Origin: Mitsuaria sp. GD03876
Lineage (GTDB): Bacteria; Pseudomonadota; Gammaproteobacteria; Burkholderiales; Burkholderiaceae_C
Assembly: GCF_029840635.1 (NCBI RefSeq)
Contig: NZ_JAOCCU010000008.1
Span: forward strand, 1-64,000
Reading direction: 5' to 3'
DNA length: 64,000 nucleotides
The position numbers and the translations under genes were made by a program. Below are positions 1 through 64,000 of the stretch, piece by piece. The notes under the pieces were generated by a model, which did not search any database, was not told the DNA's origin, and saw nothing but the letters and a program-made list of their open reading frames with translations. Position 1 is the first letter of the stretch. Each line of letters begins with the position of its first letter.

Positions 1-291
1 GGCCAGGCCGGTGCGGATGTCCAGCACGAAGATGACGGCGTCCGCCTCGGCCACGGCCTGGCGGGTCTGCTTGGCCATCTCCTTGACGATGCCGGTCGAG
101 CTGTCCGGCTCGAAGCCGCCGGTGTCGATGACGATGAACTCGCGATCGCCCAGGCGCCCGTCGCCGTAGTGGCGGTCGCGCGTGAGGCCGGCGAAGTCCG
201 CGACGATGGCGTCACGGCTCTTCGTCAGCCGGTTGAACAGCGTGGACTTGCCCACGTTGGGGCGGCCCACCAGGGCGATCACAGGTTTCAT
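1..291 (-). CDS. der: GTPase Der (EngA), N-terminal fragment cut by the window edge
   Basis: This is the first 97 codons of the double-GTPase Der, which acts in the cytoplasm in 50S ribosome maturation. The start ATG is at 291. The first G domain is visible: the P-loop GRPNVGKS (residues 9-16), the switch region around GLTRDR (35-40) and the G3 motif DTGG (56-59). The second G domain and the KH-like domain lie outside the window. The gene is last in a minus-strand run and starts one base after the bamB stop, so it is almost certainly co-transcribed with bamB. The bamB-der neighbourhood is the common one in proteobacteria. Identification is secure; the truncation is only an effect of the window edge. 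Confidence 0.96.
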
Positions 292-292
292 A

Positions 293-1438
293 TCAGTCTT
301 GGCGCAGCGCGAACAGGCGTCCGCTGCGGGTGGCGACCAGCACCGTGCCGCCGAGCTGGACCGGCGCGGCGGCCACGCCGGAGCTGTCGGTCTGCAGGCG
401 TTGCACGGTCAGGCCCTTGTCCTTGGACAGGAAGTGCACGTAGCCCTCGCTGTCGCCGACGATGACCGACTTCTCGGTCACCACCGGCGCGCTGAGCTTG
501 CGGTTCTGGAACTGGTCGGCGGTCCACACGACGTCGCCGGTGCGGGTGCCCCAGGCGGTCAGGCGGTCGGAGGCGTCGCCGCCGACGACGATCGTCGCGT
601 CCGCGCCCACGCCGCGCAGGCCGGCGTTGTTGCGGGTCCAGACGGTGTTGCCGCGCTCGGCGTTGACGCAGGCGACGGCGGCCTGGAACGCGCGGGCGCA
701 GAACACGTCGTTGTCGCGGGCCATCGGGCCGACCAGGTCGGCCAGGCGCTCGACCTCGTTGGTGCCGCGCGGATTGGCCACGGTGGCTTCCCACATCAGC
801 AGGCCGCGCACCGGGTCGATGCCGGCCAGCCGCGAGCCCTGCCCCACCAGCAGCGTGTTCTGGTAGGCGCCGATCGCGCCGGACTGCTGCAGCGTCAGCG
901 GTTCGCCCGGACGGCGCAGCTCCCACAGGCGGCGGCCCTCGGCCGCGTCGAAGGCCAGCACCGCGCGGTCCAGCGTCAGCACGAACACGCGCTCGCCGGC
1001 CACGAACGGCGCGGTGACGACCGGGGTCGTCAGCGTCTTGCGCCACAGGATCTTGTCGCCCTCGGTGACGACCAGCTCGTTGTCGCGGGTCACCGCGGCG
1101 GCGAAGCGGCCGTCGCTGCCGACGCCGGCGCTCAGGCCCTTGCCCAGGTCCACGCGCCACAGCGTCGTGCCGTCGTTGGCGGACAGCGCGCTGATCACGC
1201 CGTCCGAGCCGCCGACGACGAAGCGGTCGTTGACCGCCGTGATCGTCAGCGGGAACTTGACGCTGTCCACGCGCGCTTCCCAGGCCACGCGGGCCTGCAG
1301 CGACGGCGTGAGGTTCTCCAGCGGCGCGGGCTTGGGCGCGGTCGAGCTGCTGAACAGCGAGCAGGCGCCCAGCGCCGCGGCCATGCCGGCCAGCAGCATC
1401 GCGCGCGTCAGCGCGCGGACGGTGCGGCGCGCGCTCAT
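293..1438 (-). CDS. bamB: Outer-membrane assembly lipoprotein BamB
   Basis: BamB is the beta-propeller lipoprotein of the BAM complex that inserts beta-barrel proteins into the outer membrane. The 381-residue product has a type II signal peptide with the lipobox LGAC (lipidated Cys26). A series of PQQ/WD-like blades follows, with recurring patterns such as [17 protein letters not shown] and VVWTADQ, as in the family. Length matches BamB (about 380-390). The start overlaps the stop of the upstream yfgM-like gene by four bases, which indicates translational coupling. Another BAM component, bamD, is encoded at 13.1 kb in this window. Confidence 0.95.
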
Positions 1439-2109
1439 TGCGCGGCTCCCGCGGCCGGCTCGTCGCCGCCGACGGCCACGCCCAGGCTGGCCAGCTTCAC
1501 CTCGAGCAGGCGGCGGTAGTCCAGCTGCTTGTCCAGGCCGTCATAGGCCTTCTTGAACTCGGTCTTGGCGACGTCGGGCTTGTTCTGCAGCAGCGCCAGG
1601 TCGCCGCGGCGGTCCGCCACCATCGGCGCGAACTCGACGCTCTTGACGGCGTCCAGCGTCTTGCCGGCCTCGTCGAGCTGCTTGGCGTCCATCTGCAGCG
1701 CGGCCAGGCGCAGCCGGGCCAGGTCGCGGTAGGCGTCGCCCTTGGCGTTGGCGGCGGCCCAGGCCAGCGTGGCGCGGGCGTCGTCGGCCTTCTCCTTGTC
1801 CGACTGCAGCTTGGCCACGACCAGCGCGGCCTGCGCGGCGTAGCCGGTGGAGGCGTAGTCCTGCTTCAGGGTGCCGAACACGGTGACGCCCCGGCCCAGG
1901 TCGCCCGCCTGCGCGGCGCGCTGCAGTTCGCTGAACATCGCGCCGGCCTTGGCGGCCTGGTTGCGCTGCCAGTAGTTCCAGCCGGTCCAGCCCGCGTAGG
2001 CCAGCAGCACCAGCGTCAGCAGCCAGGTGATCGCATTGCCCCAGCGTTTCCAGAACGCCTTGAGCTGCTCCAGCTGTTCCTGTTCTTCGAGATCGAGATG
2101 AGCCGCCAT
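1435..2109 (-). CDS. YfgM-like tetratricopeptide membrane protein (SecYEG ancillary subunit family)
   Basis: The product belongs to the YfgM/TPR_21 family, inner-membrane proteins with a periplasmic TPR domain that associate with the SecYEG translocon and PpiD in E. coli. I chose the ATG at 2109 (MAAHLDLEEQEQ), giving 224 residues. A possible upstream start at 2157 would add 16 residues unlike the family. A cytosolic acidic N-terminus is followed by one transmembrane helix (about residues 25-43, rich in L, A and V) and an alanine-rich helical repeat region to the C-terminus. It lies between hisS and bamB, which is the conserved hisS-yfgM-bamB-der order. Family assignment is firm; the specific role in this organism is inferred. 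Confidence 0.88.
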   Translation of the reverse strand: MAAHLDLEEQEQLEQLKAFWKRWGNAITWLLTLVLLAYAGWTGWNYWQRNQAAKAGAMFSELQRAAQAGDLGRGVTVFGTLKQDYASTGYAAQAALVVAKLQSDKEKADDARATLAWAAANAKGDAYRDLARLRLAALQMDAKQLDEAGKTLDAVKSVEFAPMVADRRGDLALLQNKPDVAKTEFKKAYDGLDKQLDYRRLLEVKLASLGVAVGGDEPAAGAAQ

Positions 2110-2228
2110 GTGCGAGAAAAGGTCCGTCGGTTGAAGATCGAGGCCGGCCCGGCGCATGCGCCGGCCGGCCTGGGAAGGGATCGGAAGCCGTCCGGGACGT
2201 CCTCTCGGCCGCCCCGGCGAAGCCGCGA

Positions 2229-3536
2229 TTATGCGGTGCGCAACTCAGCCGCCCACGCGGCGACCGTGTTAAGCGGACGTGTCGCCTGTTCGCCGTCGCC
2301 GCGCAGCGGCTTGAGCGCCACTTCGCCGCGCGAAAGCTCGTCGGGGCCGAACACCAGCGCGAAGCGCGCGCCCGAGGCGTCGGCCTTCTTGAACTGCGAC
2401 TTGAACGAGCCGCCGCCCGCATGCATCTGCACCGCCACGCCCGCGGCGCGCAGCGCCTCGAGCACCGGCATCGCCTGCGGCAGCGCGGCCGCGTCGGGCA
2501 GGATCGCGTAGGCGTCCGGCGCCGACGACGGCACCGGCAGGCCCAGTTCGTCGATCAGCAGCAGCAGCCGCTCGATGCCCAGGCCGAAACCGACCGCCGG
2601 CGTCGGCTTGCCGCCGAGCTGCTCGAACAGGCCGTCGTAGCGGCCGCCGCCGCAGACCGTCCCCTGCGAGCCGAGCTGGTCGGTGACCCACTCGAACACG
2701 GTCAGGTTGTAGTAGTCCATCCCGCGCACCAGGCGCGTGTTGATGCGGTACTCGAGGCCGGCGGCGTCCAGGATCGCGCGCACCGCGTTGAAGTGCGCCA
2801 GGCTGGCCTCGCCCAGGAAGTCCATCAGCTTGGGCGCGGCCTCGACCACGTCCTGCATCGCCGGGTTCTTCGTGTCCAGGATGCGCAGCGGGTTGGTGTG
2901 CAGGCGGCGCTTGCCGTCCTCGTCGAGCTTGTCGGCGTGGCCTTCCAGGTAGGCGATCAGCGCGGCGCGGTGCGCGGCGCGCTCCTCGGGCTGGCCCAGC
3001 GAGTTCAGCTCCAGCCGCACGTGCTGGCCCACGGCCAGGCCCAGCTCCTGCCACAGGCGGCGGACCATCAGGATGATCTCGGCGTCCACGTCCGGGCCGG
3101 CGAAGCCCAGCGCCTCGACGTCGAGCTGGTTGAACTGGCGGTAGCGGCCCTTCTGCGGGCGCTCGTGGCGGAACATCGGGCCCAGCGTCCACAGGCGCAG
3201 CGGGCCGTTGTACAGCGCGTTGTGCTCGACCATCGCGCGCACGATGCCGGCGGTGGCCTCGGGGCGCAGCGTCAGCTGGTCGCCGTTCATGCTGTCGGTG
3301 AAGGAGTACATCTCCTTCTCGACGATGTCGGTCACCTCGCCCAGGCCGCGCACGAACAGCGCGGTCGGCTCGACGATCGGGGTCAGCATGTACTGGTAGC
3401 CGTAGCGCTGCAGCACGCCGCGCAGCGTGGTCTCGAACCAGCTCCACAGCTGGCTGCTCGGCAGCTTGTCCTTGCGGTCGACGCTGGCCGGGAGGATGTC
3501 GTTCATCCCCTTCACGGCCTGGATGTTCTTGCTCAT
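2229..3536 (-). CDS. hisS: Histidyl-tRNA synthetase
   Basis: This class II aminoacyl-tRNA synthetase charges tRNA-His in the cytosol. At 435 residues it has the normal length. Visible signatures are TLRPEATAG (89-97), motif 2 [16 protein letters not shown] (122-137), the histidine-binding loop LVRGMDYYN (269-277), GGGRYDGL (296-303) and motif 3 GFGLGIERL (316-324). The C-terminal anticodon-binding domain follows. The ATG overlaps the ispG stop as ATGA, so the two genes are translationally coupled. About 120 bases separate it from the yfgM-like gene. Confidence 0.97.
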
Positions 3537-4846
3537 GCGGTGGTGGTGCTCGTCGTGCGCGCGCCGAAGCGCTTTTCGATGTAGGTCTCGACCAGGGCGT
3601 GGAACTCGCCGGCGATGTTGTCGCCGCGCAGCGTCAGCGCCTTCTCGCCGTCGATGAAGACGGGCGCCGCCGGCGCCTCGCCGTTGCCCGGCAGGCTGAT
3701 GCCGATGTCGGCATGCTTGCTCTCGCCGGGGCCGTTGACGATGCAGCCCATCACGGCGACCTTCATGGTCTCGACGCCGGGGTACTTCTCGCGCCAGACC
3801 GGCATCTGCGCGCGCAGGAAGTCGTCGATCTGCTTGGCCAGTTCCTGGAACGTGGTGCTGGTCGTGCGGCCGCAGCCCGGGCAGGCGGTCACGCTCGGGT
3901 TGAACGCGCGCAGGCCCAGCGACTGCAGGATCTCCAGCGCCACCACCACTTCCTGGGTGCGCGACTCGCCGGGCTGCGGCGTCAGCGAGACGCGGATCGT
4001 GTCGCCGATGCCTTCCTGCAGCAGCACCGACAGCGCCGCGGCCGAGGCCACCGTGCCCTTGGTGCCCATGCCGGCCTCGGTCAGGCCCAGGTGCAGCGCG
4101 TAGTCGCAGCGGCGGCTCAGCGCGCGGTAGACCGAGATCAGGTCCTGCACGCCGCTGACCTTGCAGCTGATGATGATGTTGTCGGGGTTCATGCCCAGCT
4201 CGCGGGCATACGACGCCGAGGACAGCGCCGACTGGATCAGCGCCTGGTACATGACCTGCTTGCCGTCCCAGGGCGAGGCGCGCCGGGCGTTGTCGTCCAT
4301 CATCTGGGCGAGCAGCTCCTGGTCCAGGCTGCCCCAGTTGACGCCGATGCGCACGACCTTGTCGTACTGCATCGCGGCCTCGATCATCTGCGCGAACTGG
4401 CGGTCCTTCTTGTCGCCCTTGCCGACGTTGCCGGGATTGATCCGGTACTTGGACAGCGCCTCCGCCATCGCCGGATGCTCGGTCAGCAGCCGGTGGCCGT
4501 TGTAATGGAAGTCGCCCACCAGCGGCACGTCCACGCCCATGCGGTCGAGCTGCTCGCGGATGTGCGGCACGGCGTCGGCGGCCTCGGGCGTGTTGACCGT
4601 GATGCGGACCAGCTCCGAGCCGGCCACCGCCAGTTCCTTGATCTGGATCGCGGTCTCGATGACGTCGACGGTGTCGGTGTTGGTCATCGACTGGACGCGC
4701 ACCGGCGCGTCGCCGCCGATGGTGACCAGGCGGCTGCCCCAGCGCACCTGCGCCTGGCGCGAGCGGCGCGCGGCCGGCGCGGCCGCGGCGATCAGGTCGT
4801 CCGACAGCGCGTCGGCGACGGAGGAAGGAGTGATGACGTTGTCCAT
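3533..4846 (-). CDS. ispG: 4-hydroxy-3-methylbut-2-en-1-yl diphosphate synthase (IspG/GcpE)
   Basis: IspG is the [4Fe-4S] enzyme of the non-mevalonate isoprenoid pathway that converts MEcPP to HMBPP. I used the ATG at 4846 (MDNVITPSS), giving 437 residues; an upstream alternative at 4864 adds only six. Conserved features include [10 protein letters not shown] near the N-terminus and the cluster ligands: ACPGCGRTT (Cys322, Cys325) and GCIVNGPGE (Cys368). It lies between rodZ and hisS, the usual proteobacterial order. The isoprenoid units made here would feed the squalene genes hpnCDE found at 55.8 kb. Confidence 0.97.
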
Positions 4847-4895
4847 CGTGCGGCGCTCTTGCAAGGGGGTACGGCTGGTCCGGCGCCCGTCCGGG

Positions 4896-5915
4896 TCAGT
4901 TCAATTCGAGCCGCGCGACGTTGTCGCGCGACCGCGCGGCGAGGTCCACCGGCTGGCCGCGGAACACCAGTTCCGTGCCCGACACGTTGCCCACGCGCAG
5001 CTTCAGCGGCGCGGCGCCGTTGACGTCGGCCTCGTCGCCCGCGCGCAGCAGGCGCGACAGCAGCACCTGGCCCTTGGCGTCGACGACCTCGACCCAGGAT
5101 TCGGCGCTGGCGCGGACCTTCAGCGGCGAGGTGCCGGGCGCGGCGACGCCGGCCTGGATCGGCTGCGGGGGCGTCGCGGCGGGCGCCGTCTGCGCGGTTG
5201 CTTGCGCGGTCGTCGGCGCGGGAGACTGGGCGGCCAACGTGGGGGTCGCGCCCGAGGTCTGCGGCGGCAGCGTCGGCACGCTGGCCGCGGCCACCGGGGC
5301 GGCGGCGGTCTCCGACGCGCTCACGACGGGCGCCTCGATGTTGGCCGGCGGCGGCTCGGTCGCGGCGGGCGTCGTCACGACGGCGGTGCCCGGTCCGGGC
5401 GCGGTCGTGGCGGTCGGCTCGGACGCGCGCAGGCGCTGCGTCACCTGCTCGATCCAGCTCGACGGCGTCAGGTAGACGGCCACGGCCGCCACCAGCAGCA
5501 CGCCCACGCCCAGCACCGCCGGGCGCTTGAGCAGCTCGGCCGACAGCATCGGCTCCTGGCTCACCGAGCGCTCGCGGAAGGGCTGGTTCAGGCCCGGCGT
5601 GACGCGGTCCAGCGAGGCCTCCGCGCCGCCACTGGGCAGCAGCGCCAGCACCTGCGCGGCGTCGATCTTCAGCACCCGGCACATCGAGCGCGCCAGCGCC
5701 CGGGCGAAGGTCGCGTCGGGCAGGTCCTGGTAGCGGTCGGCCTCCAGGGCCTCCAGCTTGGCCTGCGGCACCTTCAGCGTCGCGGCCAGCGCGGCGATGT
5801 GCAGGCCGCGGGCCTCGCGCGCGCGGCGCAGGACGGCGCCGGCCGTGCCGGGCGCGGATGTGGACGCAGCGAAATCGGCTGCGGGCGTCGCCTCGTCGGC
5901 GGCCGTCGGAGTCAT
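4896..5915 (-). CDS. rodZ: RodZ-like cytoskeletal HTH/DUF4115 membrane protein
   Basis: RodZ links the MreB cytoskeleton to the elongasome at the inner membrane. I chose the ATG at 5915 (MTPTAADE) because GAGGGA lies six bases upstream. An ATG at 5933 would add six residues and overlap pilF. The 339-residue product has a cytosolic helix-turn-helix domain (about 25-90), one transmembrane helix (about 132-153), a Pro/Ala/Thr-rich periplasmic linker (about 160-260) and a C-terminal DUF4115-type beta domain. The linker is a typical low-complexity spacer. It lies between pilF and ispG, as expected. Confidence 0.9.
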
Positions 5916-5925
5916 GCGATGTCCC

Positions 5926-6740
5926 TCATTCATCGAATCGACCGTTGTTCAACGCTTGCGTCTCGGCCGCCTGCGGATACCTGCGCCGCAGTTGCTGGCC
6001 GAGATCTTCCATGTTCGACGTGTTGCCCATGCGGCGCTCGATGCGCAGCTCCAGCCAGAGGCTGGCGGCGTTGGCCTGTTCCACGTTGGCGTTCACGCGG
6101 CGGGCGTAGAAGCGCGCCCGCTCGTAGTCGCCCTGGCGGTACAGCACCTCGCCCAGGTTCATCGCGATCGTCGGGTTGCCCGGTTCGGCCTCGAAGGCCT
6201 TGGTCAGGTGCGCCTGCGCCGGCACCAGCCGGCCCTCGCGCGCCTCGCAGGCGCCCCAGGCCAGCAGCGTGCGCGACGGCGTGCGGTAGGTGGGCAGCGC
6301 CACGGCGGCCTCGAACTGCTGGTAGGCCTCGGCGTAGCGCTGGCGCTGGCAGAGGAACCAACCGTAGTTGTGCAGCGTGTCGCCGTTGTTGCGGTCGCGC
6401 GCCAGCAGCTGCTTGAAGCCGTCCTCGGCCAGCGTGAGCTCGCCCATCGCGGCGTAGATCAGGCTGCGCAGGTTGATCGCCTCGGGCAGGTCGGGCTTGG
6501 CGGCCATCGCCAGCTTGACCTCGTCCAGCGCGGTCTCGTACTGGCCGCGGGCGAAGTAGCCGCTGGCCAGCTCGAGCCGCACCTGCGCCCGGCGGTCGTT
6601 GTCGGTCTGGTCGCTGGCCGTGCGCGGCTGTTGCTGCTGGGGCTGCGTCGCGCAACCGGCCAGCGCCGCGGCGATCAGCAACACGGCGGACAGGGTCCGG
6701 GCGGAACGACGCGGGAAGACAAAGCCGGGCGACGGAACGG

Positions 6741-6744
<4 letters not shown>
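5926..6744 (-). CDS. pilF: Type IV pilus biogenesis/stability lipoprotein PilW/PilF
   Basis: PilF is an outer-membrane TPR lipoprotein (pilotin) needed for PilQ secretin multimerisation in type IV pili. The ATG at 6744 gives 272 residues: an N-terminal signal with lipobox LAGC (lipidated Cys31), a Gln-rich stretch, then TPR repeats covering most of the mature chain (for example [20 protein letters not shown] and [18 protein letters not shown]). The start overlaps the rlmN stop as ATGA. The rlmN-pilF-rodZ-ispG order is conserved in beta- and gammaproteobacteria and supports the call. No other pilus genes lie in the window. Confidence 0.93.
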
Positions 6745-7928
<1,184 letters not shown>

Positions 7929-7982
7929 GTGTTCCTCTTTCTCAAGGGCCTCGTGGCCCGCAGGTCAGAGGCGTGGCCCGTG

Positions 7983-8408
7983 TCAGCGGGCGTTGATTTC
8001 CAGGCCGGAGAAGAAGAAGGCGACTTCCACGGCGGCGGTTTCGGGGGCGTCGGAGCCGTGCACCGCGTTGGCGTCGATGCTGTCGGCGAAGTCGGCGCGG
8101 ATGGTGCCCTTCTCGGCCTTCTTCGGGTCGGTGGCGCCCATCAGGTCACGGTTCTTCTTGATGGCGTCCTCGCCTTCCAGGACCTGGATCTGCACCGGGC
8201 CGGAGATCATGAAGTCCACCAGGTCCTTGAAGAACGGACGGGCGGCGTGCACGGCGTAGAACTGCTCGGCTTCGGCGCGCGACAGCTGCTTTTGCTTGGA
8301 GGCGATGACCTTCAGGCCGGCGCCTTCAAAGCGGGTGTAGATCTGGCCGATGACGTTCTTGGCCACGGCATCGGGCTTGATGATGGAGAGGGTGCGTTCG
8401 ATGGCCAT
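7983..8408 (-). CDS. ndk: Nucleoside diphosphate kinase
   Basis: Ndk transfers the gamma-phosphate of ATP to other (d)NDPs through a phosphohistidine. The 141-residue chain starts [15 protein letters not shown] and has the catalytic motif NAVHGSDA with His117. Length and motifs match the family. It is first in the minus-strand operon that runs on through rlmN, pilF, rodZ, ispG and hisS, with a 54-base gap to rlmN. Confidence 0.97.
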
Positions 8409-8428
8409 GTTTTTTCCTTGAAGATCTT

Positions 8429-8453
8429 GGGCTTGGCAAAGCCCGGGATTGTA
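8429..8453 (-). promoter_or_regulatory. Leader of ndk: -10-like TACAAT and small hairpin
   Basis: On the minus strand TACAAT (8448-8453) lies about 40 bases upstream of the ndk ATG. It is followed by the hairpin GGGCTT-TGCC-AAGCCC (arms 8429-8434 and 8439-8444). I see no convincing -35 at the right spacing. This is a plausible promoter for the ndk operon; the hairpin may stabilise the leader. The rest of 8454-8585 holds GC-rich inverted segments downstream of rluB and no gene. Confidence 0.35.
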
Positions 8454-8585
8454 ATGCGTGAAGTCAAGCCCCCACGTGACATCGCGTGATCAGCCGATGC
8501 CGCCGGAGGGCCAGCGGCCGGGACGAACCCGGCCGGCAGGCGTCACGCCCGGCCAGGACGGCCGGGCCGGACGCCGGAAGGTCGC

Positions 8586-10715
8586 TCAGCGGCGGCCGCG
8601 GCCACCGCCGCCACCACCACCTCCACCGCCGCCGCCCCCGCGACGGCCACCGCCGCGGTTGCCGCGGTTGATGAAGGCGTCGGCGCCGATGTAGCCCATC
8701 GAGGTCTTCATCGGATCCGGCTGGCGTTCGCCACCCGGACCGCGCTTGTTGCCGCCCTGGCCCGGGTTGTGGCCGGGATCGCTGCCGCCCTTGCCGAAGC
8801 CCTGCGGAATGCGCTTGCTGCCCGTCGCGAAACGGCGGTCGAAGGTCTGTTCCAGCGGGTTGATGTGCTTGGGGATGAAGTCGTCGTCGTCCTCGTCCCG
8901 GCGGCGCGGGCGCTCGCGATCCTGTTGCTGCTGCTGCTGCTGCGGACGCTGTTGCTGCTGTTGACGCTGCTGCGGGCCGCGCTGGTCGTTGCGGTCGCCA
9001 CGCTGCTGGTCGTTGCGGTCGCCGCGCGACTCGTTGCGGTCGCCGCGCTGGTCGTTGCGGTCCATGCGCTGCTCGCCGCGATCACCGCGCTGCTCGTTGC
9101 GCGACGCTTCCGGACGGCTCGGACGCGGGCCGCCGCTGTTGCCGCGGCGGCGGTTCTTGTCGCGCTCGTTGCGGTCCTTCTGGTGGCGCTGCTCGCGGGG
9201 CTCGTTGCCGGCCAGTTGGCGGATGACGCGCACGTCCGCGTCGCCCAGCTCGATGTAGACGCCCCGGCGCAGGCCGCGCGGCAGCACGACGGTGCCGTAG
9301 CGGATCCGGATCAGGCGGCTGACCGCCAGGCCGACGCTCTCGAACAGCTTGCGGACTTCGCGGTTGCGGCCTTCCGTGATGACGACGCGGTACCAGCGGT
9401 TCACGCCTTCGCCGCCGCCGTCGACGATGCTCTTGAAGCTCGCCTGTTGACCGTCGACGTCGACGCCGGTCAGCAGCGTGTTCTTCTGGTCGTTGCTCAG
9501 CGAGCCCAGCACACGCACGGCGTACTCGCGCTCGACGCCGAAGCGCGGATGCATCAGCTGGTTGGCCAGTTCGCCGGAGTTGGTGAACAGCAGCAGGCCT
9601 TCGGTGTTCAGGTCCAGGCGGCCGACCGACTGCCACTTGCCTTGCGGCAGGCGCGGCAGGCTGCGGAAGACCGTCGGACGACCCTCGGGATCGTTGAAGG
9701 TGACGACCTCGCCGACCGGCTTGTGGTACGCCAGGATGCGGGGCGCGACCGGGGCGATGCGCACCTTGATCGGCTTGCCGGCCACCGCGACGCGGTCGCC
9801 GTAGGAGATGCGCTGACCGACGTGGGCGACCTCGTCGTTCACCGTGATCTGGCCCTTGGCGATCATGTCCTCGATGTCGCGGCGCGAACCGACGCCGGCT
9901 TGCGCCAGCACCTTCTGCAGCTTGGGCGCGTCGGCATCGGGCGCGAGCACGCGCTTGGCGGGCTGGCCGGCACCGTCGGTCTCGTCGCCTTCGTCGGAGG
10001 ACGCCTCGACATCGCCCTCGTCGACCGGCGTGTTGCCGTCGTCGCCGGCATCGGCGTCGACGTCGAACTCGCCCGACACCAGCGCATCGAAGCGCGCCTG
10101 GGCTTCCGCCTGGAGCTGGGCGTCGTCGACCGGCGCGGACACCGGAGCAGCGCCGTCGCCGGCGTCGGCCTGTGCCTGGCCGGGCTGGGCGTCGCGGGGC
10201 TCGCGATCGCGATCGCGTCCCCGGCGGCGGCGGTTGCGGCCGCGGCCTTCGCCGCCCGCCTCGCCGTCGGCGCCTTCGCCGACCACGGGGCCGGCGTCCG
10301 GCGCGTCGGACGACACCAGTTCGCTGACCGCCTCGGCGACCGGCGACACCGGCGCGGGCGAGACCTCGACGGTCGCGACCGGCACGTGCGCCACTGCCGC
10401 GGGGGCCGCCTCAGGCGCCGACGCGTCAGCCGCCTCGGCGGCCTTCTTCGTCGTGCGGCGCTTCGGCTTGGGCGCGTCCTCGGCGACGGGCGCCTCGACG
10501 ACAGCCTCCACCGGGGCGTCCACGGACGCGGCGACCTTGCGGGCGCGCTTGGGCTTGGGGGTGTCCTCGGCCGCTGGCGCGACCTCCGCGTCAGCGGCGG
10601 CCGGAGCCGCGGGCTTGCGGGTGCGCTTGGGCTTGGCGGGTGCGTCGGACGGGCTGTCGGCCGGGGTGGCCGCCTGCGTCTCGGGCTTGGAATCGTCGAT
10701 GTCGTTGGAATTCAT
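8586..10715 (-). CDS. rluB: 23S rRNA pseudouridine synthase RluB-type with long disordered extensions
   Basis: The core is an RsuA/RluB/RluE/RluF-family pseudouridine synthase. An S4 RNA-binding domain (about 265-325) is followed by the catalytic domain with GRLDLNTEGLLL (365-376; catalytic Asp368) and conserved ELANQLMHPRFGVEREY. RluB itself modifies U2605 of 23S rRNA. The 709-residue length is more than twice that of E. coli RluB. Residues 1-260 are an Ala/Pro/Lys then acidic low-complexity segment with four basic KPKR-type clusters. Residues from about 515 to 709 are Arg/Asp/Asn/Gln-rich, with RGDRND repeats, glutamine runs and a terminal Gly/Arg tract. Such tails are seen in betaproteobacterial RluB homologues, but here they are long and repeat-built. 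scpB ends about 50 bases upstream. Confidence 0.9.
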   Translation of the reverse strand: MNSNDIDDSKPETQAATPADSPSDAPAKPKRTRKPAAPAAADAEVAPAAEDTPKPKRARKVAASVDAPVEAVVEAPVAEDAPKPKRRTTKKAAEAADASAPEAAPAAVAHVPVATVEVSPAPVSPVAEAVSELVSSDAPDAGPVVGEGADGEAGGEGRGRNRRRRGRDRDREPRDAQPGQAQADAGDGAAPVSAPVDDAQLQAEAQARFDALVSGEFDVDADAGDDGNTPVDEGDVEASSDEGDETDGAGQPAKRVLAPDADAPKLQKVLAQAGVGSRRDIEDMIAKGQITVNDEVAHVGQRISYGDRVAVAGKPIKVRIAPVAPRILAYHKPVGEVVTFNDPEGRPTVFRSLPRLPQGKWQSVGRLDLNTEGLLLFTNSGELANQLMHPRFGVEREYAVRVLGSLSNDQKNTLLTGVDVDGQQASFKSIVDGGGEGVNRWYRVVITEGRNREVRKLFESVGLAVSRLIRIRYGTVVLPRGLRRGVYIELGDADVRVIRQLAGNEPREQRHQKDRNERDKNRRRGNSGGPRPSRPEASRNEQRGDRGEQRMDRNDQRGDRNESRGDRNDQQRGDRNDQRGPQQRQQQQQRPQQQQQQQDRERPRRRDEDDDDFIPKHINPLEQTFDRRFATGSKRIPQGFGKGGSDPGHNPGQGGNKRGPGGERQPDPMKTSMGYIGADAFINRGNRGGGRRGGGGGGGGGGGGGRGRR
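8590..8660 (-). repeat. Gly/Arg-coding GGN trinucleotide tract at the rluB 3' end
   Basis: The last coding bases of rluB are almost pure GGN/CGN codons giving a glycine run interrupted by arginines and ending in RGRR. This RGG-like tract is expected to be disordered and RNA-binding, and the trinucleotide array could change length by slippage. Confidence 0.7.
8920..9105 (-). repeat. CAG/CTG microsatellite and about 21-bp tandem repeats inside rluB
   Basis: Two arrays lie side by side. CTG/TTG triplets (about 8920-8985) encode two glutamine runs. From about 8985 to 9105, units of 21-24 bases beginning tcgttgcggtcgcc recur at about 8986, 9010, 9031 and 9052 and encode repeats of the RGDRND(Q/E) type. 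Both stay in frame with the rluB core. Confidence 0.75.
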
Positions 10716-10764
10716 GTGTCGGCTTGCACCTTGTCAGCGGTGGACACGGCCCCTTCCCGGGGCG

Positions 10765-11652
10765 TCATGTGGGCTCGGGGTTGACGGCCCCGGCCGGTGG
10801 TTCTTCACCCGGCTCGCGCGTGGCGGCCGGCTTGGATTCGTCTTCTTCAGTGGCGGCGTCCGGGACCTCGGGCGCCGCCGTCTCCGGCACGCCGGATGCC
10901 TGTGGGATCTCGTCCGGCAACTCGTCCGGCGTGGCGGCCGCCGCTTCTTCCGGCAGCATGTCCGGCGTCTCGGCCGTCGCTTGCTCCCGCGCTTCTTCCG
11001 GCGTCTCGGCCGGCGTTTCGGCCGGCGCCGCGTCGACCGCCGCCGGCGCCGTGCCGTCGGGTTCGACCTCGACCACCGCGTCGCCCGGCGGATCCTCCAG
11101 CAGCGAGGCCTGCAGCGCGCCGGCGATCGGCGTCGGGTCGCCGCCCTGGATCAGCGCCGGCAACTGCTCCAGCGAATGCAGCCCCAGGTCGTCCAGGAAC
11201 TGCTTCGTCGTCGCATACAGCGCCGGCCGGCCCGGCGCCTCGCGATGCCCGATGACCTCGATCCAGTTGCGGTCCTCGAGCTGCTTGACGATGGGGGTCG
11301 CCACCACCACGCCGCGGATGTCCTCGATGTCGCCGCGGGTCACCGGTTGACGGTAGGCGATGATCGCCAGCGTCTCCAGCACCGCCCGCGAATACTTCGG
11401 CGGCTTCTCCGGATTCAGCCGGTCGAGGTGCTCGCGCATCTCGGGCCGGCTCTGGAAGCGCCAGCCGGAGGACAGCACGACCAGCTCGACGCCCCGCCCT
11501 TCCCATTCGCGCAGCAGTTCGTCGAGCAGCGTCCGCACGCTGTCCGCGTTCAGCTCGTCCGCGAACAGCGAACGCATCTCGCGCAGCGTCAGCGGCGCCT
11601 GCGCGCACAGCAACGCGGTTTCCAGGACCCGCTTGGCCTCCTGCGTGTCCAT
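10765..11652 (-). CDS. scpB: Segregation and condensation protein ScpB with acidic C-terminal extension
   Basis: ScpB is the winged-helix kleisin-associated subunit of the SMC-ScpAB condensin that compacts and segregates the chromosome. The first about 180 of 295 residues carry the two winged-helix domains, with family features such as [20 protein letters not shown] and [15 protein letters not shown]. The remaining about 110 residues are an Ala/Glu/Pro/Thr-rich acidic tail with repeated AETP/EETP-like units, absent from short ScpB proteins. rluB follows about 50 bases downstream; scpB-rluB adjacency is common in bacteria. No scpA is visible in the window. Confidence 0.93.
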
Positions 11653-11939
11653 GGGCTCAGCTCATGACGCCGGCCTCGAGACCGGTCAAATCGGTGTGTT
11701 TCGCCATCTTGGGCGCCGGCGGCGGCAATGGGCCGCGCCGAACGGGTTCGATCTGCTTTGCTTGGGAGCTCTTCGCTCCAACGGCCGCCGCTCAGTGGAC
11801 GGTCCCGGCCGGTGGGACGGACGCCGCGTCGGTGCGCGGCCTGCGCGGCGGACGGGGTCGACTGCCTGCCCGCCGCCGTCTTGCGCTGGTTCTCGCGCAA
11901 GCACAAGGCGGCATTGTAGCGCGGCTGGGCGCCCTCCCC
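11653..11939. other. Intergenic region upstream of scpB
   Basis: This 287-base gap has no convincing gene. Short open frames here have unbiased, Arg/Ser-rich compositions. On the minus strand TACAAT (11913-11918) is a possible -10 for the scpB-rluB unit, about 260 bases upstream of scpB. I see no matching -35. Confidence 0.5.
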
Positions 11940-13019
11940 TCAGAACACCGGATCGGGCAAACCCGCGAGGCGCCAACCCGTCGCCAGTTCGGGCGGCAAC
12001 GGCGCCTCGAAGCGCAGCGCCTGGCCGGCCACCGGATGCGCGAAACCCAGCCGCGCCGCGTGCAGCGCCTGGCGCGGGACCTCCAGCGCCGGGGCGCCGC
12101 CGTACAGCGCGTCGGACACCAGCGGATGGCCGCGGTGCGCGGCATGCACGCGGATCTGGTGCGTGCGGCCGGAGTGCAGCACGCAATGCAGCGCGGAGAT
12201 CGTGCGGTCCAGGCCGCGGGCGTCCTGCCACGCGCCCTCGGCCAGCTTGAAGAAGTCGGTGCGCGCCGGCTTGCCGCCGCCGACCACCGCCATGCGGGTG
12301 CGCGACTGCGGGTCGCGGCCGATCGGCGCGTCGACGATCCAGTCGTCGGGCGTGCGGCCATGGACCAGCGCGAGGTACTCGCGGTGGACCTCGCGCGCCG
12401 CGATCATCCGCACCAGCGCGGTGACCGCCGCCAGCGTCTTGCCCACGACCATCAGCCCGGAGGTGTCCTTGTCGAGCCGGTGCACGATGCCGGCGCGCGG
12501 CAGCGTCGCGGCCTTGGCGTGGTGGGCCAGCAGCCCGTTCATCAGCGTGCCGGACCAGTTGCCCGCCGCGGGGTGCACGACCAGCCCGGCCGGCTTGTTC
12601 ACCACCAGCAGGTGCTCGTCCTCGAAGACGATGTCCAGCGCCAGCGGCTCGGCGCGGAAGGCGAGCGCCTCCTCGGTCGGCACCAGCTCGACCTCGAGCA
12701 CCTGGCCCAGCCGGGGCTTGCGCGACGCCTGCGAGACCACCTGGCCGTCGAGCGTGACGCAGCTGCGCTCGATCAGCCCCTGCAGGTGGCTGCGCGAGAA
12801 CTCCGGCGCCAGCCGCACCAGCCATTTGTCCACGCGCAGCGCGAGCTCGTCGCGGCCGGCCTCGGCGCGGCGGCGCTCGGGCGCGTCGGCGCCGACGTCC
12901 TGGGCATCGTCCGGGGCGTCGCCGGGATGGGGGCCGGCGTCGCCGCCCGCCGTGGGATCGCCCGGATCACCCGGGTAAAGCCCGTCCTTCGCCGCCGGGT
13001 CGTGGCCGACCTGAACCAT
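11940..13019 (-). CDS. rluD: 23S rRNA pseudouridine synthase RluD
   Basis: RluD makes pseudouridines 1911, 1915 and 1917 in helix 69 of 23S rRNA. The 359-residue product has an N-terminal Gly/Asp/Pro-rich extension (1-55), an S4 domain (about 60-115) and the RluA-family catalytic motif HRLDKDTSG (180-188; catalytic Asp183). A GGAG element lies nine bases before the ATG at 13019. The gene diverges from bamD with only 55 bases between start codons, as in many beta- and gammaproteobacteria, which supports RluD over the paralogues RluA/RluC. Confidence 0.93.
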   Translation of the reverse strand: MVQVGHDPAAKDGLYPGDPGDPTAGGDAGPHPGDAPDDAQDVGADAPERRRAEAGRDELALRVDKWLVRLAPEFSRSHLQGLIERSCVTLDGQVVSQASRKPRLGQVLEVELVPTEEALAFRAEPLALDIVFEDEHLLVVNKPAGLVVHPAAGNWSGTLMNGLLAHHAKAATLPRAGIVHRLDKDTSGLMVVGKTLAAVTALVRMIAAREVHREYLALVHGRTPDDWIVDAPIGRDPQSRTRMAVVGGGKPARTDFFKLAEGAWQDARGLDRTISALHCVLHSGRTHQIRVHAAHRGHPLVSDALYGGAPALEVPRQALHAARLGFAHPVAGQALRFEAPLPPELATGWRLAGLPDPVF

Positions 13020-13024
13020 ATAAT
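13019..13024 (+). promoter_or_regulatory. Possible -10 element (TATAAT) for bamD
   Basis: A perfect TATAAT lies 50 bases upstream of the bamD ATG on the plus strand and overlaps the rluD start codon on the other strand. No good -35 is visible at 16-18 bases upstream. If used, bamD transcription would interfere with rluD initiation. Confidence 0.4.
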
Positions 13025-13074
13025 CGCCGCTCCAATTTCAGAAGAGGGCCGCCGCTGCGCGGGCCCTGTGGACC

Positions 13075-13944
13075 ATGATCGAGACTTGGGTGTTGCGCCG
13101 CCGGACCGCGGAATCTGTCGAGGCGTCCGGTTCCTGGCGCGCCGCGTGGCGCTGCGTGGCGATGACCGCCGCGACGGCCGCCGTGCTGGGGCTGGCGGCC
13201 TGTTCCTCGGCCCCCAAGGAGGACCCGAACTCCCAGGCCAACCTGGAGAAATTGTACGCAGAGGCCAAGGAGGACATGCTCTCCGGCTCGTACGACCGGG
13301 CGATCAAGACGCTGGAACGCATCGAGGGCCGCGCCGCCGGCACGACGCTGGGCCAGCAGGCGCAGCTGGACCTGGCCTGGGCCAACTACAAGAGCGGCGA
13401 GCGCGTGCAGGCCGTGACGGTGCTGGACCGCTTCATCAAGCTCAATCCGTCCAGCCCCGCGCTGGACTACGCGCTGTACATGAAGGGCCTGGTCAACTTC
13501 AACGACGACCTCGGCCTGTTCGGCCGCATCGCCCGCCAGGACATCAGCGAGCGCGACCAGCAGGCCGCGCGCGACTCGATGCAGGCGTTCAAGCAGTTGG
13601 TCGAGCAGTTCCCGGAGTCCAAGTACGCCGAGGACGGCCGCATCCGCATCGACTACATCACCAACAGCCTCGCGGCCTACGAGGTGCATGTGGCGCGCTA
13701 CTACTACAACCGCGGCGCCTACCTGGCCGCGGCCAACCGCGGGCAGGCCGCGCTGCTGGAGTTCCAGTACGCGCCGGCGCTCGAGGAAGCGCTGTTCCTG
13801 ATGATGCAGAGCTATGACCGCCTGGGCATGGAGCAACTGCGCGACGACACGCGCCGCGTGCTCACGGCGAGCTTCCCGGACAGCTCGTACCTCACCACCG
13901 GAAAGGCCAAGTCGAAAGACAAGGCCTGGTGGCAGATCTGGTGA
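13075..13944 (+). CDS. bamD: Outer-membrane assembly lipoprotein BamD
   Basis: BamD is the essential TPR lipoprotein of the BAM complex. The product (289 residues from the ATG at 13075) has a long Arg-rich n-region, a hydrophobic stretch and lipobox LAAC (lipidated Cys43). A later ATG at 13162 would also leave a usable signal peptide. The mature part is made of TPR helices with family-typical segments such as FIKLNPSSPALDYALYMKG and FPESKYAEDGRIRI. The chain ends in KDKAWWQIW. The 3' end forms one arm of the palindrome at 13934-14042. Confidence 0.95.
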   Translation: MIETWVLRRRTAESVEASGSWRAAWRCVAMTAATAAVLGLAACSSAPKEDPNSQANLEKLYAEAKEDMLSGSYDRAIKTLERIEGRAAGTTLGQQAQLDLAWANYKSGERVQAVTVLDRFIKLNPSSPALDYALYMKGLVNFNDDLGLFGRIARQDISERDQQAARDSMQAFKQLVEQFPESKYAEDGRIRIDYITNSLAAYEVHVARYYYNRGAYLAAANRGQAALLEFQYAPALEEALFLMMQSYDRLGMEQLRDDTRRVLTASFPDSSYLTTGKAKSKDKAWWQIW

Positions 13945-14042
13945 GTTGAAACTCGCCATACGTCGTTGCTCGTGACCTTGCATAGCGCTGCTATGCGGCG
14001 GCCACTCCCGCCTAGTCTGGCAAGCTTCAGCCCACCAGATCT
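13934..14042. repeat. 109-bp imperfect palindrome overlapping the bamD 3' end
   Basis: The outer arms 13934-13950 (agatctggtgagttgaa) and 14026-14042 match as an inverted repeat at 15 of 17 positions. The centre is a shorter perfect inverted repeat, GCATAG-CGCTG-CTATGC (13980-13996). Both have the same axis at 13988, and the segments between them match partially (for example actcgccatac against gcttgccagac). The left arm includes the last bamD codons and stop. The layout is like a REP/REPIN-type element or the decayed copy of a larger inverted structure. Confidence 0.75.
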
Positions 14043-14060
14043 CGAGCAATAGACAACATC

Positions 14061-14082
14061 AAGCCCGCTTTCGAGCGGGCTT
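14061..14082. terminator. Rho-independent terminator between bamD and dinG
   Basis: A perfect 9-bp stem AAGCCCGCT/AGCGGGCTT (14061-14069, 14074-14082) with a TTCG tetraloop is followed on the plus strand by TTT. It can end bamD transcription on the plus strand and may also serve the convergent dinG-like gene, which stops at 14085. Confidence 0.88.
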
Positions 14083-14084
14083 TT

Positions 14085-16190
14085 TCATTCGTGCGACGCC
14101 TTCAGCTCGGCGAGCCACGCCTGCGCCGTGGCCTCGTCCGGCACCTGCGTCATCGGCGGCAAGGCCTCGCGCAGGCGCTTGCCGTAGTGCGAGCCGGCCA
14201 GCCGGGGGTCGCAGACCACCAGCAGGCCGCGATCGGACTCGGTGCGGATCAGGCGACCCGCGCCCTGCTTCAAGGCGATCGCGGCCTCGGCGACGAAGTA
14301 CTCCATGAACGGATTGCGGCCCGCGGATTCGAGCCGCGCGACCCGGGCCTCGACCAACGGATCGTTCGGCGGCGGAAACGGCAGCTTGTCGATCAGCACG
14401 CACTGCAAGGCGTCGCCGGGCACGTCGATGCCCTCCCAGAAGCTCGCCGACCCCACCAGCACCGACGCCGGCTGATCAATGAACTGCTGCAGCAGCTGCC
14501 GCTTGGGCATGGTGCCCTGCACCAGCACCTCGATGCGATGCCCGCCTTCCTCGAAACGCTGGCGCAGCACGTCCGCCACGGTCTGCAGTTGCCGCAGCGT
14601 CGTCGTCAGGATGAAGGTCCGCCCGCCCAGCTTCGCCGCCAGCCGCGCGCCCAGCCAGCCGACCGACTCGCCGTGATCGGGCTCCGACGGCTTCGGGAAA
14701 TGCTTGGGCACGTACAGCCGCGCATGCGCCGCGTAGTCGAACGGGCTGCCGACGCGCAGCGTCCGCGCCTCGCCCAGGCCGGCGGGTTCGGTGAACCAGC
14801 TCAGCGCCTCGTCCTCGCCCAGCGTCGCCGAGGTGAAGATCCAGGCCTTGGGCGTGCTCGCGAGCGCCTCCTGCATCGCCTCCCGGATGTCCAGCGGCGA
14901 TTCCATCAGCCGCACCTGGTGCGTGCCGACATCGACCCAGCGCACCGCCCCGGCATCCGCGTCGCGCGCGAACAGTTGCGCCGACTTGTAGAGCTCGACC
15001 GCGCGCTCATGCAGCCGCGCCAGATCGGGCCCCACTTCCATCACCGTGGCCAGCGCGTCGACGCTCAGTTCGATCGCCTGCGCCACCTGCGACAGCGCCG
15101 CGTCGAACTCGGCGCGCCCGGCGCACTCGCTCCAGCGCAGCTTGAGCACGCCGCGCAGCTCGCGCCCGCCGGCGCACGCCAGCCGCAACGCGCGGGCCGC
15201 GCGTTCAACGCCGCCCGACACCGCCTGCCATTCCTGCAGCCCGCGCGCATGCGCCAGGCCCTGCGCGAGCATGTCGCGCGCGAAGTCGAACAGCTGCGCG
15301 CTGCCCAGCAGCCGGCCCAGGAAGTTCAGGCCGGCCTCGGGCAGTTGATGGGCCTCGTCGAAGATCGCGACCTCGACGCTGGGCAGCAGCTCGGCCACGC
15401 CGCTGTCGCGCAGCACCAGGTCGGCGAAGAACAGGTGGTGGTTGACGACGACCAGGTCCGCCTCCATCGCCTCGCGCCGCGCCTTCACGACGTGGCACTC
15501 GCGGTAGGACGGGCAGTCGGTGCCCAGGCAGTTGTCGCGCGTCGAGCTGACGATCGGGATCACCGGCGAGCGCTCGTCCAGGCCATCGATCTCGGAGAAG
15601 TCGCCGGTGTGCGTCGTCATCGCCCAGCGCTCGATGCGCGCCAGCTGCGCGACGGCGCGCCGGTCCGGCAGCTCGGCGCTGTGGCGCGCCTGCTGCAGCC
15701 GGTGCAAGCAGAGGTAACTCCCTCGCCCCTTCAGCAACGCCGCGCGCAGCGGCAGCGCGAAGGTGTCGAGCAGGCGCGGCAGGTCGCGCATGAACAGCTG
15801 GTCCTGCAGGCTCTTGGTCGCGGTGCTGATCAAGGTGCGGCCGCCGGCCAGCAGCGCGGGCACCAGGTACGCGAAGGTCTTGCCCACGCCGGTGCCGGCC
15901 TCGACCACCAGCGTCCCGCGTCCGGCGATCGCCTGCGCGACCGCGGCCGCCATGCGCCGCTGCGGCTCGCGCGGCGCGTAGCCGGGGCCATGTCGTGCCA
16001 GCGGACCGCCGGTGTCGAACGCGGCCGCCACCGATTGCTCGAGCTCGCCGGGCCGCAGCTCCTCGGCGGCCGCGCGCGCGCGCGACGCCGCCAGCGCCGG
16101 CGACGCCTCGGCCGCGCCCCACGGGGCATCGGCCATCAGGTCATCGGTCGTGTCGTCGATGTCGGGATCGTGACGATCAGGCCGGCTCAT
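14085..16190 (-). CDS. ATP-dependent helicase of the DinG/YoaA (XPD-like) family
   Basis: This is a superfamily 2, 5'-3' iron-sulfur helicase of the DinG/YoaA type, involved in DNA repair and R-loop or replication-fork processing in E. coli. The 701-residue chain has Walker A GTGVGKT (99-105), the four cysteines of a 4Fe-4S domain (Cys161, 221, 226, 232; DNCLGTDCPSYREC) and the Walker B box DEAH (278-281). C-terminal helicase motifs include VGSASFWEGIDVPG and QGAGRLIR. The start at 16190 overlaps the upstream small gene by 14 bases; an in-frame ATG 18 codons later is an alternative. I cannot decide between dinG and yoaA names from sequence alone. Confidence 0.9.
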   Translation of the reverse strand: MSRPDRHDPDIDDTTDDLMADAPWGAAEASPALAASRARAAAEELRPGELEQSVAAAFDTGGPLARHGPGYAPREPQRRMAAAVAQAIAGRGTLVVEAGTGVGKTFAYLVPALLAGGRTLISTATKSLQDQLFMRDLPRLLDTFALPLRAALLKGRGSYLCLHRLQQARHSAELPDRRAVAQLARIERWAMTTHTGDFSEIDGLDERSPVIPIVSSTRDNCLGTDCPSYRECHVVKARREAMEADLVVVNHHLFFADLVLRDSGVAELLPSVEVAIFDEAHQLPEAGLNFLGRLLGSAQLFDFARDMLAQGLAHARGLQEWQAVSGGVERAARALRLACAGGRELRGVLKLRWSECAGRAEFDAALSQVAQAIELSVDALATVMEVGPDLARLHERAVELYKSAQLFARDADAGAVRWVDVGTHQVRLMESPLDIREAMQEALASTPKAWIFTSATLGEDEALSWFTEPAGLGEARTLRVGSPFDYAAHARLYVPKHFPKPSEPDHGESVGWLGARLAAKLGGRTFILTTTLRQLQTVADVLRQRFEEGGHRIEVLVQGTMPKRQLLQQFIDQPASVLVGSASFWEGIDVPGDALQCVLIDKLPFPPPNDPLVEARVARLESAGRNPFMEYFVAEAAIALKQGAGRLIRTESDRGLLVVCDPRLAGSHYGKRLREALPPMTQVPDEATAQAWLAELKASHE

Positions 16191-16428
16191 CGGGATCGCT
16201 GGCCCGCTCGAGCCGCGCGATCTCGTCGCGCAAGGCCAGGCGCTGCTTCTTGAGCCGGCGCAGCGTGAGCTCGTCGACCGGCGGCACGGCGACCTCGGCG
16301 CCGCCGCCCTCGAGGCCCGCGCCGGTGCCGAGCGCCGTCACCAGCGCGTCGATGCGGCCGTCCAGCTCGGCATGCGCCATGCGCAGCTCGATCAGACGGC
16401 GGGCGGGAGAGTGAAGTTGTTCATCCAT
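16177..16428 (-). CDS. DUF465/YdcH-like small coiled-coil protein
   Basis: The 83-residue product resembles the DUF465 (YdcH) family of short two-helix proteins. Residues 8-32 form one amphipathic helix (LIELRMAHAELDGRIDAL). Residues 55-76 form a second with the typical LRRLKKQRLALRDEIARLE pattern. A Gly/Ala/Val/Pro loop lies between. It overlaps the dinG-like gene by 14 bases, so both are probably one transcript. The molecular function of the family is unknown. Confidence 0.75.
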   Translation of the reverse strand: MDEQLHSPARRLIELRMAHAELDGRIDALVTALGTGAGLEGGGAEVAVPPVDELTLRRLKKQRLALRDEIARLERASDPDEPA

Positions 16429-16480
16429 AAACGGGGAACCACCCGACCGGGAGGCCGAGCCGCGCGATTATAGTTTTGGG

Positions 16481-17248
16481 ATGAGTCGCAATACCCCAGG
16501 CTTTCGCCTCAGCGCCGCCACCGGCATCCATCGCGGCGATCGCCTGTATCAACAGGATCAGGTCCAGGTCATCCCCCACCCGCGCCAGAGCGGCTGCGTG
16601 CTGGGCATCGTCGCCGACGGCATGGGCGGCAAGAGCGGTGGCCGCAAGGCCGCCGACCAGGTGATCCTCACCGCGCAGCAGCTGTTCGAGCGCTTCGTCC
16701 CCGGCGAGGAGGACGAGGCCGAGCTGCTGCGCCAGATCGTCTCCGAAGCCCACCTGATGATCCGCCTCACCGCGATCTCGGCCGAGGAGGAACCCCACAG
16801 CACGCTGGCCGCCTTCCTGCTGACCAGCGACCGCCGCTGCTTCTGGATCCACACCGGCGACTCGCGGATCTATCTGTTCCGCGGCCCCAACCTGGTCACC
16901 CGCTCGCTGGACCAGTCCTACGTGCAGCGCCTGGTCGACGAAGGCCAGATCACCGACGACGAGGCCCTCGTCCACCCGCAGTCCAACCTGCTGACCGCCT
17001 GCCTGGGCACGGTGCAGGAACCGACGCCCGTCGAATCCTTCATCGAGCACATGGCCACCGGCGACAGCCTGATGGCCTGCAGCGACGGGCTGTGGCACTA
17101 CTTCACCCCGGCGGAGCTCGGCACCGTGCTGCACAGCCTGCCGCCGCGCGATGGCGCGGAACTGCTGGTCAACAAGGCGCGGCAACGGGCCAAGGGCACC
17201 GGCGACAACCTGTCGATCGCGATCGTCCGGCTGGATCCGCTGGAGTGA
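16481..17248 (+). CDS. PP2C-family protein serine/threonine phosphatase
   Basis: This is a metal-dependent (Mn/Mg) phosphoprotein phosphatase of the PP2C/Stp1 type, 255 residues, cytosolic. All metal-site motifs are visible: GDRLYQQD (19-26), DGMGG (46-50), HTGDSR (124-129), SDGL (201-204) and GDNLS (241-245). Stand-alone PP2C enzymes often oppose a Hanks-type kinase, but no such kinase is encoded here. It starts 52 bases from the divergent DUF465-like gene and is convergent to the coiled-coil protein at 17.3 kb. Confidence 0.9.
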   Translation: MSRNTPGFRLSAATGIHRGDRLYQQDQVQVIPHPRQSGCVLGIVADGMGGKSGGRKAADQVILTAQQLFERFVPGEEDEAELLRQIVSEAHLMIRLTAISAEEEPHSTLAAFLLTSDRRCFWIHTGDSRIYLFRGPNLVTRSLDQSYVQRLVDEGQITDDEALVHPQSNLLTACLGTVQEPTPVESFIEHMATGDSLMACSDGLWHYFTPAELGTVLHSLPPRDGAELLVNKARQRAKGTGDNLSIAIVRLDPLE

Positions 17249-17266
17249 CCTGAGCGCCTCAGCGCT

Positions 17267-17956
17267 TCAGCGCTTGGGCAGCGCCTTGATGTCGGACGCC
17301 GACGGCGTCGGCAGGTGCGCCGCGGGCGGCTTGTAGTTCCTGGCGCCCGGCGTGGCGGCCGACGCCGCGGAAGCCGCCTTCTCCGCATGACGGGCCTGCA
17401 GCTCGCCGGCCTTGCGCTGGCGCTCCTGCGCCTTCTGGCGGCGCTCGGCGGCGGCCTCGCGGCGCTGCGCGGCCTCCGCGCGCGCCTGGGCCTCCTGTTG
17501 CGCCTGGCGACGTTGATGCAACTCCGGATTCGCGCGCGGCGTGCGGGCGCCCGGCGTCGCGGCCGGCGCGGAGGCCGGCTCCACCGCCTCGCGCACCGAC
17601 TGCGTCTTGCGGCGCGCCTCGTCCTCCGCCGCCTCGCGTTCCTTCTGCTGGACCCGCTCCTTCGCCGCGGCGCTGCGGCGCAGTCGCTCCTCGGCATTGA
17701 CCTGGTGTTCCGCGCGGTCCAGCGGACGCAGCTGGCGGATGCGCTCGTCGCGCGCCTCCTCCAGGCAGCCGGTCACGACGAAACGCGCGTTGCACTCGCG
17801 CAGCCTGGCCTGGTAGGCCTGCTCGACACGGGCACGGGCCGCGTCGATCTCGGCGCGGGTCATGTCGGCCGCGCGGGCGGTCGACGGCACGGCGCACAGC
17901 GCGCAGATCGCGGCCGGCGCGACGGCCGCGGCGGCAAGGACGGAGCGGAAAGTCAT
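17267..17956 (-). CDS. Periplasmic Ala/Arg/Gln-rich coiled-coil protein of unknown function
   Basis: I do not recognise a named family. From the ATG at 17956 (MTFRSVLAAAA; another ATG lies at 17968) the product has 229 residues. A signal peptide is cleaved after ARA (about residue 29). A short segment with two cysteines follows (ARLRECNARFVVTGCLEEAR), which could form a disulfide in the periplasm. Then comes a long charged helical region rich in A, E, R and Q (about 60-190), and a Pro/Ala-rich end. The two-cysteine head with a coiled-coil tail recalls small cell-envelope proteins seen in Burkholderiales. Function is open. Confidence 0.7.
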   Translation of the reverse strand: MTFRSVLAAAAVAPAAICALCAVPSTARAADMTRAEIDAARARVEQAYQARLRECNARFVVTGCLEEARDERIRQLRPLDRAEHQVNAEERLRRSAAAKERVQQKEREAAEDEARRKTQSVREAVEPASAPAATPGARTPRANPELHQRRQAQQEAQARAEAAQRREAAAERRQKAQERQRKAGELQARHAEKAASAASAATPGARNYKPPAAHLPTPSASDIKALPKR

Positions 17957-18102
17957 GCCCGCGATCATCGCATCCGTGGACGACGCTTCGGCCCTCGCGG
18001 CGGCCCGTGACTTCCCGTAGCGCAGGCCGCCACGCGGCAACCAAGCGCCGAAACGTCCGCGAAACGCCCCATTTCCCCTCCTCGGGGCGAGACGAAAAAA
18101 CC

Positions 18103-19203
18103 TCAGGTCAGCCGGGTGTCGACCTCGCGGCGCTCCAGCGCCAGGTATTCCTTGGACTGCATCTCCTGCAGCCGCGACACGGTCCGCGGGAACTCGTGCG
18201 CGAGCGGGCCCTCGGTGTAGAGCTGGTCGGCCGGCACCGCCGCCGAGATGATCAGCTTCACGCGCCGGTCGTACAGCACGTCCACCAGCAGCGTGAAGCG
18301 GCGCGCCTCGCTGGCCAGCCGCGGCGGCATCGCCGGCACGTGGGACAGGATCAGCGTGTGGAACTGCGTCGCCAGCTCCAGGTAGTCGTTCTGCGAGCGC
18401 GGCCCGCCGCACAGCTCCGAGAACTCGAACCACACCACCCCGCCGGCGCGGCGCTTGGCGCGGATCTCGCGGTGCTCGATGTGCAGCAGCGGGTCCTCGT
18501 CGCGGGCTTCGGCCAGCGACTCGAAGGCCTCGGTCAGCGCGCGCTCGGTGTCCTCGTTCAGTGGCGTGTGATAGAGCTCGACGTGTTCCAGCGAGCGCTG
18601 CCGGTAGTCGGTGCCGTGGTCGACGTTGATGACCTCCAGGTGCTGCTTGAGCAGCTCGATCGCCGGCAGGATGCGGTCGCGGTGCAGCCCGTTCGGATAG
18701 AGCCCGTCAGGATGGAAGTTGGAGGTGGTGACGATCGACACGCGGTTGCGGAACAGCGAATCCAGCAGCCGGTACAGGATCATCGCGTCGGTGACGTCGG
18801 CGACGTGGAACTCGTCGAAGCAGATCAGCCGGAAGCGCCGCGCGATGCGCTTGCCCAGCTCTTCCAGCGGATCCTGGATGCCCTTGAGCTCCTGCAGTTC
18901 GCGGTGGACCTCGCGCATGAACTCGTGGAAGTGCAGCCGCGTCTTGCGCGTCAGCGGGACCGCCTGGAAGAAGCAGTCCATCAGGAAGCTCTTGCCGCGG
19001 CCGACGCCGCCGAACATGTAGACGCCGCGCGGCAGCGGCGGGCGCACCAGCAGCTTGGTCACCGCGTTGGAACGCCGCGCCTTGTAGTCGGCCCATTCGT
19101 CCTGGCAGCGCTGCAGCGCGGCCACGGCGCGCAGTTGCGCCGGATCGGCGGTGTAGCCGCGTTCGGCCAGGGTCTGGTGGTAGAGCTCGGTGACGGTGGT
19201 CAT
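18103..19203 (-). CDS. zapE: Cell division protein ZapE (AFG1-like ATPase)
   Basis: ZapE is an AFG1/LACE1-like ATPase that associates with FtsZ rings in E. coli. The 366-residue protein has Walker A GGVGRGKS (65-72), Walker B LICFDEF (126-132) and the family segment HFHEFMREVH (91-100). It lies directly downstream of lpdA, and sucA-sucB-lpdA-zapE is a recurrent order in betaproteobacteria. A strong terminator stands between lpdA and zapE, so zapE may have its own promoter. Confidence 0.93.
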   Translation of the reverse strand: MTTVTELYHQTLAERGYTADPAQLRAVAALQRCQDEWADYKARRSNAVTKLLVRPPLPRGVYMFGGVGRGKSFLMDCFFQAVPLTRKTRLHFHEFMREVHRELQELKGIQDPLEELGKRIARRFRLICFDEFHVADVTDAMILYRLLDSLFRNRVSIVTTSNFHPDGLYPNGLHRDRILPAIELLKQHLEVINVDHGTDYRQRSLEHVELYHTPLNEDTERALTEAFESLAEARDEDPLLHIEHREIRAKRRAGGVVWFEFSELCGGPRSQNDYLELATQFHTLILSHVPAMPPRLASEARRFTLLVDVLYDRRVKLIISAAVPADQLYTEGPLAHEFPRTVSRLQEMQSKEYLALERREVDTRLT

Positions 19204-19246
19204 GCGGCGGCGGTCGGGTCGGAACGGTCAGGGGGACTCAAGAAAA

Positions 19247-19270
19247 AAGGGGCGACTCGCGCCGCCCCTT
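19247..19270 (-). terminator. Rho-independent terminator downstream of lpdA
   Basis: An 8-bp stem AAGGGGCG/CGCCCCTT (19247-19254 and 19263-19270) with an 8-base loop is followed on the minus strand by a run of six T. It lies 31 bases after the lpdA stop and should end the sucA-sucB-lpdA transcript before zapE. Confidence 0.9.
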
Positions 19271-19301
19271 CCCTTGCGTCCGTTGCGCTTCGAGCCAGGG
19301 C

Positions 19302-20729
19302 TCAGAAGTTCAGCGTGCGCTTGTCGATGGCCAGCGCCGCTTCCTTGGTCGCCTCGCTCAGCGACGGGTGGGCATGGCAGATGCGGGCGATGTCCTCGGC
19401 CGAGGCCTTGAACTCCATCGCGACCACGGCTTCGGAGATCAGCTCCGAGGCCATCGGGCCGATGATGTGCACGCCCAGGATCTCGTCGGTCTTGGCATCG
19501 GCCAGGAACTTCACGAAGCCGGTCGTGTCGCCCAGCGCGCGCGCGCGGCCGTTGGCCAGGAACGGGAACTGGCCCGCCTTGTACGCCACGCCGTCCGCCT
19601 TGAGCTGCTGCTCGGTGCGGCCGACCCACGCGATCTCGGGGCTCGTGTAGATGACCCACGGGATCGTGTTGAAGTTGACGTGGCCGTGCTGGCCGGCGAT
19701 GCGCTCGGCCACCGCGACGCCCTCTTCCTCCGCCTTGTGCGCCAGCATCGGGCCGCGCACGACGTCGCCCACCGCCCAGACGTTGGGCAGGTTGGTCTTG
19801 CACTCGTCGTCGACGACGATGGCGCCGCGCTCGTCGAGCTTCAGGCCCACGGCTTCCGGGTTCAGGCCGACGGTGTTGGCGACACGGCCGATCGAGACGA
19901 TCAGCTTGTCCACCGCCAGCGTCTGCTCGGCGCCCTTGGCGTCGGTGTACTTCACGGTGACGCCGGACTTGCCGTTCTCGACGGACGTGATCTTCACGCC
20001 CAGCTCGATGTTCAGGCCCTGCTTCTTGAAGACCTTGGCGGCCTCCTTGGCCACGGATTCGTCAGCCGCGCCCAGGAACGCCGGCAGCGCTTCCAGGATG
20101 GTGACGTCCGCGCCCAGGCGGCGCCAGACCGAGCCCATTTCCAGGCCGATGACGCCCGAGCCGATCACGCCCAGCTTCTTGGGCACGGCCGGGATGCGCA
20201 GCGCGCCGTCGTTGGACAGGATGTTGGTCTCGTCGAACGGGGCACCCGGCAGCTGGCGGGCGTTGGAGCCGGTGGCGACGATCACGTGCCTGGCGGTGAT
20301 CGTCTCCTCGGCGGCGCCGGCGACCTTGATCTCGTACGCGCCGTCCTTGGCGGCCGCGAACGAGCCGCGGCCGTGGAAGAACGTGACCTTGTTCTTCTTG
20401 AACAGGTACAGGATGCCGTCGTTGTTCTGCTTCACGACGGTGTCCTTGCGGCCGATCATCTTGGCGATGTCGATCTTCAGGTCGTTCATCGAGATGCCGT
20501 GGTCGGCGAAGCCGTGGCCGGCGTGCTCGAAGTGCTCGCTGGACTGCAGCAGGGCCTTGGACGGGATGCAGCCGACGTTGGTGCAGGTGCCGCCAGGGGC
20601 GGGACCGCCCTTGTCGTTCTTCCACTCGTCGATGCAGGCCGTGTTGAAGCCCAGCTGCGCCGCGCGGATCGCCGCGATGTAGCCGCCGGGGCCGCCGCCG
20701 ATGACGACGACGTCGAATTGCTTGCTCAT
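19302..20729 (-). CDS. lpdA: Dihydrolipoyl dehydrogenase (E3) of the 2-oxoglutarate dehydrogenase complex
   Basis: This FAD enzyme reoxidises dihydrolipoamide and passes electrons to NAD+. The 475-residue chain has the FAD dinucleotide motif GGGPGG (11-16), the redox-active disulfide in [13 protein letters not shown] (Cys49, Cys54), the NAD-binding [11 protein letters not shown] region and the C-terminal HAHPSLSE catalytic His-Glu motif. It follows sucB by 18 bases in the same operon, so it is the E3 assigned to this complex, though it may also serve others. Confidence 0.95.
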
Positions 20730-20747
20730 GTCGTTGTCGTCCCGGGC

Positions 20748-22013
<1,266 letters not shown>

Positions 22014-22028
22014 GATGTTTGTTCTTTC

Positions 22029-24881
22029 TTACTTGGTCAGCACGAAGCCCTTCAGCTTGCCGAAGGCCTGCTCCAGCAGCGCCTTCTGCTGCTCCTGGTG
22101 CAGGTGCGCGTAGCCCACGGCCGGCGAGGCCGAGGCCGGGCGGCCGGCGTAGCCGAGCTTCTGGCCGTCGGCCATGTTCTCGTGGATGTAGTGCTGCACG
22201 AAGAACCAGGCGCCCTGGTTCTGCGGCTCGTCCTGGCACCACACGATCTCGGCGAGGTTGGGGTACTTCTTGAGCTCGGCCGCGAACGCCTTGTGCGGGA
22301 ACGGATACAGCTGTTCCACGCGGATGATGGCGACGTCCTTCTTCTCGCCGCGGGCCTTCATCAGGTCGTAGGCGACCTTGCCCGAGCAGGCGATCACGCG
22401 CTTGACCTTGCCCGCGTCGATGTCGGCGCTGGTCTCACCGATGACGGTGCGGAACTCGCCCTTGGTGAACTCGCTGACCGGCGAGGTCGCGTCCTTGGCG
22501 CGCAGCAGCGACTTCGGCGTCAGGATGACCAGCGGCTTGCGGAACATGCGCAGCATCTGGCGACGCAGCAGGTGGAAGATCTGCGACGCGCTCGTCGGCT
22601 GGACGACCTGCATGTTGTTGTCCGCGGCCAGCTGCATGAAGCGCTCCAGGCGGGCCGAGCTGTGCTCGGGGCCCTGGCCTTCATAACCGTGCGGCAGCAT
22701 CATCGTCAGGCCGTTGGCGCGGCCCCACTTCACTTCGCCCGAGGCGATGAACTGGTCGATGACGACCTGCGCGCCGTTGACGAAGTCGCCGAACTGCGCT
22801 TCCCAGATCGTCAGCGTGTGCGGGTCGGCGGCGGCGTAGCCGTACTCGAAGCCCAGCACCGCCTCTTCCGACAGGATCGAGTCGATGACGACGAACGGCG
22901 CCTGGCCGTCGGCCACGTTCTGCAGCGGGATGTAGGTGCCTTCGTCGAAGCGCTCGCGGTTCTGGTCGTGCAGCACCGCGTGGCGGTGCGTGAACGTGCC
23001 GCGGCCGCAGTCCTCGCCGGACAGGCGCACCGGGTAGCCCGACGCCACCAGCGACGCGAAGGCCATGTGCTCGCCCATGCCCCAGTCGACGTTGATGTCG
23101 CCGCGGCCCATGGCGGCGCGGTCGGCGATGACCTTCTCCACCAGCGTGTGGGCCTTGAAGCCGGCCGGCAGCGTGGTGATCTTCTCGGACAGGCGCTTCC
23201 ACTCGGCCACCGGCAGCGCGGTGTCGCAGCTGTCGGTCCACTTCTTGCCCAGGAACGGCGTCCAGTCGGTCGCGTACTTGCTCTTGAAGTTGGTCAGCAC
23301 CGGGTCGACGGTGTGGCGGCCTTCGTCCATGGCGGCGCGGAAGGCCTTGACCATGCCGTCCGGACCGTCGGCGGCCAGGACGCCCTGGGCCACCAGCTTC
23401 TCGCCGTACAGCTTGCGCGTGCCGGGGTGCTGGCCGATCTTCTTGTACATCAGCGGCTGCGTCAGCGCGGGCGTGTCCTGCTCGTTGTGGCCCAGCTTGC
23501 GGAAGCAGACGATGTCGACGACGACGTCCTTCTTGAACTCCTGGCGGTAGTCCAGCGCCAGCTGCGTGCACAGCACGACCGCTTCCGGATCGTCGCCGTT
23601 CACGTGCAGCACCGGGGCCTCGATCATCTTGACGACGTCGGAGCAGTACAGCGTCGAGCGGGTGTCGCGCGGGTCGCTGGTGGTGAAGCCGATCTGGTTG
23701 TTGATGACGATGTGGACGGTGCCGCCGGTGTAGTAGCCGCGGGTCTGCGCCAGCGCCAGCGTCTCCATCACGACGCCCTGGCCGGCGAAGGCCGCGTCGC
23801 CGTGCACCAGCACGGGCAGCACCTGCTCGCCGGTCTTGTCGCCGCGGCGGTCCATGCGGGCCTTGACCGAGCCCTCGACGACCGGGTTCACGATCTCCAG
23901 GTGCGACGGGTTGAAGGCCAGGCTCAGGTGGACGGGGCCGCCGGGGGTGGTCACGTCGCTGGAGAAGCCCTGGTGGTACTTCACGTCGCCGGAGGGCAGG
24001 TCCTCGGGGGCGGTGTGGTCGAACTCGGCGAACAGGTCCTTGGGCATCTTGCCCAGCGTGTTCACCAGCACGTTCAGGCGGCCGCGGTGGGCCATGCCGA
24101 TGACGATTTCCTGGACGCCGCGCACGCCGGCGCACTTGACCAGCTCGTCCATCGAGACGATGAAGCTCTCGCCGCCTTCGAGCGAGAAGCGCTTCTGGCC
24201 GACGTACTTCGTGTGGAGGTAGCGCTCCAGGCCTTCGGCGGCCGTCAGGCGCTCCAGGATCTGCTGCTTCTTCTCGGCCGTGTAGGTCGGCTTGGAGCGG
24301 ATCGCCTCGAGGCGCTCCTGCCACCAGCGCTTCTCGGTCGGCTCGGTGACGTGCATGAACTCGGCGCCGACGGAGCCGCAGTAGGTGTCACGCAGGGCCT
24401 GCACGATCTCGCGCAGGGTCATGCGCTCGGCCTTGGTGAAATAGGTGTTGGTCGCGCTGAAGGTCCGGTCCATGTCGGCTTCGGTGAGGCCGTAGGACGA
24501 GGGTTCCAGTTCCGCGATCTTGGGGCGCTCGACGCGCTTGAGCGGGTCCAGGTCGGCCCAGCGCGAGCCCAGCGTGCGGTACGCGGCGATCAGCGACTGG
24601 ACATGCACCTGCTTGCCGGCCACTTCGAGCTCGGCGGAGGAGACCTGGTTGTTGAAGGCGTTGGCCTTGGCGCGCTGCGCGAAGGACTCGATCACCGGGG
24701 CGTGGGCGACGTCGCGTTTGTCGCTGCCGTCCACCGCGGGGACGTGCTGCAGCGCGTCGAAGTAGGCGCGCCAGTTGTCGGGCACGGCGCCCGGGTTGTC
24801 GAGGTACTGTTCGTACATTTCCTCGACGTAAGGGGCATTGCCCCCGAACAGGTAGGAGTTCGACCTGTATTGCTGCATCAT
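22029..24881 (-). CDS. sucA: 2-Oxoglutarate dehydrogenase E1 component
   Basis: This thiamine-diphosphate enzyme decarboxylates 2-oxoglutarate in the TCA cycle. Its 950 residues match the family (about 935-950). Visible features include the N-terminal E2-binding segment with YVEEMYEQYLDNPGAV, GMAHRGRLNVLVN, the ThDP motif from GDAAFAGQG to NNQIGFTT, and the C-terminal pyrimidine-binding region with HGYEGQGPEHSSARLERF. The start is one of two adjacent ATG codons preceded by GAGGTG. It leads the sucA-sucB-lpdA operon. Confidence 0.97.
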   Translation of the reverse strand: MMQQYRSNSYLFGGNAPYVEEMYEQYLDNPGAVPDNWRAYFDALQHVPAVDGSDKRDVAHAPVIESFAQRAKANAFNNQVSSAELEVAGKQVHVQSLIAAYRTLGSRWADLDPLKRVERPKIAELEPSSYGLTEADMDRTFSATNTYFTKAERMTLREIVQALRDTYCGSVGAEFMHVTEPTEKRWWQERLEAIRSKPTYTAEKKQQILERLTAAEGLERYLHTKYVGQKRFSLEGGESFIVSMDELVKCAGVRGVQEIVIGMAHRGRLNVLVNTLGKMPKDLFAEFDHTAPEDLPSGDVKYHQGFSSDVTTPGGPVHLSLAFNPSHLEIVNPVVEGSVKARMDRRGDKTGEQVLPVLVHGDAAFAGQGVVMETLALAQTRGYYTGGTVHIVINNQIGFTTSDPRDTRSTLYCSDVVKMIEAPVLHVNGDDPEAVVLCTQLALDYRQEFKKDVVVDIVCFRKLGHNEQDTPALTQPLMYKKIGQHPGTRKLYGEKLVAQGVLAADGPDGMVKAFRAAMDEGRHTVDPVLTNFKSKYATDWTPFLGKKWTDSCDTALPVAEWKRLSEKITTLPAGFKAHTLVEKVIADRAAMGRGDINVDWGMGEHMAFASLVASGYPVRLSGEDCGRGTFTHRHAVLHDQNRERFDEGTYIPLQNVADGQAPFVVIDSILSEEAVLGFEYGYAAADPHTLTIWEAQFGDFVNGAQVVIDQFIASGEVKWGRANGLTMMLPHGYEGQGPEHSSARLERFMQLAADNNMQVVQPTSASQIFHLLRRQMLRMFRKPLVILTPKSLLRAKDATSPVSEFTKGEFRTVIGETSADIDAGKVKRVIACSGKVAYDLMKARGEKKDVAIIRVEQLYPFPHKAFAAELKKYPNLAEIVWCQDEPQNQGAWFFVQHYIHENMADGQKLGYAGRPASASPAVGYAHLHQEQQKALLEQAFGKLKGFVLTK

Positions 24882-25224
24882 CTTTCGCTCACCTCTGCCC
24901 CGGCTTCCAGGGCTATCGGCTGGTTAACAAACCTTCCGCGACACGGCTTGACCGGTTGGCGGATTGCGACCCGCCTTTGCTGTTGCCAGAAAAGGGGACG
25001 GGAAGGACCAGAAGTCACAAGCGCAGGACTGTAGCACCACGACCGTTCCGGTGCTGTTGCGGGTTCGCCCAATTTTTGTGCACGGTGTCCATGACGCAGA
25101 TCAATCATTTGAGTCAGGGCGCATGACAAACGTTTGCGGTCATCCAACCCAAAGAAGTAGACTGGTGGATGGCGTACCGCCCCGAGATTGAATGGCGGAC
25201 TGCCTGGGACACAGGAGATCCCAC
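24882..25224. promoter_or_regulatory. Divergent control region between sucA and the oxygenase gene
   Basis: This 343-base gap is less GC-rich than its flanks and contains no convincing gene. A clear ribosome-binding site, AGGAG (25213-25217), precedes the oxygenase ATG. TTTGCG (25133-25138) and TAGACT (25158-25163), 19 bases apart, are weak plus-strand -35/-10 candidates. On the minus strand I found no convincing promoter for sucA by eye. Confidence 0.4.
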
Positions 25225-26067
25225 ATGCAAGTTCGAGTCGTCGACTACCGCGCCGCGGATGCGGCCGAGCAATTCACCCGCTCCCTGCACGAGACCGGGT
25301 TCGGCGTCCTGGTGAACCACCCGCTGCCGCAGGAGCTGGTCGAGAAGATCTACGCCGACTGGCTCGGCTACTTCAACGGGACCGAGAAACACGAGCTGGC
25401 GTTCTCCAAGGAGACCCAGGACGGCTACTTCTCGACCGAGATCTCGGAGACGGCCAAGGGCCACACGCAGAAGGACATCAAGGAGTACTTCCACATCTAT
25501 CCGTGGGGAAGGATGCCGGCGTCGCTGAAGGACGACGCGATGCGCTACTACCGCATCGCCAACGACCTGGCGGCGGAGCTGCTGTCGTGGGTGGAGGCGC
25601 ACACGCCGGCGGACATCGCGAAGAACTATCGCGAGCCGCTGTCCAACATGATCAAGGACAGCCGGCTGACGCTGCTGCGGGTGCTGCGGTATCCGCCGCT
25701 GACGGGCAACGAGCCGGCGGGCTCGCTGCGCGCGGCGGCGCATGGCGACATCAATTTGCTGACGATCCTGCCGGCGGCCAACGAGCCGGGGCTGCAGGTG
25801 CAGGGCAAGGATGGCGAGTGGGTCGACGTGCCCGGCGACTTCGGGATGTTGATCATCAACATCGGCGACATGCTGCAGGAGGCGTCGCAGGGGTATTACC
25901 CGTCGACGCAGCACCGCGTGGTGAATCCGACGGGTGAAGGCGCGAAGAAGAGCCGCGTGTCGCTGCCGCTGTTCCTGCACCCGCGCGAGGACGTGGTCCT
26001 GTCGGACCGCTACACCGCGCACGAGTACCTGGAAGAGCGGCTGCGGGAGCTGGGCGTCAAGACCTGA
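25225..26067 (+). CDS. Isopenicillin N synthase-like 2-oxoglutarate/Fe(II) oxygenase
   Basis: I place the start at the ATG at 25225 (MQVRVVDYRAADA), which has AGGAG eight bases upstream, giving 280 residues. The double-stranded beta-helix core has the iron ligands HGD (His173, Asp175) and His230 in STQHRVVNP, and a 2-oxoglutarate-binding RVS (244-246), all as in isopenicillin N synthase-family oxygenases. The N-terminal DIOX_N-like half includes FGVLVNHPLPQELVEKIYAD. Substrate unknown. It diverges from the operon that degrades 2-oxoglutarate, the likely cosubstrate. Confidence 0.85.
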   Translation: MQVRVVDYRAADAAEQFTRSLHETGFGVLVNHPLPQELVEKIYADWLGYFNGTEKHELAFSKETQDGYFSTEISETAKGHTQKDIKEYFHIYPWGRMPASLKDDAMRYYRIANDLAAELLSWVEAHTPADIAKNYREPLSNMIKDSRLTLLRVLRYPPLTGNEPAGSLRAAAHGDINLLTILPAANEPGLQVQGKDGEWVDVPGDFGMLIINIGDMLQEASQGYYPSTQHRVVNPTGEGAKKSRVSLPLFLHPREDVVLSDRYTAHEYLEERLRELGVKT

Positions 26068-26079
26068 CGCCCAGCGTTC

Positions 26080-26096
26080 AGAGCCTCACAGGCTCT
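26080..26096. terminator. Small hairpin at convergent oxygenase/binding-protein ends
   Basis: A 7-bp stem AGAGCCT-CAC-AGGCTCT lies between the convergent oxygenase and binding-protein genes and overlaps the stop codon of the latter. There is no T-run, so termination is a guess. Confidence 0.35.
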
Positions 26097-27213
26097 TCAG
26101 GGGCACGACGTCCTTGCCCTTGAAGGTGAACACCGTGACGGCCGACGACTTCAGGTCGTGCTTCTCGTCATAGGCGTATTCGCCGGCGACCCCGGTGAAG
26201 GACGACTTGGCGAGGTGCTCTCCCACCTTCTTGGGATCGGTCGACTGGGTCGCTTCCATCGCGCCGGCCAGCAGGTACGCGCCGTCGTAGAACGACGCGG
26301 CGTAGGTCAGCGGATCGCGCTTGAACTCGGCCTTGTACTTGTCGATGAACTGCTTGCCCTTGGCGCTGCGGTCGATCAGCGCGCCGCCCTGGGTGCAGTA
26401 GACGTTCATGTCGCCGGCGACCTGGGACAGCGTGGCGGTCTCGGTCGAGCAGATGCCGTCGCCGCCCAGCAGCGGCGCGGTGATGCCCAGGCCGCGCATC
26501 TGGCGCAGCATCGGGCCGCCCTGGGCCGAGTAGCCGCCGTAGAACACGGCGTCGGGCTTGGCGGCCTTGACGGCGGTCAGGATGGAGCTGAAGTCCGTCG
26601 CCTTGTCGTTGGTGAATTCCTTGGCCACGACCTTGATGCCGAGCTTGGCGGCCTGCGCGGTGAATTCCTGGGCGACGCCCTGGCCGTAGGCGGTGCGGTC
26701 GTCGATGACGGCCACGGTCTTGACCTTCAGGTCCTGCGCGGCATAGACGGCCATCTTGGCGCCGAGCTGGTTGTCGGTGGCGCCGATGCGGAACAGGTTG
26801 GACTGGTTGGGCTGCTGCGTGATGCGCGGGTTGGAGGCCACGGTCAGCACGATGACGCCGCCGTCGGAGAACACGCGCGACGCCGGCATCGTGACGCCCG
26901 AGTTGTACGGGCCCAGGACGAACTTGATCTTCTTGTCGACCAGCGCCTGCGCGACCTGCACGCCCTGGCGCGGATCGGCGACGTCGTCGTTGACGTCGAG
27001 CTCGAGCACCACCGGCTTGCCGCCGATCTTGACGCCCTTGGCGTTGAGTTCCTTGATCGCGAGGGCGGCGCCGTCGCGGTTGTCGATGCCGTAGCCGGCC
27101 TGGGGGCCGGTCACCGGGCTCATGAACCCGATGCGCACGCGTTCCTGCGCTTGCGCGCCCAGCGCGACGAAGCCGGCGGCGAGCGCCAGCGCTGTGAGAG
27201 TGGTCTTCTTCAT
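26086..27213 (-). CDS. Branched-chain amino-acid-type ABC transporter substrate-binding protein
   Basis: The ATG at 27213 (MKKTTLTALAL), preceded by AGGAAGA, gives 375 residues. A signal peptide is cleaved after AQA (about residue 22), and a type I periplasmic binding fold of the LivJ/LivK family follows (RIGFMSPVTGPQAGYGIDNR near the mature N-terminus). Ligand could be leucine/isoleucine/valine or another amino acid; such proteins are often functionally diverse in Burkholderiales. No livHMGF permease or ATPase genes are adjacent, so it probably works with a transporter encoded elsewhere. Confidence 0.88.
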   Translation of the reverse strand: MKKTTLTALALAAGFVALGAQAQERVRIGFMSPVTGPQAGYGIDNRDGAALAIKELNAKGVKIGGKPVVLELDVNDDVADPRQGVQVAQALVDKKIKFVLGPYNSGVTMPASRVFSDGGVIVLTVASNPRITQQPNQSNLFRIGATDNQLGAKMAVYAAQDLKVKTVAVIDDRTAYGQGVAQEFTAQAAKLGIKVVAKEFTNDKATDFSSILTAVKAAKPDAVFYGGYSAQGGPMLRQMRGLGITAPLLGGDGICSTETATLSQVAGDMNVYCTQGGALIDRSAKGKQFIDKYKAEFKRDPLTYAASFYDGAYLLAGAMEATQSTDPKKVGEHLAKSSFTGVAGEYAYDEKHDLKSSAVTVFTFKGKDVVPLKSL

Positions 27214-27286
27214 CGTTGTCTTCCTCGGTAAGGGAGACCGCGAGTCTACGAAATGGGGCGTCGGTCGACCACGTCTACAGTCATGC

Positions 27287-27646
27287 ATGGCCCGAGCCCC
27301 CTCTTCCGGCCGCGTCGTCTGGATCCATCCGGAGGCGCCGCCCAAGCCTCCCGTCGGCGCGCCGTGCAACGGCTGCGGCGTCTGCTGCCTGGCCGAGCCC
27401 TGCCCGCTCGGCGCGATGGTCAGTCTCAAGCGCGAAGGCGCCTGCCGCGCGCTGGTGTGGTCCGACGCGGACCGGCAGTACCGCTGCGGCATGCTGGTGC
27501 ATCCGACGCGCTATGTGGGCTTGCGCACCTTGCGGCCCGACGGGCTCGTGAACCGCCTGATCCGGCGCTACGTGCGGCGCCTGATCGCCGCGGGCATCGG
27601 CTGCGACGCGGAGCTCGAGCCGCAGCCGCCCCCGGAGAAGCGCTAA
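27287..27646 (+). CDS. Small cysteine-cluster protein, possible metal-binding
   Basis: This 119-residue product (ATG at 27287) is not a family I can name with confidence. It has eight cysteines. Five lie in the motif CNGCGVCCLAEPC (Cys27, 30, 33, 34, 39), followed by Cys53, Cys67 and Cys106. That spacing looks like a zinc- or iron-sulfur-binding site and resembles the YkgJ-like CxxCxxCC cluster proteins. The C-terminal part is basic and helical (LVNRLIRRYVRRLI). No signal peptide. It diverges from the binding-protein gene with 73 bases between starts. Confidence 0.7.
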   Translation: MARAPSSGRVVWIHPEAPPKPPVGAPCNGCGVCCLAEPCPLGAMVSLKREGACRALVWSDADRQYRCGMLVHPTRYVGLRTLRPDGLVNRLIRRYVRRLIAAGIGCDAELEPQPPPEKR

Positions 27647-27715
27647 GCAACGCCCGCCCCCGACGGGACTAGCATCGTCCGCGCTCGCCTGACCCAGGCT
27701 TCACGGAGTCCGCCC

Positions 27716-29323
27716 ATGTCTCGCATCCCGAGAGCTTCCCGCTTCGTCCGCGCCCGCGTGGCGCTGTCCCTGGCCGTCGCGCTCGGCGCGTCGGCCGCGC
27801 TGTCCACCGCCCAGGCCGTCCCGCTGCGCTGGGCCGCGCAGAACGACGTGCTGACGCTGGATCCGCATTCGCAGGACCACACCACCACCACCGCGATCCT
27901 GCAGCACGCCTACGAGGGCCTGACCCGCTACAGCGAGACCTGGGAGATCGAGCCCTGCCTGGCCACGAAGTGGACGACGGTCAGCCCGACGCAGGTCCGA
28001 TTCGAGCTGCGCAAGGGCGTCAAGTTCCACGACGGCTCGCCCTTCACCGCGGACGACGTGATCTTCAGCTTCAACCGCATCCGGCAGCCGCAAGGCACGA
28101 TGCAGATCTACGTCACCGGCATCAAGGAGATCCGCAAGATCGACGACTTCACCGTCGACCTGATCCTGGAGTCGCCGCAGCCCATCCTGCTGCGCAACCT
28201 GATCGACTTCCGGATCATGAGCAAGGCCTGGGCCGAGAAGAACAAGGCGACCCAGATGGCCGATTACAAGGCCAAGGACGAGAACTACGCCAGCCGCCAC
28301 GCCGCGGGCACCGGCCCCTACGAGATCACCTCCTGGCAGCCGGACCAGAAGGTCTCGATGGTCATCAACAAGGCCTGGTGGGACAAGAACAAGGGCAACA
28401 TCACCGAGGTCAGCTACATCCCGATCAAGTCGGACCCGACGCGCGTCGCGGCGCTGACCTCGGGCGACGTGGACCTGCTGACCGACGTGCCCACGCAGGA
28501 CGTCGGCGCGCTCAAGGCCGACGCCAAGCTCAAGACCATCGACGGCCCCGAGACCCGCACCATCTTCTTCGCGATGGACCTGGGCAGCGACGAGCTGCGC
28601 GGCGCCTCGGTCAAGGGCAAGAACCCGTTCAAGGACGTCCGCGTGCGCGAGGCGCTGTCGCTGGCCATCGACCGCGAGGCGATCAAGCGCAGCATCATGC
28701 GCGGCCTGTCGGTGCCCGCGGCGCTGATGGTCGCGCCCGGCGTGCACGGCTACGACGCCGCGCTGGACAAGCCGCTGGCGCCCGACCTCGCCAAGGCGAA
28801 GAAGCTGCTGGCCGACGCCGGCTATCCCAACGGCTTCGAGCTGCCGCTGAACTGCCCCAACAACCGCTACGTCAACGACGAGAAGATCTGCCTGGCCGTC
28901 GTGTCCATGTGGAGCAAGATCGGCGTCACCGCGCGGCTGACGGCGCAGCCGATGTCGCAGCACAGCCAGCTGTTCCAGCGCTTCGAGGCGCCGCTGTTCA
29001 TGCTCGGCTGGGGCGTGTCCACCCGCGACGCGCTGTACGCGATGCAGGCGCTGGCGCGCACCCGCAGCGGCGGCGCGGACGGCAGCTTCAACTTCTCCAA
29101 GGTCAGCGATCCGGAACTCGACAAGCTGATCGACGCCGCCAAGAGCGAGATCGACGTCGCCAAGCGCGACGCGCTGCTGCGCGACGGGCTGCTGCGCATC
29201 CGCGACCAGGTGCTGTTCATCCCGCTGCACCACCAGGTGCGGCCGTGGGCGATGCGCGCCACCCTGCAGACGCTGCACCGCGCCGACGACCGGCCGCAGG
29301 CGCGCTTCACGACGATCAAGTAG
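27716..29323 (+). CDS. Peptide/opine-type ABC transporter substrate-binding protein (SBP_bac_5), copy 1
   Basis: The 535-residue protein is a class C periplasmic binding protein of the DppA/OppA family. A long Arg-containing signal peptide is cleaved after AQA (about residue 34). The mature chain begins VPLRWAAQNDVLTLDPHSQ and has the family segments ATKWTTVSPTQVRFELRKG and KFHDGSPFTADDVIFSF. It probably binds a peptide or similar ligand for import, but no dppBCDF-type permease or ATPase genes lie nearby. The next gene is a close paralogue, with a 44-base identical stretch (27824-27867 against 29602-29645) and near-identical ends, showing tandem duplication. Confidence 0.9.
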   Translation: MSRIPRASRFVRARVALSLAVALGASAALSTAQAVPLRWAAQNDVLTLDPHSQDHTTTTAILQHAYEGLTRYSETWEIEPCLATKWTTVSPTQVRFELRKGVKFHDGSPFTADDVIFSFNRIRQPQGTMQIYVTGIKEIRKIDDFTVDLILESPQPILLRNLIDFRIMSKAWAEKNKATQMADYKAKDENYASRHAAGTGPYEITSWQPDQKVSMVINKAWWDKNKGNITEVSYIPIKSDPTRVAALTSGDVDLLTDVPTQDVGALKADAKLKTIDGPETRTIFFAMDLGSDELRGASVKGKNPFKDVRVREALSLAIDREAIKRSIMRGLSVPAALMVAPGVHGYDAALDKPLAPDLAKAKKLLADAGYPNGFELPLNCPNNRYVNDEKICLAVVSMWSKIGVTARLTAQPMSQHSQLFQRFEAPLFMLGWGVSTRDALYAMQALARTRSGGADGSFNFSKVSDPELDKLIDAAKSEIDVAKRDALLRDGLLRIRDQVLFIPLHHQVRPWAMRATLQTLHRADDRPQARFTTIK

Positions 29324-29472
29324 CGCGGCGCATTTCCTTCCTCGGCGAGCGGCATTTCCGGCCCGCCCTTGGGGCAATCCCCGAGGCCGGGCCGGTCCTG
29401 CATCGGGCCGCCCGCGGCTAGCATCCGGCGACTTCACGTGTTCTTAACGACGTTGCCAAGGAGCCACCGCTC

Positions 29473-31104
29473 ATGTCGAGGATCTCTTCCGGACCGACCC
29501 GGTCCGCGCGCACCACCCCCACTGCCCGCACCGTGCTGGGCGCTGCCGTCCTGGCGGCCCTCGCCTCGCTGGCCTGCACCCTGCCCGCCCAGGCCGCGCC
29601 TCTGCGCTGGGCCGCGCAGAACGACGTGCTGACGCTGGATCCGCAGTCGCAGAACCACAGCACCACCAACGCGATCGCGCAGCATGCCTACGAGGGCCTG
29701 ACCCGCTACGACCGCCAGTACCAGGTCGAGCCCGCGCTGGCCACGAAGTGGACCCAGACCAGCCCGACGAGCTGGCGCTTCGAACTGCGCAAGGGCGTCA
29801 AGTTCCACGACGGCTCGCCGTTCACCGCGGACGACGTGGTCTTCTCCTTCCACCGCATCAAGCAGCCGGTGGGCACGATGCACCCGTTCGTGGCCGGCGT
29901 GGCCGACATCAAGAAGGTCGACAGCCACACCATCGACGTGATCCTGGCCGCGCCCAATCCGATCGTGCTGCGCCAGTTCGTCGACTTCCGCATCATGAGC
30001 AAGACCTGGGCGGAGAAGAACAAGGCGATCAACCTGCCCGACTTCAAGGCCAAGGAAGAGACCTTCGCCACGCGCAACGCCAACGGCACCGGCCCGTACC
30101 GGATCACCGGCTGGCAGCCGGACCAGCGCATCACGATGGTCCAGAACAAGGACTGGTGGGACGCGAAGAACGCGACCAACGTCGACGAGGTGATCTACAC
30201 GCCGATCAAGTCCGACCCGACCCGCGTGGCCGCGCTGCTGTCGGGCGACGTGGACCTGCTGTCCGACATCCCGACGCAGGACGTCGGCCGGCTCAAGGCC
30301 GACGCCAAGCTCAGCGTCGCCGAGGGCAGCGAGACGCGCACGATCTTCATCGGCATGGACCAGGGCAGCGAGCAGCTCAAGGGCTCGAACGTCACCGGCA
30401 AGAACCCGTTCAAGGACAAGCGTGTGCGCGAGGCGATGTCGCTGGCCATCGACCGCGAGGCGATCAAGCGCGCGACGATGCGCGGGCTGTCGCTGCCCGC
30501 CGGGATCATGGTCGCGCCGGGCGTCAACGGCAACGCGCCCGACATCGACGTGCCCGCCAAGGTCGACGCCGAGCGGGCGAAGAAGCTGCTGGCCGAGGCC
30601 GGCTACCCGAACGGCTTCGAGGTGCCGATGAACTGCCCCAACAACCGCTACGTCAACGACGAGGAGATCTGCCTGGCGGTCGTGTCGATGTGGAGCAAGG
30701 TGGGCATCAAGGCGCGGCTGCAGACCGAGTCCTTCAGCACCTTCAGCCCCAAGCTGCAGGCCTTCGAGTACCCGCTGTTCCTGTACGGCTGGGGCGTGCC
30801 GACCTACGACGCGCTGTACACGATGCAGTCGCTGGCGCGCACCCGCGTGGGCGGCGCCGACGGCAGCGGCAACTACTTCCGGCTGAGCGACGCCAAGCTC
30901 GACCAGATCATCGATGCCGCCAAGGTCGAGGGCGACGTGGCCAAGCGCAACGCGCTGCTCAAGGAGGGCCTGGTCCGCATCCGCGACGAGGTGTTCTTCA
31001 TCCCGCTGCACCACCAGGTGCGGCCGTGGGCGATGAAGAAGACGGTCACCACGCCGCACCGCTCGGACGACCGACCCGAGGCGCGCTTCACGACGATCAA
31101 GTGA
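29473..31104 (+). CDS. Peptide/opine-type ABC transporter substrate-binding protein (SBP_bac_5), copy 2
   Basis: This second class C binding protein has 543 residues, a signal peptide cleaved near PAQA (about residue 38) and the mature start APLRWAAQNDVLTLDPQSQ. It aligns along its whole length with the upstream protein, including KNPFKD and VREAMSLAIDREAIKR and the ending DDRPEARFTTIK. Differences are spread through the ligand-binding lobes, so the two may have different ligands. AAGGAG lies nine bases before the ATG. The 149-base gap between the copies holds GC-rich sequence and no gene. Confidence 0.9.
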   Translation: MSRISSGPTRSARTTPTARTVLGAAVLAALASLACTLPAQAAPLRWAAQNDVLTLDPQSQNHSTTNAIAQHAYEGLTRYDRQYQVEPALATKWTQTSPTSWRFELRKGVKFHDGSPFTADDVVFSFHRIKQPVGTMHPFVAGVADIKKVDSHTIDVILAAPNPIVLRQFVDFRIMSKTWAEKNKAINLPDFKAKEETFATRNANGTGPYRITGWQPDQRITMVQNKDWWDAKNATNVDEVIYTPIKSDPTRVAALLSGDVDLLSDIPTQDVGRLKADAKLSVAEGSETRTIFIGMDQGSEQLKGSNVTGKNPFKDKRVREAMSLAIDREAIKRATMRGLSLPAGIMVAPGVNGNAPDIDVPAKVDAERAKKLLAEAGYPNGFEVPMNCPNNRYVNDEEICLAVVSMWSKVGIKARLQTESFSTFSPKLQAFEYPLFLYGWGVPTYDALYTMQSLARTRVGGADGSGNYFRLSDAKLDQIIDAAKVEGDVAKRNALLKEGLVRIRDEVFFIPLHHQVRPWAMKKTVTTPHRSDDRPEARFTTIK

Positions 31105-31111
31105 GGCTCGC

Positions 31112-31158
31112 GGCGGCCCTGGCCGGGTAGAGTACGGCACCCCGCAGCCAGGGCCGCC
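31112..31158. promoter_or_regulatory. 12-bp inverted repeat in the leader of the ATPase/HNH pair
   Basis: Perfect arms GGCGGCCCTGGC (31112-31123) and GCCAGGGCCGCC (31147-31158) are separated by 23 bases that contain a -10-like TAGAGT (31128-31133). The right arm ends three bases before the ATPase ATG and covers its only Shine-Dalgarno-like AGGG. It could be a terminator-like stem for the upstream gene, an operator, or a hairpin limiting ATPase translation. Confidence 0.6.
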
Positions 31159-31161
31159 CCC

Positions 31162-32631
31162 ATGTACGTCGACACGCTCACCATCGAGAACCTGAGGTCC
31201 CTCGCCGCCGCCGAGCTCGAGCTGAACCGGCCCGGCACGCCCGACCTCAAGTTCCCCAACGTGAACGTGCTGCTGGGCGGCAACGGCCGCGGCAAGACCA
31301 CCGTGCTGCGCGCCGCCGCGCTGGCGACGCTGGGACCGCTGCTCAGCGCGTCCTCCGGCTACGTGCCCGACACCCTCATCCGCCGCACGGCCAAGGCCGT
31401 TCCCAAGGGCAAGCCGGCGCCGGGCGCGCGGCTGCAGGCGACGCTGACGGCGACCGGCGCGGACTTCCCGGCGCCGAACGGCAAGAAGTCGACGCGCCAG
31501 GACGTGCGCCTGACCCTGACCACCACCGTCGAGCCGCTGGGCACCACCGAGCGGCTGGGCTGGGACGTCGAGCCGCGCGCGCTGGCCAGGGACGTGGAGC
31601 TCGCGCAGTTCGACGAGCGCGGCTCGTCGTTCTTCGTCGTCGGCTACGGCGCGAGCCGGCGCGTGGAGACCTCGGCGCGCGTCGACGAAAGCGCGCGCGC
31701 CAAGAATCGCCTCAAGCGCTACGAGCGCGTGGCCAGCCTCTTCGAGGACGAGGTCACGCTGATGCCGCTGTCCTACTGGCTGCCGCGTTACGCCGAGCGC
31801 AACAAGGGCCGCTACACGCAGGTGGTGAGGCTGATGAACGCGCTGCTGCCGGGGTCCTGCCGCATGGACCTGGAGGCCTCCACGTCGAGCGCGGGCGTGG
31901 CCGAGCACCTGTTCGTGATGAACGGCGTGAGCCTGCCCTTCCGCGCGCTGTCGGACGGCTTCCGCGCCTACGTCGGCTGGATCGGCGACATGCTGTACCA
32001 CGTGTGCATGGGCGCGGGCACCGGCCTGAAGCTGCAGGAGATCGAAGGCGTCGTGCTGGTGGACGAGATCGACCTGCACCTGCATCCGGAATGGCAGCGC
32101 GTGGTCGTGCCGACGCTGGCGGAAGCGCTGCCGAAGGTGCAGTTCATCATCACCACGCACAGCCCGCTGGTCGTGGGCTCGCTGCAGGGGCGCAACCTGT
32201 TCCTGCTCGACGACGAGGACGGCGCGACGGTGGTCAAGCGGCTGCCCGAGCGGGTGCACGGCAAGAGCGCCGAGCAGATCCTGCTGTCGCCCTACTTCGG
32301 CCTGGAGACCACGCGCGCGCCCGAGGTGGCGCAGGCGCTGAAGACGCTCGAACAACGCGCCACCGCGGGCGACAGCGCCGCGTCCGCCGGGTATCTGCAG
32401 CTGCTGTCGGGCAGCCTGCAGTCGGAGGACGTGAAGGCGATCCTCGCGCCGCGCTCGACCGCGCGCGCGGCCGCGGCGCGCCGTGCCTCGCTGGCGCCCA
32501 AGCCCGCCGCGAAGCCGGCCGCGAAGCCCGCGGCGAAACCGGCCGCCAAGCCGGCCGCCAAACCCGTCGCGAAGCCCGCCGCGCGAACGGCGGCGAAACC
32601 GGCCGCCGCCGCGAAGAAGGCGCGGCGATGA
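31162..32631 (+). CDS. AAA/SMC-like ATPase of a Septu-like ATPase-HNH pair
   Basis: The 489-residue protein is an ABC/SMC-type ATPase of the AAA_21/OLD-like group. It has an N-terminal beta strand MYVDTLTIENLRS, Walker A LLGGNGRGKTT (37-47), a signature-like FRALSDGF (260-267), Walker B GVVLVDEIDLHLHP (296-309) and H-loop TTHSP (331-335). These features match PtuA-type ATPases of Septu and retron-linked effectors, a family-level judgement. The C-terminus (447-484) is a KPAA/KPAAK repeat tail, very basic and histone H1-like, unusual for such ATPases. The TGA overlaps the next ATG (ATGA). There is no reverse transcriptase gene nearby. Composition does not differ visibly from neighbours. Confidence 0.82.
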   Translation: MYVDTLTIENLRSLAAAELELNRPGTPDLKFPNVNVLLGGNGRGKTTVLRAAALATLGPLLSASSGYVPDTLIRRTAKAVPKGKPAPGARLQATLTATGADFPAPNGKKSTRQDVRLTLTTTVEPLGTTERLGWDVEPRALARDVELAQFDERGSSFFVVGYGASRRVETSARVDESARAKNRLKRYERVASLFEDEVTLMPLSYWLPRYAERNKGRYTQVVRLMNALLPGSCRMDLEASTSSAGVAEHLFVMNGVSLPFRALSDGFRAYVGWIGDMLYHVCMGAGTGLKLQEIEGVVLVDEIDLHLHPEWQRVVVPTLAEALPKVQFIITTHSPLVVGSLQGRNLFLLDDEDGATVVKRLPERVHGKSAEQILLSPYFGLETTRAPEVAQALKTLEQRATAGDSAASAGYLQLLSGSLQSEDVKAILAPRSTARAAAARRASLAPKPAAKPAAKPAAKPAAKPAAKPVAKPAARTAAKPAAAAKKARR

Positions 32632-33503
32632 GGCGCTACCCCATCGGGCGCCAGAAACTGCTCGACGACATCGAGGTCGAACGTCCGCGCTGGCTCAAGC
32701 GCGCCGAGGCGCGCACCGCGCAGTACGTCGCCGACGGCGACTACACCGGCGGCAAGGAGTTCTGGAGCGAGATCAAGGCGGTCTACATCCGCCTGCAGCA
32801 CGAGAAGTGCGCGTACTGCGAGACGCGGCTGCAAGGCGCGGCCTTCGCGATCAAGGTCCATGAGGTGGAACACTTCCGCCCCAAGCAGAGCGTCAAGGCC
32901 TGGCCAAGCCCGAGCGCCGCGCACCTGCAAGGGTTCGTGCCGCCGGGCCCGGTCGGGAGCGCGTCGCCGGTCGGTTACTACAAGCTGGCCTACCACCCCT
33001 TCAACTACGCGATCGCCTGCACGCGCTGCAACTCGACGCTGAAGTCCAACTACTTCCCGGTGGGCGGACCGCGCCAGACCGACGGCCACGACCCGTCGCT
33101 GATGCATGGCGAGAAGCCGCTGCTGGTCTACCCGATCTCCGACATCGACGACGACCCGGAGGAGCTGATCACCTTCGAGGGCGTGCTGGCGGTACCGAAG
33201 CGGCGCTCGGGGCCGGACCGGGACCGCGCCCTCGTGACGATCGCGTTCTTCCAGCTGAACCACCAGGACCTGACGACGCGGCGCGCCGAGTCGCTGGCCG
33301 CGCTGTGGCTGAGCCTGGAGGCGATGGCGGCGCTGCCCGCGGGCCATCCGATGGCGGCGCAGTACCTCGCGGCGATCGACCGCGCCTGCGCGCCCGGCGG
33401 CGAGTTCAGCGCCTGCATGCGCGCCTTCCGCGACCTGCACGGCACCCGGCCGGACTTCGCCCGGCAACTGGGCGAGGCGGCCAACACCTTGACGCCCGCC
33501 TGA
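32628..33503 (+). CDS. HNH endonuclease-like partner (PtuB/TIGR02646-like)
   Basis: The 291-residue product starts with the ATG inside ATGA at the end of the ATPase gene. It has the split-zinc HNH layout: KCAYCE (Cys61, Cys64), HEVEHFRPK (His78, His82), then YHPFNYAIACTRCN (Asn126, Cys131, Cys134, Asn135) and KSNYFP (139-144). This pattern is typical of HNH proteins found beside SMC-like ATPases in Septu (PtuB) and retron effectors. The expected role is metal-dependent DNA or RNA cleavage gated by the ATPase. At 291 residues it is somewhat longer than I would expect for this type. The C-terminal half is helical without recognised motifs. Activity and phage defence are inferred. Confidence 0.82.
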   Translation: MRRYPIGRQKLLDDIEVERPRWLKRAEARTAQYVADGDYTGGKEFWSEIKAVYIRLQHEKCAYCETRLQGAAFAIKVHEVEHFRPKQSVKAWPSPSAAHLQGFVPPGPVGSASPVGYYKLAYHPFNYAIACTRCNSTLKSNYFPVGGPRQTDGHDPSLMHGEKPLLVYPISDIDDDPEELITFEGVLAVPKRRSGPDRDRALVTIAFFQLNHQDLTTRRAESLAALWLSLEAMAALPAGHPMAAQYLAAIDRACAPGGEFSACMRAFRDLHGTRPDFARQLGEAANTLTPA

Positions 33504-33593
33504 GCGACACGGCGCTCCGCTACAGTCCGCCCCGGCCCCGGCACGATCGGGCCGCGGCCGCGATCACAACACCGATCTCCAGGGAGTTCTTCA

Positions 33594-33962
33594 ATGCCTC
33601 ACACCGTCCTGTCGACGGGCCGCCGCCTGCGCGCGCTGCCCGCCGTCCTCGCGCTCGTCGCCACCACGCTGGGCGCCACCGCCGCCCATGCCGCCGACCC
33701 GGGCTGGGTCGCCAACCGCCAGGTCAAGAAGATCGTCGTCACCATGCAGGGCGGCTTCAACGTCCTCGTCTCGCCGGGGCTCACGGGCTGCACGTCCCAG
33801 AGCGGCTACGGCGACACCTGGGCGTCCATCTACCCGACCCACCCCGGCGTCAACCGCATGATGGCGCTGCTGATGACGGCGCAGACCTCCGGCAAGCGCG
33901 TCAACCTCTACTTCTACGACAACAACTGCAGCGTCTCCGAGGCCGTCCTGAACGAGGACTGA
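33594..33962 (+). CDS. Small secreted protein of unknown function with a cysteine pair
   Basis: A 122-residue product with a Sec signal peptide cleaved after AHA (about residue 33). The mature part of about 89 residues has two cysteines (Cys65, Cys112), likely disulfide-bonded in the periplasm or outside. Aromatic and beta-strand patterns include KKIVVTMQGGFNVLV and VNLYFYDNNCS. CAGGGAG precedes the ATG. I have seen similar short secreted proteins in other proteobacteria but cannot name a function. It follows the HNH gene by 90 bases; membership in that transcript is possible, not shown. Confidence 0.75.
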   Translation: MPHTVLSTGRRLRALPAVLALVATTLGATAAHAADPGWVANRQVKKIVVTMQGGFNVLVSPGLTGCTSQSGYGDTWASIYPTHPGVNRMMALLMTAQTSGKRVNLYFYDNNCSVSEAVLNED

Positions 33963-33987
33963 GCACCGGGCGCGCTTCGCGCTCATC

Positions 33988-34015
33988 GGCGGCGCCCGTC
34001 CCGGACGGCGCCGCC
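33988..34015. terminator. Strong GC hairpin between convergent genes
   Basis: GGCGGCGCC (33988-33996) pairs with GGCGCCGCC (34007-34015), and an inner GTCC/GGAC extends the stem. It lies between the secreted-protein gene (stop 33962) and the convergent histidine kinase (stop 34032). There is no T-run on either side, so it is a terminator-like hairpin only. Confidence 0.55.
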
Positions 34016-34031
34016 AGCTTCAAGGCCGGCT

Positions 34032-36668
<2,637 letters not shown>

Positions 36669-36772
36669 GCTGCCTCCCTGAAGGCATGCCCGATCGACTG
36701 TGTGTGCGTCGATGTTTGCCCATCGGCGCGGGGATTGCAACCACGGCCCGCCGTACAGCGTCCCCGCGCAAA

Positions 36773-36803
36773 CGACGACGCCCCGGCAGGCGGGGCGTCG
36801 TCG
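36773..36803 (-). terminator. Terminator-like hairpin downstream of the nitronate monooxygenase-like gene
   Basis: A 12-bp stem CGACGACGCCCC/GGGGCGTCGTCG (36773-36784, 36792-36803) with a seven-base loop is followed by TTTG on the minus strand. It lies about 40 bases after the stop at 36842. It probably ends the etf/acyl-CoA dehydrogenase transcript and insulates the kinase gene. Nothing else is seen in 36669-36841. Confidence 0.7.
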
Positions 36804-36841
36804 GGCGGTGGAGCGTCAGCCCCGCGCGTGGGCGTGGCCGT

Positions 36842-37795
36842 TCAGGCCAGCGCCAGGCGCTTGCGCGCCTCGTCGTACTCGCGGCCGAAGCGCGCGACCA
36901 GCTCGCCGGCCGGCAGCACCTCGCGGATCGCGCCGATGCCCTGGCCGCTGCCCCAGACGTCCTTCCACGCCTTGGCGCCGGTGCCGCCGAAGTTCATCTT
37001 CGTCGGGTCGCTCTCGGGCAGGTTCTCCGGATCCAGGCCGGCCTTCACGATCGAGCCCTTCAGGTAGTTGCCGTGCACGCCGGTGAACAGGTTGCTGTAG
37101 ACGATGTCGTCGCTGTTGCTCTGCACGATCATCTGCTTGTAGTCGTCGGCCGCGCGGGCCTCCTCGGTGGCGATGAAGGCCGAGCCGATGTAGGCCAGGT
37201 CCGCGCCCATCGCCTGCGCCGCGAGGATCGCGCCGCCGCTGGCCATCGAGCCCGACAGCGCCAGCGGGCCGTCGAACCAGTCGCGGATCTCCTGGATCAG
37301 CGCGAACGGGCTCTTGATGCCGGCATGCCCGCCCGCCCCGGCCGCGACGGCGATCAGGCCGTCGGCGCCCTTCTCGATCGCCTTGCGCGCGAACTTGTTG
37401 TTGATGATGTCGTGCAGCACGATGCCGCCCCAGCCGTGCACCGCGGCGTTGACGTCCTCGCGCGCGCCCAGCGAGGTGATCACGATGGGCACCTTGTACT
37501 TGGCGCACAGGGCCATGTCGTGCTCGAGCCGGTCGTTGCTCTTGTGCACGATCTGGTTGATCGCGAACGGCGCGGCCGGCGACTCCGGATGCGCGCGGTC
37601 ATGCGCGGCCAGCGTCTCGGTGATCTCGGCCAGCCACTCCTCGAGCAGCTCGGCCGGGCGCGCGTTGAGCGCCGGCATCGAGCCGACGATGCCGGCCTTG
37701 CATTGCGCGATCACCAGCTTGGGGTTGCTGATGATGAACAGCGGCGAGCCGATCACCGGCAGGCGCAGCTTGTTGAACAGCGGGGGAAGTGCCAC
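36842..37795 (-). CDS. Nitronate monooxygenase / 2-nitropropane dioxygenase-like flavoprotein
   Basis: The 317-residue product is an FMN-dependent TIM-barrel protein of the NMO family, with LRLPVIGSPLFIISNP at the N-terminus and the phosphate-binding GAGGHAGIKSPFALI segment. Class I NMOs oxidise alkyl nitronates, but many family members in fatty-acid gene clusters (including the related FabK reductases) have other roles. It follows the acyl-CoA dehydrogenase by 26 bases, so co-expression with beta-oxidation genes is likely. The substrate cannot be fixed from sequence. Confidence 0.85.
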   Translation of the reverse strand: MALPPLFNKLRLPVIGSPLFIISNPKLVIAQCKAGIVGSMPALNARPAELLEEWLAEITETLAAHDRAHPESPAAPFAINQIVHKSNDRLEHDMALCAKYKVPIVITSLGAREDVNAAVHGWGGIVLHDIINNKFARKAIEKGADGLIAVAAGAGGHAGIKSPFALIQEIRDWFDGPLALSGSMASGGAILAAQAMGADLAYIGSAFIATEEARAADDYKQMIVQSNSDDIVYSNLFTGVHGNYLKGSIVKAGLDPENLPESDPTKMNFGGTGAKAWKDVWGSGQGIGAIREVLPAGELVARFGREYDEARKRLALA

Positions 37796-37822
37796 CTCGG
37801 GTCTCCTCTTCGATGAAACGGA

Positions 37823-39616
37823 TCAGAACGCGTCGACCGGCAGCGCCATCACGCTGCCCGCGCCGTTCACCACCGCGTCGCGCTGCGCGGCGCAGCGCGG
37901 CAGGAGGTGCTCGGCGTAGAAGCGCGCGGTGGCGATCTTGGCGTCCATGAACGCGACGTCCTGGCCGGCCGCCTTCAGCTCCTGCGCCGCGAGCAGCGAG
38001 CGCGCCAGCTGCCAGCCGGCCATCAGGTTGCCGCCCACCATCAGGTAAGGCACCGAGCCGGCGAAGGCCGCGTTCGGATCGGCCTTGCCGTTGGCCGCGA
38101 TGAAGTCGACGACGTCGACGAAGGCCGCGCGCGCCGCCGCCAGCTGCGCGCGCACCGCCAGCGCGTCGGCGCTGCCGTTGGCGGCCAGCGCGCCTTCGGT
38201 CTCCTCGACCTGCGCCGCGACGCCGCGCGCGAAGGCGCCGCCGTCGCGCACCGTCTTGCGGCCCACCAGGTCGTTGGCCTGGATCGCGGTCGTGCCCTCG
38301 TAGATCGGCAGGATGCGCGCGTCGCGGTAGTACTGCGCCGCGCCGGTCTCCTCGATGAAGCCCATGCCGCCGTGCACCTGCACGCCCAGCGAGGTGACCT
38401 CCAGGCTCATCTCGGTGCTGTAGCCCTTGACCAGCGGCACCATGAATTCGTAGAAGGCCTGCGCCTCCTTGCGGGTCTCCGCATCCTCGTGGTGGTGGGC
38501 CATGTCGTAGGCCGCGGCCGCGTCGATCGCCATCGCGCGGCAGCCCTCGACCAGCGCGCGCTGCGTCATCAGCATGCGACGCACGTCGGGGTGGTGGATG
38601 ATCGCCGCGGCTTCCTTCGAGGAACCGTCCACCGGGCGCGACTGCACGCGGTCCTTCGCGTACTCGACGGCCTTCTGGTAGGCCCGGTCCGCCACCGCGA
38701 TGCCCTGCACGCCGACGCCGAAGCGGGCCGCGTTCATCATGATGAACATGTACTCCAGGCCGCGGTTCTCCTCGCCGATCAGCGTGCCGATGGCGCCGCC
38801 GTGATCGCCGAACTGGAGCACCGCCGTCGGGCTGGCCTTGATGCCGAGCTTGTGCTCGATGGACACGCAGTGCGCGTCGTTGCGCGCGCCCAGCGAGCCG
38901 TCCGCGTTGACCAGGAACTTGGGCACCAGGAACAGGCTGATGCCCTTGACGCCTTCCGGCGCGCCGGGGATGCGGGCCAGCACCAGGTGGACGATGTTGT
39001 CCGCCATGTCGTGCTCGCCCCAGGTGATGAAGATCTTGGTGCCGAAGACCTTGTAGGTGCCGTCGCCCTGCGGCTCGGCGCGGGTGCGCACCATCGCCAG
39101 GTCCGAGCCCGCCTGCGGCTCGGTCAGGTTCATCGTGCCGGTCCACTCGCCGGAGATCAGCCGGGGGATGAAGGTCTGCTTCTGTTCCTCGGAGCCCGCG
39201 ACCAGCAGCGCCTCGATCGCGCCGTCGGTCAGCAGCGGGCACAGCGCGAAGCTGACGTTGGCCGCCTGCACGATCTCGCCGCAGGCCGCGCCGATCGTCT
39301 TGGGCAGGCCCTGGCCGCCATAGGCCTCCGGATGCTGCAACCCCTGCCAGCCGCCCTCGACGTACTGCTTGAACGCGGCCTTGAAGCCGGGCGTGGCGAA
39401 GACCTCGCCGTTCTTCCAGTACGAGGGGTTCTTGTCGCCTTCGACGTTCAGCGGGGCGATCACGTCCTCGTTGAGCTTGGCCGATTCCTCGAGCACCGCC
39501 TGCGCGGTGTCCAGGCCGTGGTCGGCGAACGCGGGGATCTGCTCGGCCAGCGTCTGCAGGCCGGCCAGGGCCTGCATGTCGAACAGCATGTCCTTGATCG
39601 GGGCGCGGTAGGTCAT
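37823..39616 (-). CDS. Acyl-CoA dehydrogenase (long form with C-terminal extension)
   Basis: The 597-residue protein is a FadE/DmdC-type acyl-CoA dehydrogenase, longer than the about 380-residue classical enzymes because of an extra C-terminal helical domain. Family features include MNLTEPQAGSDLA (FAD/substrate-binding), GTKIFITWGEHD, and GVQVHGGMGFIEETG near the catalytic base region. It passes electrons to ETF, encoded by etfBA directly upstream. Chain-length specificity is unknown. Start ATG at 39616. Confidence 0.92.
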   Translation of the reverse strand: MTYRAPIKDMLFDMQALAGLQTLAEQIPAFADHGLDTAQAVLEESAKLNEDVIAPLNVEGDKNPSYWKNGEVFATPGFKAAFKQYVEGGWQGLQHPEAYGGQGLPKTIGAACGEIVQAANVSFALCPLLTDGAIEALLVAGSEEQKQTFIPRLISGEWTGTMNLTEPQAGSDLAMVRTRAEPQGDGTYKVFGTKIFITWGEHDMADNIVHLVLARIPGAPEGVKGISLFLVPKFLVNADGSLGARNDAHCVSIEHKLGIKASPTAVLQFGDHGGAIGTLIGEENRGLEYMFIMMNAARFGVGVQGIAVADRAYQKAVEYAKDRVQSRPVDGSSKEAAAIIHHPDVRRMLMTQRALVEGCRAMAIDAAAAYDMAHHHEDAETRKEAQAFYEFMVPLVKGYSTEMSLEVTSLGVQVHGGMGFIEETGAAQYYRDARILPIYEGTTAIQANDLVGRKTVRDGGAFARGVAAQVEETEGALAANGSADALAVRAQLAAARAAFVDVVDFIAANGKADPNAAFAGSVPYLMVGGNLMAGWQLARSLLAAQELKAAGQDVAFMDAKIATARFYAEHLLPRCAAQRDAVVNGAGSVMALPVDAF

Positions 39617-39634
39617 GGGGGTTGTCTCCGGATG

Positions 39635-39700
39635 AAAAAAGGGCGCCGCGCTTCGTCGGCGGGCGCCCTGGGTCTTGCGCGCGGCCTCTGCGAGGCCGCG
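39635..39700 (-). terminator. Hairpins between etfA and the acyl-CoA dehydrogenase gene
   Basis: Two stems lie in the 101-base gap. One is GGGCGCC/GGCGCCC (39641-39647, 39662-39668), followed on the minus strand by six T (39635-39640): a good intrinsic terminator or attenuator. The other is CGCGGCCTC-TGC-GAGGCCGCG (39680-39700). Together they may make acyl-CoA dehydrogenase expression lower than etfBA. Confidence 0.75.
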
Positions 39701-39717
39701 GGGTCGTCAGCGTCGGA

Positions 39718-40647
39718 TCAGAGCGCTTTCACGAGTTCCGGCACCGCCGTGAACAGGTCGGCTTCCAGGCCGTAATCGGCCACCGAGAAGATCGGCGCTT
39801 CCGGGTCCTTGTTGATCGCCACGATCACCTTGGAGTCCTTCATGCCGGCCAGATGCTGGATCGCACCGGAGATGCCGGCGGCGATGTACAGCTGCGGCGC
39901 GACGATCTTGCCGGTCTGGCCGACCTGCCAGTCGTTGGGCGCGTAGCCCGCGTCCACCGCGGCGCGCGACGCGCCGAGCGCCGCGTTCAGCTTGTCGGCC
40001 AGCGGGGTCAGGACTTCATTGAACTTGTCGCTGCTGCCCAGCGCGCGGCCGCCCGACACGATGATCTTGGCGGCGGTCAGCTCGGGACGGTCGCTCTTGG
40101 TGACCTCGCGGCCGACGAACGCGCTCTTGCCGCTGTCGGCCACGGCCGTCAGCGACTCGACCGCGGCGCTGCCGCCTTCGGCCGCCGAGTCGAAACCGGT
40201 CGTGCGCACGGTGATCACCTTCACCGCGTCGGTCGCCTGCACGGTGGCGATGGCGTTGCCGGCGTAGATCGGGCGCTCGAAGGTGTCGGGCGAGACGACC
40301 TTGGTGATGTCGCTCACCTGGCCGACGTCCAGCAGCGCGGCCACGCGCGGCGCGACGTTCTTGCCCGCGGCGGTGGCCGGGAACAGCACGTGCGAGTAGT
40401 CCTTGGCGATGGCGATCACCTGCGCGGCGACGTTCTCGGCCAGGCCGTCGGCGAAGGGCGCGCCGTCGGCGTGCAGCACCTTGGCCACGCCCGAGATCTT
40501 GGCGGCGGCCTGCGCGGCGGCGCCGGCGTTCGAGCCGGCGACCAGCACGTGCACGTCGCCGCCGATGGCGGCGGCGGCGGTGACCACGTGGTGGGTGGCG
40601 CCCTTCAGGGAGGCGTTGTCGTGTTCAGCGATGACGAGGATGGTCAT
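39718..40647 (-). CDS. etfA: Electron transfer flavoprotein alpha subunit
   Basis: EtfA binds FAD and, with EtfB, carries electrons from acyl-CoA dehydrogenases to the quinone pool through ETF-QO. The 309-residue product has the C-terminal FAD-binding signature including [17 protein letters not shown] and [16 protein letters not shown]. It follows etfB by 27 bases in a two-gene unit. Confidence 0.96.
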
Positions 40648-40674
40648 GTCTTATCTCCGGATCTTGTTCTGGAC

Positions 40675-41424
40675 TCAGATGACCTTCGCTTCGGTCTTCA
40701 GCTTCGTCACCAGGGTGGCGACGTCGGGCACCTTGATGCCGGCGCTGCGCTTCGGCGGCTCGGCCACCGACAGCGTCTTGACGCGCGGCGTCACGTCCAC
40801 GCCCAGGTCGGCGGGCTTGACGACGTCGAGCTGCTTCTTCTTGGCCTTCATGATGTTGGGCAGCGTCACGTACCGCGGCTCGTTCAGGCGCAGGTCGGTC
40901 GTCACGACCGCCGGCAGCGTCAGGCTGACCGTCTCCAGGCCGCCGTCGACCTCGCGCGTCACCGCGACCTTGCCGTCGGCGACTTCCACCTTGGACGCGA
41001 ACGTGCCTTGCGGCAGGCCGGTCAGCGCGGCCAGCATCTGGCCGGTCTGGTTGCAGTCGTCGTCGATGGCCTGCTTGCCCAGGATCACCAGCTGCGGCTG
41101 TTCCTTGTCGACCAGCGCCTTGAGCAGCTTGGCCACGGCCAGCGGCTGCAGCTCGACATCGGTCTCGACCAGGATGGCGCGGTCCGCGCCGATGGCCATC
41201 GCGGTGCGCAGCGTCTCCTGGCACTGGGTCACGCCGCAGGACACGGCGATCACCTCGGTCACCACGCCCTTTTCCTTCAGGCGGACGGCTTCCTCGACGG
41301 CGATCTCGTCGAACGGGTTCATGGACATCTTCACGTTGGCGATGTCCACGCCGGTCCCGTCACTCTTGACGCGCACCTTGACGTTGTAATCGACGACTCG
41401 TTTGACGGGAACCAATACCTTCAT
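40675..41424 (-). CDS. etfB: Electron transfer flavoprotein beta subunit
   Basis: EtfB binds AMP and forms the heterodimeric ETF. The 249-residue product has the N-terminal [13 protein letters not shown] segment and the recognition-loop motif [23 protein letters not shown] lies eight bases before the ATG. The upstream region has a TAGAAT -10-like element (41464-41469, minus strand) followed by the palindrome GTTAACGTTAAC, suggesting repression at this promoter. Confidence 0.96.
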
Positions 41425-41448
41425 CGAAGTACTCCAAGCTGGATTGAC

Positions 41449-41460
41449 GTTAACGTTAAC
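41449..41460. promoter_or_regulatory. Operator-like palindrome GTTAACGTTAAC before etfB
   Basis: A perfect 12-bp palindrome, within TTGACGTTAACGTTAAC, lies just downstream of the -10-like TAGAAT and upstream of the etfB ribosome-binding site. That position suits a repressor. The ACGT-rich pattern resembles sites I recall for the MerR-family regulator LiuR of branched-chain amino-acid/acyl-CoA catabolism; that link is tentative. Confidence 0.55.
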
Positions 41461-41468
41461 TGGATTCT

Positions 41469-41491
41469 ATGGGAGCCTCGGGCGCTCCCAT
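41469..41491. promoter_or_regulatory. 8-bp inverted repeat in the etfB promoter region
   Basis: ATGGGAGC (41469-41476) and GCTCCCAT (41484-41491) flank a seven-base spacer, in the expected -35/-10 spacer zone of the minus-strand etfB promoter. It could be a further protein-binding site or a hairpin. Confidence 0.45.
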
Positions 41492-41521
41492 GTCACCTCG
41501 GCGCCGGCTCGAAAATAAAAC

Positions 41522-41533
41522 GAACGATCGTTC
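41522..41533. promoter_or_regulatory. Operator-like palindrome GAACGATCGTTC upstream of etfB
   Basis: A perfect 12-bp palindrome set in A/T-rich sequence, about 100 bases upstream of etfB and 93 upstream of the divergent murI. It looks like a TetR-family operator; fatty-acid degradation genes of betaproteobacteria are known targets of TetR regulators. No regulator gene is adjacent. Confidence 0.5.
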
Positions 41534-41625
41534 TATTCTAGCCATCGAATCGCCGCTGCCAAGCGGGTCCGGGGCGGGAATGAGGGAATCCCTCTAGACT
41601 CCGCTCCCGACACGCCTCCCCCACG

Positions 41626-42477
41626 ATGACGACCCAGAGTTCCGCGCCTCCCACCGTCCCGCCGTCGACCTCCCCCGCGCGCGATCCGCGCGTCCCCTGC
41701 ATCGGGGTCTTCGATTCCGGCGTCGGCGGACTGACCGTGCTGAAGGCGCTGCGCGAGCAGCTGCCGGACGTGCCGCTCCACTACCTCGCCGACACCGCCC
41801 ATGCGCCCTACGGCGACCGCAGCAGCGCCTACATCGTCGAGCGCAGCGTGCGCGTGGCCGAGGTGCTGCGCGAGGTCGGCGCCTGCATGGCGGTGGTGGC
41901 CTGCAACACCGCGACCGCGCATGCGGTACAGGCGATGCGCGAGCGCTGGCCGGACTGGCCGGTCGTCGGCATCGAGCCCGGCGTGAAACCGGCGGTGGCC
42001 GCGACCCGCAACGGCCGCATCGCCGTGATGGCGACGACCGCGACGATCGCCAGCCGCCGCTACGAGCAGTTGGTGGCGGCCCACGCGGGCGACGTCACGC
42101 TGATCAGCCAGCCCTGCCCCGGCCTGGTCACGCTGATCGAGCGCGGCGACCTGCGCAGCCCGGAGTTGGACGAGCTGATCGAGCGCTACTGCGCGCCGCT
42201 GCGCGAAGCCGGCGTCGACACGGTGCTGCTCGGCTGCACGCACTACCCGCTGATCCAGCCGCGCATCCAGGCCGCGCTCGGCGACGGCGTGCGGCTGCTC
42301 AACATCGAGGACGCGGTGGCGCGTCAGGCGCGGCGCGTGTGGGAAGGCCTCGGCCTCGCGACGACCCGGGACGCCGCCATCGTGCTGGAGAGCACCGGCG
42401 ATCCCGCCCCGCTGCAGCACCTGGCGCGCGAGGCCCTCGGCTGGCGCGACGCGACGGCGACCCGCGCCACCGCCTGA
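41626..42477 (+). CDS. murI: Glutamate racemase
   Basis: MurI supplies D-glutamate for peptidoglycan. The 283-residue chain has a Ser/Pro/Thr-rich leader (1-22), then IGVFDSGVGGLTVLK (26-40). The two catalytic cysteines lie in VACNTATA (Cys93) and GCTHYPL (Cys204). No strong ribosome-binding site precedes the ATG at 41626. It is convergent with the MFS gene, only ten bases from its stop, with no terminator between. Confidence 0.95.
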   Translation: MTTQSSAPPTVPPSTSPARDPRVPCIGVFDSGVGGLTVLKALREQLPDVPLHYLADTAHAPYGDRSSAYIVERSVRVAEVLREVGACMAVVACNTATAHAVQAMRERWPDWPVVGIEPGVKPAVAATRNGRIAVMATTATIASRRYEQLVAAHAGDVTLISQPCPGLVTLIERGDLRSPELDELIERYCAPLREAGVDTVLLGCTHYPLIQPRIQAALGDGVRLLNIEDAVARQARRVWEGLGLATTRDAAIVLESTGDPAPLQHLAREALGWRDATATRATA

Positions 42478-42487
42478 CCGCGGGCGT

Positions 42488-43780
42488 TCAGATCAGCGCG
42501 CGCGCGAGCCCGCGCGTCATGTCGACGCGCCGCAGCAGGACGTAGCCGAGCACGAAGAACACGCCGGTCGCGAGGATCGCGAGCCGATGGTTGCCCGCCG
42601 TCAGCACGGTCACGCCGCCGTAGGTGAGCGGGCCGATGATCGCGGCCAGGCGCGTGGCGAAGGTCCACAGGCCGAAGAACTCGGCGAGCCGGTCATGCGG
42701 CGCGAGCGCGCCGGCGAGCGCGCGGCCGCAGGACTGGCTCGAGCCCATGCACAGGCCCGCGATGACCGCGGCGATCCAGAACAGCCAGGCGCTGGTCGCG
42801 ACGAAGGCCAGCAGCACCATCAGCATCCAGCCGACCAGCGTGACCGCGAGCGCGGGCTGGTGCCCGATGCGGTCCTCGTAGTAGCCGAAGACGAAGGCGC
42901 CCACCGCCGACGCGATGTTGACCAGGAACACCAGCGTCATCGTCTGCGCCTGGCTGAAGCCGAGTGCCTGTTCCGCGTAGACCGCGGCCAGCGCGATGAC
43001 GACGGCGATGCCGGCCTGGTAGCTCGTGCCGCAGGCGAGCAGCCGCAGGAAGTCGGGGTAGGCGCGCGCCCGCTGCCACGAGGCCCACAGCTGCGACAGC
43101 CCCGAGCCCATGCGGCCGGCGCGCCGCGTCGAGCAGGGGTCGGCGCGCTCGCGCATCAACAGGAAGGTCGGCAGCGCGGCCAGCAGGTACAGGCCCGCGG
43201 TGATCAGCATCGTCACCGGGACGAACTGGGTGGCCGCCTCGCCGCGCGATTGGGCGCTCAGCACGTAGCCCAGGCACAGCCCCAGCGCGAGCATGCCGCC
43301 CAGGTAACCGAAGGCCCAGCCCCAACCCGAGACGCGGCCGAGCGCGTCGCGCCGCGCGAGCTCGGGCAGGAAGGCGGCGATCAGCGATTCGCCATAGGAG
43401 AAGAAGACGTTGGACAGCACGACCGCGATCGCGGCCCACCAGAGCCGGTCCGGTCCGAAGCACGCCAGCGCCGCGGTCGACAGCACGCAGCCGATGGTGC
43501 AGAAGGCGAGCAGCCGCTTCTTGGCCGCATGCGCGTCGGCCCAGGCGCCCAGGCCCGGCATCGTGACCATCACGAGGAAGCTGGACACGGCGACCAGCAC
43601 GGTCCACAGCAGCGTGGCGGAGGGTTGGCCCTTGGCGATGACGCCGACGAAGTAGGCGTTGTAGACGGCGGTCAGGACGACGGTCGTGTAGCCGGAGTTG
43701 GCGAAGTCGTACATCGACCAGCCGAAGACTTCGCGTTTGCGAACGCCCGGATTCAACAGTGCCTGCGCAAACATGCCCAT
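42488..43780 (-). CDS. MFS transporter of the UMF1 (Atg22-like) family
   Basis: The 430-residue membrane protein has about twelve hydrophobic segments. It carries the UMF1 hallmark near the N-terminus (FGWSMYDFANSGYTTVV), the loop GAWADAHAAKKRLL and the FSYGESLIAAFLPEL segment. UMF1 members resemble vacuolar Atg22 and may export amino acids or other small solutes; the substrate is unknown. A tRNA gene cluster lies immediately upstream. Confidence 0.88.
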   Translation of the reverse strand: MGMFAQALLNPGVRKREVFGWSMYDFANSGYTTVVLTAVYNAYFVGVIAKGQPSATLLWTVLVAVSSFLVMVTMPGLGAWADAHAAKKRLLAFCTIGCVLSTAALACFGPDRLWWAAIAVVLSNVFFSYGESLIAAFLPELARRDALGRVSGWGWAFGYLGGMLALGLCLGYVLSAQSRGEAATQFVPVTMLITAGLYLLAALPTFLLMRERADPCSTRRAGRMGSGLSQLWASWQRARAYPDFLRLLACGTSYQAGIAVVIALAAVYAEQALGFSQAQTMTLVFLVNIASAVGAFVFGYYEDRIGHQPALAVTLVGWMLMVLLAFVATSAWLFWIAAVIAGLCMGSSQSCGRALAGALAPHDRLAEFFGLWTFATRLAAIIGPLTYGGVTVLTAGNHRLAILATGVFFVLGYVLLRRVDMTRGLARALI

Positions 43781-43808
43781 GCGGTGCGGTCTCCCGAAGC
43801 CGGTCGCG

Positions 43809-43896
43809 TGGTGCCTGGAACGGGACTCGAACCCGTACGCCTTTGAAGGGCGGCGGATTTTAAGTCCGCTGTGTCTACCAATTTCACCATCCAGGC
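43809..43896 (-). tRNA. tRNA-Leu (anticodon UAA)
   Basis: A complete 88-base tRNA including encoded CCA. The acceptor stem GCCTGGA/TCCAGGC, long variable arm, T-arm GGTTCGAGTCC and anticodon loop CTTAAAA with TAA are visible on the minus strand. It closes the cluster, corresponding to leuZ in the E. coli glyW-cysT-leuZ unit. Confidence 0.95.
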
Positions 43897-43962
43897 GGCG
43901 ACGACTCCGCAGTGAGTTCCATGTCGGAGTGAGCGCGCATTATCAGGGTCGTCGGGAAAGAA

Positions 43963-43991
43963 AAAAGGGAAGCCAGAACGGCTTCCCTTTT
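43963..43991 (-). terminator. Terminator-like hairpin between tRNA-Gly and tRNA-Leu
   Basis: AAAAGGGAAGCC (43963-43974) pairs with GGCTTCCCTTTT (43980-43991) around a five-base loop, and on the minus strand the stem runs into TTTTTT. It lies inside the tRNA cluster, just after the last tRNA-Gly, so tRNA-Leu may be partly uncoupled from the upstream tRNAs, or the hairpin may mark processing. Confidence 0.7.
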
Positions 43992-43998
43992 GAAGATT

Positions 43999-44074
43999 TG
44001 GAGCGGGAAACGAGGCTCGAACTCGCGACCTCAACCTTGGCAAGGTTGCGCTCTACCAACTGAGCTATTCCCGC
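43999..44074 (-). tRNA. tRNA-Gly (anticodon GCC), copy C
   Basis: A 76-base tRNA with encoded CCA, acceptor stem GCGGGAA/TTCCCGC, D-arm AGCTCAGTTGGTAGAGC and anticodon loop with GCC. Its sequence is identical to the two other Gly copies in this cluster. Confidence 0.96.
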
Positions 44075-44122
44075 ATCGCAGGACAGTCGGATGACGTGCA
44101 TCCAACCACCCTTTGGTGTCGT

Positions 44123-44198
44123 TGGAGCGGGAAACGAGGCTCGAACTCGCGACCTCAACCTTGGCAAGGTTGCGCTCTACCAACTGAGCTATTCCCGC
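44123..44198 (-). tRNA. tRNA-Gly (anticodon GCC), copy B
   Basis: Identical 76-base tRNA-Gly(GCC) with encoded CCA, 48 bases upstream (in transcription order) of copy C and 13 bases after tRNA-Cys. Confidence 0.96.
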
Positions 44199-44211
44199 AA
44201 TGTCCATTCTT

Positions 44212-44285
44212 TGGAGGCGCGATCCGGAGTCGAACCGGACTGACCGGATTTGCAATCCGGGGCATAACCGCTTTGCTATCGCGCC
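44212..44285 (-). tRNA. tRNA-Cys (anticodon GCA)
   Basis: A 74-base tRNA with encoded CCA. The acceptor stem GGCGCGA/TCGCGCC, anticodon loop TTGCAAA with GCA and T-loop GTTCGACTC are visible. It lies between Gly copies A and B, matching cysT of the Gly-Cys-Leu unit. Confidence 0.95.
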
Positions 44286-44344
44286 CCAGAACCCTGGACG
44301 GGATTCTGTAGAAGCCAGATTTGGTTGTCTGACTCCGATAAAAA

Positions 44345-44364
44345 ATGGAAGCCGGAGCTTCCAT
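44345..44364 (-). terminator. Terminator-like hairpin after the first tRNA-Gly
   Basis: ATGGAAGC (44345-44352) pairs with GCTTCCAT (44357-44364) around a four-base loop. On the minus strand it is followed by six T, 12 bases after tRNA-Gly copy A. It shares the GGAAGC core with the hairpin at 43963-43991. Confidence 0.65.
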
Positions 44365-44375
44365 CCTTTGAAACC

Positions 44376-44451
44376 TGGAGCGGGAAACGAGGCTCGAACT
44401 CGCGACCTCAACCTTGGCAAGGTTGCGCTCTACCAACTGAGCTATTCCCGC
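44376..44451 (-). tRNA. tRNA-Gly (anticodon GCC), copy A
   Basis: First gene of the cluster in transcription order: a 76-base tRNA-Gly(GCC) with encoded CCA, identical to copies B and C. The promoter at 44541-44570 lies about 90 bases upstream. Confidence 0.96.
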
Positions 44452-44540
44452 ATGGTCTTCAACGCACTGCCTGCTTCGGTTGCCATCACGCCTCTTTCGA
44501 GTCGCTTTGTCGTCGCAGCACCGTTTGCGCTGAAGCCGAG

Positions 44541-44570
44541 AGTATAGAACGGTTTTCGACCCCCACACAA
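44541..44570 (-). promoter_or_regulatory. Promoter of the tRNA cluster
   Basis: On the minus strand TTGTGT (44565-44570) and TATACT (44541-44546) are separated by 18 bases, a good sigma70-type arrangement about 90 bases before the first tRNA-Gly. The segment from 44452 to 44540 is leader without other features. Confidence 0.65.
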
Positions 44571-44644
44571 GAGTTCGGCGACTTCTTTATGAAGATCGCC
44601 CAAACGCCGCCGCCTGGCGCCCTCCTCTCATCACCCCGCAATGA

Positions 44645-44670
44645 ACGACGGCGCCCGAAGGCGCCGTCGT
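44645..44670 (-). terminator. Terminator-like hairpin downstream of lon
   Basis: A perfect 11-bp stem ACGACGGCGCC/GGCGCCGTCGT (44645-44655, 44660-44670) with a four-base loop, 25 bases after the lon stop. The T-run is poor. Confidence 0.65.
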
Positions 44671-44695
44671 CTGGGGCTCGCGGTGCGAGCGGGGC

Positions 44696-47122
<2,427 letters not shown>

Positions 47123-47261
47123 GAAAACCTCTCTTTCTCAGGCCCATCTAGGGCCCGAGGGGCCAATTACAAGGTGCCGTTCAATAGCCTTTGAGCGATT
47201 GCATTCCACATGAAGTGATGGCAAGCAGATCGCCCGGGGTGCCTGTTCGGGGTTGGCGGGC

Positions 47262-48530
<1,269 letters not shown>

Positions 48531-48781
48531 GGGAGTGCTGCTGGGGCTGCTGGAGGGCTGCGGGAATACAGGCAAGTGCCTGCATTGATGATAGTTCAAT
48601 TGCCGGCACCACCCTTGAGGGGATAAAAGCCCCTAAGAGTGGTCAGTTGGTGCGGTCAACGAGCGGTCAGTTGAGGCGCCGCGCCGGTGGTTCGACCTGG
48701 CCTCGCAAAACGGCCTCCTCAAGATTGGGGAGGCCGTCCGCGAGGCGGGAATGCGGGCCGGACACCGGCCCGCCGCCGGGG
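48531..48781. other. clpP-clpX intergenic region with repeated GGTCA motifs
   Basis: This 251-base gap contains no gene. Near clpX, ggtcagttg occurs at 48641-48649 and 48665-48673 with ggtcaac between them (48654-48660), about 12-13 bases apart, possibly a factor-binding array. On the minus strand TTGACC (48655-48660) is a fair -35 for clpX. A hairpin CGGGCCGG-ACA-CCGGCCCG (48754-48772) follows the clpP stop, and a better terminator is listed separately. Confidence 0.45.
48707..48737 (-). terminator. Rho-independent terminator downstream of clpP
   Basis: ACGGCCTCC (48710-48718) pairs with GGAGGCCGT (48729-48737) around a ten-base loop, with TTTT following on the minus strand. It lies 45 bases after the clpP stop and suggests clpX has its own promoter. 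Confidence 0.78.
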
Positions 48782-49390
48782 TCAGGGGCGCTTCTCGATG
48801 ACCTGGTCGATCAGGCCGTAGGTCGACGCCTCGGCGGCCGACATGAAGTAGTCGCGCTCGGTGTCGGCCTGGATCTTCTCCAGGCTTTGGCCGGTGCGCT
48901 CGGCCAGGATGCGGTTGAGCTGCTCGCGGGTCTTGAGGATCTCGCGGGCGTGGATCTCGATGTCGGTGGCCTGGCCCTGGGCGCCGCCCAGCGGCTGGTG
49001 GATCATGATCTTGGAGTTGGGCAGCGCGAAGCGCTTGCCCTTCTCGCCGGCGGCCAGCAGGAACGCGCCCATCGAGGCGGCCATGCCCATGCACAGCGTG
49101 GAGACCTGCGGCTTGATGAACTGCATCGTGTCGTAGATCGACATGCCGGCCGAGACGCTGCCGCCCGGCGAGTTGATGTACAGCGAGATCTCCTTGTCCG
49201 GGTTCTCGCTCTCCAGGAACAGCAGCTGCGCGACGACCAGGTTGGCGACGGCATCGTTGACGGGGCCGACCAGGAAGACGATGCGCTCGCGCAGCAGGCG
49301 GCTGTAGATGTCGTAGGCGCGCTCGCCGCGGCCCGACTGTTCGATGACGATGGGCACCATGCCCAGGTTGCTGGTTTCAAGCGCGCTCAT
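48782..49390 (-). CDS. clpP: ATP-dependent Clp protease proteolytic subunit ClpP
   Basis: ClpP forms the tetradecameric peptidase barrel. The 202-residue chain has the full catalytic triad: Ser106 in GMAASMGAF, His131 in IMIHQPLGG and Asp180 in [10 protein letters not shown]. It is read between tig and clpX. Confidence 0.97.
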
Positions 49391-49509
49391 GAAATCCTCT
49401 GTATTGGTTCGAGATCACGACAAACCATTATGTCGTGCGCTCCATCCCCTTTCCGCCATGCGGGCCCGTCGCGGGACGACGGGGCCGGCGGTCGCGCCGG
49501 GGAAAGAAA

Positions 49510-49538
49510 AAGGCGCCGGCCTCGCGGCCTGGCGCCTT
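49510..49538 (-). terminator. Rho-independent terminator between tig and clpP
   Basis: AAGGCGCC with inner GGCC (49510-49521) pairs with GGCC and GGCGCCTT (49526-49529, 49531-49538; one bulged base) and is followed by TTTTTCTTT on the minus strand. It lies about 70 bases after the tig stop. It should terminate or attenuate tig transcription before clpP. The rest of 49391-49610 shows nothing else. Confidence 0.85.
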
Positions 49539-49610
49539 ACTTGGCGGTGACGTCCCGGCGAATCAAGGGTGCGTCCGGGTTGTCCCTCGCCGCGTCGGCG
49601 AGACGGCCGA

Positions 49611-50921
49611 TCAGGCCGTGGCCATCAGTTCGTCGAACGGCAGCTGCTTGTCGGCGATCTTGGCCTTGGCCAGGATGAAGTCGGTGACGTTGTTCTCGAT
49701 CACGACGGCCTCGACCTCGGCCATGCGCTCGCGGTCCGACAGGTACCAGCGCACGACTTCCGCCGGCTTCTCGTAGCTCTGCGAGATTTCCTCGATGTGG
49801 GCCTGCAGCTGCTCGGGCTTGGCCTGCAGGTTGTTCGAACGGACCAGCTCGGCCACGACCAGGCCCAGGCGCACGCGCTTCTCGGCCTGCTCGTTGAACA
49901 GCTCGGCGGGGATCGGGGCCTTGTCGGCGTCCTTGATGCCGCGCTTCTTCAGGTCCTCGCGGGCGTTGGCGACCATGCGCTCGGCTTCGCCGGCGATCAG
50001 CGACTTGGGCACGTCCAGTTCGGCCTTGCCGACCAGCGCGTCCATCGCGGCGCCCTTGTTGCGGGCCAGCACGCGGAACTTCACCTCGCGCTCGAGGTTC
50101 TTCTTGATGTCGGCGCGCAGGGCCTCGACCGTGCCGTCCTTGATGCCCAGGGCCTTGGCGAACGACTCGTTCACTTCGGGCAGGTGCTGGGCCTCGATCT
50201 TCTTGACGGTGACCAGGAAGTCGGCTTCCTTGCCGGCGACGTCCTTGCCGTGGTAGTCCTCGGGGAAGGCCAGCGGGAAGGTCTTGGACTCGCCCGCCTT
50301 CATGCCGCGCACGGCCTTCTCGAAGGCCTCGAGCATCTGGCCTTCGCCCAGCAGGAACTGGAAGCCGTCGGCCTTGCCGCCGGCGAACGGTTCGCCGTCG
50401 ATCTTGCCTTCGAAGTCGATGGAGACGCGGTCGCCGTCGGCGGCCACGTCCGCCGCGCCGCGCTGGGCGAACGAACGGCGCTGCTTGCGCAGGATCTCGA
50501 CGGTCTTGTCGATCGCTTCCTCGGTGACGTCGGCGGCGATGCGCTCGACCTCGGCGTCGGCCAGGTCGCCGATCTTGACTTCGGGGTAGACCTCGAAGGT
50601 CGCGTCGAAGGCCAGTTCGCCTTCGGCCGAGGTGTCCTTCTGGGCGATGCTGGGCATGCCGGCCACGCGCAGCTTGGCCTCGTTGGCGGCGACGGTGAAG
50701 GCCTCGCCCAGCTTGTCGTTCACGACTTCGTACTGCACCTGCGCGCCGTAGCGCTGCGCCACGAAGGACATCGGCACCTTGCCGGGACGGAAGCCGTCGG
50801 CCTTGACGGTGCGGGCCAGCTTCTTCAGGCGGGACTCGACCTCGGTGTTGATGTCAGCGGCCGCCAGCGTGAGCGTGATGCGGCGTTCGAGCTTTTCGAG
50901 AGTTTCGACGGTGACAGCCAT
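49611..50921 (-). CDS. tig: Trigger factor
   Basis: Trigger factor is the ribosome-bound chaperone at the exit tunnel. The 436-residue product has the ribosome-docking domain with GFRPGKVPMSFVAQRYG (the G-F-R-x-G-K-x-P signature), a PPIase domain (about 160-250) and the C-terminal chaperone domain. It follows a tRNA-Leu gene by 27 bases and starts the tig-clpP-clpX-lon block. Confidence 0.97.
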   Translation of the reverse strand: MAVTVETLEKLERRITLTLAAADINTEVESRLKKLARTVKADGFRPGKVPMSFVAQRYGAQVQYEVVNDKLGEAFTVAANEAKLRVAGMPSIAQKDTSAEGELAFDATFEVYPEVKIGDLADAEVERIAADVTEEAIDKTVEILRKQRRSFAQRGAADVAADGDRVSIDFEGKIDGEPFAGGKADGFQFLLGEGQMLEAFEKAVRGMKAGESKTFPLAFPEDYHGKDVAGKEADFLVTVKKIEAQHLPEVNESFAKALGIKDGTVEALRADIKKNLEREVKFRVLARNKGAAMDALVGKAELDVPKSLIAGEAERMVANAREDLKKRGIKDADKAPIPAELFNEQAEKRVRLGLVVAELVRSNNLQAKPEQLQAHIEEISQSYEKPAEVVRWYLSDRERMAEVEAVVIENNVTDFILAKAKIADKQLPFDELMATA

Positions 50922-50947
50922 AGTGGACTCGGAATCAGTTGGAAGTG

Positions 50948-51034
50948 TGGTGCGCGGGGCCGGACTCGAACCGGCACGCCCGTGAAGGCGTCAGGACCTA
51001 AACCTGGTGCGTCTACCAATTTCGCCACCCGCGC
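50948..51034 (-). tRNA. tRNA-Leu (anticodon UAG)
   Basis: An 87-base tRNA with encoded CCA, acceptor stem GCGCGGG/CCCGCGC, long variable arm, T-arm GGTTCGAGTCC and anticodon loop TTTAGGT with TAG. It lies just upstream of tig, an arrangement I know from other Burkholderiales. On the minus strand TACAAT (51155-51160) is a possible -10 about 120 bases upstream, without a good -35. Confidence 0.95.
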
Positions 51035-51171
51035 CGGGTGAACTGGGGACGTCGCGATCGCTGCGCGCAGTCCTGCGCGGCGGCCCCTTGGTAATTCGGA
51101 GATCGGGTCGAGACGGGCCGGGGGCCCGGCGCGGCGCGATCCGGAAAACCGGCGATTGTAATCAAGGAATG

Positions 51172-51207
51172 GGGGTTTCTCCCGCCCTCCCGGACCGGAG
51201 AAACCCC
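51172..51207 (-). terminator. Terminator-like hairpin downstream of the RND pump
   Basis: A perfect 11-bp stem GGGGTTTCTCC/GGAGAAACCCC (51172-51182, 51197-51207) with a 14-base loop, ten bases after the RND permease stop on the minus strand. The following bases are only partly T-rich. Confidence 0.7.
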
Positions 51208-51216
51208 TGGCGGCGG

Positions 51217-54200
51217 TCAGTGCGTGGACGGCGCGATGCCGGCGTCCTTGTCGCGCTCGACGCGGAACCAGGCCGCGTACATGGCCGGCAGCGCCAGCAG
51301 CGTCAGCACGGTGGCCACGATCAGGCCGCCCATGATGGCCACCGCCATCGGGCCCCAGAACACGCTGCGCGACAGCGGCACCATCGCCAGCACGGCCGCC
51401 GCGGCGGTCAGCGCGATCGGGCGCAGCCGGCGCACGGCGGACTCGACGATCGCCTGCGCCGGCGGCACGCCGCGGCCGCGGTCCTGCTCGATCTGGTCGA
51501 TCAGGATGACCGAGTTGCGCTGGATCATGCCCATCAGCGCGATCACGCCCAGCAGCGCGACGAAGCCGAACGGCCGGTTCAGGATCAGCAGCGCCGCGGA
51601 CACGCCGGCGATGCCCAGGAAGCCGGTCAGGAAGGCCAGCATCGCCCGCGAGAAGCTGTGCAGCTGCAGCATCAGCAGCGTGAAGGTGATGAACAGCATG
51701 ATCGGCACGCCGGCGGCGATCGAGCCGGTGCCCTTGCTGCTCTCCTCCACCGCGCCGGCGATCGAGATCGAGTACCCGGGCGGCATCTCCTTCTGCATCG
51801 CGTCCAGCGCGGGCCAGAGCTGGTTGGTCACCGTCGCGCCCTGCAGGCCCTCGATGACGTCGCCCTGCACGGTGATCGCGAACTGGCGGCTCTCGCGGTG
51901 CATCACGCCCGGCTCCCAGGTGAACTGGGGCCGCACGACCTGCGTCAGCGGCACCGAGCGGCCCGAGGCCGTCGGCACGTAGGCGTTGGCGAGCTCGGAC
52001 AGCGTGTCGCGTTCCTGCACCGGCTGGCGCAGCACGATGTCGATCAGCCGGTCGGCCTCGCGGTACTGCGAGACCGTGGTGCCGCTGACCAGGATGCGGG
52101 CCGCCTGCGCGATGCTCTGGCTGGTCACGCCCAGCGCGCGGGCCTTGTCCTGGTCGACCTGCAGGCGCAGGACCTTGATGGCCTCGTTCCAGTTGTCGTT
52201 GACGCCGACCATGTTGGGGTTGGCGCGCATCTGCTCCTTGGCGCGGTCGGCGTACACGCGCAGCTGCGCGGGGTCGTCGCCGGCGATGCGGAACTGCACC
52301 GGGTACGGCACCGGCGGCCCGTTGGGCAGCAGCTTCACGCGGCCGCGCACCTCGGAGAACTCCTCGGCCAGGATCTGCGGCAGCTTGTGGCGCAGCGTCT
52401 CGCGGTCGGCCGGCGTCTTGGGCAGCAGGATGGCCTGGCTGACGTTGGTGTTGGGCAGGATCTGGTCCAGCGGCAGGTAGAAGCGCGGCACGCCCGAGCC
52501 GACCCAGGTCGCGACGCTGCCCACCAGCGGCTCCTTGGCCATGCGGGCCTCGAAGCGCTTGGCCACGACGTTGCTCTGCTCGATCGTGGCGCCCTCGGGC
52601 AGCCACAGGTCGACCAGGATCTCGGGCCGGCTGGAGTCGGGGAAGAACTGCTGCTGCACCTTGCCCATGCCCACCAGGCCGAGCACGAACACCAGGATCG
52701 TCAGGCCGATCGTCTTCCAGCGGTGGAACACGCACCAGGCGACCCAGCGGCGGAAGCGGTTGTAGAACGGCGTGTCGAAGACCTCGTGGGCCTCGCCCTC
52801 GTGGCCGGCGCGCGTCTTGAGCAGCAGCGCGCCGAGGTAGGGCACGAAGTACACCGACACGATCCACGAGATCACCAGCGCCGCCGCGGTCACCGCGAAG
52901 ATGGCGAAGGTGTATTCGCCCACGGTGGACTTGGCCAGGCCGATCGGCAGGAAGCCCACCGCGGTGATCAGCGTGCCGGTCAGCATGGGCTTGGCCGTGG
53001 CGTCGTAGGCGTACGTCGCCGCGTGCATCTTGTCGTAGCCCTCCTCGAGCTTGCGCACCATCATCTCGACGGCAATGATCGCGTCGTCGACCAGCAGCCC
53101 CAGCGCGATGATCAGCGAGCCCAGCGAGATCTTGTGCAGCCCCACCCCCGCGTACAGCATCACCACGAAGGTGATCGCCAGCACCAGCGGGATCGTGATG
53201 CCCACCACCAGGCCGGGCCACACGTCGATGCGCAGCGGCTTGGTGTGCAGGCCCAGGCTGATGAAGCTCACGCCCAGCACGACGACCACCGCCTCGATCA
53301 GCACGTGGACGAACTCGCCGACGGAGGTCTTCACCGCCGAGGGCTGGTCCTGGATCTGCTGCAGCGTGATGCCGGCCGGCAGCTGCTGCTGCAGCCGCTT
53401 GACCGAGGCCTGCAGCGCCTTGCCCAGCGCGATGATGTCGCCGCCCTTGCCCATCGACACGCCCAGCGCGACGACCTGCTTGCCGTTGAAGCGCACCATC
53501 GTCGTGGCCGGGTCGACGTAGCCGCGGCGCACCTTGGCGATGTCGGCCAGGCGCAGGCTGCTGGCGGCGCCGGTCTGGCTGTTGATGCCGCGGATCGGGA
53601 AGTCGTTCAGCGCCTGCACCGAGTTGAGCTGCCCCTCGATGCGGATCTGCACGTTGGCGCTGCTGGCGTCCATGACGCCGGCGCTCTCGACGGCGTTCTG
53701 CGCGTTGAGCTGCGACACGACCTGGTTGAAGTCCAGGCCCAGTTCGGCCAGGCGCTTCTGCGAGATCTCGATGAACAGCTTCTCGGCCTGCACGCCGAAC
53801 AGGTCGACCTTGGCCACGTCGGGCACGCGCAGCAGCTCGGAGCGCACCGCCTCGGCCTGCTGGCGCAGCTCCTCCAGCGAGAAGCCGCCGTCGGAGGACA
53901 GGGCGAAGATCGAGCCGTAGACGTCGCCGAACTCGTCGTTGAAGAACGGGCCCAGCACGCCCTGCGGCAGCGTGGGCTTGAGGTCGCCGATCTTCTTGCG
54001 GACCGTGTACCAGAGCTGGGGCACCTCGCCGGGCGCGGTGTTGTCCTTGACCTGGAAGATGGTCAGCGACTCGCCGGGCTTGGTGTAGCTGCGGATCTTG
54101 TCGGCGTGCGGCACCTCCTGCAGGGTGCGCTCGATCTTGTCGGTGACCTGCTCGGCCATCTGCTGCGGCGTCGCGCCGGGCCAGTAGGCCTGCACGACCA

Positions 54201-54357
54201 TCGCGCGGAAGGTGAACGGCGGGTCCTCGTCCTGGCCCAGCTGGAAGTAGGCGGCGAAGCCCAGCACCATCAGCACCACCATCAGGTAGCGCGTCAGCGG
54301 GGCGTGCTCCAGCGCCCAGCGCGAGAGGTTGAAACCGGCGCGGCTCGGGTTGCTCAT
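51217..54357 (-). CDS. RND efflux pump inner-membrane permease
   Basis: The 1046-residue protein is an RND permease of the AcrB/TriC-like branch. Its N-terminal helix is followed by GQDEDPPFTFRAMVVQAYWPGAT, and two large periplasmic loops alternate with two sets of transmembrane helices. Helix 4-type residues include GLLVDDAIIAVEMM, the proton-relay Asp pair of hydrophobe-exporting RNDs. It begins 16 bases after the adaptor stop with GGGAG before the ATG. No outer-membrane channel gene is adjacent, so a TolC-like protein from elsewhere is needed. Substrates are unknown. Confidence 0.93.
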   Translation of the reverse strand: MSNPSRAGFNLSRWALEHAPLTRYLMVVLMVLGFAAYFQLGQDEDPPFTFRAMVVQAYWPGATPQQMAEQVTDKIERTLQEVPHADKIRSYTKPGESLTIFQVKDNTAPGEVPQLWYTVRKKIGDLKPTLPQGVLGPFFNDEFGDVYGSIFALSSDGGFSLEELRQQAEAVRSELLRVPDVAKVDLFGVQAEKLFIEISQKRLAELGLDFNQVVSQLNAQNAVESAGVMDASSANVQIRIEGQLNSVQALNDFPIRGINSQTGAASSLRLADIAKVRRGYVDPATTMVRFNGKQVVALGVSMGKGGDIIALGKALQASVKRLQQQLPAGITLQQIQDQPSAVKTSVGEFVHVLIEAVVVVLGVSFISLGLHTKPLRIDVWPGLVVGITIPLVLAITFVVMLYAGVGLHKISLGSLIIALGLLVDDAIIAVEMMVRKLEEGYDKMHAATYAYDATAKPMLTGTLITAVGFLPIGLAKSTVGEYTFAIFAVTAAALVISWIVSVYFVPYLGALLLKTRAGHEGEAHEVFDTPFYNRFRRWVAWCVFHRWKTIGLTILVFVLGLVGMGKVQQQFFPDSSRPEILVDLWLPEGATIEQSNVVAKRFEARMAKEPLVGSVATWVGSGVPRFYLPLDQILPNTNVSQAILLPKTPADRETLRHKLPQILAEEFSEVRGRVKLLPNGPPVPYPVQFRIAGDDPAQLRVYADRAKEQMRANPNMVGVNDNWNEAIKVLRLQVDQDKARALGVTSQSIAQAARILVSGTTVSQYREADRLIDIVLRQPVQERDTLSELANAYVPTASGRSVPLTQVVRPQFTWEPGVMHRESRQFAITVQGDVIEGLQGATVTNQLWPALDAMQKEMPPGYSISIAGAVEESSKGTGSIAAGVPIMLFITFTLLMLQLHSFSRAMLAFLTGFLGIAGVSAALLILNRPFGFVALLGVIALMGMIQRNSVILIDQIEQDRGRGVPPAQAIVESAVRRLRPIALTAAAAVLAMVPLSRSVFWGPMAVAIMGGLIVATVLTLLALPAMYAAWFRVERDKDAGIAPSTH

Positions 54358-54373
54358 TCAGGGCTCCCGAGGT

Positions 54374-55588
54374 TCAGCGAGACGCGGCGGCGGCCGGCGC
54401 GGGCGCGGGCGCGCCCTCGGTCGGCGTGCCCGGCGGGCGGAAGCGCTTGACCTTCTGGCCCGGCGTCAGCACGTGGCCGCCGGCGGCGACGACCTCCATG
54501 CCGGGCGTGAGCCCCTGCACGACGAGCTCGTTGCCCTCGGCGCCGGCGACGGTCACCGGCTTCGGGCTCACCGTCATCGTCTTCGGGTCGAGCAGCAGCA
54601 CCGCGCTCTTGCCCTGCGACTCCATCACCGCGCTGAGCGGCAGCTTGATCGCGTTGTCGGTCGGCGTGCCGGTCAGGATGACGGTGGCGGTCTGGCCCAG
54701 GTGGACGTCCTGGTCGCCGCTCATCTCGGCCTTGACCAGGAAGGTCCGCGTCACCGGGTCGGCGGCCGCGGCCAGCTCGCGCAGCTTGATCGGCTTGGCC
54801 TGGTCCCGGGCGTCGCTCCACAGCCGGACCTTCAGCCCGTCCGGGCGCGCCGCGGCGGCGCGCACCAGCGCGACCTGGTCCTCGGAGACCGAGAACACGA
54901 TGTCGCGCGGGCCGTCGTTGGCCACGCGCACCACCGGCGTGCCGGCGGCCACGACCTGGCCGGGCTCGGCGTCGATGCCGGTCACCACGCCCGGCTTGTC
55001 GGCCGTCAGGCTGGAGTACTGCGCCTGGTTGCTCTGCACGTCGGACTGCGCGCGCGACGATTCATATTGCGCCTGCGCGGCCTTGAAGGCGGCGTCGCGG
55101 CGGTCCAGCTCGGCGGCGCTGATGAAGCCCTGGCGATGCAGGTCGATGTAGCGCTTGTAATCGGCGCCCAGCTGGTCGCGGTTCACGCGGGCGGCCAGCA
55201 CGGAGGCCTTGGCGGCTTCCTGCGCCAGCACCAGGTCCGAGCTGTCCAGCCTGGCCAGCACCTGGCCCGGCTTCACCACCGAGCCCAGGTCGACGCGGCG
55301 CTCCAGGATCTTGCCGGCGACGCGGAACGACAGCCGCGATTCGACGCGGGCCCGCACTTCGGCGGCGAACTCGCGCTGCAGGCCGGCCGATTGCGGCGTC
55401 AGCACGACGGTGCGCACGTAGCGATCGGGTTCGGGCGGCGGCGCCTGCTTGCCGCAGGCGGCCAGCACGGCCACCGCGGCGGCGGCCATCAGCCATTTCA
55501 GCGCGGGGCCCCGAGAGCGGCCGGACGGGTGGTCGACGGAACGATCGGACGAACCGGCGGGCAGGGACACAAGAGACCGTGGGGGCAT
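54374..55588 (-). CDS. RND efflux periplasmic adaptor (membrane fusion) lipoprotein
   Basis: From the ATG at 55588 (MPPRSLVSLPAG), with GAGG seven bases upstream, the product has 404 residues. A signal segment with lipobox LAAC lies near residue 44. It is followed by split barrel-sandwich halves (FRVAGKILERRVDLGSVVKP near the start, ADKPGVVTGIDAEPGQVV after the hairpin), an alpha-helical hairpin and a beta-barrel/membrane-proximal end. An Ala/Pro-rich tail ends the chain. It forms the tripartite pump with the downstream permease. Transcription likely starts at the TTGACA/TACATT promoter overlapping a TetR-type palindrome. Confidence 0.92.
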   Translation of the reverse strand: MPPRSLVSLPAGSSDRSVDHPSGRSRGPALKWLMAAAAVAVLAACGKQAPPPEPDRYVRTVVLTPQSAGLQREFAAEVRARVESRLSFRVAGKILERRVDLGSVVKPGQVLARLDSSDLVLAQEAAKASVLAARVNRDQLGADYKRYIDLHRQGFISAAELDRRDAAFKAAQAQYESSRAQSDVQSNQAQYSSLTADKPGVVTGIDAEPGQVVAAGTPVVRVANDGPRDIVFSVSEDQVALVRAAAARPDGLKVRLWSDARDQAKPIKLRELAAAADPVTRTFLVKAEMSGDQDVHLGQTATVILTGTPTDNAIKLPLSAVMESQGKSAVLLLDPKTMTVSPKPVTVAGAEGNELVVQGLTPGMEVVAAGGHVLTPGQKVKRFRPPGTPTEGAPAPAPAAAASR

Positions 55589-55638
55589 GAACACCTCGAC
55601 AAAGCCGCGGCGCCCAGGCTCGGGCACCGGAGTAACTG

Positions 55639-55681
55639 ACTGACCGGTCAGTAATGTATTCAGCGTGTCCGGACGTGTCAA
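55639..55681 (-). promoter_or_regulatory. Efflux operon promoter with TetR-type operator
   Basis: On the minus strand the consensus -35 TTGACA (55676-55681) and TACATT (55653-55658) are separated by exactly 17 bases. Immediately downstream is the perfect 14-bp palindrome ACTGACCGGTCAGT (55639-55652), overlapping the expected transcription start. Such ACTGACCGGTCAGT-like sites are typical operators of TetR/AcrR repressors that control efflux pumps. The start codon of the adaptor lies 51 bases further on. No tetR gene is next to the operon in the window. Confidence 0.85.
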
Positions 55682-55774
55682 ACCGACGGCGTACGGTTCA
55701 CCGGGGTACTGCATCGGGAAGGCGGGAATTGACGTTCCCGTGAGACGGCGCGGGGTTCGCGGCGTCGGTTTGAC
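55677..55774. repeat. 12-bp inverted repeat spanning the RND/hpn divergent region
   Basis: GTCAAACCGACG (55677-55688) and CGTCGGTTTGAC (55763-55774) form a perfect inverted repeat 98 bases across. The left arm contains most of the -35 of the efflux promoter; the right arm gives a TTGAC on the plus strand facing hpnC. A second pair, GTTCCCGT (55734-55741) and ACGGGAAC (55773-55780), lies inside and partly overlaps. Confidence 0.7.
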
Positions 55775-55802
55775 GGGAACAGCAGCGTCCGCTCGGCGGA
55801 GA

Positions 55803-56675
55803 ATGCCGGCCGTGAGCATAGAGCACTACGAAAACTTTCCTGTTGCTTCCTGGCTGAGCCCGCCGGCGTTGCGTCCCGCGATCATGGCGATCTACCGCTT
55901 CGCGCGGACCGCCGACGACCTCGCCGACGAAGGCGACGCGCCGGCGGCGGTCCGGCTGCGCGACCTGGCCGACTACCGCGCCGACCTGCGGGCGACGGCC
56001 GAGGGCCGGACGCCCTCCCCGCGCTGGGCGGCCCCGGTGTTCGCGTCGCTGGGCCCGGTGATCGCCCGCTACCGGCTGCCGGTGCCGCTGCTGGAGGACC
56101 TGCTCGACGCCTTCGAGCAGGACCTGGTCAAGACCGACTACGCGACGCGCGCCGAGCTGCTCGACTACTGCCGCCGCTCGGCCAATCCGGTGGGCCGGCT
56201 GCTGCTGCACCTGTACGGCATCGACGATGCGGACGCGCTGCGGCGCTCGGACGCGATCTGCTCGGCGCTGCAGCTGATCAATTTCTGGCAGGACTTCACC
56301 GTCGACGGCCCGCGCGGGCGGATCTACGCGCCGCTGGAGGATCGCCGTCGTCACGGCGTCGAGGGACAGGACCTGCTGGCGCTGCGCGACAGCCCGGCGG
56401 CGCGGGCGCTGATCGGCTCGCTGTGCGGCTGGGCGCGCGCGCTGATGGCCGAGGGCGCGCCGCTGGCGCACCGGATCCCGGGACGCGCCGGTTGGGAGCT
56501 GCGCTTGGTGGTACAAGGCGGCCTTCGCATCCTCGACAAGCTGGACGCGGCGGGCCACGACGCGCTGCTGCGCCGGCCCACGGTCGGCGCGTCGGACGCG
56601 CCGCTGCTGCTGTGGCGCGCGCTGACGATGCGCGCGACCGGACTGAACACCCGCCGCGAAGGGACGGCGCGATGA
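55803..56675 (+). CDS. hpnC: Squalene biosynthesis protein HpnC (hydroxysqualene synthase)
   Basis: HpnC converts presqualene diphosphate to hydroxysqualene in the three-enzyme bacterial route to squalene. The 290-residue product (ATG at 55803; a GTG three codons later is possible) belongs to the squalene/phytoene synthase family. It has the family start SIEHYENFPVASWLSP, the first Asp-rich motif DDLADE (38-43) and the second-helix NFWQDF segment. Its stop overlaps the hpnD start (ATGA). It diverges from the RND operon. Confidence 0.9.
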   Translation: MPAVSIEHYENFPVASWLSPPALRPAIMAIYRFARTADDLADEGDAPAAVRLRDLADYRADLRATAEGRTPSPRWAAPVFASLGPVIARYRLPVPLLEDLLDAFEQDLVKTDYATRAELLDYCRRSANPVGRLLLHLYGIDDADALRRSDAICSALQLINFWQDFTVDGPRGRIYAPLEDRRRHGVEGQDLLALRDSPAARALIGSLCGWARALMAEGAPLAHRIPGRAGWELRLVVQGGLRILDKLDAAGHDALLRRPTVGASDAPLLLWRALTMRATGLNTRREGTAR

Positions 56676-57571
56676 GCACCAAGAACAAGACCCACGACGC
56701 GAGCGCCCCGGGCGCCGCCGCTCCCACGCCGGAGCAGTACGTCCAGCAGAAGGCCGCCGCGAGCGGCTCGAGCTTCTATTACGCGTTCCTCTTCCTGCCG
56801 CCGCCGCGGCGCGCGGCGATCACCGCGTTCTACGCCTTCTGCCGCGAGGTCGACGACGTCGTCGACGAGGTGTCCGATCCCGGCGTCGCCGCGACCAAGC
56901 TGGCCTGGTGGCGCAAGGAGGTCATGAGCGCCTTCAGCGGCCAGCCCTCGCATCCGGCGATGAAGGCGCTGCTGCCGCACGTGCAGGACTACGACATCCG
57001 CGTCGAGCACCTGCTCGCCGTCATCGACGGCTGCCAGATGGACCTGGAGCAGACGCGTTACCTGGACTACGCCGGCCTGCAGCGCTATTGCCACCTGGTG
57101 GCGGGCGTCGTCGGCGAGGTGGCCTCGGGCATCTTCGGCCGCCAGGATCCGCAGACCGTGGCCTACGCGCACAAGCTGGGCCTGGCGATGCAGCTGACCA
57201 ACATCATCCGGGACGTCGGCGACGACGCGCGCCGCGGCCGCATCTACCTGCCGGTCAGCGAGCTGCAGCAGTTCGACGTCAAGGCCCACGAGATCCTCAA
57301 GCGCGACGCGCCCTGGGGCTATAGCGACCGCTTCATCGCGCTGATGGCCTTCCAGGCCGAGCGCGCGCACCGGCTCTACGACGAGGCGCTCGCGCTGCTG
57401 CCGGAGGTCGACCGCAAGGCGCAGAAGCCGGGGCTCATGATGGCCAACATCTACCGCACGCTGCTGCGCGAGATCGAGGCCGAGCGCTTCCAGGTCCTGC
57501 ACCAGCGCATCGCGCTGACACCGCTGCGCAAGCTGTGGATCGCGATGAAGACGAACTGGCGCGGACGCTGA
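56672..57571 (+). CDS. hpnD: Presqualene diphosphate synthase HpnD
   Basis: HpnD joins two farnesyl diphosphates to presqualene diphosphate. The 299-residue protein has both Asp-rich motifs, EVDDVVDE (59-66) and TNIIRDVGDDARRGRIYLP, with the YYAFLFLP segment. It overlaps hpnC by four bases and is followed after one base by hpnE, so the three are co-translated. An N-terminal Ala/Thr/Pro extension (1-20) is not part of the fold. Confidence 0.92.
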   Translation: MSTKNKTHDASAPGAAAPTPEQYVQQKAAASGSSFYYAFLFLPPPRRAAITAFYAFCREVDDVVDEVSDPGVAATKLAWWRKEVMSAFSGQPSHPAMKALLPHVQDYDIRVEHLLAVIDGCQMDLEQTRYLDYAGLQRYCHLVAGVVGEVASGIFGRQDPQTVAYAHKLGLAMQLTNIIRDVGDDARRGRIYLPVSELQQFDVKAHEILKRDAPWGYSDRFIALMAFQAERAHRLYDEALALLPEVDRKAQKPGLMMANIYRTLLREIEAERFQVLHQRIALTPLRKLWIAMKTNWRGR

Positions 57572-57572
57572 C

Positions 57573-58865
57573 GTGACGCGGGTCGCCGTCATCGGCGGCG
57601 GCTGGGCCGGACTGGCCGCGGCCGTCGAGGCGGTGTCGCTGGGCGCCGACACGACGCTGTTCGAGATGGCACCGGCGCTCGGCGGCCGGGCGCGCAGCCT
57701 CGAAGGCAGCACACCGGCGCTCGACAACGGCCAGCACATCCTGATCGGCGCCTATGTCGAGACGCTGGCGCTGATGCGCCGCGTCGGCGGCGATCCCGAG
57801 GCGGGGCTGCTGCGCCTGCCGCTGCGGCTGCGTTATCCGGACCGCGAGACGCTCCGACTGCCGCCCGGCCCGCCCACCCTCGCCTTCCTGCGCGGCGTGC
57901 TCGGCTGCTCGGCCTGGTCCTGGGGCGACCGCCTGCGCTTCCTCGCCGCGAGCAGCAGCTGGACGCTGCGGGGCTTCCGCTGCGATCCGGCGCTGACGGT
58001 GGCCGGGCTGTGCGCGGGCCTGCCGCGCGCGGTGCGCGACGACCTGATCGATCCGCTGTGCGTCGCCGCGCTCAACACGCCGGCGGACCAGGCCAGCGCG
58101 GCGGTCTTCCTGCGGGTGCTGAAGGACGCGCTGTTCAGCGGCCCCGGCAGCGCCGACCTGCTGCTGCCCCGGCGCGGGCTGAGCGCGCTGCTGCCGACGC
58201 CCGCGCGCGATTGGCTGCTCGCGCGCGGCGCGACGATCCGCACGCGGCGCGTGCAGCGGCTCGAGGCGGCCGGACGGGCCTGGCGCATCGACGGCGACGA
58301 GGAGTTCGACGCGGTCATCGTCGCCGCCAGTTCGGTCGAGGCGGCGCGCCTCACCCGCGACCTGGCCCCGGCCTGGAGCGCCGTCGCCGGTGCGTTCGAG
58401 TTCCAACCCATCGTCACGATCTACCTGGAGAGCGCCGGCTCCGCGCTGCCCGCGCCGATGGTCGCGCTGCGCGAATCGGCGACCGAACCGGCGCAGTTCG
58501 CCTTCGACCTCGGACAACTCGATCAGCAGCCGGGGCTGTTCAGCCTGGTCGTCAGCGGCGCGGCGCCGTGGATCGAGCGCGGACTCGAGGCGACCGGTGC
58601 CGCGGCGCTGGCCCAGGCGGAGCGACATTTCCAGTGGGCGTCGCCGCCGCGGATCGTTCGCGTGCTCAGCGAGAAGCGCGCGACCTTCGCTTGCACGCCG
58701 GGGCTGCGCCGGCCGGAAGCGCCGATCGCGCCGGGGCTCTGGGCGGCGGGCGATTACCTCGCGGGCCCATATCCGGCGACGCTGGAAGGCGCGGTCCGCA
58801 GCGGGTTGGCCGCGGCCCGTTCCGCAATGCGGCAACCTGAGGCCGGTACCCCGCCTCGCGGGTGA
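57573..58865 (+). CDS. hpnE: Hydroxysqualene dehydroxylase HpnE
   Basis: HpnE is a flavin amine-oxidase-like enzyme that reduces hydroxysqualene to squalene. The 430-residue chain starts at GTG 57573 with the FAD motif VIGGGWAGLAAA (6-17) and has LDNGQHILIGAY, typical of the family, and a C-terminal GLWAAGDYLAGPYPATLEGA. Squalene could serve hopanoid synthesis, but no squalene-hopene cyclase is in the window. The 114-base gap to the next gene holds the inverted repeat at 58928-58957. Confidence 0.92.
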   Translation: MTRVAVIGGGWAGLAAAVEAVSLGADTTLFEMAPALGGRARSLEGSTPALDNGQHILIGAYVETLALMRRVGGDPEAGLLRLPLRLRYPDRETLRLPPGPPTLAFLRGVLGCSAWSWGDRLRFLAASSSWTLRGFRCDPALTVAGLCAGLPRAVRDDLIDPLCVAALNTPADQASAAVFLRVLKDALFSGPGSADLLLPRRGLSALLPTPARDWLLARGATIRTRRVQRLEAAGRAWRIDGDEEFDAVIVAASSVEAARLTRDLAPAWSAVAGAFEFQPIVTIYLESAGSALPAPMVALRESATEPAQFAFDLGQLDQQPGLFSLVVSGAAPWIERGLEATGAAALAQAERHFQWASPPRIVRVLSEKRATFACTPGLRRPEAPIAPGLWAAGDYLAGPYPATLEGAVRSGLAAARSAMRQPEAGTPPRG

Positions 58866-58927
58866 TTTCCGCCGTCACGCCGCACCGCCGATGGGCGAAA
58901 ACGACGCAGTGCGCCCGTTGGAGCGCC

Positions 58928-58957
58928 CTCTCGGTTTCGCCATGCAAAAACCGAGAG
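58928..58957. promoter_or_regulatory. 10-bp inverted repeat upstream of the iclR-type gene
   Basis: Perfect arms CTCTCGGTTT (58928-58937) and AAACCGAGAG (58948-58957) flank a ten-base spacer and end 22 bases before the regulator ATG. Position and symmetry suit an autoregulatory operator; as RNA it would also form a leader hairpin. Confidence 0.6.
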
Positions 58958-58979
58958 AAATCCTTCACAATCGTCCGCC

Positions 58980-59747
58980 ATGAAGTCCAAGGAGCTCCAG
59001 ACCCCCGCCATCCAGGTGCTCGAGCGCACGTTCGCCTTGCTGGACGTGCTGGCTCAACACCAGGATCCCGTGTCGCTGAAGGTGATCAGCGAGACCACCG
59101 GCCTGCATCCCTCGACCGCGCACCGCATCCTGAACGACCTGACGCTGGGGCGCTTCGTCGACCGGCCGGAGGCGGGCAGCTACCGGCTCGGCATGCGGTT
59201 GCTGGAGCTGGGCAACCTGGTCAAGGCGCGGCTGGACGTGCGCGAGGCGGCGATCGGACCGATGCGCGAGCTGCACAAGCTGACGCACCAGCCGGTCAAT
59301 TTGTCGGTGCGCCAGGGTGACGAGATCGTCTACATCGAGCGGACCTACTCCGAGCGCAGCGGCATGCAGGTGGTCCGGGCGGTGGGTGGCCGGGCGCCGC
59401 TGCACCTGACGTCGGTGGGCAAGCTGTTCCTGGCGGGTGACGATCCGCAGCGCGTGCGCGCCTATGCGACGCGCACGGGCTTGTCGGGTCACACGCGCAA
59501 CAGCCTGACCGAGATCACGTTGCTGGAGCGCGAGATGGCGCTGGTGCGCCAGCGTGGCGTCGCGCGCGATGACGAGGAGCTCGAACTGGGCGTTCGCTGC
59601 ATGGCCGCGGGCATTTACGACGATCAGGGCAAGCTGGTGGCGGGCCTGTCGATTTCCGCCCCGGCGGACCGCCTGGAGGAAGGCTGGCTGCCTCGCCTGA
59701 AGGAGACGGCGACGCGGATCTCCGCGGCTTTGGGTTTCCGCGGCTGA
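58980..59747 (+). CDS. IclR-family transcriptional regulator
   Basis: The 255-residue product has an N-terminal winged helix-turn-helix (about 12-72, with ISETTGLHPSTAHRILNDL) and a C-terminal IclR effector domain (about 85-250, with LHLTSVGKLFLAG and VAGLSISAPADRL). IclR members respond to small acids or aromatic compounds. No catabolic operon is adjacent, so the target is unknown. An inverted repeat just upstream suggests autoregulation. The stop codon is the first base triplet of the 4 x 19-bp tandem repeat. Confidence 0.92.
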   Translation: MKSKELQTPAIQVLERTFALLDVLAQHQDPVSLKVISETTGLHPSTAHRILNDLTLGRFVDRPEAGSYRLGMRLLELGNLVKARLDVREAAIGPMRELHKLTHQPVNLSVRQGDEIVYIERTYSERSGMQVVRAVGGRAPLHLTSVGKLFLAGDDPQRVRAYATRTGLSGHTRNSLTEITLLEREMALVRQRGVARDDEELELGVRCMAAGIYDDQGKLVAGLSISAPADRLEEGWLPRLKETATRISAALGFRG

Positions 59748-59820
59748 CGACCACCTCGGTGGTTGACGATCACCTCGGTGGGTGACGAACACCTCGGTGG
59801 GCGACGATCACCTCGGTGGT
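59745..59820. repeat. Four tandem 19-bp repeats
   Basis: Four units of exactly 19 bases (59745-59763, 59764-59782, 59783-59801, 59802-59820) follow the consensus TGACGATCACCTCGGTGGK with one to three differences. Each unit contains a small inverted repeat, CACCTCGGTG or CCACCTCGGTGG. The first unit includes the regulator stop codon TGA. Confidence 0.93.
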
Positions 59821-59824
59821 GGAT

Positions 59825-59914
59825 GGAAGCCGGCGGCGCCGGTGCCCCTTGGAGCGAATTCCGAGCGGCGAGGAGGAGATTGAGCGGAGAGGGGCACCGG
59901 CGCCGCCGGCTTCC
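59825..59914. repeat. Perfect 25-bp inverted repeat with 40-base spacer
   Basis: The segment 59825-59849 (beginning ggaagccggcggcgcc) is the exact reverse complement of 59890-59914. The RNA would form a very stable 25-bp stem with a 40-base purine-rich loop. It begins four bases after the 19-bp tandem array and lies 3' of the IclR gene. Confidence 0.93.
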
Positions 59915-59956
59915 GCGCTCGACCGGCTTCCGCGCTCGGCCGGCTTCCGCGCTCTG
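59906..59956. repeat. Three tandem 17-bp repeats
   Basis: Three head-to-tail units ccggcttccgcgctcgR (59906-59922, 59923-59939, 59940-59956; the last ends ctctg). The first overlaps the right arm of the 25-bp inverted repeat, so the structures probably arose together. Confidence 0.9.
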
Positions 59957-59994
59957 CCGTGCCCTGCCCTACCTGCGCCCCCCCAGAAACGACG

Positions 59995-60015
59995 AAGCGG
60001 GCACCAGGCCCGCTT
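59995..60015. terminator. Rho-independent terminator between iclR and the PBP7-like gene
   Basis: AAGCGGGC (59995-60002) pairs with GCCCGCTT (60008-60015) around a five-base loop. The plus strand continues TCTTCATT. It may serve the IclR transcript on the plus strand and the convergent pbpG-like gene, whose stop is at 60037. Confidence 0.75.
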
Positions 60016-60036
60016 TCTTCATTCCGCCGAAGCGGT

Positions 60037-61107
60037 TTACTTCACCGAGATGGCTGGCACGACGGCGGTGGCGGTGGCGGTCGCCGCGGCGGCGGCCAAC
60101 GGCGAGGTGGTGCCGGTGAGCCATTTGCGGACGCGTTCCGCGTCGCCGATGCGGGAGTATTTTCCGGCCGAGTCGAGGAAGACCATGATCAGCTTGCGCC
60201 CCGCGAGCTGGGCCTGCATCACCAGGCACTGTCCGGCCTCGTTGATGAACCCGGTCTTCTGCAGGCCGATGTCCCAGTCGCCCTTGCGGACGAGGCCGTT
60301 GGTGGTGCCGAAGCGGACCTGACGGCGGCCGAGTTCGACGGTGTATTCCGGCGATGTCGACAGTTCGCGGATCAACGGGAAGGCGTGGGCGACCTTGACC
60401 AGCTTGGCCAGGTCGGCGGCGCTGGACTGGTTGCGGCTGGACAGGCCGGTGGGTTCGACGTAGTGGGTGTCGGCCATGCCGATCAGGTGGGCCTTGGCGT
60501 TCATCGCGGCGACGAAGGCTTCCAGGCCGCCTGGGTAGTTGCGTCCGAGCGCATGGGCGGCGCGGTTCTCGGACGACATCAGCGCCAGGTGCAGCAACTC
60601 GCCGCGGGTCAGCGTGGTGCCGACCGTCAGGCGCGAGCCGGTGAACTTCTCGGTGTCCTTGTCCTCGTCGGTGATCTCGAGTTTCTCGTCGAGCGACTGG
60701 TTCGCCTCGACGACCAGCAGCGCGGTCATCAGCTTGGTGATCGACGCGATCGGCAGGACGGCCGACGGGTTCTTCGAGAACAGGACCTCGTTGGTGTCCT
60801 GGTCGACGACGTAGGCGACGCTGGATTTGAGGTCGAGGGGGTCTTCGGTGTCGTGCAGGCCGTACATCGTCCCGAAGGACGGTTTGGCGGGGACGATTTC
60901 CCGGACCGGGGCCGCCGCGCGGGCGGCCACCTTGCGCGGAGAGCGCGGGGCCGGTTTGGCCTTGCGCACGCTCTTCGCCTTGGCTTTGGAGGACGACGCG
61001 GTGGCCGCCTGCGCCGATTGGATCGGCGCGAGACTGGCGGTCAACCCCGTCAGCAACATGATGCCGCTGAGGGCGGCACCAGACAGCAATGTCGCAATGG
61101 TCTTCAA
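60037..61107 (-). CDS. pbpG: D-alanyl-D-alanine endopeptidase (PBP7/PbpG-like)
   Basis: A penicillin-binding S11 peptidase of the periplasm that cleaves peptidoglycan cross-links. I place the start at TTG 61107, which makes a classic signal peptide (LKTIATLLSGAALSG, cleavage after AQA at about residue 34) and has GGGGA upstream; an earlier TTG at 61167 is less likely. The 356-residue chain has the Ser-Lys motif SITK (122-125), SEN (179-181) and KTG (284-286). A Lys/Arg/Ala-rich linker (about 36-70) precedes the catalytic domain, and an Ala/Thr tail ends it. Confidence 0.88.
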   Translation of the reverse strand: MKTIATLLSGAALSGIMLLTGLTASLAPIQSAQAATASSSKAKAKSVRKAKPAPRSPRKVAARAAAPVREIVPAKPSFGTMYGLHDTEDPLDLKSSVAYVVDQDTNEVLFSKNPSAVLPIASITKLMTALLVVEANQSLDEKLEITDEDKDTEKFTGSRLTVGTTLTRGELLHLALMSSENRAAHALGRNYPGGLEAFVAAMNAKAHLIGMADTHYVEPTGLSSRNQSSAADLAKLVKVAHAFPLIRELSTSPEYTVELGRRQVRFGTTNGLVRKGDWDIGLQKTGFINEAGQCLVMQAQLAGRKLIMVFLDSAGKYSRIGDAERVRKWLTGTTSPLAAAAATATATAVVPAISVK

Positions 61108-61243
61108 TCCAGTCCCCAGAACAGTGGGCGCGAGTGTAGGGGATCGCTGAAAGACCGGCAAGATCAATGACTTGGCGTGGGCTCTTAAAGTGCCCGGATC
61201 CGTGTCATCCGACGCGCTCGAAGGCCTGGCGCGCGCTGTCCTG

Positions 61244-62785
61244 TCAACCTTGGGCGGCGACCCGCTCCGTTTTGCTTTGAAGCTTGTTCAGAGCGCTCAA
61301 ATATGCTTTCGCGGAGGCGACGACGATATCGGGATCTGCCCCCACGCCGTTCACCACGCGACCGGCATGCTGCAGGCGCACCGTCACTTCGCCCTGGGAT
61401 TCTGTGCTGCCGCCGGTGATCGCGCTAACCGAATACAGCAGCATTTCCGCCCCACTTTGGACCTTGCTCTCGATCGCCTTGAGCACCGCGTCCACCGGCC
61501 CGTTGCCGTCGCTCTCGGTGCGGTGCTCGGTGTCGCCCTCGGCGAAGACCACCTGCGCCTGCGGGCGCTCGCCGGTCTCGGAGCGCTGCGCCAGCGCCAC
61601 CAGCCGGTAGTGTTCGTGGATCTGCGTGACCGACTCGTCCATCACCAGCGCGATGATGTCCTCGTCGAAGATCTCGGCCTTGCGGTCGGCCAGGTCCTTG
61701 AAGCGGACGAAGGCGGCATTGATCTCGGCCTCCGATTCGAGCACCACGCCCAACTCCTGCAGCCGCTGCTTGAAGGCGTTGCGGCCCGAGAGCTTGCCCA
61801 GCACGATCCGGTTGGCGCTCCAGCCGACGTCCTCGGCGCGCATGATCTCGTAGGTGTCGCGCGCCTTGAGCACGCCATCCTGGTGGATGCCCGACGCATG
61901 CGCGAAGGCGTTGGCGCCCACCACCGCCTTGTTGGGCTGCACGACGAAGCCGGTCGTCTGGGACACCATCTTCGACGCCGGCACGATCTGCGACGGATCC
62001 ACCCGCACGTCCAGGCCGAAGTAGTCGCGGCGCGTCTTCACCGCCATGACCACCTCCTCCAGCGAGCAGTTGCCGGCGCGTTCGCCCAGGCCGTTGATGG
62101 TGCACTCGATCTGCCGGGCGCCGCCGATCTTCACGCCCGCCAGCGAGTTGGCCACCGCCATGCCCAGGTCGTTGTGGCAGTGCACGCTCCAGATCGCCTG
62201 GTCGGAGTTGGGCACGCGCTCGCGCAGCGTGCGGATGAAGGTGCCGTAGAGCTCCGGCACCGCGTAGCCGACGGTGTCGGGGATATTGATCGTGCGCGCG
62301 CCCTCGCGGATCACCGCCTCGACGACGCGGGCCAGGAACTCCGGATCGGAGCGGTAGCCGTCCTCGGGCGAGAACTCGACGTCGTCGGTCAGCGTGCGGG
62401 CGAAGCGCACCGCCTGGATCGCCTGCTCCAGCACCTGCTCGCGGGTCATGCGCAGCTTCTTCTCCATGTGGAGCTCGCTGGTGGCGATGAAGGTGTGGAT
62501 GCGCGAGCGCGCCGCGCCCTTGAGCGCCTCGGCCGCGCGGGCGATGTCGCGATCGTTGGCGCGCGCCAGCGAGCAGACGGTGCTGTCGCGGATCGCGTCG
62601 GCGATCGCCTTGACCGCCTCGAAGTCGCCCTGGCTCGACGCCGCGAAGCCGGCCTCGATCACGTCCACCTTCAAGCGCTCCAGCTGCCGCGCGATGCGCA
62701 GCTTCTCGTCCCTGGTCATGGACGCGCCGGGCGATTGCTCACCGTCGCGCAGGGTGGTGTCGAAGATGATCAGTTGGTCGGACAT
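61244..62785 (-). CDS. leuA: 2-Isopropylmalate synthase, bacterial-type (LeuA type 1)
   Basis: LeuA condenses acetyl-CoA with 2-ketoisovalerate, the first committed step of leucine synthesis. The 513-residue chain begins [20 protein letters not shown] and has the HMGL-like barrel, the metal motif [23 protein letters not shown] and the C-terminal LeuA regulatory domain (about 395-513), the site of leucine feedback. It follows a different isopropylmalate synthase gene by 57 bases. Nothing else is seen in the flanking gaps (61108-61243 and 62786-62842). Confidence 0.95.
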
Positions 62786-62842
62786 GTCGGGCTTCCTTGC
62801 GGTGGCGGGCCGTGGCGATGAGGGGCGATCTTAGGCGGCCGC

Positions 62843-64000
62843 TCAGGCGGTGACGCGGTCGGCGAGCTTGAGCACGCCGCGCTGCGCCGCGCGGCGCAGG
62901 CCGGACACGATCGCCTTCAGCGAGGCCGACGCGATGTTGCCGTCCATGCCCACGCCGAACAGCGTCGCCTCGCCCACGCGCAGCTCCAGGTAGGCCACCG
63001 CCTGCGCGTCGGCGCCGCTGCCCAGCGCGTGCTCGTGGTAGTCGAGCACCCGGACCTGGGTCTTGAGCAGCTTGTTCAGGCCCTCGACGAAGGCGTCGAT
63101 CGGGCCCTTGCCCTGGCCGTCGATCCGGACCATGCGCACGCACAGGTCGGCCTGCGTCTGCACGCGGGTCTGGCCGTCCTCGGCGGTGTCGATCTGCGGA
63201 TGCATCGGCGGCGCCTGCTTGACGCCGTACTCGCGGTCGAAGATCTGCCAGATGTCGGCCGCGCCGAGTTCCTTGCCGTTCGTGTCCATCACGCCCTGGA
63301 CGATCTGGCTGAACTCGATCTGCAGGCGGCGCGGCAGCTCGATGCCGTACTCGGCCTCGAGCAGGTAGGAGATGCCGCCCTTGCCCGACTGGCTGTTGAC
63401 GCGGATCACCGCCTCATAGCTGCGGCCCAGGTCCTTGGGATCGATCGGGAGGTAGGGGATCTCCCAAATCTCCCCCTCCTGGCGGGCGGCGAAGGCCTTC
63501 TTGATCGCGTCCTGGTGCGAGCCCGAGAACGAGGTGTAGACCAGCTCGCCGACATACGGATGGCGCGGATGGACCGGGATCTGGTTGCAGTGCTCGACGC
63601 AGCGGCGGACCTCGTCGATGTCGGAGAAGTCCAGTTCCGGATGCACGCCCTGCGTGTACAGGTTGAGCGCGACGTTGACCAGGTCCAGGTTGCCGGTGCG
63701 CTCGCCGTTGCCGAACAGGCAGCCCTCGACGCGGTCGGCGCCGGCCATCAGCGCGAGCTCGGCAGCGGCGGTGCCGGTGCCGCGGTCGTTGTGCGGATGG
63801 ACCGACAGGATCACGCAGTCGCGGCGCTCGATGTGGCGGCCCATCCACTCGATCATGTCGGCGTAGATGTTGGGCGTCGAATGCTCGACCGTCGTCGGCA
63901 GGTTGATGATGACCTTGCGCTCCGGCGTCGGCCCCCAGGCGGCGGTGACCGCGTCGACGACGCGCTTGGAGAACGCCAGCTCGGTGCCGGAGAACATCTC
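62843..64000 (-). CDS. 2-Isopropylmalate synthase, long (type 2) form, truncated by the window edge
   Basis: The 3' two-thirds (385 codons) of a second LeuA of the about 560-residue form known from actinobacteria, fungi and many Burkholderiales. Visible features are [11 protein letters not shown] (metal and catalytic residues), [39 protein letters not shown], and the C-terminal regulatory domain with [14 protein letters not shown]. The 5' end lies beyond base 64000. It is in the same direction as the other leuA gene, probably one operon. Confidence 0.93.

Follow-up and report, generated by a model that had tools for sequence, protein, structure and literature searches.

A probable stand-alone Septu type I gene pair in Mitsuaria sp. 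GD03876 whose PtuA carries a basic C-terminal tail

An ATPase gene translationally coupled to an HNH nuclease gene lies among transport genes in the window, a stretch of 64,000 nucleotides of Mitsuaria sp. GD03876. This raises the question of what the pair is, and whether its surroundings and extra features set it apart from known systems. The sequence-only reading had proposed a Septu-like antiphage pair without a retron, possibly an undescribed variant in view of its lone placement, a basic repeat tail, a leader hairpin and a possible third, secreted gene. In our assessment the locus is a Septu type I antiphage system in the form of a stand-alone pair, with a probability of roughly 0.85. The system is already known in kind, as PADLOC has models for its clade, and these cover the pair nearly end to end; an undescribed variant on the grounds of placement, hairpin and third gene is not supported. 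Apart from the basic tail of PtuA the module is ordinary: such Septu pairs spread between housekeeping genes as bare inserts of just two genes.

The coupled gene pair and its relation to Septu type I

The first gene, ptuA (31162..32631, forward strand), encodes an SMC/ABC-type (AAA_21) ATPase of 489 residues, and the second, ptuB (32628..33503, forward strand), an HNH endonuclease of 291 residues with the CxxC pairs C61/C64 and C131/C134 as well as H82 and N126. The features first read from the letters were all found again: the ptuA stop and the ptuB start share an ATGA (32628..32631, forward strand) in the expected frames, the ATPase contains the Walker A motif GGNGRGKTT, the Walker B motif LVDEIDLHLHP and THSP, and the paired CxxC motifs of the partner surround HEVEHFRPK. 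A purine-rich AAGAAGG within the last ptuA codons (32614..32620, forward strand) is a candidate ribosome-binding site for ptuB, and the overlap probably couples translation of the two genes in a fixed ratio. A scan of positions 30950-34150 gave no sigma-70-like promoter and one terminator-like site, as many as in shuffled sequence.

Residues G39, N41, G44, K45, D301, E302, H306, H308, H333, S334 and P335 of PtuA are invariant in an alignment of 31 rows, as are C61, C64, H82, N126, C131 and C134 of PtuB in one of 30 rows; the window pair thus retains the Walker A/B and HNH residues that mark Septu type I. In profile searches PtuA matched PADLOC PDLC00301 at 540.6 bits (6.9e-163; residues 1-430 on profile positions 1-418 of 429) and PtuB the Septu profile of the PDLC00318 clade at 259.5 bits (1.1e-77). 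The best PADLOC profiles are type I PtuA1 and PtuB1, with the retron models scoring lower. Pfam AAA_21 recognized PtuA at 67.4 bits (cut-off 27), and Pfam gave no match for PtuB. The profile searches suggested earlier came out positive for PADLOC and AAA_21 but not for the NCBIfam models built for retron effectors, which stayed below their cut-offs: 118.2 bits against 500 for PtuA (NF041760), 44 against 150 for PtuB (NF041761) and 34.3 against 52.15 for TIGR02646. The AF2 model of PtuA has a pLDDT of 84.1 and its top Foldseek matches are PtuA chains, and the predicted single-chain structures of both proteins match solved PtuA and PtuB from E. coli Septu and type I-A retrons.

Homologous loci were collected by a scan of genome contigs. 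Among the best 80 of 177 loci, a PtuB-like open reading frame (ORF) is present in 74, and in 73 of these it immediately follows PtuA on its strand; two of the remaining six (L020 and L041) stop at a contig edge. The pairing exceeds chance. In the same set of loci the pair is found across Pseudomonadota, Acidobacteriota, Myxococcota, Planctomycetota, Chloroflexota and others, a spread that matches the expectation for a transferred system. A clade comprising L002-L033 and the window (33 PtuA proteins), its limit chosen after inspection, was studied further. Within it the four-base overlap occurs in 22 of the 32 loci that have both genes, the window included, and in the tree the window PtuA clusters with four Pseudomonas proteins with support of 100/99. 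With the Septu type I clade of PDLC00301/PDLC00318 the window shares the coupled pair, the lack of a reverse transcriptase and a PtuA 58-59% identical to its Pseudomonas relatives; it differs by a basic PtuA tail that is longer and more repetitive than in the aligned relatives and by a third gene in the same insert.

The E. coli Septu systems (PDB 8ee4, 8eea, 8sux; EcB88, PMC13096335) resemble the window pair in both folds, the ATPase and HNH residues and the two-gene layout, but the proteins are only about 20% identical in structural alignments. The window PtuB, at 291 residues, is longer than that of 8eea (234 residues), and an insert sets H82 and N126 apart by 44, whereas the spacing is 16 in EcB88. 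There, H75 and N91 are both required for defence (PMC13096335). The insert is present in most of the clade; L029 is without it and has the EcB88-like spacing of 16.

By analogy with relatives, the pair would act against phages through an SMC/ABC-type ATPase, PtuA, that forms an oligomer and restrains the HNH nuclease PtuB while ATP is plentiful. A structure study of E. coli PtuAB reportedly found a 6:2 assembly and inhibition by ATP. Infection would then release PtuB, the freed nuclease would cut a nucleic acid needed for growth, and the infected cell would stop phage production, an abortive outcome. In the work on Septu and retron PtuAB drawn on here (PMC13096335, PMC11555353, PMC8565338), EcB88 cleaves host tRNA-Tyr in its variable loop on infection and the infected cell is impaired (PMC13096335); tRNA-Tyr is depleted with the PtuAB of retron-Eco7, and no tRNA is lowered with that of retron-Eco4. 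From the tRNA-Tyr results, with Eco4 as the exception, a growth-stopping, PtuA-gated nuclease is to be expected. The substrate is perhaps tRNA-Tyr, as one candidate only, and it may differ here, given the low identity to the E. coli proteins and the Eco4 result; tRNA-Tyr cleavage is not known to be a defining trait of the Septu family.

Placement and distribution of the pair

The two genes and the third gene lie on a segment (31105..34028) that is missing in two congeners. Homology to one of these (G011) ends at 31104 and restarts at 34029, and homology to the other (G006) ends at 31105 and restarts at 34059, so that ptuA, ptuB and the third gene form one segment of about 2.9 kb here. In both congeners the solute-binding protein gene directly adjoins the sensor kinase gene, and four more congeners have different genes behind the solute-binding protein gene. 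Upstream lies a gene for a solute-binding protein of family 5 (309 bits to Pfam SBP_bac_5); the downstream neighbour, on the opposite strand, encodes a MASE4-HisKA-HATPase-receiver sensor kinase. As first described, the pair sits amid transport genes and outside any obvious defence island, with no known defence gene among the scanned flanking genes. None of the 15 further genomes from the genus has PtuB, which occurs in one of 148 other relatives; 399 genomes of the order gave the window's own copy and three weak matches only.

Could the pair instead serve a housekeeping function, for example in DNA repair or linked to transport? The ordinary neighbours in the window, solute-binding proteins and a MASE4 sensor kinase, would fit such a role, and so would the situation in Pseudomonas, where AbrB/Tct transport genes and ung flank the pair and all five carriers examined have it at the identical site between AbrB and ung. 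Against this, the pair is rare and patchy within genera (23 of 298 Pseudomonas genomes match at any score, four at E < 1e-100), the site is empty, with AbrB and ung adjacent, in 13 of the 15 Pseudomonas non-carriers examined (two are arranged otherwise) as well as in the two congeners, and the top profiles and folds are those of Septu and retron effectors throughout. A housekeeping role is therefore improbable, and it was rejected on the patchy occurrence and the empty sites.

The same data bear on the lone placement, which had been counted among the traits of a variant. Since it recurs at the AbrB-ung junction of the five Pseudomonas carriers, it does not speak for a variant; placement of a lone Septu pair among housekeeping genes is usual, and searches based on defence islands would miss inserts of this kind. 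Known defence genes are few beside the clade loci: four of 92 neighbouring ORFs match PADLOC at 1e-10 (AbiU, PDC-M68B, caspase and LmuB), the scan covering 92 of 104 ORFs and omitting 12, mostly second neighbours in Pseudomonas. The neighbourhood survey that had been proposed showed a patchy pair at sites that can be empty, few defence neighbours and a constant site in Pseudomonas.

Among plasmid records PtuA has 108 matches, five of which cover at least 80% of the query, the best at 44% identity. A relative with 44% identity on a conjugative Rhizobium plasmid adjoins genes for a DEAD/DEAH helicase, DUF2326 and SMEK. A tblastn search of 50,697 phage records gave no match for PtuB.

Some further features of the window were recorded. 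Upstream of the insert, tandem genes for family 5 solute-binding proteins (27716-31104) share about 67% identity with each other and are kept in congeners. A sucA RNA motif (24886-24969; Rfam RF01070, 89.4 bits) lies directly before a minus-strand frame for oxoglutarate dehydrogenase. A cluster of tRNA genes for Leu, Gly, Gly, Cys and Gly (43809-44451, minus strand) contains three tRNA-Gly with the identical anticodon gcc and identical score.

Retron components, leader hairpin and third gene

Because PtuA and PtuB also serve as effectors of type I-A retrons, the locus might be a type I-A retron (Septu type II), with its reverse transcriptase and msr-msd either lost or encoded elsewhere. The genome of the window has a single RVT_1 match, on another contig (C67, the window being on C78), and at least one such match occurs in 21 of 27 carrier genomes; in one genome (G500, carrying L021) a match shares the contig with PtuAB, at a distance of about 30 kb. 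However, 28 reverse transcriptase queries, all of which recovered one another, found no such ORF in clade loci L003-L033, their one hit being in L064, a locus outside the clade. Six of the 27 carrier genomes (those of L003, L004, L005, L006, L007 and L010) have no RVT_1 match at all, and the type I PtuA1/PtuB1 models score above the retron models. According to PMC8565338, Septu type II/retron I-A carries an associated reverse transcriptase and type I does not. No reverse transcriptase adjoins ptuA in the window, and Rfam at gathering thresholds detected no msr-msd in the whole window, where it found only the sucA motif and tRNAs, elsewhere. Unlike the Ec78/Eco7 and Ec83/Eco4 loci, the window pair is thus without reverse transcriptase and msr-msd. 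We consider a retron origin highly unlikely; the original call of a Septu-like ATPase/HNH pair without a retron agrees with the PADLOC profiles, the folds, the pairing and the lack of a reverse transcriptase.

The leader hairpin reported earlier exists as an inverted repeat between the upstream gene and ptuA (31112..31158, forward strand; -35.8 kcal/mol, z -1.87), but it lends no support to a variant. Its fold is little more stable than that of shuffled sequence, 8 of 200 shuffles doing as well, and no comparable hairpin was evident in nine relatives (z -2.5 to +2.0). With Rfam silent there, the fold weak and not shared, a role as msr-msd or regulatory RNA was rejected, and the repeat is probably without special meaning.

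The third gene (33594..33962, forward strand) encodes 122 residues with an N-terminus that, judged by eye, resembles a signal peptide; it is not counted in the Septu system. The ORF is real and shares the insert with ptuAB, as a three-gene system with a secreted component would have it, but it does not travel with Septu: no homolog is found in the 80 other homologous loci or in the 148 other relatives, the window copy standing alone among 149. PADLOC, NCBIfam and Pfam gave no match, and 399 genomes of the order a single weak one (7.4e-4). The sole clear relative (L104:6001-6252, 54.8% identity over 84 residues), unannotated in the PLSDB table, lies on plasmid p356839 of Janthinobacterium lividum, where no PtuAB is among the eight annotated features within 6 kb, in a gene table that is incomplete. 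As a secreted protein would also be an unlikely partner for a cytoplasmic nuclease, a three-gene system is scarcely credible, and the third gene was rejected as a Septu partner because it does not co-occur with PtuAB in the other loci.

The basic C-terminal tail of PtuA

Of the extras that had been noted, the basic repeat tail alone stands. It comprises residues 418-489 of PtuA (32413..32628, forward strand), is rich in Lys, Ala and Pro with a net charge of +16, and is predicted to be disordered from about residue 447, with pLDDT below 50 over most of 447-487. Its AAKP-type units are encoded by a 12/24-bp tandem repeat (32500..32606, forward strand) of 8.9 copies of 12 bp (74% matches) or 4.5 copies of 24 bp (77%). 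The 72 residues after the core equal the length in L017. Separately, a single Myxococcales contig (JAAFHV010000009.1) carries the PtuA-PtuB pair twice, as L013 and L017, and in each the tail is long and basic.

The tail is a trait of part of the clade. With a threshold set after looking at the data, a net charge of at least +4 after the core occurs in 14 of 33 clade PtuA proteins as against none of 49 outside, where the maximum is +3. The tails are alike in composition and unlike in sequence, and L002, the nearest relative in the window's own family, has none. On a tree of 38 rows, with bootstrap not settled and some long branches meeting, the tail label is clustered: it requires four changes compared with 11.5 in shuffles, none of 500 being as low. 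A net charge of at least +6 in the last 30 residues is found in 10 of 33 clade PtuA proteins versus 17 of 174 neighbouring ORFs (Fisher p 0.003), in one of 32 PtuB and in none of 49 PtuA outside the clade; this control is loose, the neighbouring ORFs having been called mechanically and many being perhaps spurious, and the rows are non-independent. Charged C-termini are not rare in other ORFs. Chance composition was nonetheless rejected, clade PtuA being richer than this control. The lysine codons of AAGAAGG may explain the last few residues but not 72, so the tail was also rejected as a by-product of the ptuB ribosome-binding site.

It is conceivable, if rather doubtful, that these proteins form a tailed Septu sub-group in which a polycationic disordered tail holds PtuAB on nucleic acid, be it the nucleoid, phage DNA or tRNA, and so builds sensing or substrate supply into the ATPase. 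The tail might then be retained by charge and composition instead of sequence, as an add-on module comparable to the EAD7 domain inserted in the Thermoflexus PtuA (L026) and to the TPR array that extends PtuA in L055. A precedent for such a nucleic-acid grip is actinobacterial TopA, in which lysine repeats in the C-terminal domain are reported to confer high processivity (PMC7398561). For EcB88, the accessible part of PMC13096335 describes no basic tail like that of the window, and no paper on a Septu system with a comparable tail was found in a search of mainly open-access papers. Should the tail prove important, it would be a convenient entry point to the way in which Septu recognizes its trigger or substrate.

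Two further architectures were observed besides. In L026 (8001-11000), from a Thermoflexus MAG, an EAD7 domain is inserted in PtuA (Pfam 69.5 bits, residues 115-176); PtuB is next, the ptuB end is overlapped by an ORF for a patatin-like phospholipase, and an AIPR gene lies upstream. This EAD7 had no match among the other ORFs of the fetched loci, and a literature search of the same reach gave no paper on Septu combined with an effector-associated domain. In L055 (8001-11266), from a Ruminococcus MAG, PtuA is 868 residues long and has a TPR array in its C-terminal part. The PtuB-like ORF of this locus is on the opposite strand, convergent with PtuA and not downstream of it.
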